From a virus, in IMG/VR virus record IMGVR_UViG_3300030390_001641, positions 1-39,336 of that record: a stretch of DNA of 39,336 bases. One strand, written 5' to 3'. Numbering within the stretch: position 1 is the first letter of the stretch; every line of letters begins with the position of its first letter. This document shows positions 1 to 39,336 of the stretch, piece by piece. Made by a program: the position numbers and the translations under genes. The notes below the pieces were generated by a model. That model made no database searches, was not told the DNA's origin, and saw nothing but the letters and a program-made list of their open reading frames with translations.

Positions 1-123
1 TGCGGTTGCCATCTTTGCTGGCACAAAATCCTCTGAGGTTTGCGGATCAAACCGACACACGTTGCGGTCAGCGGTGAACGTCTCCATGATCATCGCTTTG
101 ACGCTCTCGACTGCGTCAAAAAC
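1..123. repeat. Terminal overlap copy 1 (matches 39214-39336)
   Basis: The first 123 bases repeat as the last 123 bases. Bases 1-99 are identical. The remaining 24 contain six differences (positions 100, 103, 106, 109, 112, 115), each at a third codon position of the portal gene and each synonymous. This is best read as a circular or circularly permuted genome whose assembly was closed from slightly different strains. It is not likely to be a true direct terminal repeat, because it lies inside a coding frame that continues perfectly across the join. Confidence 0.9.
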
Positions 124-306
124 GTCCATAGAAACGTGCTGTGAGCGTCCGGGTCTCTCGTTCCCCATCGGCTTACCGTAGTAATACCGATAGCCCTTAT
201 CCCGCTGCTCACCTATCTCACTTTCAGCGTATGAGTCTGCGGCGTTTATGCTGTTCTCAAGCGTCGCTATAAGTTCTCTTTCGTCAATATCAGTAGCTAT
301 ATTCAT
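1..306 (-). CDS. Portal protein, N-terminal part (continues at 37429-39336)
   Basis: This is the first 102 codons of the portal gene, cut by the window edge; it starts at ATG 306 and runs leftward off the window. It reads MNIATDIDER..., then a basic, Tyr-rich stretch and SQHVSMDVFDAVESVKAMI, which is the same peptide found at the right end of the window. Joined across the circle at 39213/1, the protein is 696 residues. Portals form the dodecameric ring at the capsid vertex through which DNA enters and leaves. The ATG overlaps the end of the large terminase by 17 bp, the usual terminase-portal order. No strong ribosome binding site is seen, so translational coupling is likely. The assignment rests mainly on the longer C-terminal part. 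Confidence 0.9.
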   Translation of the reverse strand, partial: MNIATDIDERELIATLENSINAADSYAESEIGEQRDKGYRYYYGKPMGNERPGRSQHVSMDVFDAVESVKAMIMETFTADRNVCRFDPQTSEDFVPAKMATA

Positions 307-1777
307 AACTGGTGTGGTTACCTCGACCTGTTGTCATTTGTTCACGCTCGGCTTGGTTCTGACCAAAGCGTGTAACTGAGATGGCTGCATAACGCGTTGC
401 GTCTATCAAGTCGTCATGCTCTTTATGTATCTTTCCTTTTTTCCGGTGATACCGCCGAAACTCCTCAAACCAAGGAGCCAAATTATTGAACACCTGTAAG
501 CGCCCAGTTCTGAATCTCTCTAACATCTCCATCAATCCGGGCTCAACGTAGTTAGTGCCGTCAGCATTTGTGAACCGCCCGATCATCAACACCCCCGCCT
601 CTAAATACATCTCAGCCAAGGTGCGACCACTACCCTTCTCAGTGTTGTCACCGTCATGCGGATAAATAACAGGAATGTCCTTGCCACGACTCTTTATCAC
701 CGTGGCGTGTACTGCGGGTATCTCGCCCTCCTTCTTGTAGGCGTCATACACATAAATAGTATCGTTATCTGGGTTATAGGCCGTCCACACACAAGTAGTG
801 GGGTGCGTTATCCCAAAGTCCACCGCCGCCAACTTCTTATAATGCGCGGGAATCTCAAACGGCTCACACTGGATAACCTCTTCGGCTATGGGGAACACCA
901 TGCCCTCACCAAGAACCGGAATACCTTTACTCCGCATATCCCGCTGGTATTCAGGAATGGCGGCCAATAACTGCTCACGCACATCCTTATCAAGATGAGG
1001 TGCATCCTCCCATGTCACATTCTTTAGGTACTGCCCCTGAACCGGGTGATCCATAAATTGGGACACCAACTCGGTCATCCCGTTCTCAGGGGTTAAAGTA
1101 CCGACGAGGTAACCACCCTTTCCGTCATTACCTGTCGCTGTTCGCGTTAGACATTGTGGGTATATTGCGGTGTCGGTTGGTTCCTCGTCGATCCAGATAT
1201 AGTCCTGACTCGATCCCATAAGGACATGCTGACCCTGAGTGTAGGACTTAAAACTTACAGTGGAGGTGTTACCAGTGGCATACCTTACAGCCACATCCCT
1301 TGGGAGTCTTGGCGTACCCATAGCCGGTGTGACCTGATAGATAAGCCTTTGCGGTATCAGTCCAGAGCCATCAAACTTACCCTCTCCAAGATAGGTGCCA
1401 ATCAACTCCTTCACAATGACATCGCGAAGCTGCTCACCAGAAACACCCAAGCACCAAATCTTAGTCGGTCGGGTAAATCTAATACCCTCCCACCAATCTG
1501 GGTATAAGCCTGTTAAATGGTATGCAACCTCTGCTGCTTGAGAAGCCGTTTTGCCGACGCGGTTTGCAGCCATAAGCATTCTCTGCTTATTGGTCTTGCC
1601 AGCCTTGTAAAATTCTTCTTGCCACTCATAGGGCCGGAAATAAGCTAGACGGTTTTGAGCTTTGTGGACTTTTACTATACGAATGGCTTCCGCTATTTTT
1701 TCCGCCTTATTTTTTTGTGAGGCGGTGAGCTTTGAAGCCGGTTTTTTTGAAGTCTTTCTCTCAGACGCTTTTGCCAT
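290..1777 (-). CDS. terL: Terminase large subunit
   Basis: This is the ATP-driven packaging motor and headful or cutting nuclease, 495 residues. The ATPase half has Walker A AANRVGKT at residues 70-77 and a Walker B-like YIWIDEE with D197 and E198. The nuclease half carries AAVDFG (D320), YPHDGD near 373-377 and HDDLIDATRYA (D455, D456, D459), the acidic residues expected of an RNase H-like terminase nuclease. The length is typical. The N-terminus is Lys-rich. Its stop overlaps the portal start by 17 bp, and it follows the small terminase after a 178-bp structured gap. The ATG at 1777 has only a weak ribosome binding site. Confidence 0.95.
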   Translation of the reverse strand: MAKASERKTSKKPASKLTASQKNKAEKIAEAIRIVKVHKAQNRLAYFRPYEWQEEFYKAGKTNKQRMLMAANRVGKTASQAAEVAYHLTGLYPDWWEGIRFTRPTKIWCLGVSGEQLRDVIVKELIGTYLGEGKFDGSGLIPQRLIYQVTPAMGTPRLPRDVAVRYATGNTSTVSFKSYTQGQHVLMGSSQDYIWIDEEPTDTAIYPQCLTRTATGNDGKGGYLVGTLTPENGMTELVSQFMDHPVQGQYLKNVTWEDAPHLDKDVREQLLAAIPEYQRDMRSKGIPVLGEGMVFPIAEEVIQCEPFEIPAHYKKLAAVDFGITHPTTCVWTAYNPDNDTIYVYDAYKKEGEIPAVHATVIKSRGKDIPVIYPHDGDNTEKGSGRTLAEMYLEAGVLMIGRFTNADGTNYVEPGLMEMLERFRTGRLQVFNNLAPWFEEFRRYHRKKGKIHKEHDDLIDATRYAAISVTRFGQNQAEREQMTTGRGNHTSYEYSY

Positions 1778-1955
1778 TATTTACGCCCTATATGTAACGA
1801 TATATATGGGGGTGTACCGCCCCAGCCGGGAGTCCCAGATTTGCGAAGCGGGTTCAAAACCGCAAAACCTTACAGGCTAACATCCCGTAAATTACCCCGC
1901 GACGTTGTAAGCCATTGATTCTATTAGATATCTGTCCCATAACGAATGGGAGCGA
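1778..1955. other. Structured gap between the terminase genes
   Basis: No gene is seen in these 178 bases. They hold several short inverted repeats: GGGG 1808-1811 with CCCC 1820-1823; TTTGCG 1840-1845 with CGCAAA 1861-1866; and, overlapping the latter, GCGG 1848-1851 with CCGC 1860-1863, so the last two cannot form together. In many phages a packaging (pac or cos) site lies in or near the small terminase gene, so this is one place to look. That role is inference only. A tRNA was considered and rejected. Confidence 0.35.
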
Positions 1956-2336
1956 CTACAAACTGGACGGGTCAACGCCCGCATCTTTCAGAGCTTGTAA
2001 GGCGCTATCGATATCATGCGTGACCTCTATACCGCCGCTTATGTTAGCGTCTACTTCGGTTCTATCCCGCCAGTTAGCTCGGTTCTTCAGGAAGAATATC
2101 TGCGCTGAAGTGTTGGGCTTCTCAGCCGTTGCGGATTCAAACAGGGAATTAGTGACAGCCGAGATGCCCGCTTGCTTCCCAGCCTTTAAGGTGCTGTCGA
2201 ATGTGTCATCGTCACGCTTACGGCGTGCAATTGTCGAGACTGATATACCCAGACTAATTGCTATCTGTTCCTCCGATAGCCCTATCTTTGCTAGGTTATA
2301 CAGCTCCTCGTAATCAATGGGCTTTGTGTTCGCCAA
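1956..2336 (-). CDS. terS: Terminase small subunit
   Basis: This is the DNA-recognition subunit of the packaging machine, 126 residues. The N-terminus contains a helix-turn-helix pattern (LSEEQIAISLGISVSTIARR, about residues 20-39). The middle has the segment AQIFFLKNRANWRDRTEV, typical of small terminases of this class. The start is TTG at 2336, preceded by GGGGAG eight bases upstream; no in-frame ATG fits better. It is the first gene of the long minus-strand virion operon and lies just downstream of a TATAAT box and an operator-like palindrome. Confidence 0.85.
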   Translation of the reverse strand: MANTKPIDYEELYNLAKIGLSEEQIAISLGISVSTIARRKRDDDTFDSTLKAGKQAGISAVTNSLFESATAEKPNTSAQIFFLKNRANWRDRTEVDANISGGIEVTHDIDSALQALKDAGVDPSSL

Positions 2337-2371
2337 TGTTTGTACTCCCCGTTAAATCGTGAATGAGGCCG

Positions 2372-2398
2372 ATTATATCGCAATACAACCTGTTGTTG
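2372..2398 (-). promoter_or_regulatory. Candidate promoter and operator of the virion operon
   Basis: On the minus strand a perfect TATAAT occupies 2377-2372, 35 bp ahead of the small terminase start. No good -35 box lies 17 bp upstream. Instead the spacer and -35 zone are covered by the 13-bp near-palindrome at 2386-2398 (plus-strand CAACCTGTTGTTG), one of the recurrent CAAC-N5-GTTG sites. This suggests either a promoter needing an activator or one tightly closed by the lysogenic repressor. No other strong promoter was seen ahead of the structural genes. Confidence 0.5.
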
Positions 2399-2439
2399 TG
2401 TGTCCGATACTCTGTTGCCCCTATTGGTTGACCTAAATA

Positions 2440-2479
2440 CAACCATAGGTTGACTATACAACGTGCAGTGTGAGACTAT
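2440..2479 (+). promoter_or_regulatory. Promoter with embedded operator, left cassette
   Basis: The operator-like palindrome CAACCATAGGTTG is at 2440-2452. Its last three bases begin the -35 box TTGACT (2450-2455). An acceptable -10, GACTAT, lies at 2474-2479 after an 18-bp spacer. The bases after the operator (GACTATACAAC) closely match those at the 6.19-kb promoter. It drives the plus-strand genes that start at 2512. A second inverted pair, GGTTG 2426-2430 and CAACC 2440-2444, overlaps it. Confidence 0.6.
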
Positions 2480-2511
2480 TACACCTCACTCATATATATA
2501 GGTAAGTAGTT

Positions 2512-2796
2512 ATGTTCATAGAACCCATCAACAAAAAGGATGCATCGCTAGTGCGTCGCTATCTTGTGGCAGATCGTAAGCTTGTAGAAACCGAGGATGC
2601 ATTGACCGCATTTAACGATTCAATTTTCGACGATGCCAAGCTATACAAAGCCGAAGAAAAGAAAAGCCTCACATTAGATCGCTTGATCGATAAATGTTAT
2701 GCGATTTGGGATGAGCTTCCAGCGCGTGAACAGCAGAACATTGACCGGCAATATAAAAATCACTTTGGCTACGGTTGCCAATTGGGGGCGCTGTAA
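2512..2796 (+). CDS. Hypothetical protein, left cassette gene 1
   Basis: A 94-residue soluble protein rich in Asp, Glu and Lys, largely helical in appearance, with no signal peptide or membrane segment. No family is recognised. It is the first gene after the operator-controlled promoter at 2450 and is coupled to the next gene by a TAATG overlap at 2794-2798. The upstream bases contain only a weak ribosome binding site (GGTAAG). The position, beside the terminase but facing away from the virion operon, is typical of phage accessory genes that act on the host, but no function can be assigned. Confidence 0.75.
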   Translation: MFIEPINKKDASLVRRYLVADRKLVETEDALTAFNDSIFDDAKLYKAEEKKSLTLDRLIDKCYAIWDELPAREQQNIDRQYKNHFGYGCQLGAL

Positions 2797-2975
2797 TGAA
2801 CAAGATTAAACCAATAGAGCTATTTCACACGCCGTCAGACATGAAAGCATTGCAAGATTATCTGGCATTGTTTAACGGCAGTGAGGCGGCGGTTGCTCAA
2901 ACATGCGCTTGGATGGCGTGGAATTTAGCCGCCAAAATTACTAACCCTACTACTAATGACGAGGTGACAGCATGA
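2796..2975 (+). CDS. Hypothetical small protein, left cassette gene 2
   Basis: A 59-residue protein starting MNKIKPIELF at ATG 2796, whose A is shared with the stop codon of the preceding gene. A G-run (GGGGGCG) just upstream may serve as ribosome binding site. An in-frame ATG at 2775 would make it longer but lies inside the upstream gene; the TAATG junction favours 2796. It is soluble with a central Ala-rich helix (AAVAQTCAWMAW). No family is recognised. The stop overlaps the next start (ATGA at 2972-2975), so all three cassette genes are probably translated as a coupled set. Confidence 0.7.
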   Translation: MNKIKPIELFHTPSDMKALQDYLALFNGSEAAVAQTCAWMAWNLAAKITNPTTNDEVTA

Positions 2976-3292
2976 ATACTGACCAAGATTATTTCCGATG
3001 GTGGTCTACTGGGAGCGGCCGCATAGAGTTCCAACTGCGGCAGTCAGATAGTGAAGCCGGAAGCCATCAGGGAGACTGCTTAAACGATGTCCAAGAGTTG
3101 CTGACACTGCCTTATATCTACAATCAGTTGGACGCTTTAGATTCTGACTTAATAGCGGCTGAACTTGGAGAGTATGGGTGTTGGAATGATGCCGAACTGA
3201 GCGACCATTCAGCCAACTTAGAGCGTCTGCTCTGGATTGCCTGCGGTGATATTCAAGAGGAATATTTTGATTGTGAAGAGGATGAAGAGTAA
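2972..3292 (+). CDS. Acidic conserved phage protein, left cassette gene 3
   Basis: A 106-residue, strongly acidic protein ending EEDEE, with two adjacent Trp near the start (residues 10-11) and a run rich in Asp, Leu and Tyr (LLTLPYIYNQLDALDSDLI). The segment ending in AACGDI- or AAGDI-like motifs is a pattern I associate with a small conserved phage family of unknown role. High acidity and small size fit a DNA-mimic or other host-inhibitor protein, but that is speculation. It is followed 10 bp later by a strong terminator that closes the cassette. Confidence 0.75.
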   Translation: MNTDQDYFRWWSTGSGRIEFQLRQSDSEAGSHQGDCLNDVQELLTLPYIYNQLDALDSDLIAAELGEYGCWNDAELSDHSANLERLLWIACGDIQEEYFDCEEDEE

Positions 3293-3302
3293 GTAAATCA
3301 AG

Positions 3303-3327
3303 CGCCCTTAATGGAGGGCGTTTTTTT
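3303..3327 (+). terminator. Rho-independent terminator
   Basis: CGCCCT (3303-3308) pairs with AGGGCG (3315-3320) across a six-base loop, followed directly by seven T (3321-3327). It ends the 2512-3292 transcript and separates it from the gene at 3363. Confidence 0.9.
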
Positions 3328-3362
3328 GTACTTATTTACAACTAAAAGTAGGGGAAACAACA

Positions 3363-4118
3363 ATGCGTTATTTATCAGCTAATAAATCAAAGCCGGTTGG
3401 GTTGTCAAAAACTCGCGGCTTTATTATGTGGGAGGGCCCAAGCGTTTTGGACGGTGAGCCCATCGCAATAATTGCAACTATGAGCACTAGCAATAAAAAG
3501 ACCGGAGATATGGTGCAAACGTGGATCATTAGAACCGATATCAATCCGGTTGAAGCTTCCAAGGTCGGCGCGGATGTTTCTATCTGTGGCAACTGCCCAC
3601 ACCGACACTTTAACAAAGGCGCTTGTTATGTAAATATTGGTCAGGCACCTAATGCAGTTTATAAAGGTTATAAGCGCGGTATCTATCCGGCCTTTGATCT
3701 TAGCCAACATGCGGCGCACTTTGCCGGTAGAATGATAAGGTTAGGCGCTTATGGTGATCCGGCGGCGATTCCGTTTGATGTCGCATCATCGATTGCATTA
3801 TTGGGGTCGGGGCACACTGGGTACACTCACCAAGCCTCGCACAAAAACTTCGACAGTCGTTTTATGTCTTTGTGCATGGTTTCTGCCGATTCACCAAAAC
3901 AGGCGCTTAAATATCAGGCACAAGGCGCAAAAACTTTTCGTGTCGCGATGGTCGGTGATGCCCTTTTTGATTCAGAGATTGAATGCTTGTCGGATTCCAA
4001 GGGTATCCAGTGTATCGATTGCGGTTTGTGCGATGGTGTTTCCAAGAATATAGCTATCACGGTTCACGGGTCGCGATCCAATAATTTCAAATCTAATCTT
4101 ATAGCGGTCGGAGGGTAA
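3363..4118 (+). CDS. Cys-rich conserved phage protein of unknown function
   Basis: A 251-residue protein with eight Cys in a metal-site-like layout: C75-x2-C78, then C88, and near the end C217-x2-C220-x2-C223 (CIDCGLC). Between them lies [15 protein letters not shown] (residues 126-140) and GHTGYTHQ (150-157). I recognise this as a conserved phage and prophage family without known activity, possibly distantly related to the mycobacteriophage gp88-type Cys proteins; that link is weak. The start at 3363 has AGGGGA eight bases upstream. It lies between a terminator and the iteron-like repeats, which begin two bases after its stop, so a role linked to those repeats is worth testing. It has no membrane segment. 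Confidence 0.85.
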
Positions 4119-4119
4119 A

Positions 4120-4239
4120 AAAGTTCGGCAGCTTAAAGTTCGGCAGCTTAACTTTCTGCAGCTTAAAGTTCGGCAGCTTAACTTTCTGCAGCTTAACTTT
4201 CTGCAGCTTAACTTTCTGCAGCTTAACTTTCTGCAGCTT
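4120..4239. repeat. Eight perfect 15-bp tandem repeats of two types
   Basis: Exactly eight 15-bp units lie end to end. Type A is AAAGTTCGGCAGCTT and type B is AACTTTCTGCAGCTT, in the order A A B A B B B B. Each unit matches its type without a mismatch. The first six bases of A (AAAGTT) and of B (AACTTT) are reverse complements, while the second halves differ only at CGGCAG versus CTGCAG. The array begins two bases after the stop of the 3363 gene. It looks like an iteron set. It has no spacers, so it is not a CRISPR. Confidence 0.95.
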
Positions 4240-4244
4240 CATTT

Positions 4245-4340
4245 TGTCGCGGTGTCGCGGTCGGTTTGTCGCGGTTTATTTGTCGCGGTGTCGCGGTTGA
4301 TTTGTCGCGGTTGATTTGTCGCGGTGTCGCGGTGTCGCGG
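4245..4340. repeat. Nine copies of the 8-mer TGTCGCGG
   Basis: Perfect copies of TGTCGCGG start at 4245, 4253, 4267, 4281, 4289, 4303, 4317, 4325 and 4333. Spacing is either 8 bp (end to end) or 14 bp (a six-base spacer: TCGGTT, TTTATT, TTGATT or TTGATT). The array begins five bases after the 15-bp array and has no open frame of interest. It reads as a second class of protein-binding repeats. Confidence 0.95.
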
Positions 4341-4350
4341 TTAAATTAGT

Positions 4351-4513
4351 TTACCTTGACCACCTCAAACCCTTACCGGCTCTACGTTTCAGAGCATTTC
4401 AGCTCCAAGGTCAAGGTAAACTCAAATTCTCAATTCTTACCTTGACCACCTCAAACCCGCACCGGCTCTACGTTTCAGAGCATTTTAACAAAAAAGGTCA
4501 AGGGTCAAGGTAA
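4351..4513. repeat. Two 49-bp direct repeats, each ending in an inverted TTACCTTGACC/GGTCAAGGTAA pair
   Basis: A unit of about 49 bp starts at 4351 and again at 4437, differing at only two or three positions. Each opens with TTACCTTGACC and contains a small hairpin GCTCT-N7-AGAGC. The first unit closes with the perfect complement GGTCAAGGTAA at 4409-4419 and the second with GGTCAAGGTAA at 4503-4513, preceded by an overlapping extra GGTCAAGG at 4496. Each unit can fold as a long stem with an inner hairpin. A degraded third copy of the unit's start lies at 4717-4743. Confidence 0.9.
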
Positions 4514-4743
4514 AATCCAACAAAACCAGTAGGATTTAAAAACACTATTTTTAGGTTTTTTTTTCCTACTGACTTTATATCTATTTACCTTGACCATTAA
4601 AGAAAAAGAGTATAAATAAGTAATAAAGTATAATAAAATCAATAACTTAGGGTGGTCAAGGTTAACATTTTCTACCTTGACCTTTTGGCCTTTTACCTTG
4701 ACCTTTTGGCCTTTTTTTGACCACTTCAAAACCGCACCGCCTC
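4514..4743. repeat. AT-rich segment with further TACCTTGACC motifs (candidate unwinding element)
   Basis: Bases 4527-4660 are strongly A+T-rich with long A and T runs. They contain the inverted pair CAGTAGGA (4527-4534) and TCCTACTG (4564-4571). TTACCTTGACC recurs at 4585-4595, its complement GGTCAAGGTTAA at 4654-4665, and TACCTTGACC at 4673-4682 and 4694-4703, the last two inside a tandem repeat with TTTTGGCC. Together with the arrays to the left, this has the layout of a replication origin: iterons beside an AT-rich unwinding zone. From 4744 to 4909 I see only A+C-rich sequence without a gene or clear signal. Confidence 0.6.
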
Positions 4744-4909
4744 AAACCCTTAAATCATCCCCTGCTATCAATCCTAAAAACACAACGCAAAACAGACAAA
4801 CAAACAACATTACACACCTCACAAGTTAAAGTGCGTGCATTGTAATAAGTGGTAAGGACACAACGAAATGATATAAGGCTATGAGGGTTATGCGGTGAGC
4901 GATGAACGC

Positions 4910-5170
4910 TTAAAGGTATTCATCCATAAAGTCTATCTTCATTAATTCGACGGCACCTAGAACGGATACCACTGGTACGCCATCGCTATGCCAAGAGTTT
5001 GACACTTGCCCTTCACTGTCGATGGCAACGACCGCAAAGGCTTTAATGTTGTTATGCATGGAGTATTCGCAAAAGTCGGAGAGGGAATCAAGTAGAGCCT
5101 GTGAGGTTCGATCGCTCACAGGCTCTTGACCTTTACTCTTGACCTTCTCTGTTATATCGACGATTTTCAA
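4910..5170 (-). CDS. Small conserved phage protein of unknown function
   Basis: An 86-residue protein. The start is TTG at 5170, chosen because GAGGAG lies about six bases upstream; no ATG is better placed. The C-terminal half (AFVVAVDSEG-like AVVAIDSEGQVSNSW, then VLGAVELMK) is a pattern I have seen in small phage proteins of unknown role. It is the last gene of a five-gene minus-strand set and overlaps the previous gene by 38 bp. Its early coding sequence contains a perfect 12-bp inverted repeat and two CTTGACC motifs like those of the neighbouring repeat region, so expression may be controlled inside the gene. Confidence 0.75.
   Translation of the reverse strand: MKIVDITEKVKSKGQEPVSDRTSQALLDSLSDFCEYSMHNNIKAFAVVAIDSEGQVSNSWHSDGVPVVSVLGAVELMKIDFMDEYL
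5094..5126. repeat. Perfect 12-bp inverted repeat inside the 4910-5170 gene
   Basis: AGAGCCTGTGAG (5094-5105) and CTCACAGGCTCT (5115-5126) are exact complements around a nine-base loop that contains CGATCG. In the mRNA the hairpin starts 44 nt after the TTG start. No U-run follows, so it is not an ordinary terminator. Just upstream in the gene are CTTGACC sites at 5125-5131 and 5138-5144, 13 bp apart. Confidence 0.9.
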
Positions 5171-5279
5171 GTTCTCTCCTCAATACGAAGTCGCGCTGCT
5201 TATCTTGATACATCAAGAAAGCGCCGTGCAAGCAGACGGCTGTAAAAGTTAAGACTATTGCACCTAGTAACTGATCCAT
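5133..5279 (-). CDS. 48-residue single-pass membrane protein
   Basis: A tiny gene starting at ATG 5279 with a strong AGGAGG eight bases upstream. It codes for a short N-terminus, one hydrophobic segment (about residues 4-24, LLGAIVLTFTAVCLHGAFLMY) and a highly charged tail rich in Arg and Glu (RRELENRRYNREGQE). A longer frame from 5462 is open but overlaps the upstream gene and lacks a start signal. Function unknown. Small one-span phage proteins of this shape include superinfection-exclusion proteins and toxins, but nothing here proves either. Confidence 0.75.
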   Translation of the reverse strand: MDQLLGAIVLTFTAVCLHGAFLMYQDKQRDFVLRRELENRRYNREGQE

Positions 5280-5280
5280 T

Positions 5281-5481
5281 TTAGTACCTCCTCTGGTTAA
5301 GTATACCACTACTAGTTGTATCTCTGGACACACTGACGCCCGACATAATGCCAGCGATGCGCCCCTGAACGACTTCTCTGAGCTCACCGCGCTTGTAGCG
5401 GTACATTTGCAGCATCTCATCGTTATCACGTTGCTTGCGTTCGAGCTGATGGATAAGCTCATCTAGTTCAAATAAGTTCAT
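5281..5481 (-). CDS. Hypothetical coiled-coil protein
   Basis: A 66-residue protein starting MNLFELDELI at ATG 5481, whose A is shared with the stop of the previous gene (TGATG). Residues 1-40 are a charged amphipathic helix (LIHQLERKQRDNDEMLQMY) likely to form a coiled coil; the C-terminus is Ser/Thr-rich. The open frame extends upstream to 5517, but the overlapping stop-start favours 5481. No family is recognised. Coupled translation with its neighbours is likely. Confidence 0.7.
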   Translation of the reverse strand: MNLFELDELIHQLERKQRDNDEMLQMYRYKRGELREVVQGRIAGIMSGVSVSRDTTSSGILNQRRY

Positions 5482-5885
5482 CACTCTGCCCCCGTTCCAT
5501 TTAATACCGTGTCGCAATAATGCCCTTCAGATAATACTTTTGCTTCAATGCACCCACACGGTTCGATGTAATTGCCGCGCTCATCTACATCAGGCGCAGC
5601 ATTTTTGACTTCTTTAGCATGAAAAGTTATGCCGTCCCATTCGCAAAAAGGAAGACAATGATCGAAGTACTGTTCTTGCGAGTCATCAACAATCGCATGA
5701 CCTTTATCATCGCGTTTAAAACCACCACGCTCATCCTCGGCGTCTAGCAGGTATTTTGGTTTATGCTCCTGAACAAATACGTGCATAAAACACTCAGGGT
5801 CAACATCTATTTGAGCGTTATATTTAGATTTAATATATAAAGCGATTGCCTCTTGCAAATCGTATCCCATCAATTTAATTTGCAT
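5481..5885 (-). CDS. Hypothetical protein
   Basis: A 134-residue acidic protein starting MQIKLMGYDL. ATG at 5885 overlaps the stop of the upstream gene (TGATG); GTG at 5888 is an alternative. The N-terminal segment LQEAIALYIKSKYNAQI resembles the start of small phage proteins of unknown role. The second half holds several Cys and His (HCLPFCEW, CGCIEA) without a clear zinc pattern. No membrane segment. Third from the end of the small-gene set; no function can be given. Confidence 0.7.
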   Translation of the reverse strand: MQIKLMGYDLQEAIALYIKSKYNAQIDVDPECFMHVFVQEHKPKYLLDAEDERGGFKRDDKGHAIVDDSQEQYFDHCLPFCEWDGITFHAKEVKNAAPDVDERGNYIEPCGCIEAKVLSEGHYCDTVLNGTGAE

Positions 5886-6109
5886 CACACCACCTCTCTT
5901 GCAGTTAAATATTGCTTTGCACCACCAACGCTAAATTTAATATCGTCTATCACAACGACTTTTTGCGGTACTGAGGTACTGCCCAAAGGATGATCACGAC
6001 GGTGCTGTCCAGCACTGTTATCTATAATAAATGCGTCAAGACCTAAAGACCTAGCGCGGTCAACTAAAAGCTGTGCTGCTTTTGGAGATTGATTTTTTGT
6101 ATTCATCAT
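5885..6109 (-). CDS. Hypothetical protein, first gene of the 6.1-kb cassette
   Basis: A 74-residue protein. The start is ATG 6109 (MMNTKNQSPK), chosen because GAGG lies six to seven bases upstream; the frame is open to a GTG at 6124, which would place the Shine-Dalgarno bases inside the gene. The protein is small, basic in the middle (HRRDH) and ends in a beta-rich segment (KVVVIDDIKFSV). Not recognised. It is transcribed from the operator-bearing promoter at 6165-6203, 56 bp upstream. Confidence 0.7.
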   Translation of the reverse strand: MMNTKNQSPKAAQLLVDRARSLGLDAFIIDNSAGQHRRDHPLGSTSVPQKVVVIDDIKFSVGGAKQYLTAREVV

Positions 6110-6164
6110 TTTATTCCTCATCACTTTAGTTATTTAATTATGCCATCCCCTTGATGACGAAGTC

Positions 6165-6203
6165 ATTATCTCATATCTTAGTTGTATCGTCAACCTTAGG
6201 TTG
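6165..6203 (-). promoter_or_regulatory. Strong sigma70 promoter with embedded operator
   Basis: On the minus strand, TTGACG (6193-6188) and GATAAT (6170-6165) are separated by exactly 17 bp. The perfect arms of the palindrome CAACCTTAGGTTG (6191-6203) run into the -35 box, sharing its TTG. The following bases, ATACAAC, match the left-cassette promoter. A repressor bound here would block the polymerase. It drives the five small genes 6109 to 4910. Confidence 0.8.
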
Positions 6204-6214
6204 TATTTATAGGT

Positions 6215-6290
6215 AAAAAAAACCCCTAAGCCGTGAAGCTTAGAGGCAAAGAGAGTATCGACTAGGGGATTTGCCGAACTCTTAGGGGTT
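6215..6290 (-). terminator. Terminator of the primase operon, with a possible alternative fold
   Basis: In the minus-strand RNA a nine-pair hairpin (plus coordinates 6238-6246 with 6223-6231, loop 6232-6237) is followed by eight U (6222-6215), a good intrinsic terminator. A second copy of its 3' arm's partner, AACCCCTAAG, lies upstream in the RNA (plus-strand CTTAGGGGTT 6281-6290) and pairs perfectly with 6221-6230. The two folds exclude each other, as in an attenuator. The upstream copy overlaps the stop codon of the 6289 gene. Confidence 0.8.
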
Positions 6291-6561
6291 AGTCTTCACA
6301 AGTGTCGCAATACGCCGGGTTAAACTCTTCCACATCCTCACCGCCGCACCGCCCACACTCTAAATATATAAAATTGCGTGCTACATATTGGTCGCCCATC
6401 GGTTCCCAGTTTTTCTCAACGATCTCATGCACCTCGCTCTCATCATCTAATATTCCACACCGCTCACACCTATATCTCGTCATAGCCTTTGCTCCAAATA
6501 TCTTGTCAAAATTGTCGTAAAACGACGCCGCTGTCGGGCGCTGCTTGCTTCCCTTGCCCAT
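6289..6561 (-). CDS. Small zinc-ribbon protein
   Basis: A 90-residue protein beginning MGKGSKQRP at ATG 6561, which overlaps the stop of the preceding gene (TGATG). The opening motif is a recurrent one in phage proteins. It carries three Cys pairs: CERC, CGRC and CDTC, enough for a zinc ribbon or two half-sites. The middle is acidic. It is the last gene of the 9403-6289 early transcript and its stop lies within the terminator fold. Probably a nucleic-acid or protein-binding accessory factor of replication; not proven. Confidence 0.75.
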   Translation of the reverse strand: MGKGSKQRPTAASFYDNFDKIFGAKAMTRYRCERCGILDDESEVHEIVEKNWEPMGDQYVARNFIYLECGRCGGEDVEEFNPAYCDTCED

Positions 6562-6722
6562 CACTTCCACCTCGAATGCTTTTGAACGCCACCGCAGTCA
6601 GAGCACTTAACCTCAACGACATTGGGTCGAATGACGTAGGCGCATTGGCAATGTTTTGTGCCTTTAACGGCTGTTAATGCACGTTTGAATGCACATTTAA
6701 ATAGGTATTTCAATCTACGCAT
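6561..6722 (-). CDS. 53-residue basic zinc-finger-like protein
   Basis: A very small basic protein starting at ATG 6722, overlapping the end of the primase by eight bases. The N-terminus is a basic amphipathic helix (MRRLKYLFKCAFKRALTAV); the rest has CQC and CSDC pairs about 18 residues apart, a plausible zinc site. An open frame extends upstream to 6788 but lies fully in the primase gene, so 6722 is preferred. It is coupled to both neighbours by overlapping codons. Function unknown. Confidence 0.65.
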   Translation of the reverse strand: MRRLKYLFKCAFKRALTAVKGTKHCQCAYVIRPNVVEVKCSDCGGVQKHSRWK

Positions 6723-8985
6723 CACCTGTCTCCCAAATATCGTCGAATACGTCTTCTGTTTTGCTCTCATCAAACTCAGTCCAATCAACCTTTAAGCCGT
6801 TACTGGCATCAAAGATAAAGCGGGCTGACTCTAACGGCGCTATGTTTATAAACCGCACACGATTCTCACCCATGCGAGCGTATTTACCCTGCTCGAACAT
6901 ATTTGCGTAGCTGTTTAATTTGCGCCAAAACCGCACCTCTTTTATCGGAGACTCGTACTTGCTTCGAAGCGTTGAGCAGTAGATGTCATAAACCTCAGAC
7001 TTCTGTGACTCACTGCCAAACATGACGCAATTACCAGCGACCCTACTTTCTCGCAGCTCACCGCTCATCAAGCAGTTAAATAGCCATTGATCAACAGTAT
7101 CCAGCGCCTCCAACTTTTGGTCTTGCAGCGCATCGGTTTGAGGTACTAACCTCAGATTGGTAGTGGATAGGTCAAAGGTTTTAAGGTACTCCAACAATGC
7201 GCCCGCCCCGCCCGTGTTATACCAGCGGTCAAGTTCAGAGAAATATTTAGAGTCCTGCTTTCGTTCAATACCGACATCAAATACAGCAAAGCGACGCTCA
7301 TCCAGACTAGCCGGAACGACGAACTCCTCATTACTGGTGAATAAAATGCGCGTGTAGTTTGGCGCGGTGTACGCATCAACGCCTTTGCGCTCAATGGTGA
7401 TCTCCGGATTAGTCAGTAAGTCTTTCAGCGCACCCTCTGAGGCTTTTGCCCCAGCCCAGTACGCCTCATCGGCTTGTAGCAGTAACGTGTCTTCAAGATG
7501 TCGGTTAAAGTTACCCGTAACATGCTCTGCCCTACTGACTATTTTGTGATGAGCCTTGAATAGCCCACCTAACAGCTCACCGAACTTGGTCTTACCAGTG
7601 CCTTTTCGACCTCTAAGCACAAGGCCCACACCTATCTTGTCCATCGGATGCTGAACCATTTGAGCTGCCCAGCTAATGATGTAATTAGCGTGTATCTGAT
7701 TACCATCAGCCACTACAGTGGTGACAAAATCTAACCAAGGATCGACATCACCCTTGGCCTGAATAAAACTCCACCCCCGCCATAAGTTGTATCGATCAAG
7801 AATTTCCATATCAGGAGCAAAGGACAGTCCAGCCGCATAGGTTCTTCGCTCTGGATGCTCTAGCCACATATCAACAAGGTTTAAAAGCTTGGGCTTCTCA
7901 TCGCCTGACAAGACGCGGCAGTTCATGTGTTCTTTCTTTAAATCTTCGAGCTTGTACAGGACAATACTGCCCTTACTGACATCCTCGCGGATAACTCGCG
8001 CCGAGCCTTCGACATGGACAAATGCCCACTCTTTAAGCATTCGGGGCAGTCGCTCTTCAATCACCTTCTCAGAGACAACGGCCTTTTCCATCTGCTTGAC
8101 TGACGCCATCGTTACTGGGGCTCGACCTTTGCTGTCGAATGTCGCGTATCGACGCTCACACTCACCGTCGCGGTGCTTACTACTGTCCGATGACCACTCG
8201 TCCCAGATCATCCAACCAGTGTCAGTGGCATCGAAGTGATGGTGCAGCGCCATGCCAACCTTCACCCAATCATCATGGTGGGCGTCGGGATCAACACTGT
8301 TAAGCAGCTCCTTTACGCCCTCCTCATCCACATCCATTTTAGGTTTGAACATCGTGATGTCATCGACGTCTATATCGACAGTCGATACACCCTTCCGAGC
8401 AAGCTCCCAGTTTGTTTCATTGCTAGCGCATTGTTCAAAATAAGAAACAAAAGCCTCTGCCTTCTCTCTAGTCATTAAAGGTAGAGAGTTTTGTGCGTGA
8501 TCGGCAATGCCACCGCGAGTCGCGTTCCAGCGGTAAGGCTTCTGCGTTGTCGGGTGCATTCCATAGGCAACAAACTGCTGGCCGTCGGCTAACACCTCAA
8601 CGGCGTGAGTGGTGCTCATCGCATCCTCATACTCACAGCTTCTAATCTTCTTAAATGTTTTCTCAACCCTATAAGGTAGGATGCACTTAGGAAAATTACC
8701 GTACCGGACAGGTGATGTGCCGACATTTTCCTCCAGCCACATCACTAGTTTTTTGTTTAGATTCTTGTCGTAACAGTCGATATCAACCGCTATCGTGTTC
8801 CGGCATAAGACGCCAACACCGCCATCTTTATGGCCGTTAGACAGCCACGCATCGACATCCTCATGGGTTGATCTGATGTCCTGCCAACCGGAGAGCATCG
8901 GTGCCTTTTTGTTCTTCATAATCGGCACAATTTCGTAGCCTTGATCGACTAACTTGTGCCCGAATTCTTGTAAAAACCCCATCAT
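6715..8985 (-). CDS. Primase-helicase (PrimPol plus superfamily 3 helicase)
   Basis: A 756-residue replication protein. Residues 1-160 form an archaeo-eukaryotic-type primase/polymerase domain with AVDIDCYD (D68, D70) and GQQFVAYGMHP (H144). Residues about 215-290 resemble the PriCT-2 linker domain (DDWVKVGMALHHH, WDEWS). The C-terminal half is an SF3/D5-like helicase: Walker A GRKGTGKT (459-466), Walker B LLLQADEAY (D506, E507), sensor FTSNEE (N552) and the arginines of LDERRFAVFD (564-565). It should prime and unwind the phage origin. Start ATG 8985 (or 8982) follows AAGGA. It faces the DNA polymerase operon from the other side of a divergent promoter region. Confidence 0.93.
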   Translation of the reverse strand: MMGFLQEFGHKLVDQGYEIVPIMKNKKAPMLSGWQDIRSTHEDVDAWLSNGHKDGGVGVLCRNTIAVDIDCYDKNLNKKLVMWLEENVGTSPVRYGNFPKCILPYRVEKTFKKIRSCEYEDAMSTTHAVEVLADGQQFVAYGMHPTTQKPYRWNATRGGIADHAQNSLPLMTREKAEAFVSYFEQCASNETNWELARKGVSTVDIDVDDITMFKPKMDVDEEGVKELLNSVDPDAHHDDWVKVGMALHHHFDATDTGWMIWDEWSSDSSKHRDGECERRYATFDSKGRAPVTMASVKQMEKAVVSEKVIEERLPRMLKEWAFVHVEGSARVIREDVSKGSIVLYKLEDLKKEHMNCRVLSGDEKPKLLNLVDMWLEHPERRTYAAGLSFAPDMEILDRYNLWRGWSFIQAKGDVDPWLDFVTTVVADGNQIHANYIISWAAQMVQHPMDKIGVGLVLRGRKGTGKTKFGELLGGLFKAHHKIVSRAEHVTGNFNRHLEDTLLLQADEAYWAGAKASEGALKDLLTNPEITIERKGVDAYTAPNYTRILFTSNEEFVVPASLDERRFAVFDVGIERKQDSKYFSELDRWYNTGGAGALLEYLKTFDLSTTNLRLVPQTDALQDQKLEALDTVDQWLFNCLMSGELRESRVAGNCVMFGSESQKSEVYDIYCSTLRSKYESPIKEVRFWRKLNSYANMFEQGKYARMGENRVRFINIAPLESARFIFDASNGLKVDWTEFDESKTEDVFDDIWETGDA

Positions 8986-8994
8986 TATTTTTCC

Positions 8995-9147
8995 TTATAA
9001 ATATTTTGACGCCCTTGTCATGACCGCAATTTCAGCCTTATCGATTTGCTTGCTGATCCAAAGCAATAATCCGCTAATCCCCATTAGCAAATTGGCCGAC
9101 CACTTAAAGAAGTAATATTTAGCTCGATTCTTATCTATTGATGGCAT
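8995..9147 (-). CDS. 50-residue membrane protein
   Basis: Start ATG 9147 with AGGAG seven bases upstream, overlapping the end of the Cro-like gene by 17 bp. The product MPSIDKNRAKYYF... has a basic N-terminus, one hydrophobic segment (about residues 16-32, ANLLMGISGLLLWISK) and a polar tail. A longer frame to 9177 is open but has no start signal. No family is recognised. It is expressed early with the primase. Confidence 0.65.
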   Translation of the reverse strand: MPSIDKNRAKYYFFKWSANLLMGISGLLLWISKQIDKAEIAVMTRASKYL

Positions 9148-9403
9148 ACACAGGCTCCTTTCTGTTGAAGTCTTCAACGATGTCTGGGCATAAGTCTTTC
9201 CAGCTCACCTTACCGGCTGTAAGCAGTTCCATTTGCAATGCGCGGTGTGCTGGAATCAACCCAGATACCCGCCACTTGCTAAGAGCTTGCTTAGTAACAT
9301 CTAGCGTTCTCGCTAAAGAACTGTCGTTTTTTAAACTTGAGTGCACCACCACATTATTCAGTGCTGACTGAACGATTGGTGCGTGTGGACTGATATGTAG
9401 CAT
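9131..9403 (-). CDS. Cro/CII-like helix-turn-helix regulator
   Basis: A 90-residue DNA-binding protein. Residues about 29-52 form a helix-turn-helix (LARTLDVTKQALSKWRVSG), followed by PAHRALQMELLTAGKVSWKDL, the typical C-terminus of Cro/YdaS-like phage regulators. The start ATG 9403 has AGGAG nine bases upstream. It is the first gene of the minus-strand early operon and lies back to back with the plus-strand replication operon, the usual place for a Cro or CII protein. It may bind in the 9404-9552 region, which holds GTTGAC half-sites. Confidence 0.8.
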   Translation of the reverse strand: MLHISPHAPIVQSALNNVVVHSSLKNDSSLARTLDVTKQALSKWRVSGLIPAHRALQMELLTAGKVSWKDLCPDIVEDFNRKEPVYAINR

Positions 9404-9454
9404 TGCATGAATCTCCTTAGTTACAACTAATTGATGTATTTACCAAAAACAAGG

Positions 9455-9483
9455 TTGACACTCTAGTTGACCACCATTACTAT
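9455..9483 (+). promoter_or_regulatory. Promoter of the plus-strand replication operon
   Basis: TTGACA (9455-9460) and TACTAT (9478-9483) are 17 bp apart. The region has GTTGAC half-sites at 9455 and 9467 and GTCAAC at 9485, plus an imperfect palindrome CAACTAATTGATG at 9424-9436, all related to the operator half CAAC/GTTG. No full CAAC-N5-GTTG copy is seen here. The minus-strand promoter for the Cro-like gene must overlap this region, but no clear -10 was found. Confidence 0.75.
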
Positions 9484-9552
9484 TGTCAACAACTTTTACG
9501 TGGGTTAAAAAAAATATTAAGTTTGAATAAATAGAAATAGGGAAATGAATAG

Positions 9553-10686
9553 ATGGCAGCACACGCAATATTAAGCGCAAGCGGGTCAAGCAAATGGATG
9601 AATTGCTCCGGGAGTATTTTAGCTGAGAGCGGAATGCCTAAAGACGAGGGTTCTGATTTTGCGAGAGAAGGCACAGCCGCCCATGAACTTGCAGAGATGT
9701 GCTTAAACAGTCAGCGACCACCGGAGTCTTATATAGGTGTAGAGGTTGAGGGCTGGATTGTTGATGAAGAGATGGCAGAGCATGTCTCGACCTATGTTGA
9801 TTACTGCAACACGCACACCGGCAAAAAATATTACGAGCTTCGGGTCGATTATTCCCGTTGGGCGCATGGCGGTTTTGGAACCGCTGATTGTGTTGCGGTT
9901 GATGATGGCGTTCTTAACATTATTGATCTGAAGTACGGCACAGGCATCAAAGTGTCTGCACAAAAAAACTCACAGCTCATGTTGTACGGTCTTGGCGCTC
10001 TAGAAATGTTTGGCGACGAAGTTGATGTCGTAACCATGACGATCGTTCAAACCCGTCTTGATCACATAGACACCTACTCTGTTAGGGCAAAAGACTTGTT
10101 GAAGTGGGCCGAGGATGTCGTGCGCCCCGCCGCCATCGCAACAATGAGCATTGATCCTGAATTTAATCCATCAGTAACAGCGTGCCGCTGGTGCAGAGCC
10201 AAGCCGGTATGTCGAGCCCTAGCGAAACACAACTACAACCTAACTCTATCTAACTTTGACAATCTCGAAGAGCCTCTACTGGTGCAAGTTCCGCACACCC
10301 TTACCCCCGATGAGATATCTAAGCTCGTTCCGAAAATGGATGCGCTTATAGGTTGGGCGCGAGGTGTTCAACAGCACGCACAAAAGATTCTCTTTGATGG
10401 TGGCATCTTGGACGGCTACAAGCTCGTACAGGGTCGATCTCAGCGCAAGTGGGTCAATGATAAAGACGCAGAAACACACCTAATTAAGTTACTGGGCGAC
10501 GAATCGCGTAGTAGCAAACTCATTTCGCCAGCTCAAGCAGAGAAATTGCTTGGGAAAGCGAGAGCCGCAGAGGTTACCGAACTCTGCTTTAAACCCCAAG
10601 GCAAACCAAGTCTTGCGCCGGAGAGTGACCCTCGACCAGCGATTAAGCCCGACGTTGCCACATACTTTTCAGACATAAAGGAATAA
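9553..10686 (+). CDS. DUF2800 family nuclease (Cas4/AddB-like)
   Basis: A 377-residue PD-(D/E)XK nuclease of the DUF2800 type. It has GTAAHELAE (H44), FGTADCVAVD (D112), IIDLKYGTG (D125, K127) and the QLMLYGLG motif (Q141, Y145). One Cys near the start (C18) and three after the nuclease core (C211, C214, C220) match the four-Cys iron-sulfur arrangement of Cas4 and AddB nucleases. It probably processes DNA ends during phage recombination or replication, together with the DUF2815 protein that follows after four bases. First gene of the replication operon. Confidence 0.9.
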   Translation: MAAHAILSASGSSKWMNCSGSILAESGMPKDEGSDFAREGTAAHELAEMCLNSQRPPESYIGVEVEGWIVDEEMAEHVSTYVDYCNTHTGKKYYELRVDYSRWAHGGFGTADCVAVDDGVLNIIDLKYGTGIKVSAQKNSQLMLYGLGALEMFGDEVDVVTMTIVQTRLDHIDTYSVRAKDLLKWAEDVVRPAAIATMSIDPEFNPSVTACRWCRAKPVCRALAKHNYNLTLSNFDNLEEPLLVQVPHTLTPDEISKLVPKMDALIGWARGVQQHAQKILFDGGILDGYKLVQGRSQRKWVNDKDAETHLIKLLGDESRSSKLISPAQAEKLLGKARAAEVTELCFKPQGKPSLAPESDPRPAIKPDVATYFSDIKE

Positions 10687-10690
10687 ATAA

Positions 10691-11242
10691 ATGAGCGTAA
10701 TTATGATTAAGAATGCACGACTATCTTTCCCAGAGATTTGGACACCGAAAGCTTTTAATGAAGGTCAAGCACCGAAATTTAGCTGTAATCTTTTGTTGGA
10801 TAAAGAGGGTGATAAAGCACAGATAGTGTCCTTTAAAAAGGCAATTAAAGAAGCCGCTCTTGCCGGTTTCAACGGCGAGATACCAGCCGGATTAAAAATC
10901 TGTATCGGCGATGGAAAAGAGAAGTCTTATGACGGGTATGAAAACGCAATGTTTGTCAGTTGTGCCTCACGTTTACGTCCACAGATTATCGACCGGGATC
11001 GTACCCCTTTGGTTGAGGAAGATGGACGCCCCTACGCGGGGTGTTATGTCAATGCGGCGATTTCTTTGTGGGTAATGGATAACAAATGGGGCAAGAGAAT
11101 TGCGTGCAACCTTAACGCCTTACAGTTTGTAAAAGACGGCGAGACCTTCGGCGCTGGCGGGATTAAAACCGAGACGGTTTTTGATGACATCTCATCCGAG
11201 CAAGACGCGGATGTCGAAGCCGAAGACGACTTTTTAATGTAA
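10691..11242 (+). CDS. DUF2815 protein, probable single-stranded DNA-binding protein
   Basis: A 183-residue protein of the DUF2815 family, found next to DUF2800 nucleases and family A polymerases in many phages. It opens with IKNARLSFPEIWTPKAF and has an acidic tail (DADVEAEDDFLM), as single-stranded DNA-binding proteins often do to contact partners. AAGGA lies eight bases before the ATG. The ssDNA-binding role follows from family knowledge and the acidic tail, not from a visible catalytic motif. Confidence 0.88.
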   Translation: MSVIMIKNARLSFPEIWTPKAFNEGQAPKFSCNLLLDKEGDKAQIVSFKKAIKEAALAGFNGEIPAGLKICIGDGKEKSYDGYENAMFVSCASRLRPQIIDRDRTPLVEEDGRPYAGCYVNAAISLWVMDNKWGKRIACNLNALQFVKDGETFGAGGIKTETVFDDISSEQDADVEAEDDFLM

Positions 11243-11251
11243 GGACTGACT

Positions 11252-11533
11252 ATGAAACCCCGCTTGAGCTACACATATGTCGGTGAACGATTTCCAGAAC
11301 ATTACATGAAGGATGTCATCGTTGGCGAGATCGCCCAGCAAGCGGGGATTTCATATAGTATTCTAAAAAATCGAATGGGCATGAAGAAGGCCAGAGGTCA
11401 CGGAATTGTTATTACTGACGATGACCTCTTACCTAAAAAGCGCGAGACCAACAGGTCTAGCCAGTGGAAACGGAAAGAAAGCCCTATTGTGCTAAGTCTT
11501 AGCCAAAAGTGGTTGCGGAAACCCCTCATATGA
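11252..11533 (+). CDS. Small basic protein between DUF2815 and DNA polymerase
   Basis: A 93-residue protein with AAGGA seven bases before its ATG. Residues about 24-45 (IVGEIAQQAGISYSILKNRM) look like a helix-turn-helix; the C-terminal third is basic. Its stop TGA overlaps the polymerase ATG (ATGA at 11530-11533), so it is translationally coupled to the polymerase. It may be a small DNA-binding helper or regulator of replication. Not assigned to a family. Confidence 0.7.
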   Translation: MKPRLSYTYVGERFPEHYMKDVIVGEIAQQAGISYSILKNRMGMKKARGHGIVITDDDLLPKKRETNRSSQWKRKESPIVLSLSQKWLRKPLI

Positions 11534-13422
11534 ATATAACAATGGACTTTGAGACCTACTCAGAGTGCGACATTTTTAAGGCCGGAGCCTACGCCTACGC
11601 TGATCATGACACAACCGAGGTGTTGTGTTTAGCGTGGGCGCTAGGTGACGAGTCCCCTACTCTTTGGACACCGGACATGCCACCCCCGCAAAGGCTTTTC
11701 GATTTAATCGAGCAAGGCGCAACGGTCTGGGCATGGAATAGCTTTTTTGAGATGTCTATCTGGAATCAAACCCTTGGGTGGCCGTCTATCCCCATATCGC
11801 AGTGGCGTGACAGTGCAGCCCTTGCCGCCGCACAAGCTTACCCGCGTGCATTGGGTAAATGTGGCGAGGCACTAGGGTTGAGTGGTGATGATGTTAAATC
11901 TAAGCGCGGAAAGTTATTAATACAGCGGTTGTGCAAACCCTACCGTAGTGAGCGCAGACAAGACCCGGAGATGTTTAAAGAGTTATGTGACTACTGCATT
12001 CAAGATGTAGTGGCAGAACGTGAAATACGAACAAGGCTTAGAAACCTTAGAGGCTCAGAAGTTGATGTGTGGATAACAGATCAAGTCATTAACTGGAGAG
12101 GTGTTCGACTCGATAAAGAAAGCATAGAAAATGCGCTTAACATTATCGAGCAGCACACCGTCCGGTGTAACAAAAAGATTTACGAAATTACAAACGGTTC
12201 GATGGACTCAACAGGTAGTCGAGCCAAAGCAACAGCGTGGGTTGCAGAACAAGGTTATGAGCTAAAAGCCTATGACAAGGCAACCATTGCCGAGGCGTTA
12301 GATGATCCATCTGCAACAAAAATTGTTAAGCAGTTTCTTAAAATACGGCAGTCACTGAGCCGCACTAGCACTAAGAAGTTTGAGGCTATGCTGAAGTGCC
12401 TTGGGCAAGATGGTCGGGCTCATGGCGTGCTGACTTACCACGGGGCCGCAACCGGGCGATGGGTGGGCAGACACTTCCAACCTCAAAACCTCCCACGCCC
12501 AAATGTTGATGATGTCGATGCAGTGATTGAGCTGATGCGTCAGCGTGATCCGAAAGTGATCAAGGGTGATCCTATGGACGCATTGGCGTCGTGCTTGCGC
12601 GGGATGCTCATACCTTCGGATGGCAACAGGTTAGTCGTTGCAGATTACTCAAGCATTGAGGCGAGAGTTTTAGCGTGGCTATCGGACAGTGAAGACGTTC
12701 TTGATGTCTTCCGATCAGGTCGAGACATCTATAAAGCAACGGCTTCCAACATGTACGGAATAGCGTACAGCGATATTAATTACGACCAACGATTTGTCGG
12801 CAAGGTAGCGACACTGGCACTTGGCTATCAAGGGGGTGTTAAAGCATTCCAGAAGATGTCCGAAGCCTATGGCGCTGAAGTGACAGAGGGTCAGGCGTTA
12901 ACAATTAGAAACGATTGGCGAGAGGCTAACCCTAACATCGTCAAGATTTGGGCTGATGTTGAAAGAGCTGCAAAGAATGCAGTGAGCTACTGTACAGAGT
13001 TTAAAACCTGCAAAGGCTCATTCAAGGTGTTGGATGGTGACTTGCTGTTCAAGCTTCCCTCAAACCGCATACTTTCATTCCCCAACGCCAAGATACAGCC
13101 AAGCGATAGAGGCGTTGAGCTGGTTTATGACGGCATGAACAACCACATCCACAAATGGGGTCAGATTAAAGCGTATGGCGGCTCACTGGTTCAATCGATT
13201 ACTCAAGCGGTAGCCCGTGACATTTTAGCCGAGGCTGTTCTCCGGTTAGAAGATGCTAACTACCCCGTTGTTTTGCACGTTCACGATGAAATTATTGCCG
13301 ATGTTCCAAGCGATCATGGAAGCTTGGCTGAGTTTAGGGCGTTGATGTGTGAGCTACCTAAATGGGCAAACGGTCTTCCGGTAACAGCGGAAGGTTATGA
13401 ATCAAAACGATATCGAAAGTGA
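11530..13422 (+). CDS. Family A DNA polymerase with 3'-5' exonuclease domain
   Basis: The phage replicative polymerase, 630 residues. The exonuclease domain has MDFETYSE (D6, E8), AWNSFFEMSIW (E74) and YCIQDVVAERE (D159). The polymerase domain has motif A VADYSSIEARVLAW (D372), motif B RFVGKVATLALGYQGG (421-436) and motif C VLHVHDEIIAD (H585-D586-E587). The 5'-3' exonuclease domain of cellular Pol I is absent, as in phage enzymes. ATG 11530 is chosen over an upstream GTG at 11509 because it forms an ATGA overlap with the previous gene and the exonuclease motif begins right after it. The stop overlaps the next gene's GTG. Confidence 0.96.
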   Translation: MNITMDFETYSECDIFKAGAYAYADHDTTEVLCLAWALGDESPTLWTPDMPPPQRLFDLIEQGATVWAWNSFFEMSIWNQTLGWPSIPISQWRDSAALAAAQAYPRALGKCGEALGLSGDDVKSKRGKLLIQRLCKPYRSERRQDPEMFKELCDYCIQDVVAEREIRTRLRNLRGSEVDVWITDQVINWRGVRLDKESIENALNIIEQHTVRCNKKIYEITNGSMDSTGSRAKATAWVAEQGYELKAYDKATIAEALDDPSATKIVKQFLKIRQSLSRTSTKKFEAMLKCLGQDGRAHGVLTYHGAATGRWVGRHFQPQNLPRPNVDDVDAVIELMRQRDPKVIKGDPMDALASCLRGMLIPSDGNRLVVADYSSIEARVLAWLSDSEDVLDVFRSGRDIYKATASNMYGIAYSDINYDQRFVGKVATLALGYQGGVKAFQKMSEAYGAEVTEGQALTIRNDWREANPNIVKIWADVERAAKNAVSYCTEFKTCKGSFKVLDGDLLFKLPSNRILSFPNAKIQPSDRGVELVYDGMNNHIHKWGQIKAYGGSLVQSITQAVARDILAEAVLRLEDANYPVVLHVHDEIIADVPSDHGSLAEFRALMCELPKWANGLPVTAEGYESKRYRK

Positions 13423-13682
13423 GAGAGTCACACATTGAACTCAAGGTTAGTGAAATTGCCAAGGCAAGAGGCTGGCTGTCGTTCAAGTGGGTGTCACCCG
13501 CACAGCGAGGTGTTCCAGATCGAATTTATTTTAAAGACGGAGAACTTGTGATTATAGAATTCAAAGCGCCGGACAAAAAGCCAACACCGTACCAGCTTGC
13601 CATTCATCGCCGTCTTAAAGATGTTGGCTTTCATGTACATGTTGTAGACAACATTCGGCAGGGTTTAGAAATCTTATGCTAG
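13419..13682 (+). CDS. VRR-NUC domain nuclease
   Basis: An 87-residue single-domain nuclease of the virus-type replication-repair (VRR-NUC) family. It has GVPDRIYF (D34), IIEFKAP (E47, K49) and PTPYQLAIHRRL (Q59), the complete PD-(D/E)XK set. The start is GTG 13419 in a GTGA overlap with the polymerase stop. The family cleaves branched or flap DNA. Its position between a polymerase and an SNF2 helicase is the usual one in this replication module. Confidence 0.93.
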   Translation: MRESHIELKVSEIAKARGWLSFKWVSPAQRGVPDRIYFKDGELVIIEFKAPDKKPTPYQLAIHRRLKDVGFHVHVVDNIRQGLEILC

Positions 13683-15028
13683 ATAGATCAAACCTACACG
13701 ACTACCAAGTAAAGGCAGTAGACTTTGTTAAAAAGAAAAAGGTTGCAGCCCTTTGGATCGACATGGGACTTGGAAAAACAATCTCTACGCTCACCGCCTT
13801 ATCGGATTTACTGGCAGCCAAAAAGGTTAAAAAGGTGCTAATTGTTGCGCCCCTACGCGTATCAAAACACACTTGGCCTACAGAGATACACCTTTGGGAA
13901 CACACAAGCGCCTTAAAATACACTGTTTTAGCGGGTTTAAGCCCCACAAAGCGCAAAGCCGCTGTCTTTGAAAAGACACCGATCCATATTATCAACAGAG
14001 AAAACATACCGTGGCTTGTGGAGTTACTCGGCCAAAAGTGGCATTACGACATGGTTGTGATCGATGAATCGAGCAGCTTTAAATCCCACAGCAGTAAACG
14101 CTGGAAGTCTTTGCGTAAGGTGCTTGGAAAGATAGATCGCATGGTGCAGCTCACCGGCACACCCGCACCCAATAACTTAATGGAGCTGTGGCCTCAGATT
14201 TATCTGCTCGACAAGGGCAAGCGATTACAAAATACAAGAGGCAAATTCTTAGAGAAGTATTGCCAGTTGATTGGTAACCCGGCGTGGAACCAGTGGGCTG
14301 TTAAAAGGGATAGAGTTAACGCCATCTATCGTGCGGTAAGAGACGTTGTACTTCGTATGTCTAGCGAAGATTACATTGAGATGCCAGATCGCTTAGACGT
14401 TAACGTGGACGTTGAGCTACCACCGAAAGCCCGAAAAGCTTATGAAGATATGAAGCGCGACTTCATTATTGCATATGAGGCCGGTGAGATTATGGCGGTG
14501 AATGCGGCGGTACAAATCAACAAGTTATTGCAGATAAGCAACGGGTGCATTTACACCGAAGAAGGCTATGAGCTAATGCATTCTAAAAAGGTCGAGGCGT
14601 TAGTTGAGATCGCTGACACCTCAACGGAGCCATTGCTGGTTGCTTACAACTTTAAGTCAGATTTAGCTGAAATTAAAAAGGCCATTCCAAAGGCGGTTAT
14701 TCTCGATAAGAACCCAAAAACAATAGACAAATGGAATAATGGCGATATACCCGTGATGCTCTGCCACCCAGCAAGCGCGGGTCATGGGCTAAATTTACAG
14801 AAAGGTGGCAGCGTGATAGTGTGGTTTGGATTGACTTGGTCTTTAGAATTGTACCAACAGTTCAATGCACGCTTACACAGACAAGGGCAAACTAAGCCCG
14901 TTCGAATCATTCACATAATGTCAAAAGACACCGCTGACACCCGTGTACTGGGTGCATTAGCCTCAAAGGAGGAGGGACAAAACGCTTTATTACATTTCGT
15001 TAAGAGCTTAAAAACAACACAAAGTTGA
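13676..15028 (+). CDS. SNF2-family helicase
   Basis: A 450-residue superfamily 2 ATPase. Motifs: Walker A DMGLGKT (29-35), Walker B VVIDESSSFK (D130, E131), motif III LTGTPAPNN (159-167), motif V-like SAGHGLNLQ (367-375) and motif VI QFNARLHRQGQ (395-405). The start overlaps the VRR-NUC gene by seven bases. Phage SNF2 proteins in this setting are thought to help replication or recombination by moving along DNA or displacing proteins. It is the last gene before the repressor promoter. Confidence 0.95.
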   Translation: MLDRSNLHDYQVKAVDFVKKKKVAALWIDMGLGKTISTLTALSDLLAAKKVKKVLIVAPLRVSKHTWPTEIHLWEHTSALKYTVLAGLSPTKRKAAVFEKTPIHIINRENIPWLVELLGQKWHYDMVVIDESSSFKSHSSKRWKSLRKVLGKIDRMVQLTGTPAPNNLMELWPQIYLLDKGKRLQNTRGKFLEKYCQLIGNPAWNQWAVKRDRVNAIYRAVRDVVLRMSSEDYIEMPDRLDVNVDVELPPKARKAYEDMKRDFIIAYEAGEIMAVNAAVQINKLLQISNGCIYTEEGYELMHSKKVEALVEIADTSTEPLLVAYNFKSDLAEIKKAIPKAVILDKNPKTIDKWNNGDIPVMLCHPASAGHGLNLQKGGSVIVWFGLTWSLELYQQFNARLHRQGQTKPVRIIHIMSKDTADTRVLGALASKEEGQNALLHFVKSLKTTQS

Positions 15029-15053
15029 CTCGGTTGTTATTTTAATGCATTAT
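15015..15053 (+). promoter_or_regulatory. Candidate repressor promoter with embedded operator
   Basis: The CAAC-N5-GTTG site CAACACAAAGTTG (15015-15027) overlaps the -35 box TTGACT (15025-15030). CATTAT (15048-15053) follows after 17 bp. It overlaps the end of the SNF2 gene and would give a leader of about 180 nt before the repressor. The leader contains a perfect hairpin (CGATTCA 15143-15149, TGAATCG 15154-15160) and a run of AATTA/TTAAT units at 15179-15228. An operator on the repressor's own promoter suggests autoregulation. Confidence 0.6.
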
Positions 15054-15241
15054 CGGGGTATGACTGATAATTTATTGCAATATTCATACACCGTTTTCTT
15101 AACGTGCCCACAACAGACAGATCAAATGCTCTGGTGGTGCATCGATTCAGCAGTGAATCGGGGAACCCAATTGTTAAATTAATAATTAAATAAAAATAAT
15201 TAAATAAATAATTAATTAATTAATTAAACTTGGTGAATAAA

Positions 15242-15820
15242 GTGGATACATTTAAAGATAGATTGGTGGATGCGTGCAATAAAAGCACGTTAATTCCAGA
15301 GTATGGGCAAGGGCAACAAGTGACTCTCGCAAAGTTAATGAGCGTCAGTCAAGAAGCAGTACGAAAATGGATGGCTGGAGAAACAAGGCCAAGACCAAAC
15401 GCTATAAAGAAATTAGCGGAGATACTAGACGTTGAGTACATTTGGCTAAACATGGGATCGGATCAAGAACAAGTTAGTTTTTACCGTGAAGTTTCCAAGA
15501 AACAAGACGCTAGTTTGTACGCGTTTGTTAGTTTTGTTTTTGAGGCCGGTGGCACCGTTGCGTTTAATCGCGACAGTAATGATACGTCGGATGTTACTGT
15601 TATAAAAGACGGCGAAGTTAAAAAATACAGTGTCTATTCGGCGGTCAGTAAGACCGAAAAAGGACAAGAGTTTAAGTTAACCGCGCAGTCCATTGGTGTA
15701 GTGTCGGTTTGCGCTTGTAAATACGAAGACGCCGATGTGTGTTATGACTTTTTAGAAATTCCAGAAGCCATAGCCGCAGAGCACGCCAAGAAAAGCAGAC
15801 TATACACAATTAACAGATAA
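15242..15820 (+). CDS. Lysogeny repressor with degenerate nuclease-like C-terminal domain
   Basis: A repressor-type protein of 192 residues from GTG 15242 (in-frame TTG 15230 and GTG 15233 are alternatives; GGTGA just before 15242 favours it). The N-terminal XRE helix-turn-helix spans about residues 25-65 (LAKLMSVSQEAVRKWMAG, RPRPNAIKKLAEILDV). There is no S24 peptidase domain, so RecA-stimulated self-cleavage is not expected. The C-terminal half (FEAGGTVAFNRDSNDTSD, then EVKKYSVYSAV) has the strand pattern of small PD-(D/E)XK nucleases, but the expected Q/E-x-K is lost. It probably binds the CAAC-N5-GTTG sites. Followed 14 bp later by an HTH gene with a strong AAGGAG. Confidence 0.8.
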   Translation: MDTFKDRLVDACNKSTLIPEYGQGQQVTLAKLMSVSQEAVRKWMAGETRPRPNAIKKLAEILDVEYIWLNMGSDQEQVSFYREVSKKQDASLYAFVSFVFEAGGTVAFNRDSNDTSDVTVIKDGEVKKYSVYSAVSKTEKGQEFKLTAQSIGVVSVCACKYEDADVCYDFLEIPEAIAAEHAKKSRLYTINR

Positions 15821-15834
15821 AAAAAGGAGAAATA

Positions 15835-16035
15835 ATGGAAAGGCCATATTTACAAATGCCAGAACTTGCAGACCTTTTAGGTATGTCCGTTAAAGGCTTG
15901 CACAATTCAGTGCATCGGGAAAATTTCCCAATCCCTACGTATAAACTAGGTAAGAAGAGAGTTGCAGACAAGGCTGTTGTGGCTGCATTTTTTGAACAGA
16001 AACGTGAATTAGGAATGACTTTAATTACAACCTAA
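15835..16035 (+). CDS. AlpA/excisionase-like winged helix protein
   Basis: A 66-residue DNA-binding protein with a MerR-like helix-turn-helix (LQMPELADLLGMSVKGLHNS, about residues 6-25) and a wing containing YKLGKKR. This is the layout of AlpA-type regulators and of excisionases. AAGGAG lies six bases before the ATG. It is unusual for an excisionase to sit directly behind the repressor, so it may rather be a transcription regulator expressed in the lysogen. The integrase is convergent 320 bp away. Confidence 0.8.
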   Translation: MERPYLQMPELADLLGMSVKGLHNSVHRENFPIPTYKLGKKRVADKAVVAAFFEQKRELGMTLITT

Positions 16036-16053
16036 AGGAAGGAATACAACACG

Positions 16054-16305
16054 ATGTTAAAGCCGATAAAAAACGATAAGGATGTTGAGCAGCCAGATCA
16101 CTATACATACGGGGCAATCGAGTGTCTACGATATCTCGAAGACAGCCTCGGATATGGTTACTCTTTTTTTCTGGAGGGAAATATAAAAAAATACTTACAC
16201 CGCTGGCGTCACAAGCACAAAACTGTTGATCTTCAGATACAAGATTTAAAAAAAGCGGAGTTTTACTTAAAGGAATTAATTGAGCAATTAGAGCATTCAG
16301 AATAA
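16054..16305 (+). CDS. DUF3310 family protein
   Basis: An 83-residue protein with the DUF3310 signature: QPDHYTYGAIECLRYLEDSL near the start, then FFLEGNIKKYLHRWRHK and a C-terminal helix with LKKAEFYLKELIE. The family is widespread in phages; some members are annotated as nucleotide kinase-like, without firm proof. AAGGAAGG lies upstream of the ATG. It is the last gene of the plus-strand block and is followed five bases later by a strong terminator. Confidence 0.9.
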   Translation: MLKPIKNDKDVEQPDHYTYGAIECLRYLEDSLGYGYSFFLEGNIKKYLHRWRHKHKTVDLQIQDLKKAEFYLKELIEQLEHSE

Positions 16306-16310
16306 ATTGT

Positions 16311-16332
16311 GGGGCTTTAGCCCCTTTTTTTT
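16311..16332 (+). terminator. Rho-independent terminator of the plus-strand block
   Basis: GGGGC (16311-16315) pairs with GCCCC (16320-16324) across a four-base loop, followed by eight T (16325-16332). It lies between the convergent DUF3310 and integrase genes. The minus-strand side has only a mixed T-rich tail and may terminate the integrase message weakly. Confidence 0.9.
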
Positions 16333-16354
16333 GTCTAAATTTTGTTAAACGTAG

Positions 16355-17422
16355 TTAAGCTTTTTTAGGTGCCATCATCGCTAATATTTTATTAGCGTTC
16401 ATATGCGTATATCTTCGTAGCATATTAATATCTCTGTGGCCGGAAAATACAGCAACAATCATTGAGTCAAACCCCAACTCAAAAAGCCTTGATATGGCCT
16501 CATGCCGTATGTCGTGATACCGCACATCCTCAACGGTTGATCGCTGTCTAGCCCGTCTAAACGCAGTCGTTATAGATTTAGGATTTTGTGGAAATATTAA
16601 TTCAGAAGCTTTTACCCATTTTTTATTTTTATCTTTACCAATTAAAACTTTACGCTCTGATTCCTCTTTTGTTTGCCTAGCAATTATCTGCTGCGCTATT
16701 GGTAACAGAGGAACCTTATCGTCTCTTTTTTTCTTAGGGTGCTTACGCTGTCTAATAATTATGCTTTTACCGTCTGAGGATAAATCAGACCATAAAAGCT
16801 CACTCACTTCCCCGACGCGCATGGAGGTTGATAAAGAGAAAAATGTCCAATCAACCAGTGGTAATCCAGTATTAGTGTGGGCTAGTATTTCACTAAACTC
16901 CTCATCGCTTATTCGCCTATCCCGCTCATCGCTTGGGCTTATAACCGAAAGCTTTTTAAGCGTACTCATTGCTTTTTTATATTCATCAAATTTAGGCTTA
17001 TAGCCCCACATCTCTTCAGCAGTTGATAGCACGACACCGATGTAACTCATGTCCATCATCACTGTAGCAGGCCCGCAAGATTGGCTTCTTGTTAATGCCC
17101 ATTTGTAAAGAACGTCCGATGTTAAATCTTTGAGCTTTACATGCCCTAACTCATCGTTTAAAAAATTTAAACTATATGCTTTGCTTCTGCCGAACGGTTT
17201 TATCAGGCCAATCTCGACAATATAACGTCTTAAAATCTCACCAAACATTTGTTCGTCTTCTCTGTACACTTCTCGCTCGATATCAGCTTCTGTTTTTGAC
17301 ATCCACGCTGTAGCTACAGCTTTTTTAGAAAAAGTTTTACTGATAGTTTGGTTTCCACGTTGTCTTATTTTTACGCGGTAACTTGTCCCGGTTGTAGTTG
17401 TTCTTTTTTCGATAACACCCAT
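16355..17422 (-). CDS. int: Tyrosine recombinase integrase
   Basis: Integrase that inserts the phage at a host attachment site, 355 residues. The catalytic set is complete: R202 in STSMRVGEV, H303 and R306 in YHDIRHEA, H329 in SGHRDINML and the nucleophile Y338 in RRYTH. The N-terminus (VIEKRTTTTGTSYRVKIRQ) is the arm-binding domain. The frame is open to 17464, but ATG 17422 with AAGG upstream is preferred because the promoter -10 lies at 17455-17460, inside the longer version. It lies beside the putative attP, in the usual arrangement. Confidence 0.95.
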   Translation of the reverse strand: MGVIEKRTTTTGTSYRVKIRQRGNQTISKTFSKKAVATAWMSKTEADIEREVYREDEQMFGEILRRYIVEIGLIKPFGRSKAYSLNFLNDELGHVKLKDLTSDVLYKWALTRSQSCGPATVMMDMSYIGVVLSTAEEMWGYKPKFDEYKKAMSTLKKLSVISPSDERDRRISDEEFSEILAHTNTGLPLVDWTFFSLSTSMRVGEVSELLWSDLSSDGKSIIIRQRKHPKKKRDDKVPLLPIAQQIIARQTKEESERKVLIGKDKNKKWVKASELIFPQNPKSITTAFRRARQRSTVEDVRYHDIRHEAISRLFELGFDSMIVAVFSGHRDINMLRRYTHMNANKILAMMAPKKA

Positions 17423-17454
17423 AATGTGCCTTTTCAAGATCAAGAATTGGTGTA

Positions 17455-17494
17455 ATTTTAACAACTTGGGACAGTTGGTGTCAACTAGAGGTTG
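17455..17494 (-). promoter_or_regulatory. Integrase promoter with embedded operator
   Basis: On the minus strand TTGACA (17484-17479) and TAAAAT (17460-17455) are 18 bp apart. The -35 box shares its TTG with the palindrome at 17482-17494 (minus strand CAACCTCTAGTTG). A single GGGACA arm-like site (17468-17473) lies in the spacer, so integrase may also bind its own promoter. Confidence 0.7.
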
Positions 17495-17542
17495 TGATAC
17501 AATCTGTAAGGCAACATTGGCGGGCTATACAGCGATGCTTGC

Positions 17543-17764
17543 GGGACAACTCGCGGGACAGTACGAAAATAAACAAAAGTGGAGAAAGATGATAAATCGT
17601 TGAATATCAATGACTTACATCATTATCAAAAGTGGATGAAAATGTACCCATATGGAGTTAAGTGATTGAAAATTAACAGGAAATTCTGTATAGCACCCAT
17701 GCTCGATAGGGTAGATTATTATATAGATCAATAGCTTATGAGGTTGTGGGACGCATACGGGACA
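17543..17764. other. Putative phage attachment site (attP) region
   Basis: The gap of nearly 400 bp between the integrase and the virion operon holds no gene. It has GGGAC boxes in two close pairs: 17543-17548 and 17555-17560 (12 bp apart), and 17748-17753 and 17759-17764 (11 bp apart), all in the same orientation, with a fifth at 17468. Pairs of arm-type sites on both sides of a core are what a lambda-like integrase needs. CAAAAGTGGA is repeated at 17574 and 17627 inside the flanked interval. The crossover core cannot be identified without the host site; no tRNA 3' end was recognised. Confidence 0.6.
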
Positions 17765-17809
17765 GTGTTTAAGTTGTTAAAAATCCAATCACTGACTGGA
17801 CAGACCAGT

Positions 17810-20032
17810 TTAAAGGCTGTGCAACAAACCAGAACCCGCTTCTTTTTCTTGTTGCTGCTGTCGCATCAATTCGCCCAGACCAATAGCTGCACCCCCTGTT
17901 GCAAACATTGGCAATCCTTTCTTAACACGCTCACGCATTTTAGGAGTAATGTCGATTGAGTGTACGGAATCACCTTCCGGAATCTCTTTAGCAAGAAGAT
18001 TTTTTAATCTTTGTGTCTGTTCAGGCGTGTGATTAACCATAGGGTCGTTGCGCCCAGCTAATAAATTTCTAATGTCAGAAACTTCATCAACGGTGTAACC
18101 TTCATAATTAAATTCGCCATCCATGCTCTGCAATTCTCTAGGCAGAAACGAAGTGCCTACTTTCTGTCCATCTTGCTTTACCAACTTACCTAGTGCATTT
18201 GGTAGTGTGCGGTCATAAAACTGCTTCATACCCTCACCGCCAACACTGAGGTCTTGCCCTGCGAGTATTCGTGCAGAACCGGAGGCCGTGTCTGTTAGCG
18301 GTTGGTCTACTAAGGACTTAGCCGCATCTTTACCAATCAAGTTAGGTAGTGCATCAAGCGAGTCGATTGACTGCATAATCACCGGGGTATTATTCTTGTC
18401 GAAAGCAGATACTGTAAATCCGCTTTGCTCATTACCACCTAAACGTACCTCATTGATCTGCTTACTAAGATCATAGCGATCTGCTTGTTGCCGACCAGTA
18501 GTCAACGCCAACTTATCATAGCCGCCCTCTACCGCTTCAAGTAGTCCACGTTTAAGAGCTAGGTTGTACCAAGATGATTTGTCATCAGTTTTGAACGGTG
18601 CGTCTGGGACTGCCATCGCAGCCTCACCACGCTCAATATCTATATTTGTTCGCTCAAGTTCAAGTTCATGTATTGTGTTTCTAATATATGCTCTGTCCCG
18701 ACCCGCATCCATAGAATTATGTTGTTGGTAACTTTTTAGTATTTCATCGTCCAATCGGTCGTACTCATCATCAAGCTCTTTCATTCTTTTTGGGTTTTGA
18801 TATCCAACATCCGCGCCTTTCTGATGCAAATCAGACTGCACTTCTTCAAGCAGAAGGGTCTTGTTACCATCAGTGTCAACACGGTCTTTCATGCGTAGGT
18901 GTGCAAGGATGTTAGGCTCATCAAAGTGACTACTGTTAATAAACGGTTCTGGAAGATTGTCTTTCTGCTTTACAAGCTCATCTCGCCTTTCTATGAGCTC
19001 TTTAGCCCCGTTTATATATTTGCCAGCCGCTTCATCACTTAGCAGCTTTCCGTCTTGGAAATCGCTTAGTTCTCTGTTTGCTGTGATAGTTGTAAAAAAG
19101 TTTTCACTGAAGTAGTCGGCACCAATAAACTTATCAGATTCTCTTTGCATATCTTCTGCTACATTTAACAATGCAGGAGTATCGTTTCGTAATGCTACCT
19201 TTGCATCTTCAATTTGCTTGTTTAATAAATTAAGCTCATCAAGCAATCCTGCGGAACTGTTATCTTGCAACAGTAACTCACGGTAATTGTCACCACCGTC
19301 TAGGGTGTAACTGCCAAACTTAGCGTCTTCACCCAACACAGTTTCTTTAATCTGCACTTGATTGTCATTTACAAACTGCTGTACTTCTTGGCGCGACACA
19401 TCATTGCGACCAGCAAAATTCTCTTTAAAACCCATTGCATTAAGCTCATCAGGCTTAACTTGTCCCTTGCCGGTTAAGTCATTAAAAAACCCATCAGCGT
19501 TACCTGTCTTTCTTTGCAAGTTATCAGAGGCAATTGAAGCCTGACTAAACAACCCACCAGATTGTGCCTTTGGAATCTTTGCAGGGATGAGCATCGAACC
19601 TAACAGCCCAGCGCCCTCTCCTCGGTTTACGTTGGACTCACCAAATGCATTAACAAGACTCGGCTTTACCTTACGGTAGCCATCAGCCACCACACTTATA
19701 TCGTCCATAACAGATCGAGGGCCACGCATTAATGACGGCACTTTGTAATTTAACGCTGCGCCCATACTAGAGCCAACCGCATCCGCAATTGTCTTTGCCT
19801 GACCTGTTAACGGCTGCTGGGGTAACAGCTCTTTATCTGACACTTGACCTGTTACCGCTTGCGTACCATAACGAGAAACGTCATTAATTAACCCTTTAGC
19901 CATAGCAGGGGCTAACTGTAAAGCACTTAGGTCTGCGCTATCACCCGGATGACGCCCCGCCATCTGCGAGTTAAGGTTTGGAGAGCCATGGTAGGCTTTG
20001 ATTCGTTTTGCTACTTGGCTGAGTATGCCCAC
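17810..20032 (-). CDS. Large terminal virion protein with polyvalent-protein domain
   Basis: A 740-residue protein, last gene of the virion operon. The N-terminus has IKAYHGSPN, the opening of phage ADP-ribosyltransferase-type domains, but the rest of that domain is missing. The region from about residue 385 on resembles the large polyvalent-protein-associated domains of phages: LLLEEVQSDLHQKGADVGYQ, then VPDAPFK, WYNLALKRGLLEA, LTTGRQQADRYDLSKQI, GEGMKQFYDRTLPNALGKLV and, near the end, VHSIDITPKMRERV with LPMFATGG. Such proteins are often injected with the DNA. An ejected effector or internal protein is likely. The enzymatic role is unknown. Confidence 0.8.
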   Translation of the reverse strand: MGILSQVAKRIKAYHGSPNLNSQMAGRHPGDSADLSALQLAPAMAKGLINDVSRYGTQAVTGQVSDKELLPQQPLTGQAKTIADAVGSSMGAALNYKVPSLMRGPRSVMDDISVVADGYRKVKPSLVNAFGESNVNRGEGAGLLGSMLIPAKIPKAQSGGLFSQASIASDNLQRKTGNADGFFNDLTGKGQVKPDELNAMGFKENFAGRNDVSRQEVQQFVNDNQVQIKETVLGEDAKFGSYTLDGGDNYRELLLQDNSSAGLLDELNLLNKQIEDAKVALRNDTPALLNVAEDMQRESDKFIGADYFSENFFTTITANRELSDFQDGKLLSDEAAGKYINGAKELIERRDELVKQKDNLPEPFINSSHFDEPNILAHLRMKDRVDTDGNKTLLLEEVQSDLHQKGADVGYQNPKRMKELDDEYDRLDDEILKSYQQHNSMDAGRDRAYIRNTIHELELERTNIDIERGEAAMAVPDAPFKTDDKSSWYNLALKRGLLEAVEGGYDKLALTTGRQQADRYDLSKQINEVRLGGNEQSGFTVSAFDKNNTPVIMQSIDSLDALPNLIGKDAAKSLVDQPLTDTASGSARILAGQDLSVGGEGMKQFYDRTLPNALGKLVKQDGQKVGTSFLPRELQSMDGEFNYEGYTVDEVSDIRNLLAGRNDPMVNHTPEQTQRLKNLLAKEIPEGDSVHSIDITPKMRERVKKGLPMFATGGAAIGLGELMRQQQQEKEAGSGLLHSL

Positions 20033-20034
20033 TG

Positions 20035-20424
20035 CTACTTAATCATCTCTATTTCAGGAAACGGTTTTAAGCCAGCACGCTCTAACTTCTCATTGTCAGT
20101 AAGCACTTCTTCTTCTAACGCACCCACCATGTTGTTGCTTCTTGGGTCATACATCGCCAGAGAAGGCATTGATGGCAGTGGCTGCGCTGAACTTTGAAGC
20201 ATGTAAGCTGCTGGGTTGGCGATACCAGCGGCTGAGTTGGTTTGCGCCATCAGATTTGATGAGTCTATAAAGTCTGCGTTTTGCGGCTGTTGAAACTGAT
20301 TTTGGATGAAGCCCAGCGCGTTAGTCCCATATTTTTGATCATACCCGTCCATGCGAGCATCTACCGCAGTCTGCTCTGACCGCATACGCTCTGCCATCTC
20401 ATTAAAATAATTTAACATTCCCAT
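20035..20424 (-). CDS. Hypothetical virion-associated protein
   Basis: A 129-residue Gln-, Asn- and Met-rich protein (MGMLNYFNEMAERM...), with a helical N-terminus and a low-complexity middle. ATG 20424 overlaps the stop of the upstream gene and its stop is two bases from the next start. The position among internal-virion-type genes suggests an ejected or tail-lumen protein. No family is recognised. Confidence 0.7.
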   Translation of the reverse strand: MGMLNYFNEMAERMRSEQTAVDARMDGYDQKYGTNALGFIQNQFQQPQNADFIDSSNLMAQTNSAAGIANPAAYMLQSSAQPLPSMPSLAMYDPRSNNMVGALEEEVLTDNEKLERAGLKPFPEIEMIK

Positions 20425-21878
20425 TACGGTCGATCCTTTCGTTGTGCTTCTTTTAATTCTCTTTCTCGCCGACGCTCTTCTTCATCAGTCAACGCTCCCT
20501 GATATCTCCCAGCAAGCGATGCGTCTCTTAAAATGCCGCTAGTTTGCGGATCTCTAACAACCTTTCCGGCTCTTCTTGCATTTATACCTAAAGAAGCTTT
20601 AATACTAGGTGTATCCATAAGGCCAGCTAAAACTCCAAGGCCGGCTCCAACACTGCCATTCACACCCGCCCCCACCCCTGTTTTTAGAGGAACACCGATT
20701 CCCATCACATCTCTGTTACCAATGCGATTTGACGCTGGTATTTGCAGTTTTTTCTGCACTTGAGCAATATCTCCATAGAGTTTATTTAGCTCTTTTACTT
20801 CAGGAATATAAATCTCTAGCTGTTCTTTAGCAGCACGCGCTATCGCTTTGTACGTTCTCTCTGTTGGCCTATCCATTCGACCCGCAAGCTGTCCCTCGTC
20901 AAATTTAACTTTCTCATAGATATTTCTTTTTATTTTTGTCAGATCGTCAATAGACAACCGGCTTCCGGGAATTCCCATTGCTTCAATAGAATCTAATTGA
21001 TCTTGCATTACTTTAGCTATGGACTTTAAGTCAGCTCTAGCTGTTGTTGAGGGTGGAGCGTACTTTGCCGCGACTTCAGGGATGCCCGTGAACAGCTCAG
21101 AATTAGGCACAAAATCGCCAAATGCTTTTGCACCAGCGCTGTTTTCTATTTCCGATATTTCATCAAAAACACCTTGCTGCTGTCTTTTTAATTTCTCAAC
21201 ACTTTTAACATTTGGTCTTGCGTTTAAATCCATTGCTGTTTCTAAAAGATTTTTTCTAGCGTCTGGTGTAAGTGTTGTGCTTGGCTTCATAGCACTTTCA
21301 TAAAGATAGGTAGAAATAGGTTTGCCCGTTTTTCTTTCAATAGCCGCAACTGGAAGTTTTATTGCGCCAGTGATGGGGTCAATAAAACGGCCAACGTCAG
21401 CGACTTTCTGACCCATAGCTCCGACCTTACCGCCAATTTTAGCAACCGCTCCACCGCCGCCGGTTAGTATTGAGCTTAAATCTAATAATATTCCGGCTGG
21501 GTCTTCCATCGCAGTTCTTTTTAAAGCGTCCATAGAGCCGTATCTGTCATCCAACATACCCGCAAAAGCCTCACCGGCTTCTTGGTTTGGAACTTGATAA
21601 TCGCTACCAGCTAAATCATAACCAGTCTGCAACAAATTTGCTCCACCACTTAACGCTAGATTACCCACAGCATTTGCAGTGTCTATAGGGCTCATTACCG
21701 CAGTACCTATGTCAGATACTACGCCTCCAAGAGACGGCAAAAAGTTCCTGACAGACTCCATAGCTTGATAATCAACGGGCTGGCTTTGCTTATAAACACC
21801 GGCTAGTTTTTTTAAAGCACCGTATTGTTTAGCATTAGCTAGTATCTTTGCTTTTCTGCGATACTCATCTTCTGTCAT
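20424..21878 (-). CDS. Internal virion protein-like
   Basis: A 484-residue mostly helical protein with long Ala/Gly-rich stretches (residues about 50-85 and 120-150; GGGGAVAKIGGKVGAMG) and a second glycine-rich segment near residue 410. The C-terminus is highly charged (DEEERRRERELKEAQRK). In podoviruses, genes at this place code for internal proteins ejected to form the DNA channel across the envelope. The hydrophobic Gly/Ala segments would fit that. It overlaps the upstream gene by four bases (ATGA). The assignment rests on position and composition. Confidence 0.7.
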   Translation of the reverse strand: MTEDEYRRKAKILANAKQYGALKKLAGVYKQSQPVDYQAMESVRNFLPSLGGVVSDIGTAVMSPIDTANAVGNLALSGGANLLQTGYDLAGSDYQVPNQEAGEAFAGMLDDRYGSMDALKRTAMEDPAGILLDLSSILTGGGGAVAKIGGKVGAMGQKVADVGRFIDPITGAIKLPVAAIERKTGKPISTYLYESAMKPSTTLTPDARKNLLETAMDLNARPNVKSVEKLKRQQQGVFDEISEIENSAGAKAFGDFVPNSELFTGIPEVAAKYAPPSTTARADLKSIAKVMQDQLDSIEAMGIPGSRLSIDDLTKIKRNIYEKVKFDEGQLAGRMDRPTERTYKAIARAAKEQLEIYIPEVKELNKLYGDIAQVQKKLQIPASNRIGNRDVMGIGVPLKTGVGAGVNGSVGAGLGVLAGLMDTPSIKASLGINARRAGKVVRDPQTSGILRDASLAGRYQGALTDEEERRRERELKEAQRKDRP

Positions 21879-23269
21879 TCTGGCTCCATCCCTAGTTCGT
21901 CCAGTATTTTTCTGGTCTCATCATCAACCTCAACCTTAGTTGATTGCTGAACCCCAGAACTACCGATGTTTGGAGGTTGAGCGTTTGTAGGAGCAGTTGA
22001 TTGACCTTCATACTTATAATAGAAATCTTGATTAGCTATCTTGTTGTCCATAGCGTTCAGTGATCGCTCAGAGGTTCTTATAATCGTGTCAAAAGTTTCT
22101 AAAAGCATTGCTGCGCTGTTTTTCTGGTCAAGCGACCCTAGAACAGACTGAAGTAAACTAATTTCAGTATCAGAGACATTACCTAAAGCACCACCGGTTG
22201 GACTGTTGTTTCTCATCTCTTGCAATTTTGCAAAGCCAACATTACCTCTAAGTGTTTGTAGATATTCAGCTAAAGCTTTTTGACTACTGTCTGGTAACTT
22301 TTCAAGTAAGCCACCCCATCCAGCATTTGTTGCGTTTTGCAGTAATGTTCTTGCGTTCTCAATAACACGCGACACAGTGTCAAATCTTGCTTTTTCAGCC
22401 TCTATGACATTTACCCCCATTGGCCTTTCTTTAAAATAAGTTTCTTGGCCTTTTGCGAATTGAACCTTAAATGCTGCCTCTTCCGAAAGCTTTTGTGCTT
22501 CAGCAACATCTACTGCTGGCTCCATATCTTGGGTTACGGGGTCGTACCGATAGGGGACACCCGCGATATATGAAATTGCCGATTTATCTAACATTTTGAC
22601 AGGCTCACCATTTACATCTGTGATAACTTTTGATGAGGAATCTGCATAAGGCTGAATCAAAAAACCATCTGAGTTTGGTTTAGGAGTGCCAGAAGTTTTT
22701 AAAGATGGATCAGAAGTTCTATTAGCGGCTATAGAATTATTTCTATCTGTTACTGCACCTTCAAAAGCCATTGCTCTTGCATCTCGACCGCCGTAAAAGC
22801 TTTTAGCATTTAATTCTTGAAGTTGATCTAAATCTTGTAACCGTTTTTTATACCCTTCCACTGCGCTTTTGCTTGGGTCCATTTGGAAACCAACGCCATC
22901 GGTCAAAAAGTTAATCGGTGCGCCTATTGTGTTACGAGCAACATCAGCAGCAAAATCGCCAAGTTTAAACAATGGGTTGTTAACTTTGCGATCAAAATCT
23001 TCGCCAGCTTTACCCTGCAATTGTTGCATCTGTATTTTATTTTGGTCGTAGATAGCTTTCTCAGGCGTTGTAAACTGAGGCTGCCCAATCTCATTCTGAC
23101 CAGCAGGAATCATGGTTCGTTGCATCATCACCAATTCTTGTTGGTTTTGAGGCACAAACGGCATTACCGACTCTAATTGGGCATCTCTTTGCATTTTGCC
23201 TTGAGCATAAAGATTGCCAAGATCATCACCCTCTTGTAGCAACCCGCCACTCGTTACATAATTTCTCAT
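21875..23269 (-). CDS. Internal virion or tail-associated protein
   Basis: A 464-residue protein with a Gln- and Met-rich first third (QNQQELVMMQRTM) and a helical remainder (about 280-430, including LLQSVLGSLDQKNSAAMLLE), with no signal peptide or membrane segment. It ends in an acidic tail (EVDDETRKILDELGMEPE). No domain is recognised. It lies between the Gly/Asn-rich protein and the second internal protein, and is coupled to the latter by an ATGA overlap. Marine podoviruses often have proteins of this kind here, of unproven role. Confidence 0.7.
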   Translation of the reverse strand: MRNYVTSGGLLQEGDDLGNLYAQGKMQRDAQLESVMPFVPQNQQELVMMQRTMIPAGQNEIGQPQFTTPEKAIYDQNKIQMQQLQGKAGEDFDRKVNNPLFKLGDFAADVARNTIGAPINFLTDGVGFQMDPSKSAVEGYKKRLQDLDQLQELNAKSFYGGRDARAMAFEGAVTDRNNSIAANRTSDPSLKTSGTPKPNSDGFLIQPYADSSSKVITDVNGEPVKMLDKSAISYIAGVPYRYDPVTQDMEPAVDVAEAQKLSEEAAFKVQFAKGQETYFKERPMGVNVIEAEKARFDTVSRVIENARTLLQNATNAGWGGLLEKLPDSSQKALAEYLQTLRGNVGFAKLQEMRNNSPTGGALGNVSDTEISLLQSVLGSLDQKNSAAMLLETFDTIIRTSERSLNAMDNKIANQDFYYKYEGQSTAPTNAQPPNIGSSGVQQSTKVEVDDETRKILDELGMEPE

Positions 23270-23281
23270 AAATAGTTACCT

Positions 23282-24355
23282 TTAACCGAATCCACCGCTG
23301 ATAGACATTGAATCAGAGCTAGAAGTAGAATCAGCCTGACTTAGATTGTTTGGAGCACCAACGATATTGTTGTAGAAGTTAAGACTGTTGAATGGAGACA
23401 TACCTTGCTGATACTGATTGTTGAGAAGCTGTTGCTCGTAATCTCGCATGTACTGACCAGCGCCCTGCTGCATTCCAATGCCTTGATTCATCATGTTAGC
23501 GCCGGACATCATGTTGCCATACCCCTGCTGGCCTAACTGACCGGAAAGGTTAGCACCAAACTGTTGGTTCTGTTGGTTGCTGTTAAAAGCGTTTTGACCC
23601 ATGCCAGCGCCAAACTGCATCATGTTGTTGTACGCACCTTGATTTGATTGGTTAGCCTGTTGTTGGAACCCAGCGTTTTGAGATGCGCGGTTAGCCTCTA
23701 TACCAAGCCCCGTGTTATACGCTTGACCTCTCATGCTTGCAGAGATATCACCGATACGGTCACCGGCGCCTCGTGCAGCAATACCCGCCATGACACCCGC
23801 TCGACTAGAGCCAGAGTTACCTGTACCAGCGGCGTTAGACGCAATACCTGTTAATTGATTTTCCTGAAGGTTACGCACAACGTCACGACTTGCAGCATCT
23901 ATCTGGCCGTTAAGCAAACTGTTGTTCATGTACTGACCAGCGTTTGCGGCGTTAAAGCCTCGGTTATTAGCGGCTCCCATCATGCCCGCCATGTTTGCCA
24001 TGCCTTGTCCAGCGCCCATCGCAGTGTTGATGCCGCCTTGAGCGTTACCGCCCATCGCGCCACCCGCATAGTTCAACGCCATGCCTGTGCCACGGGTCGC
24101 ATTAGCGCCAGAGGCCATCATGTTAGCGCCAACACCGGCTTGCATACCGCCAGCACCGTAAGCTGTGCCAAGCGCACCGCCTAACATGCCGTTTATCCCG
24201 GCAACACCCTCAACAGGCATACCTTGAGCGTTAAGCTGTTGTGCTTGGCCTCGTATGTCATCTAAATACGGTTGTTGGCTAGGATCAACAAAAGTAGACG
24301 AGCTACTGTTGGAGTCTGAACTTGATTTTGAACCGCCAAAGCTAAATAAACCCAT
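23282..24355 (-). CDS. Gly/Asn/Gln/Met-rich virion protein
   Basis: A 357-residue protein with very biased composition: repeated GAG, GMQQ, NQQ and ANMM units from residue 55 on. It starts MGLFSFGGSKSSSDSNSSSS and has the segment DPSQQPYLDDIRGQAQQL (about 24-41), a motif I associate with tail or internal proteins of marine phages. It is probably a structural component with flexible, glycine-rich loops. The gene is separated by 12 bp from its downstream neighbour. Confidence 0.7.
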   Translation of the reverse strand: MGLFSFGGSKSSSDSNSSSSTFVDPSQQPYLDDIRGQAQQLNAQGMPVEGVAGINGMLGGALGTAYGAGGMQAGVGANMMASGANATRGTGMALNYAGGAMGGNAQGGINTAMGAGQGMANMAGMMGAANNRGFNAANAGQYMNNSLLNGQIDAASRDVVRNLQENQLTGIASNAAGTGNSGSSRAGVMAGIAARGAGDRIGDISASMRGQAYNTGLGIEANRASQNAGFQQQANQSNQGAYNNMMQFGAGMGQNAFNSNQQNQQFGANLSGQLGQQGYGNMMSGANMMNQGIGMQQGAGQYMRDYEQQLLNNQYQQGMSPFNSLNFYNNIVGAPNNLSQADSTSSSDSMSISGGFG

Positions 24356-24364
24356 TTCTTGTAC

Positions 24365-24613
24365 CTATGCTATTTTTGTCCAGCTTGTGTCGTAGTAATA
24401 AAGACCGCGACCTGCGCTTGGATTCCAGTTAGTGCCGTCTGCAAAAACAACATCGCCAACCTGTGGCTTTGCGGGTTCTGCATTAATGACGGGTATGTTT
24501 AATGTCTGTCGTGACGTTGTAAAATTGTTTGATATCCTCACAAGCTCACCGGATATCCAGTTTTTGAAATCTGGCAAGCTCTGAGCCGATGAGCTTGTTG
24601 GTAAATAACTCAT
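24365..24613 (-). CDS. Small tail-associated protein
   Basis: An 82-residue protein (MSYLPTSSSAQSLPDFKNWI...) with a helical first half and a beta-type second half ending GLYYYDTSWTKIA, a pattern common at the ends of phage tail domains. Its ATG overlaps the end of the nozzle gene (ATGA). A head-tail or tail accessory role is inferred from position. Confidence 0.7.
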   Translation of the reverse strand: MSYLPTSSSAQSLPDFKNWISGELVRISNNFTTSRQTLNIPVINAEPAKPQVGDVVFADGTNWNPSAGRGLYYYDTSWTKIA

Positions 24614-26175
24614 CGTGCAGCTACCTCTTTAATATCAATATCTAAGCCGGTGAGTCTCCAGTAATCAGTGGCGCTGATGCTTTCAACTTTTAATGCAAGA
24701 TAGCGGCCTGATGCTCTAAAATCGATCTTGTGATCTTTCTCTATCTCATAGGCTTGAGGCTCACCCCACATAACGCCATCTTGCGGTGTCATGCTCGAAC
24801 CAACACTGATATTCACTGACCCCTGCCCCTCGATCTGAGGCAGTATTGAGTTGATCTGCTTGATCGTATTTGTGGCCGCGCCGATAACCTGATCTAAATC
24901 AATTTTTGTTGCTTCAAGCGTGGCTGTTATTGATGTGTCAGCCGCTCCGTGAGTGTCATTCATCGTAAACACTTTAGAGGTTGTGTAGCCAGCACCGAAA
25001 AGCTTTAAGGCATTAGCCTCTGAGCTTTGAGATACGTTCGACCAGTATGCCGTCGTGCTGTTCCACTGCCCGACAACATCAGCCCAAGTCCCTTGTGTTG
25101 CGCCCATTTTTTCAGAAACTGACAGTGCTCTTAAATTAGGCAAATCAATAAAAGTAAAAGCGTTCTGCGCCCAGTTATATACAAGTGCTTTGTTGGCGCT
25201 TTCTGAGTTAGTAGCGTCTACATCCGCGTAACAAATCCAAATTTCAGACCGATTATTGACCGTCTGGCAATAAACGCTGCGCGTGTCAGTCAGCGCATTA
25301 AAAAAAGTTCGTCTAACACGTTTTTCGGCAATGCTCTGCTTTTGATTGCCGTCATGCACATAAATGTCATCATGGCCCACAACTAAGTGCTTTCCTAAAA
25401 ACTCAGCACATGCGCCGCGATTTATAATTCCATCGTCGGAAAATACTTCACGGAACGAAAACACCAACGGCGCTCCGATAAAATCCATCGCGTAAACGCC
25501 ACGTTCTGCATAAATTATCTGAGAGTTGTTAAGTGTTAACTGATCTATGAGATCACCATTATTACCACCTAGCGTGTTCTCTCCAGCTAAGTTTGTGGTG
25601 CTAGTGATCGAGTAATCAGTCGGCACTCCTGTCGGCTCATACTCATCAGACCATCGAACCGTGTAGGGGTACTTGTTACTGCTCGACTCATAACCAGCCA
25701 TAATCAAAAAAGACTTATATGGCTTTAAACATTGTGTTTTTACACCTGAAGGCCACGCCGTTAAATCGGCAAACCTTTGTGGGCTGGCGTCCGGTTGCAT
25801 AAACTGCGGTACGTCCGAGCCATTATTCATCATCAACGCATTGCCAAGTTGCTCTGACTGCCAACGGGGACTGTTGGTGTAATTGAATGCGTCTGATGTT
25901 TTAGACACATTTGTTACGATAGTGCCGTTAAATCTATATATTTTATTCAGTGTCCCAACGACCAGCGTGTTGTTTTCTTGATACATCCAACCCTGTACAT
26001 GAGTCGGCGCATACGCTGTACTAAATCTAATGCTATGACCTAGCGCCTTGCCAATGCGTCCTTCGTGAAAACTGACATTGTTGCCAACCGGAAACTGTGT
26101 TAGCTCCAAGTCATACGGGTCTTGGTCGGTAACAATACCGCCAGCGCCGATATTTCTTAGCGGGACGTAAGCCAT
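24610..26175 (-). CDS. Tail nozzle / DNA stabilisation protein (P22 gp10-like)
   Basis: A 521-residue beta-rich protein. The opening MAYVPLRNIGAGGIVTDQDP and the following FPVGNNVSFHEGRIGKALGH are characteristic of the packaged-DNA stabilisation or nozzle proteins that close the short tail of P22-like phages. Repeated beta segments (GTLNKIYRFNG, VVGHDDIYVHDG, ALVYNWAQNAFTFIDLP) fit a propeller. The start shares bases with the stop of the preceding gene (TAATG). Function is inferred from family resemblance. Confidence 0.8.
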   Translation of the reverse strand: MAYVPLRNIGAGGIVTDQDPYDLELTQFPVGNNVSFHEGRIGKALGHSIRFSTAYAPTHVQGWMYQENNTLVVGTLNKIYRFNGTIVTNVSKTSDAFNYTNSPRWQSEQLGNALMMNNGSDVPQFMQPDASPQRFADLTAWPSGVKTQCLKPYKSFLIMAGYESSSNKYPYTVRWSDEYEPTGVPTDYSITSTTNLAGENTLGGNNGDLIDQLTLNNSQIIYAERGVYAMDFIGAPLVFSFREVFSDDGIINRGACAEFLGKHLVVGHDDIYVHDGNQKQSIAEKRVRRTFFNALTDTRSVYCQTVNNRSEIWICYADVDATNSESANKALVYNWAQNAFTFIDLPNLRALSVSEKMGATQGTWADVVGQWNSTTAYWSNVSQSSEANALKLFGAGYTTSKVFTMNDTHGAADTSITATLEATKIDLDQVIGAATNTIKQINSILPQIEGQGSVNISVGSSMTPQDGVMWGEPQAYEIEKDHKIDFRASGRYLALKVESISATDYWRLTGLDIDIKEVAAR

Positions 26176-27203
26176 TAATCTGCGATTCTTTTAAACATGT
26201 AAACGACGATATAAGGCTGCACGATAGTGTGCGCCGCACCGCCGCCGGTAGATGCTGTACTAGCAGAGGCGCTTGCAGATAATGCACCACCGCCTGTGCG
26301 GTTGTTAGACCCGGATGTTGTTTGAAAGGCAGTAAATGTGTGGCTGTGAGCTGGCATCTCTGCAATGGATAATGCGTGAGTCTTCGTACCACCGATTTCT
26401 TCAGCAGTATCAAAGTCAGTGTCGCCAGAATCTAAACCAACCATGACTCGTCCAGCACCAAATGCTTCCCAGTTACCCCCAAACAGGGTGCTTGGGTTGG
26501 TTGCTACAACAGAGGTGTAAACAGAGCCAATTGGATAAACAGCTAAAAGTGTTGCCTTTGCATCTAATGCTGTTTGTAGTCCTGTCACGTTAGATAAAGC
26601 AACCGCACCAGAAAAGTTTCCAGCGGTCAGAGTGTTACTGCTTGGGTTGTAGTGAAAGCTGTTGTCTGTGTCTTTATTTAAGTATTCAGTGTCGTTTTCA
26701 GGTTTAGTAACATCTTCACCGAAAATCATTCGATGATTTTTATCTGCGGAGACACCGGGCGCGTCTACCGATGATGCAATTTGAGCAATACCTGTTAAAT
26801 GGCCTGTCACGTTTGCAGTGAGCGTTGCATCTGTGCCGTCTGTACCGTTATCTAAAATTCTATTGACGCCATTGCCCGCGTAGACATCACCTTGCGTGTC
26901 ACCAATAAGATTGCCAATAAAATTTGACGTAATAACCGTTGCCGAAAAATTACCACTGGCGTCACGTTTGACTAAGGTAGATGGCGTCGCAACATTAGTT
27001 GCGGCTGATGTATCTGCAATACCACCATTTATCTGGTTATTACTGACCGTCACCGCGCCAGTTATTGCTGGAAAACTTCTCTGCAAAACGTCTTTTATTA
27101 GACGAAGATGATTATCTCCTTCACTGAGCGGATCAGCCGATGTCGGATTAGTACCAACTAATCCATCGATGTATGTTGAGCTTGTGTTTGCTTCGAGACC
27201 CAT
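26175..27203 (-). CDS. Tail fibre / collar protein
   Basis: A 342-residue fibre-type protein. The N-terminus (GTNPTSADPLSEGDNHLRLIK) is a recurrent tail-fibre attachment segment. The middle is Asn- and Thr-rich beta structure, and the C-terminus has the collar domain YPIGSVYTS, FGGNWEAFGAGRVMVG, the His-rich PAHSHTFTAF and VQPYIVVYMFKRI. The His pair probably binds a metal, as in other collar-domain fibre tips. One of at least four proteins likely to contact the host surface. Confidence 0.85.
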   Translation of the reverse strand: MGLEANTSSTYIDGLVGTNPTSADPLSEGDNHLRLIKDVLQRSFPAITGAVTVSNNQINGGIADTSAATNVATPSTLVKRDASGNFSATVITSNFIGNLIGDTQGDVYAGNGVNRILDNGTDGTDATLTANVTGHLTGIAQIASSVDAPGVSADKNHRMIFGEDVTKPENDTEYLNKDTDNSFHYNPSSNTLTAGNFSGAVALSNVTGLQTALDAKATLLAVYPIGSVYTSVVATNPSTLFGGNWEAFGAGRVMVGLDSGDTDFDTAEEIGGTKTHALSIAEMPAHSHTFTAFQTTSGSNNRTGGGALSASASASTASTGGGAAHTIVQPYIVVYMFKRIAD

Positions 27204-27224
27204 TATTTTTTCCTACGTTATTTG

Positions 27225-27584
27225 TTAATAGCACCAGCACATTTGTTCAGTTTTTCGTGTGTCAACATGAACAAATGTTCTTGCTACTCCGACAGACATA
27301 CCCATTGCTGAAGCGTGTTTGACAATTGCTAAACGCTGCGCGCCACCTCCTGAAATTTTGATGTCACATGCAATACCCTGCGTATGAACACCGGGATTTT
27401 TTTGATTTTTTTTTGCTTTTTCAACGCTATGGCTCTCAGACCGAAAACCGCTAGTGATAATAAAAGGAAAGCCGCAAATTTCTCGGAGGTGTGAAAGAGC
27501 TTTTAAAAACTCTGGACACATATCTTGCTCTCCGGTTTCGGAGCAAACAAACTCGTCTAATGAAAAATATTTGTAATCACTCAT
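27225..27584 (-). CDS. Endolysin, M15 family peptidase
   Basis: A 119-residue single-domain cell-wall peptidase that should cut the peptide side chains of peptidoglycan at lysis. It has FIITSGFRSESHS (residues 41-53), then the zinc site H67 in GVHTQGIACDI with D74, and H106 in TFVHVD. No signal peptide is present, so it depends on a holin. It overlaps the PD-(D/E)XK gene by eight bases. No spanin gene was recognised nearby. Confidence 0.88.
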   Translation of the reverse strand: MSDYKYFSLDEFVCSETGEQDMCPEFLKALSHLREICGFPFIITSGFRSESHSVEKAKKNQKNPGVHTQGIACDIKISGGGAQRLAIVKHASAMGMSVGVARTFVHVDTRKTEQMCWCY

Positions 27585-27984
27585 ACAGATTTTCTAATAC
27601 CTTCTCTAAAGATTGTTCCTCAATCACAATATCTAACGCGTCTTTTTTAATTCTGAAAACGCCTTTTTTTATGTCCGGTGTGACTGCAAAAAAAACAGCT
27701 CGTATTGGCAATGCTACAAATGCAAAAAAATCTACATCTTTATTCTCATAACTTTTCTTGCTGTCTCTTAAGGGGTGCCACTGCCAATAAAAATTGCCAT
27801 TAATTTCTTGAACGTACCACGTTGACTTAACTTGGCACTTATAAAAAGCACCGGAATAATTTTCTAAAATGAGGTCATAAGGGCTGGAGGATGATGCAGT
27901 TGCTATCGTCTTAAATCGACGTTGCAGCACGCTGGCGGCTAGAAACTCCCCGGCAACACCAATCCAAGCATCGTCACGAGTCAT
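27577..27984 (-). CDS. PD-(D/E)XK nuclease-like protein in the lysis cassette
   Basis: A 135-residue protein with a small nuclease fold: GEFLAASVL (E13), SSSPYDLIL (D37) and KCQVKST (Q51, K53), the E-D-QxK set of resolvase-like and group I intron endonuclease-related families. Residues 69-100 (PLRDSKKSYENKDVDFFAFV) continue the typical fold. It sits between the holin and the endolysin, an odd place for a nuclease, and has its own promoter with almost no leader. A role in excluding other phages or degrading DNA is possible but unproven. Confidence 0.8.
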   Translation of the reverse strand: MTRDDAWIGVAGEFLAASVLQRRFKTIATASSSSPYDLILENYSGAFYKCQVKSTWYVQEINGNFYWQWHPLRDSKKSYENKDVDFFAFVALPIRAVFFAVTPDIKKGVFRIKKDALDIVIEEQSLEKVLENLYE

Positions 27985-27992
27985 AGTTGTAT

Positions 27993-28021
27993 ATTCTACA
28001 GTATGTTGTAACTTTATCCAA
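27993..28021 (-). promoter_or_regulatory. Promoter of the 27984 nuclease gene, near-leaderless
   Basis: TTGGAT (28021-28016) and TAGAAT (27998-27993) are 17 bp apart. The ATG lies only eight bases after the -10 box, so the RNA would start one or two bases before it, and there is no ribosome binding site. ATACAAC-type bases that recur at the operator promoters flank the -10 (GTTGTA at 27986-27991 and 28005-28010). Confidence 0.55.
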
Positions 28022-28031
28022 ATATAGGGCG

Positions 28032-28394
28032 TTACTTACCTCTTTTTTTAGACAAAACTCCCTCAAAAGCACCGCCTCCAAAATAAAATCCTACAATGGA
28101 AAGCGTTATCCAATCTATTTTAAATGCTGATATTATCTCTTGGACTGCGCTAATATCCCGATCCATAAAGAACAGCATTAAAACTATGAAATAAGAACCG
28201 ACAAAAGTAAAACCAAACATCAAAGCAAGGTATCTCTGAGCGACTTTAAACGGCGCGTAGCTCGTTAATAAATCTGTCTTAGCCTTCGTTTTAGCTTCTA
28301 TAGATTCGGTCTCTGAAGTATGCATAGAATCGATAAGGTCTAGACCTTTACCGATCACATCGCCACTACCTAAAATCGTACTTAATATCCCCAT
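28032..28394 (-). CDS. Holin-like membrane protein
   Basis: A 120-residue protein with a soluble N-terminal helix region and two clear hydrophobic segments (about residues 58-76, LALMFGFTFVGSYFIVLML, and 95-113, WITLSIVGFYFGGGAF), then a basic tail KKRGK. The layout matches the phage three-span holin family. Its ATG overlaps the stop of the next small holin-like gene (TAATG). It probably forms the membrane lesion that releases the endolysin. Confidence 0.8.
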   Translation of the reverse strand: MGILSTILGSGDVIGKGLDLIDSMHTSETESIEAKTKAKTDLLTSYAPFKVAQRYLALMFGFTFVGSYFIVLMLFFMDRDISAVQEIISAFKIDWITLSIVGFYFGGGAFEGVLSKKRGK

Positions 28395-28558
28395 TACTTT
28401 CGGCCTAGTATTTTTTGAACCGTGTCTGATTCATAAATCCTTAACGCCATCCAAACAATGGTCAAAAGAGACGCCATCGGAGGCAACCAAGTAAACAGGC
28501 TGGCAATGCCGGTGCTTGCCGCCACTACATCGATGGCGTTTTTAGATTCTTCCGTCAT
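28394..28558 (-). CDS. 54-residue small holin-like protein
   Basis: A very short gene (MTEESKNAID...) with one or two hydrophobic segments separated by a Pro pair (VVAASTGIASLFTWL, PP, MASLLTIVWMAL) and a basic end ILGRK. The shape is that of small class II or III holins. Start ATG 28558; no good Shine-Dalgarno is seen. It may work with the next gene as a holin pair or holin-antiholin. Confidence 0.75.
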   Translation of the reverse strand: MTEESKNAIDVVAASTGIASLFTWLPPMASLLTIVWMALRIYESDTVQKILGRK

Positions 28559-28577
28559 TACTTTTCATCCTTGAATA

Positions 28578-28664
28578 TTATTTTTTAGGTTTTTTGCCCT
28601 TTTGGGCTGCGGTTTTCTTTGGCCGACCAACTTTACTACCGTATGTTCCTTTACCTTTTGGCAT
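28578..28664 (-). CDS. 28-residue basic peptide
   Basis: A tiny gene: MPKGKGTYGSKVGRPKK followed by a Lys-rich tail. AGAGG lies nine bases before the ATG. Peptides with this exact opening recur in short-tailed marine phages next to the lysis genes. The role is unknown. The conserved start and binding site make it more than a chance frame. Confidence 0.7.
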   Translation of the reverse strand: MPKGKGTYGSKVGRPKKTAAQKGKKPKK

Positions 28665-28666
28665 TT

Positions 28667-28816
28667 TTATTTCCTCTTTGCAGTTTTTTTGGATTGTTTA
28701 AAAGCTTGTGCAGTCGGTGCTCCCGGAGACCCTACCTTTCGCATTTTCTCTTTGCTTCCAGCGGCAATACGCCGCTTTTTAGCTGCGATATTTGCGTATA
28801 AACCTTGTTTTGCCAT
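28667..28816 (-). CDS. 49-residue basic conserved phage protein
   Basis: A small basic protein (MAKQGLYANIAAKKRRI...) with KMRKVGSPGAPTAQAF in the middle and a Lys-rich end. The same pattern (KKGLYANI, KMRKPGSKGAPTA) occurs in many marine podophage genomes. It ends two bases before the next gene. Role unknown; it could bind DNA or virion proteins. Confidence 0.75.
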   Translation of the reverse strand: MAKQGLYANIAAKKRRIAAGSKEKMRKVGSPGAPTAQAFKQSKKTAKRK

Positions 28817-28880
28817 TGTTTTATCCTATTGTTTGTTTGCTTTAAAAATTGGCCTGTCCACCTTTAAAGGACATTAAATA

Positions 28881-30644
28881 TTATGTAGTCCATCGGTTAA
28901 ATACGACTAAACTTTTATCAGCTACTGACCTTCCAGTAGGAATAGCGGCAATTGTAAATGTTGCCGTTGATAGGCTTGAAACAGCAGTCCAGTGGGTTGT
29001 GCCATCGTCTAAGAGAATTCCAACTAAATCTCCGTTAGCAACCGCATCTATGTCTACTACAGTAATTGACGTTGCTCCTGCTACTACCGCTCCATTAGCA
29101 AAAGTTTCATTTGAATAAGACACATATCTTATAGATGCAGGCGATGTGGCAGTATTTAAAATGGAGGTGTCTTGCGGAACATAACCTTTTGTTACGACTC
29201 CGTTTATTGATGGCATTCTTGAGAATCTTTGTGCGCCCTGAACAGCATCTCTGTTTCTTTTTTGGCAGTAAAAAAATGCAGATACTTCTTCAAAAGTAGA
29301 GGCCGCAACACTAATCATTGCTAATTGAATGTATTTCACTTCTGTTCTGACCACTGCGGCAGGGAAGTCACTAACTTGTGCGCTTGTTAAGTTTGTGCTT
29401 GGCCCATAATAGCCGCGCCCATTATTTGTTAAAAGAGAAGCGTTAATCATATTAATGTACGCACCTGCTCCACCTTCACTTGTAATAGGCTTCATGTTTG
29501 CATCGTAAATATAGACATACGGCCGCCAAGCAGTGGTTGGAGATTTTACATTAAAGCCAAAAACATCGCCGAACTCGACTGGAATAAAACCTGAAAGCCC
29601 AAGAACATCGTTAGTTGATGCTGACATTTTCTTTAGAGATGGGGTTATTAAACCTTTGTGAAAAGGGGGATGATGGATAGAGGTGACTTGGCTACCAAAC
29701 GCACTACTATCTGAGCCTGTAGAAACTACTCCAGAATTTGGCGTAATGTTAAATAAAGTTACTTTTTCGCAACCTATTAAATGCTCTGTTGTAACAATGT
29801 TATTTTGACCACTGTTGGTGATAGGGGTATCAATCGTATATGCGTTTCTTGGATTTCCTACTCCACTCCACGTTTGAGTCAAGTAATTATTAAAAGTATT
29901 AGCATCAAACGAAATTCCTGTAGACCCGCTCGTACCTTCTAACCTTGCACCATATACAAAATTGGTATTACAGTTTACAAATGAAATCTTAACGCTAGAA
30001 CCTTCAAAAGTATTGTTATAGAATTTGTTATGGTTGTGCTTGTAACTAACACCTTGAATATTTAACTCAATGATTCGTCCACCATGAATGCGATTTTCAG
30101 TTATCCAAGATTGTGTTCCGCCTGCATCTTTTATTTCTACTTTACGTTGTGCGCCCGATAAATAAATATCGTTATAAGCGGTCGAATTTGTCAAAGCTGA
30201 AGAGTCATCAGCGTATAGCTGTAAATAATTACAACTACCTATGTTTAAAACGCCAGATTTCATTCCAGAGATTCTAAAAATAGGACGAGAAGGAGCAGGT
30301 GCAGAGATTAAAGATGTTCCATCCGTTACGTCAGCAAATCTAATATTAGCTATTCCCGATGTAGCAAAGCCACCAACGACTACAGGTACGCCAGAAATAG
30401 CAGGGTTAACTAAGATGTTAGATAAAAACTCAATATCATTTACACCGCTGAAATTTAGGGCGCTATCAATTTTAAAAGTAAATCCTGATGGAGCATAAAG
30501 TTTCTTATTGCTTGTTACGCAAGAATCTATAGCCGCTTGTATTTTTGGTTGGTCATTCGCATCACCATTACCCACTGCACCAAAGTCCAAGACATTAACT
30601 GGAGCGCCTGTAATCATTCTGTTATGTGCTTTTGTTAAAGCCAT
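28881..30644 (-). CDS. Second tailspike, pectate lyase-like beta-helix
   Basis: A 587-residue tailspike. The attachment region ends in VNVLDFGAVGNGDANDQPKI (residues 17-36), the signature that begins right-handed beta-helix domains in phage tailspikes. Asn-rich helix rungs follow (GSCNYLQLYADDSS, NRIHGGRIIELNIQG). The C-terminal third is a different beta domain (SITVVDIDAVANGDLV). It should bind or cut surface polysaccharide. A similar spike is coded at 32165, and the two share only the helix entry motif. Confidence 0.88.
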   Translation of the reverse strand: MALTKAHNRMITGAPVNVLDFGAVGNGDANDQPKIQAAIDSCVTSNKKLYAPSGFTFKIDSALNFSGVNDIEFLSNILVNPAISGVPVVVGGFATSGIANIRFADVTDGTSLISAPAPSRPIFRISGMKSGVLNIGSCNYLQLYADDSSALTNSTAYNDIYLSGAQRKVEIKDAGGTQSWITENRIHGGRIIELNIQGVSYKHNHNKFYNNTFEGSSVKISFVNCNTNFVYGARLEGTSGSTGISFDANTFNNYLTQTWSGVGNPRNAYTIDTPITNSGQNNIVTTEHLIGCEKVTLFNITPNSGVVSTGSDSSAFGSQVTSIHHPPFHKGLITPSLKKMSASTNDVLGLSGFIPVEFGDVFGFNVKSPTTAWRPYVYIYDANMKPITSEGGAGAYINMINASLLTNNGRGYYGPSTNLTSAQVSDFPAAVVRTEVKYIQLAMISVAASTFEEVSAFFYCQKRNRDAVQGAQRFSRMPSINGVVTKGYVPQDTSILNTATSPASIRYVSYSNETFANGAVVAGATSITVVDIDAVANGDLVGILLDDGTTHWTAVSSLSTATFTIAAIPTGRSVADKSLVVFNRWTT

Positions 30645-30667
30645 TGTATTATCCTTACTCGCAGTGA

Positions 30668-30988
30668 TTAATTAAAGTCAACGCCATTGCCGGAGAGTTG
30701 TGGCCCACCAAATCGTAATGTCAGGCTACTGCTACCGGATAAATCGCCAGTTTTAATTCCTGCACGATATCGAACTTGAGGTTCAGGCTCATAGCCTACA
30801 AACTCACCGACTTTCGTAAATACATCAGTATCAAGAAAGGTTGTTCCGTCATAACTTTTTTGAACAGTGACTTTCGTGCCACTGCCTAAAGTTCCACTGA
30901 TTGAAAAGCTAAAATCACCAGAGAAGGTTCTAACATCGGTGAACTCATTTGCGGCGTCAACAGCCGATTTAGTAACGTAAGTAGTCAT
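30668..30988 (-). CDS. Small beta-sandwich tail protein
   Basis: A 106-residue beta-rich protein (FSGDFSFSISGTLGSGTKVTV, YEPEPQVRYRAGI). It sits between a tailspike and an S74 fibre and has no membrane segment or signal. It probably joins or decorates a tail fibre. No family is recognised with confidence. Confidence 0.7.
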   Translation of the reverse strand: MTTYVTKSAVDAANEFTDVRTFSGDFSFSISGTLGSGTKVTVQKSYDGTTFLDTDVFTKVGEFVGYEPEPQVRYRAGIKTGDLSGSSSLTLRFGGPQLSGNGVDFN

Positions 30989-31006
30989 TTTATTATCCTT
31001 GTAAAG

Positions 31007-32134
31007 TTATGCTTCAAGAGCAGTAATTCTGGCTTCAAGTTCTTGTATGGTTGCTACGAGTAGCGGTACTAGTTTGCTTTGGTCGATGCCTTGGTAGTCA
31101 GGTACTTCACGCTCGCCCATGACTGCTTCAGTGGTTACATTGCCTTCTTCATCTGTAACAGCAGGAGTGACTTCATACTCTTCAGGCTGCATGGCATCTT
31201 TAGAACCAGTGACAGACTCAGGTACAACTTCCTGTGCTTCGTGTGCTAGGAATCCATCTACTCTGGAACCATCAGCTTTCCATGCAAAATTTACAGGCTT
31301 CAACTCTTTGAGTCGGTCTGTAGCACCTGACATGGGTTGTACATCTTCTTTGAGTCGGTAGTCAGAGGAAGTGTTGTAGGATGTGGCTGAAGTAGTAATA
31401 TCTATACTTCCGACATCTGTAGCTGTATGGACAAACCGTATAACTTCTCCATTACTGAGAGACCTCAAACCTATACTAGATACGCGATTACGAGTAATTT
31501 GAACGTCACAGTTGGCTATGCCAGTGTTGCCTGCTGAACCACCATCAACAACCAACCCATCCATCGTAGCTGTGCCAGCGGCAGTTATCTCCATTAAATC
31601 GCTAGAAGGGCCTTTAAATAAATAACCATTGTATGTAGCTTCAGTGCCTTTAAACTCCAAAACCCCTGTAGATTGGTTACGTCCTACTTCATACGAGCCA
31701 GAACCAACGTTACTTTTAATTGTTAGTGCGTGTTTGTTGCTTCCTGTAACGCTTGCAATACCATTAACCGATATGCCGCTACTTGTCGTTGACATCTTCG
31801 TTGAACCACTTGCGTCTTGTAATTTAAGGTTCGTTGCAAGAATGTTCAAATCACCAGTCCCAGTTTCGTGGATATATGACTGATTGTTTGCAGAATGATA
31901 AATTTTTAAGTCGTTTCCGTTTCCGAATAAGGCTTTTTTTTCATCACTGAAATTAAAATCTGCGGAAGTAGAGCCTCCATCCATCGTAACTGTTCCATCG
32001 ACATCTAGATTGCCATCAACTTTAAGGTCAGAGTTAATATCAATGTCACCGTCGAAGGTTAATTGCCCCTCTATAGTTACATCGTTGAATGTTGGATTGC
32101 GGCCAAAAACACCACCGTTTTGTTTAATGCTCAT
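31007..32134 (-). CDS. Tail fibre with S74 intramolecular chaperone
   Basis: A 375-residue fibre. Residues 1-100 are repeated Asp-Gly beta units (DIDINSDLKVDGNLDVDG). The C-terminus is the peptidase S74 self-cleaving chaperone: SSDYRLKEDVQPM, KELKPVNFAWK, GFLAHEAQEVVPE and a final coiled coil (QELEARITALEA). In this family cleavage occurs before the Ser of SDYRLKE and removes the chaperone once the trimer has folded. Confidence 0.92.
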   Translation of the reverse strand: MSIKQNGGVFGRNPTFNDVTIEGQLTFDGDIDINSDLKVDGNLDVDGTVTMDGGSTSADFNFSDEKKALFGNGNDLKIYHSANNQSYIHETGTGDLNILATNLKLQDASGSTKMSTTSSGISVNGIASVTGSNKHALTIKSNVGSGSYEVGRNQSTGVLEFKGTEATYNGYLFKGPSSDLMEITAAGTATMDGLVVDGGSAGNTGIANCDVQITRNRVSSIGLRSLSNGEVIRFVHTATDVGSIDITTSATSYNTSSDYRLKEDVQPMSGATDRLKELKPVNFAWKADGSRVDGFLAHEAQEVVPESVTGSKDAMQPEEYEVTPAVTDEEGNVTTEAVMGEREVPDYQGIDQSKLVPLLVATIQELEARITALEA

Positions 32135-32164
32135 TTAAAATTACCTATGGTTAATCAGTGATTT

Positions 32165-34099
32165 TTAAAAAGTTGTGCGACTTACTTCGTATGCGAAAGT
32201 GTTACCAGCTAATATGTCTATAAAGAAGGTAATAACTCCTGCACCTGTAAAAGTTGTGCCTCCGTTTAAAAACAATTTTGCTGAGTTTGTAAATGAGGTG
32301 TTTGCATTCGTAGTTCGCAAAACAACAAAATGCCCCGCTTCAGCATCCTGCAAAGTGAATTCGTTTACAGTAGTTGCTGTTGACGAAGTTACGACAAAAT
32401 AATTGCCAGTTGGCAAACTCATATTTGACGCAGTTACGTTAGATTCAGTCAGCGTTGAGTTATTTCTGAATAATGTAAATGAACCTTGAGATAAGCTAGG
32501 AAATTCAAGATTGTTTATTTCTTTTTGTACAATTCCAAATATACCGTTAGTAGCATTGTTTACTATTTTATTTGAACCTGTGCCTGTCCAATCAATTGTA
32601 GGATCAAATGAATTATTTTGAATACTAAGGCGTGGTCTATCCCCTGCAATTTTAATCCCTGTAACGCCCGCAGTTCCCGCAGTGTAAACAATTGAATTGT
32701 TGTCGATTGTTTTGTTGTACAAAGAAAAAACATCAATACCAACAGCATTAACTTGTGCCGCCATTGAAACTAAATTGTTAGAAACAACAGTGCCTTTTGA
32801 TGAGCTATTTGTAACATCAATACCAATTGAAAACCCAGAACCAACAAAGTTATTTAAAATTTTTGCATAGTCACCAGAATCAAAAATTCCTACGCCACCT
32901 TCACCGCCCTCGCAGTAGAGGTTATCTATAATAGTGTTATTTCCGTTAATATTTCGGACACCGTTGTATGTAACAGACGCTTGGCAATTTATAATATCTG
33001 TACTAATATTTTTTTGACCACTTTGACCGTCAATAACAAAAGCATCTTTAAAACCTCTACCTGAACATTTTTCAAAAGTAACTAAACCAACATCATGGGT
33101 AGTTTTTAAATTCCATGCCACGCCAGTTCTGGCCGCGCCAAGCGAGTATGTTGCCCAATCTTTGTTAAAGGAAAAGCATTGGTCAAATTTTAATAACGCA
33201 CCTCTGCCAATTTCAACTCCATCTCCAGCGCCACGCTGAAAAATAACACAACTTTTCATTCGGCATTGACCAAAAAAACTTTGCAACTTTACAACAGGAG
33301 TTGCGCTTGTGCCGTCAAAACGTATGTATTCAATTGTGTTTTGTCCATTTGACCCTGTAACTAAATCAAGAAAATCCTCTAATACAGGCGCGTTTGTTAC
33401 TGATTTAATTGTAGTTCCTTGATTGGGAGTTAATGGGTTAATAACAAATTGTTCCCCTGTCCCTGCGCCAATCATCCTAAAAGACTTTCCTCGATCATCA
33501 ACACTACCAGCTACTCTTGCAGGAAGTTTTAAACCTGTGACTAAATAAGTTCCGGCATTAACGTGTAAAGTTACTTGATTTTCAAAAGAAGAATTAATAG
33601 CCGCCTGTACAGCCGCAGTGTCATCTGTAACACCATCACCCACTGCACCAAAGTCTTTCACACTTACAGACTCGCGTAACTTAGCTTGAACAGTAGTAGC
33701 TACTGCACCAGTACCAGCAGGGGTGTAAACAGTTCCATCCGAATTACTTAGCTTTCGTAACTCAGTTTGAACGTCAGTTATAAGCGCACCGGAAGCTGCG
33801 GGGGTGTACGTCACTAAATCTGCGCTAGTCGTTGCTAAAGTTACATTTTCGGCAGCTAACACGGTTACTTCAATCGTGCTTAAATTTGGTGGCGCTTGCG
33901 AGAAGGTTAATACAACGCCAGAAACGCTATAGCCTGTTTTCTCTTGATAAACGCCATCGATGTACACTTGAGTGTTGTTAACTGAAAACGGATTAGACGT
34001 TAAATTAAACGCTGTAGTTGATCCGTCTCCACGAAAATCGGATACAAAAACGGTTGTTCTGACTGTATCTGGCGAATCGAACTCGTAAAATCCTGACAT
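32165..34099 (-). CDS. Tailspike with N-terminal virion-binding domain
   Basis: A 644-residue spike. Residues 1-90 (FDSPDTVRTTVFVSDFRGDG...) form a virion-attachment beta domain of the T7 fibre or P22 spike kind. The beta-helix begins at VKDFGAVGDGVTDDTAAVQA (about residue 147) and runs with many Asn/Asp rungs to about residue 520; a small C-terminal beta domain follows. As the first spike after the adaptor, it may be the main anchor for the others. The enzymatic target is unknown. Confidence 0.9.
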   Translation of the reverse strand: MSGFYEFDSPDTVRTTVFVSDFRGDGSTTAFNLTSNPFSVNNTQVYIDGVYQEKTGYSVSGVVLTFSQAPPNLSTIEVTVLAAENVTLATTSADLVTYTPAASGALITDVQTELRKLSNSDGTVYTPAGTGAVATTVQAKLRESVSVKDFGAVGDGVTDDTAAVQAAINSSFENQVTLHVNAGTYLVTGLKLPARVAGSVDDRGKSFRMIGAGTGEQFVINPLTPNQGTTIKSVTNAPVLEDFLDLVTGSNGQNTIEYIRFDGTSATPVVKLQSFFGQCRMKSCVIFQRGAGDGVEIGRGALLKFDQCFSFNKDWATYSLGAARTGVAWNLKTTHDVGLVTFEKCSGRGFKDAFVIDGQSGQKNISTDIINCQASVTYNGVRNINGNNTIIDNLYCEGGEGGVGIFDSGDYAKILNNFVGSGFSIGIDVTNSSSKGTVVSNNLVSMAAQVNAVGIDVFSLYNKTIDNNSIVYTAGTAGVTGIKIAGDRPRLSIQNNSFDPTIDWTGTGSNKIVNNATNGIFGIVQKEINNLEFPSLSQGSFTLFRNNSTLTESNVTASNMSLPTGNYFVVTSSTATTVNEFTLQDAEAGHFVVLRTTNANTSFTNSAKLFLNGGTTFTGAGVITFFIDILAGNTFAYEVSRTTF

Positions 34100-34101
34100 A
34101 A

Positions 34102-34701
34102 TTAATACCCGGCTGAAATTTGTGGTGTTGACCCGGCAAATTCTGCGGATCGAGCATGAAGCAGCAACCTAGTTAACGCGGTCTGATAGTTTGTTTCCCA
34201 TCGGCTGGAGTCAGAACCTAAAAAGTTAGACGCCTCAACAAGACTAGCGTAAAGATATAGCTGCGGAGCCATTTCAAGCAGCTCATTAGTTGGCGCTGAC
34301 ACTGAAAGAGGCGGGACATCTTTGTAATAGATAAAAATAAGTTTGTCGGATGCTGTCATTGTTGGAACAGGGTGGAACACAAACTGACGCACCTCGCGTG
34401 CAAAGATTAAGGGCGCACCCTCGGTTGTAACGTAATTCCGTAACTCCGTTAAGCTCACACGCTCTAACGGGTTCTCGTTATAAAACGCGTATTTAAGTTC
34501 AAGAAAATCGGCGGGTATGGTTACCGCGCCATTGGCGTCCAAGACTACTGCTGCTGTCTTCTCAATAGTAGGAACGCGTACTTCTTGCGACAGCCTGTCT
34601 TCGGCCAACGCAATAAAATCTGGTATTTCTGTTGCAAGGTCTGTTCTGTTTAGCCAGTTTGCAATTGAGGCTTTGAGGCCATCATAAGTATTTAAACTCA
34701 T
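34102..34701 (-). CDS. Head-tail adaptor protein (SU10/P22 gp4-like)
   Basis: A 199-residue adaptor that should sit under the portal ring and start the tail. It opens MSLNTYDGLKASIANWLNRTD, a pattern of SU10-type adaptors; helices with LAEDRLSQEVRVPTIEK and VEASNFLGSDSSRWE follow. The start overlaps the upstream gene by four bases. Confidence 0.82.
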   Translation of the reverse strand: MSLNTYDGLKASIANWLNRTDLATEIPDFIALAEDRLSQEVRVPTIEKTAAVVLDANGAVTIPADFLELKYAFYNENPLERVSLTELRNYVTTEGAPLIFAREVRQFVFHPVPTMTASDKLIFIYYKDVPPLSVSAPTNELLEMAPQLYLYASLVEASNFLGSDSSRWETNYQTALTRLLLHARSAEFAGSTPQISAGY

Positions 34702-34997
34702 AGTCGGCCACCGCCTGTTCTAAGGTATGCCCACTCTGGTGAATTAAGTTTCTTTTTAATTCGCTTTTGATCTTCGCGGTTAGGGGCCATGACGTTAATG
34801 CCCTCTTCCATCCACTGCATTACAACGACAGAGGGGATGCTGGCAACACGGACGTTCTCGCCCATCCTTTGCCCTTCAGCTTCTTCGCGTGCGCGTTTGT
34901 TTGCAGCAAGAATACCGCTGATATCCTGAGAGTGAGATATCGTTAGACTGTCATCATTTTGATTGTGGTCTACATGTTCAAATATTTTGTCTGACAT
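34698..34997 (-). CDS. Conserved small virion or head-completion protein
   Basis: A 99-residue protein with a polar N-terminus and a conserved C-terminus VVMQWMEEGINVMAPN, ending EWAYLRTGGGRL. It lies between capsid and adaptor genes and is coupled to the latter (ATGA). GAGGA lies six bases before the ATG. The family is common in SU10-like phages; the role is unproven. Confidence 0.78.
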   Translation of the reverse strand: MSDKIFEHVDHNQNDDSLTISHSQDISGILAANKRAREEAEGQRMGENVRVASIPSVVVMQWMEEGINVMAPNREDQKRIKKKLNSPEWAYLRTGGGRL

Positions 34998-35021
34998 AGG
35001 TTCCTCAGAATAAAATAAAAT

Positions 35022-35045
35022 GGACAGCCCCCGAAGGGACTGCCC
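35022..35045 (-). terminator. Partial terminator after the capsid gene
   Basis: A 10-pair stem (plus strand 35022-35031 with 35036-35045, including two wobble pairs) is closed by a UUCG tetraloop in the minus-strand RNA, followed by a U-rich tail (ATTTTATTTTATT). It lies 11 bases after the capsid stop, where phages often reduce downstream expression to favour capsid production. Confidence 0.85.
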
Positions 35046-35055
35046 GTTCTAACAT

Positions 35056-35958
35056 TTAAGCATTCAATGCAGAAATAAGACCTGACGCCTTGTCGTTTTC
35101 ACAAACAAGAGTCTGCTCAGTCAACATTTGACGCTTGTCGCTATCGCCGACCTTGGCTAGTACGATAGTCTGCATAGGACGCAGAACCGCACGAGACCAA
35201 AACTCAGTGTCTAGTACAAGGCAAGTGTTAGCAGCAAGGAAACGATTCACTACTACTGAAACCTGTCCGAAAGGACTGACATAAATATTTACAGCGTTAG
35301 TGATAGTGGTTCCTGTACCAAAGTCACGCTCACGACCCGCACTAGCTGCAAAGTTAGCAACCACGACTGAGTGAGATGGAGTGACTTGTACTTGGTTTGG
35401 ATCCCCGCCTTCGTTGTAAACTTTCTGCAAAACATCTAACAATAAAGTCTCAGTGAAAGCTCTGTTAGCGCCAGCGGTGTTAGTCGTAGCTGCATTGATT
35501 TGGTTCTGTGCAGACTTTAACTGACGCGCAGTTCCAGCCGCTCCAGCAGTACCAGCTTGCAAAGCACCGACAAATGCGTGCTCTATATCACGACGCATTT
35601 CCTTACCTTTCTTAATGATTTGGTACTGAAGCTCAGTACCGCCTCGGCCATAAGTAGCAACAGAATCAGCAGTTCCAGAAGTCTGCACAACCTTGGTGAA
35701 GATTTGGGTTGATGCATTCTTTAGCTCTGTTTGATCGACGCTAGAAGCTCCAGCATCCGCTCCTTCTACTGCGGCATTGGAAGCCACGGCTGAAAGCGAA
35801 TCTTGCTGCCATTGGTGCAAAGTAGCTGTTGCTGAACTTGTACCGATTGCAGAGGTGAAAGGAGTCATAGTAGGAGACACATCATAAATGATGTCTTCGA
35901 TATCTTCTTTTTTACCTACCTGATTGTAGGTTTTGTATGTTCCGGCAATTGTAGCCAT
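35056..35958 (-). CDS. Major capsid protein (SU10-like)
   Basis: A 300-residue HK97-fold capsid protein. It has EDIEDIIYDVSPTMTPF (residues 18-34), ATLHQWQQDSL and EGADAG, typical of the SU10 major head family, and a C-terminus with RPMQTIVLAKVGDSDKRQML. The start follows a clear AAGGA-like stretch and it is preceded by the scaffold gene and followed by a strong hairpin terminator. It should be the most abundant virion protein. Confidence 0.92.
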   Translation of the reverse strand: MATIAGTYKTYNQVGKKEDIEDIIYDVSPTMTPFTSAIGTSSATATLHQWQQDSLSAVASNAAVEGADAGASSVDQTELKNASTQIFTKVVQTSGTADSVATYGRGGTELQYQIIKKGKEMRRDIEHAFVGALQAGTAGAAGTARQLKSAQNQINAATTNTAGANRAFTETLLLDVLQKVYNEGGDPNQVQVTPSHSVVVANFAASAGRERDFGTGTTITNAVNIYVSPFGQVSVVVNRFLAANTCLVLDTEFWSRAVLRPMQTIVLAKVGDSDKRQMLTEQTLVCENDKASGLISALNA

Positions 35959-35974
35959 GTTGAAAATTCCTTGA

Positions 35975-36943
35975 TTAAGAGGTTCTATTTAAGAGGGCTT
36001 GAACCGCGTCATCTACCGAACCGGATTTCTTGAGACGTTCTCGTGATTTACGATATGTCTCTTTCTTTCCTAAGTCCTTTGATTCGCTTTTCTGACCCGA
36101 CAAAGTTTTTTTAGGAGATGCCTTTACTTTCTTTTGCGTCTCCGATTTAGCCCGGTCAAACTGCATAGCTTTGTACATCGCCGTAATGGATCGATGATCG
36201 GTAATACCGTTGAATTCTTCGCTTGAAACGCCTAATGCGCTTTTAGCGTATTCTCCAATCGAGTAATACACATCATTGTTCCAGTTTGGAATAGTAGATT
36301 TCAGGACAGTCAGACTTTCGGCAGCTTTCTCTTTCACCAGTGTCTGTTGTTGATCTTGAACTCGCTTTTGATGATCATTCGCTTGAGACTTTATAAAGTT
36401 GTAGGTCTGTTGCGTCTGTTCATACATAGCCTTCGCTTGCTTGTATTGATCAGGATTTTCAACCGCCGCTTGCTCCCAGTTCACATTGTCAAAACGTGAT
36501 AGGTCTGCTCCCGATGCGGTTAAGAGGGCGCTAAGTGTGGATTCATAAGACTTGCTTTGTTCTTCAGCGGCCTTACGCTGTTCGGCAACAGCTTGCGTCT
36601 TCTTGGTGTAATCGCCTTGGCGTAGATAACCCAGTTTAATCTCTTCGACAGATAGCTTCTCGCCATCTACCTCGATCATACCCTCAGTTACTAACTCAGG
36701 TTCCTTTTCGCCTTCTTCAGAATCTTCGTCGGTTGGGTCTTCGACCTCCTCGGACAAATCCTCTTCTTGCTCAAGTCCCTGTTCCTCGTCAATTACTTCG
36801 TCAGTAGCCTCAGTTTCTGCTACTTCTTCCTCGTTACTAGGCTCTTCGGTTTGGTCTTCTGACTCCAACACAGCCGTAAGTCTTGAGATAATGTCACTAT
36901 TATCGACTTCAGTTGAGTCCGTTATGGTTTGCTCGTCTGACAT
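35975..36943 (-). CDS. Capsid scaffold protein
   Basis: A 322-residue, highly acidic N-terminal half (many EEE/DED runs, residues 30-95) followed by a long coiled coil (about 115-215; AEQRKAAEEQSKSYES) and a basic tail (KKVKASPKKTL, KSRERLKKSG). The acidic-to-basic layout and position just before the capsid gene fit a scaffolding protein that is released on maturation. ATG 36943 has AGGAG seven bases upstream; a TTG three bases earlier is less likely. Confidence 0.88.
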   Translation of the reverse strand: MSDEQTITDSTEVDNSDIISRLTAVLESEDQTEEPSNEEEVAETEATDEVIDEEQGLEQEEDLSEEVEDPTDEDSEEGEKEPELVTEGMIEVDGEKLSVEEIKLGYLRQGDYTKKTQAVAEQRKAAEEQSKSYESTLSALLTASGADLSRFDNVNWEQAAVENPDQYKQAKAMYEQTQQTYNFIKSQANDHQKRVQDQQQTLVKEKAAESLTVLKSTIPNWNNDVYYSIGEYAKSALGVSSEEFNGITDHRSITAMYKAMQFDRAKSETQKKVKASPKKTLSGQKSESKDLGKKETYRKSRERLKKSGSVDDAVQALLNRTS

Positions 36944-36958
36944 CAAATTTCTCCTATT

Positions 36959-37222
36959 TTACTCTACTTCTTGTGGTAATGCCAAGTTATAGTTGTTTAC
37001 CAGACCAGCAAGCTGCTGAACAAACATCTGACCCGCTTTGAACATCATGTAAAGCCTCTCTCGCTCTTCTGCCTGATCCGGCGGTGTTGCGAGTATTTGC
37101 TGTACTAAACTGGCATTTAATTCCTCAAACGCAGTATTAAAGGCGGTACTCTCAAGTTGTTGAACCGCTGAGTCGGCTAATTCTGCCTTCTCTCCCAAAG
37201 TTAAATCTTTGCTATCCATCAT
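36959..37222 (-). CDS. Small helical virion-assembly protein
   Basis: An 87-residue helical protein (MMDSKDLTLGEKAELADSAV...). ATG 37222 has GGAG upstream. It lies between portal and scaffold genes, where SU10-like phages often code small assembly factors. Not assigned to a family. Confidence 0.75.
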   Translation of the reverse strand: MMDSKDLTLGEKAELADSAVQQLESTAFNTAFEELNASLVQQILATPPDQAEERERLYMMFKAGQMFVQQLAGLVNNYNLALPQEVE

Positions 37223-37257
37223 TGCAACTCCACTGGTGTGGTTGGTTAAGAGACTAC

Positions 37258-37425
37258 TCAGCGCAGTCTCGAGGGTGGCCTCGCTAGTGTTGTGTCTTTA
37301 TCTAGCTTGCCGTCTTTCCATTTCTGGAAATCATCAAACGCTTGCTTACACGTTTTTTTCTTTTGGTGTTTGTCTTTACTTGCCTTCTTAACAAACTCCT
37401 CAAGTGCTTCCTGATTTATACTCAT
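37258..37425 (-). CDS. 55-residue charged helical protein
   Basis: A short gene: MSINQEALEEFVKKASK..., then HQKKKTCKQAFDDFQKWKDG and a basic end. ATG 37425 is four bases after the portal stop codon; no strong Shine-Dalgarno is seen, but the frame fills the whole portal-to-36959 gap. Very Lys- and Glu-rich, probably a small assembly factor. Confidence 0.7.
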   Translation of the reverse strand: MSINQEALEEFVKKASKDKHQKKKTCKQAFDDFQKWKDGKLDKDTTLARPPSRLR

Positions 37426-37428
37426 CGC

Positions 37429-39336
37429 TTATCCTATGCTCACGTTTCTGTTTTGAACTCTTTCCAAAGCCAGTTCCTTCTCACTCATCTCCATGTCGTG
37501 GTTTTGCTTCTCCACATCCATCAGTAGTCGGCTGTCTTTCTCTTCCTCAACATGCTCTTGCTTTTGAGTGTCCATAACCATCTTGTGTTGTTCTCTCATA
37601 ATGTCTAGCTCAAGCTGCCCTTCCATAACACTGACTTGTCTTGACGTAATATCCGCATTGAACTCAAGCTGTTGCTGCTGTTTTAACCCCTCTTCCTGCT
37701 GCGATTGCTGCTGCTGTTGCTGCATCTGCTGGAATTCAGGACTGTTTGGATTGAACAAGAACATGTCCGTTGATTTAATGTTCAGCAGCTCAAAGGCTCT
37801 ACTGAGCATTGCGTGACGCTGTTGCGTGCCATACATGCCACCCAGAGATGGGTCTTGCGGGTTCATCGTAAATTGCTGATCTAAACTCAGCAGTAACTGA
37901 GCCTCTTGCGCTTGCTCTTCAGGTGTTAACGCAACCGCCACAGACATCTCAGTGCGATCACCTAAGAATTGCGGATTAATAGGAACAAACTGACCGTCTA
38001 GCTGAACCATCTTTTCTTGCTTCTCATTTTCTAAAGCAAGCTTGTAAAGATCGAACATCAACGGCTTTAAGAAGTTCTCTGCCAGATTTCTGCACATGAC
38101 CATGATTCGACGGTTGCTGGCATTCATAAACTGAGTGATTAAGTCAGAGCTGTTCTGCTTACTTACAACCGTTGAGTCCATACCTCTCGCCATGCGGCTC
38201 ATACCACTACGCGCTTCCTTCTCAACCTCTAAGGCTTCCATCGCCTGAAACACACCGCCCGATAAACTTGGCATGGGCATAGGGCGCACGACAGATTCAG
38301 GGTTTGGCGAATTCACATCAATAACAGCGCCGACCCGATTATCAATCAAATCCCTGGGATTCTTAACCAGCGACAAGTTCGCCACAAATCGTGAGGTGTT
38401 AGTCATAAAGGTGTGATCTACCACGCCACGCTTCAAGCTAGACTGCGTTTTCTGGATATCACATAACACATCGGCAAGGCTCATACCGTAAAAGCGGTGA
38501 GGTAAAGGGAATGGCGTAAAGTATCGGAACGGCTTCTCGCTCACCATCTCAACATCAAGTAAGGTTGTGCGGCTGTGAAGCACCTTTAAATAGACACACT
38601 TCTTTAGGTCAGAGCGATACTTTTTGAGGTACGACTCATAAATAGTGACGTACTCTCTATCGTTGTCAGACTCAAACCCGTCATCGCTTCCAAACTCATC
38701 CACCGAGTCACGCGCTATTCTGCCCTCATCGTTTAGATTATCTTCGCTTAACTTCTCAACAATCTCAGGGTCATACCCCTCACTTAACAGCTCACCGCGT
38801 GTGCGGCTTGTGCGGTGTGAGCAAAAGTCAGCATCATCCTCACCAGTGGCACGCGGTGTGATTAAAAAGTCTTCGGGCGGTATCGACTCGATGCACACCT
38901 TTGACTTGTCAATCTTCCGCGCAATCTCACCGCTGTACATGACCTGTTGAATGGCAATAGGCTGTCCGGTTTGTGGGTCTTGCACTTGAGCCATAACAGC
39001 CTCTTCCGCAATCTCCATGATCGTCACAGCAGGATCGGATGCCAGCATAGAAAAACTAGCCTCATCCAAACCCTCAAACGTCTCTTCCTCATACTCGTAA
39101 TAGTTTTTATAGTACCGCTTAACTATTCCAGTTTTAGCTACCAGCGCATCGTGAATCACATCGTGGAGAATTTTTGAGCCTTTGTTCTCTCTATAGAAGA
39201 TGTAGTTAGTCAGTGCGGTTGCCATCTTTGCTGGCACAAAATCCTCTGAGGTTTGCGGATCAAACCGACACACGTTGCGGTCAGCGGTGAACGTCTCCAT
39301 GATCATCGCTTTCACACTTTCCACGGCATCAAAAAC
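37429..39336 (-). CDS. Portal protein, C-terminal part (N-terminus at 1-306)
   Basis: The main part of the 696-residue portal; the gene enters from the right edge with no start inside the window (the first in-window Met, at 39324, is internal). The core has IPPEDFLITPRATGEDDADF, the segment FRYFTPFPLPHRFYGMSLAD and the clip and wing region GMSRMARGMDSTVV. The C-terminal barrel is a long helix rich in Gln (QQMQQQQQQSQQEEGLKQ), typical of P22-like portals. It overlaps the large terminase by 17 bp at the other side of the circular join. Confidence 0.93.
   Translation of the reverse strand, partial: VFDAVESVKAMIMETFTADRNVCRFDPQTSEDFVPAKMATALTNYIFYRENKGSKILHDVIHDALVAKTGIVKRYYKNYYEYEEETFEGLDEASFSMLASDPAVTIMEIAEEAVMAQVQDPQTGQPIAIQQVMYSGEIARKIDKSKVCIESIPPEDFLITPRATGEDDADFCSHRTSRTRGELLSEGYDPEIVEKLSEDNLNDEGRIARDSVDEFGSDDGFESDNDREYVTIYESYLKKYRSDLKKCVYLKVLHSRTTLLDVEMVSEKPFRYFTPFPLPHRFYGMSLADVLCDIQKTQSSLKRGVVDHTFMTNTSRFVANLSLVKNPRDLIDNRVGAVIDVNSPNPESVVRPMPMPSLSGGVFQAMEALEVEKEARSGMSRMARGMDSTVVSKQNSSDLITQFMNASNRRIMVMCRNLAENFLKPLMFDLYKLALENEKQEKMVQLDGQFVPINPQFLGDRTEMSVAVALTPEEQAQEAQLLLSLDQQFTMNPQDPSLGGMYGTQQRHAMLSRAFELLNIKSTDMFLFNPNSPEFQQMQQQQQQSQQEEGLKQQQQLEFNADITSRQVSVMEGQLELDIMREQHKMVMDTQKQEHVEEEKDSRLLMDVEKQNHDMEMSEKELALERVQNRNVSIG
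39214..39336. repeat. Terminal overlap copy 2 (matches 1-123)
   Basis: The right end repeats the left end over 123 bp: the first 99 bases are identical and the last 24 have six synonymous third-position differences in the portal frame. The coordinate offset is 39213. It closes the circle inside the portal gene. Confidence 0.9.

Follow-up and report, generated by a model that had tools for sequence, protein, structure and literature searches.

A probable iteron origin in a temperate phage, with a repeat word that covaries with the winged helix of the phage primase-helicase

Introduction

Where does a phage known from its sequence alone begin to replicate, and which of its proteins reads the site? 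The question is raised by the virus record IMGVR_UViG_3300030390_001641 (39,336 bases; this whole stretch is called the window below), in which the interval 4119-4909, between the 3′ ends of the convergent genes p251 and p86, holds no listed gene of note and three repeat arrays. An earlier note had read the region as an origin served by the PrimPol-SF3 protein of the phage. Comparison with related phages strongly supports this for array 3 only; arrays 1 and 2 fail the refuting test that the note itself had set.

Results

Gene content and completeness of the window

According to Pfam and PHROG matches, the window encodes terminase subunits, an integrase, regulators, a DUF2800 exonuclease and an SNF2-type helicase, together with a PolA-type polymerase, a Gp2.5-like single-stranded DNA-binding protein and a 756-aa Prim-Pol/PriCT-2/DUF5906 primase-helicase. 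Several HTH regulators are present, and the phage is temperate. Its two ends (1-123 and 39214-39336) are alike at 117 of 123 bases, with the mismatches near the inner end and at about every third base, the pattern that coding sequence varying between strains would give; the record probably represents an almost complete genome that was assembled as a circle. An Rfam search gave no match and a tRNA search found none. Related loci in genomes were compared as a guide to the host; the best one is 59% identical, comes from the MAG of an uncultured proteobacterium and did not lead to a host assignment. When phages were searched at the nucleotide level with 3300-5300, the matches were short and confined to the p251 gene, where similarity was seen to one Yersinia phage and two Ruegeria pomeroyi phages. 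GC skew, a check suggested in the earlier note, was computed and then dropped as an origin marker, since it follows gene orientation here and is uninformative. Between array 3 and p86, a stretch that is well conserved contains a 22-codon open reading frame (4742-4810, minus strand) that reads MLFVCLFCVVFLGLIAGDDLRV and possibly encodes a small membrane peptide.

Array 3 consists of sites on both strands around AT-rich DNA

The word CCTTGACC occurs in nine exact copies within 4341-4730 (five on the plus and four on the minus strand, spanning 4354-4703) and is absent from the rest of the 39 kb; Markov-resampled versions of 4341-4730 contain a mean of 0.013 copies. The longer form TTACCTTGACC accounts for six of the sites, the remaining ones being shorter or degenerate (Table 1). 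GC content falls to 21-29% (100-bp windows) at about 4501-4650, inside the array and with sites on both sides. The AT-rich zone had previously been thought to begin where the last repeat unit ends; the DNA past that unit is 36-43% GC. About 2 kb and several small genes separate array 3 from the 3′ end of the primase gene.

Table 1. Positions of the genes, repeat arrays and individual sites in the window
Feature	Position	Strand	Basis or comment
p251	3363-4118	+	251 aa; PHROG 2554, function unassigned
Array 1	4124..4239	+	about 7.7 units of 15 bp, imperfect, with the core GCAGCTT; accessory, dispensable in the origin model
Array 2	4245..4340	+	nine exact TGTCGCGG, starts 8 or 14 bp apart; accessory
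Array 3	4348..4724	both	proposed replication origin, iterons around AT-rich DNA
Iteron TTACCTTGACC	4351..4361	+	
Iteron, GGTCAAGGTAA on the plus strand	4409..4419	-	
Iteron TTACCTTGACC	4437..4447	+	
Iteron core, GGTCAAGG on the plus strand	4496..4503	-	
Iteron, GGTCAAGGTAA on the plus strand	4503..4513	-	
AT-rich segment between the site sets	4514..4584		candidate melting region; GC minimum
Iteron TTACCTTGACC, inside the AT-rich zone	4585..4595	+	
Second AT-rich segment	4596..4653		
Iteron core, GGTCAAGG on the plus strand	4654..4661	-	
Iteron ACCTTGACC	4674..4682	+	
Iteron TTACCTTGACC	4693..4703	+	
Degenerate site TTGACC	4717..4722	+	intact TATCCTTGACC at the same place in L005 and L007
p86	4910-5170	-	converges with p251
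Prim-Pol/PriCT-2/DUF5906 primase-helicase, proposed initiator	6715..8985	-	Pfam/PHROG matches
C-terminal winged helix, residues ~645-735, proposed iteron reader	6781..7053	-	AF2, Foldseek, covariation

Counterparts of array 3 lie between primase and terminase in related phages

A search with the primase yielded 73 viral contigs, and further searches added more. Sequence reaching 3.5 kb or more past the primase is available for 35 relatives, and in 29 of these the interval from primase to terminase holds an array with sites on both strands (score ≥200; the contigs are fragments related to each other, and some are near-duplicates), compared with a highest score of 81 in shuffled sequence and 112 in the in-genome control (primase plus upstream). 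The arrays of L041, L048, L103 and L140 are weak, and none was found at this sensitivity in L130 and L142. The word is lineage-specific: CCTTGACC, CCTTTGACC, CCCGTGCG, CCTTGTACG/CCCCGTACG, CCTTGAACG/CCTGAACG, CCTGTGCG/A, CCTGTGAG, ACCCTGAGT or CCTGACACT. In L156 (~9400-10100) the array word is AGGGTGTGTAA, whereas words of other lineages start with CC.

Arrays were also found in cultured phages. The Burkholderia phages AH2 and BcepNazgul, with primases about 49% identical, have the word AGGTCCGAA in common directly 3′ of the primase gene, and the Achromobacter phages phiAxp-2 and AXY1, which belong to one genus, carry different words in arrays just 3′ of it. Other arrays are present in AhaSv, Suzuki and EliS-R16L and a weaker one in JS26; near the primase of phiVC8, K247, RDJL Phi 2 and BL4 no comparable array was found.

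The repeat word covaries with the winged helix of the primase-helicase

The N-terminus of the primase has a Prim-Pol (AEP) fold, like pRN1 ORF904 and NrS-1. The AF2 model of the whole primase had a low-confidence SF3 core, so the C-terminal domain was modeled alone; the resulting model, which rests on 47 sequences, is a winged helix (pLDDT 83). Its best Foldseek match is Cdc6/Orc1 on origin DNA (E 0.004, a fold-level likeness only). No P4 structure is among the 50 fold matches listed, and a sequence search of the PDB with the C-terminal profile gave nothing significant, a P4 structure included. RepA_N is not among the Pfam or PHROG matches of the primase.

The window primase and those of L012, L013 and L015 are 81-100% identical per 50-column block across most of the protein (mostly >90%), fall to 51-61% at alignment columns 650-750 and are nearly identical again afterwards; the words of these three loci (CCCGTGCG; CCTTGTACG/CCCCGTACG) differ from that of the window. 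L006-L011, which have the window word, are 79-80% identical to the window at columns 150-250 and 91-95% in the C-terminal columns. In L050, with a primase 64% identical overall, the wing motif GKYxRxGExR and the CCTT(T)GACC word are both shared. Across 31 loci, a partial Mantel test, which uses no tree and here includes many related loci, gave r = 0.53 (p = 0.0002) for word similarity against winged-helix identity given residues 1-600, and -0.24 for the reverse, with the peak signal at residues 666-746.

Two pairs narrow the difference to a few residues. L013 and L015, whose words differ, have primases separated by 11 differences; the winged helix holds four of these (R688K, N692G, T701C and H702N). 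Between L022 and L019 the framework is largely kept and all 12 origin sites are changed, the primase changes including N692M, T694G, A701T and Y702Q. Both switches thus hit residues 692 and 701/702. L025 and L022 differ at sixteen positions in the whole protein, twelve of them past residue 600, as though the reading domain had been exchanged here too; a winged helix of this kind predicts a GTGCG-type word in the L025 origin, beyond the coverage of its contig.

Among the other shared genes open to this test, none covaries with the word. The genes p86, p93 and p109 run against it, because the window resembles L012/L015 in them more than it resembles L007; two regulators at 15.2-16.0 kb are comparable only in L008/L009, a number of relatives too small to reject them formally as readers.

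Arrays 1 and 2 accompany the p251 gene

The three arrays described in the earlier note are real, although the comparisons do not support them as one origin, and the composition given for them holds in part. The nine 8-mers of array 2 are perfect, as had been stated. The eight 15-mers of array 1, also called perfect, match the consensus TTCTGCAGCTTAACT exactly in three units and vary in the rest, GCAGCTT being the sole sequence common to all eight. L005, L007 and L011 have fewer units of array 1 than the window, and the copy number of array 2 also differs among relatives. The two arrays accompany p251, in differing copy number, in L005, L007-L009, L011, L064, L076, L078 and L085; the L006 contig begins inside array 1. 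Array 2 lies beside a p94 homologue in L055/L035. These occurrences are best read as an accessory repeat tract that arrives with the p251 gene cassette and is not a constant part of the origin.

Terminator-like matches in array 2 were discarded as products of its own repeats. Array 2 was also set aside as a phage-wide element: tracts of TGTCGGGG occur in the apparently unrelated phages L238-L242 as well and are uninformative. Long perfect tandem tracts of TGTCGGGG were seen at ~9500-9700 of L241 and ~890-960 of L242, contigs found only through that pattern. On the reverse complement of L019 (~80-320), tandem GCGGCTATCGCTCTG-like and TGTCGGGG arrays lie near the origin array, in the style of arrays 1 and 2 with other words.

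Alternative explanations of the arrays

All three arrays could act jointly as the origin, and in the window phage, L005-L009 and L011 they are indeed contiguous. When related phages were searched for them, however, the primase and a counterpart of array 3 were found to be kept in L012, L013 and L015, while arrays 1 and 2 as well as p251 are missing from L012 and L015, in which the whole region is covered; L013 has the same downstream structure. Moreover, array 2 is separated from the origin array in L079 and L081, and the copy numbers of arrays 1 and 2 vary freely. A joint origin is unsupported because L012 and L015 do without the two arrays, and we regard it as very unlikely. We hold a similarly low opinion of an origin in which the words would be mere stem sequences of a functional DNA stem-loop, such as has been put forward for AEP-SF3-winged-helix proteins of the pRN1 type. 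The pRN1 study does propose stem-loops, not iterons, for this protein class (PMC4234260), and array 3 folds strongly as single-stranded DNA (z -7.3), but inverted copies of any one word would fold in this way. Nor would a pure stem require the predicted DNA-reading protein domain that the word follows; directly oriented sites are also conserved, and in the 215 bases immediately 3′ of the primase folding is unremarkable (z -0.23).

Two further explanations assign array 3 to another reader. If array 3 were a cos or pac packaging site recognized by the small terminase, TerS and the word would be expected to covary. Cos sites often hold repeated terminase sites, the array is near terS in many relatives, and the cos end of BcepNazgul lies within a few hundred bases of the array. 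The expected covariation is absent, however: L078 and L015 have 98% identical TerS proteins and different words, the window and L078 have 72% identical TerS proteins and the same word, and in 23 loci TerS explains nothing given the winged helix (partial r -0.16 versus 0.59). About 11 kb separate terS and the array in AH2. The window and L012/L015 have TerL proteins with 98% identity despite their different words, and both terminase subunits were rejected as readers; a packaging site is very improbable. We give equally little credence to a regulatory reading in which a phage repressor would use array 3 as its operators or as a silencer, in the manner of stoperators. Mycobacteriophages are known to have asymmetric repressor sites in multiple copies, and the window phage is temperate with several HTH regulators, but the Cro-like HTH regulator adjoining the primase, which was rejected as the reader, is 100% identical in the window and L012/L013 while the words differ, and the sites are limited to one 380-bp tract between convergent genes.

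Discussion

Taken together, the comparisons suggest, with a probability that we put at roughly 0.87, that array 3 is the replication origin, read and opened by the phage's own primase-helicase, and that arrays 1 and 2 are accessory. We infer direct binding, melting, initiation and a division of labour at array 3. The Prim-Pol/SF3-type primase-helicase would bind the CCTTGACC iterons through its C-terminal winged helix, assemble at the two site sets and be loaded in the form of helicase rings onto the intervening AT-rich DNA. The rings would melt this DNA, after which the primase-helicase would prime synthesis, to be continued by the phage's own PolA-type polymerase and Gp2.5-like single-stranded DNA-binding protein.

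For a large group of AEP-primase phages, the chances seem evenly balanced that origin and reader form a rapidly switching key-and-lock module, in which a few recognition-helix and wing residues (around 688, 692, 694, 701 and 702) would set the word and all sites would change in concert. By analogy with the proposal for Odn and PLE origins, such switching may be driven by competition among co-infecting phages, satellites or origin-targeting nucleases. Most phages known from sequence alone lack an identified origin; in this case, comparison by itself indicates an origin, its reader and the specificity residues. Since natural initiator pairs exist with four differences in the reading domain and different words, the protein-DNA code of a Prim-Pol initiator is directly testable.

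The literature searched, which covers few subscription journals, contained no description of such an origin for these phages. In replication-gene order, primase architecture and two-strand repeats, the window resembles the Casjensviridae-type phages AH2, BcepNazgul, phiAxp-2 and AXY1, which are cultured, have genomes of 57-62 kb and carry the repeats directly 3′ of the primase; the primases of AH2 and the window are only about 30% identical. PICI origins have two iteron sets around an AT-rich region, a layout reported as common to no other bacterial replicon (PMC6092414), which array 3 would extend to tailed phages. Like array 3, the PICI/SaPI systems (SaPI Rep; EcCICFT073 pri-rep-ori) combine this layout with element-specific iterons, and SaPI Rep is described as an initiator helicase that reads its iterons by a C-terminal domain (PMC7581432, citing Ubeda 2007). 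SaPI and PICI origins are, however, directly 3′ of rep, as the AH2 array is adjacent to its primase gene, whereas the array of the window is about 2 kb away; moreover, the window is not a satellite but comes from a temperate tailed phage that encodes a terminase and a polymerase of its own, and its initiator, in contrast to SaPI Rep, fuses an AEP Prim-Pol to a DUF5906-type helicase.

In the PLE of V. cholerae (RepA_N/ori, with the anti-origin nuclease Odn), the origin repeats change together with the DNA-binding domain as one exchangeable unit, and the remainder of the initiator stays conserved (PMC8263062). The window system shares this covariation, but the PLE domain is the N-terminal RepA_N of an unrelated initiator and not the C-terminal winged helix of a primase-helicase, and a likely cause of switching is known for PLE and none for the window phages. 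P4 alpha unites primase, helicase and winged helix in one protein that binds origin repeats (ori/crr), by the summary in PMC4234260; the window initiator shares the winged helix as a predicted fold, but its primase is an AEP Prim-Pol and that of P4 alpha is of the TOPRIM type. The Prim-Pol fold is shared with pRN1 ORF904 and NrS-1. ORF904 combines this fold with an SF3 helicase and, at its C-terminus, a winged helix, and the origin of pRN1 is reported to be a stem-loop, not iterons (PMC4234260); such an origin, a large stem-loop 3′ of the replication gene, contrasts with the window, where iterons are present and that position has no unusual fold. Array 3 argues against the general use of stem-loops over iterons by AEP-SF3-winged-helix initiators, as put forward in PMC4234260. 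The window system misses at least one defining feature of each known system, being neither adjacent to its initiator gene nor a satellite, and having neither a TOPRIM primase nor RepA_N; array 3 is best read, by analogy, as an iteron origin with a PICI-like layout that would be read as by P4 alpha or SaPI Rep.
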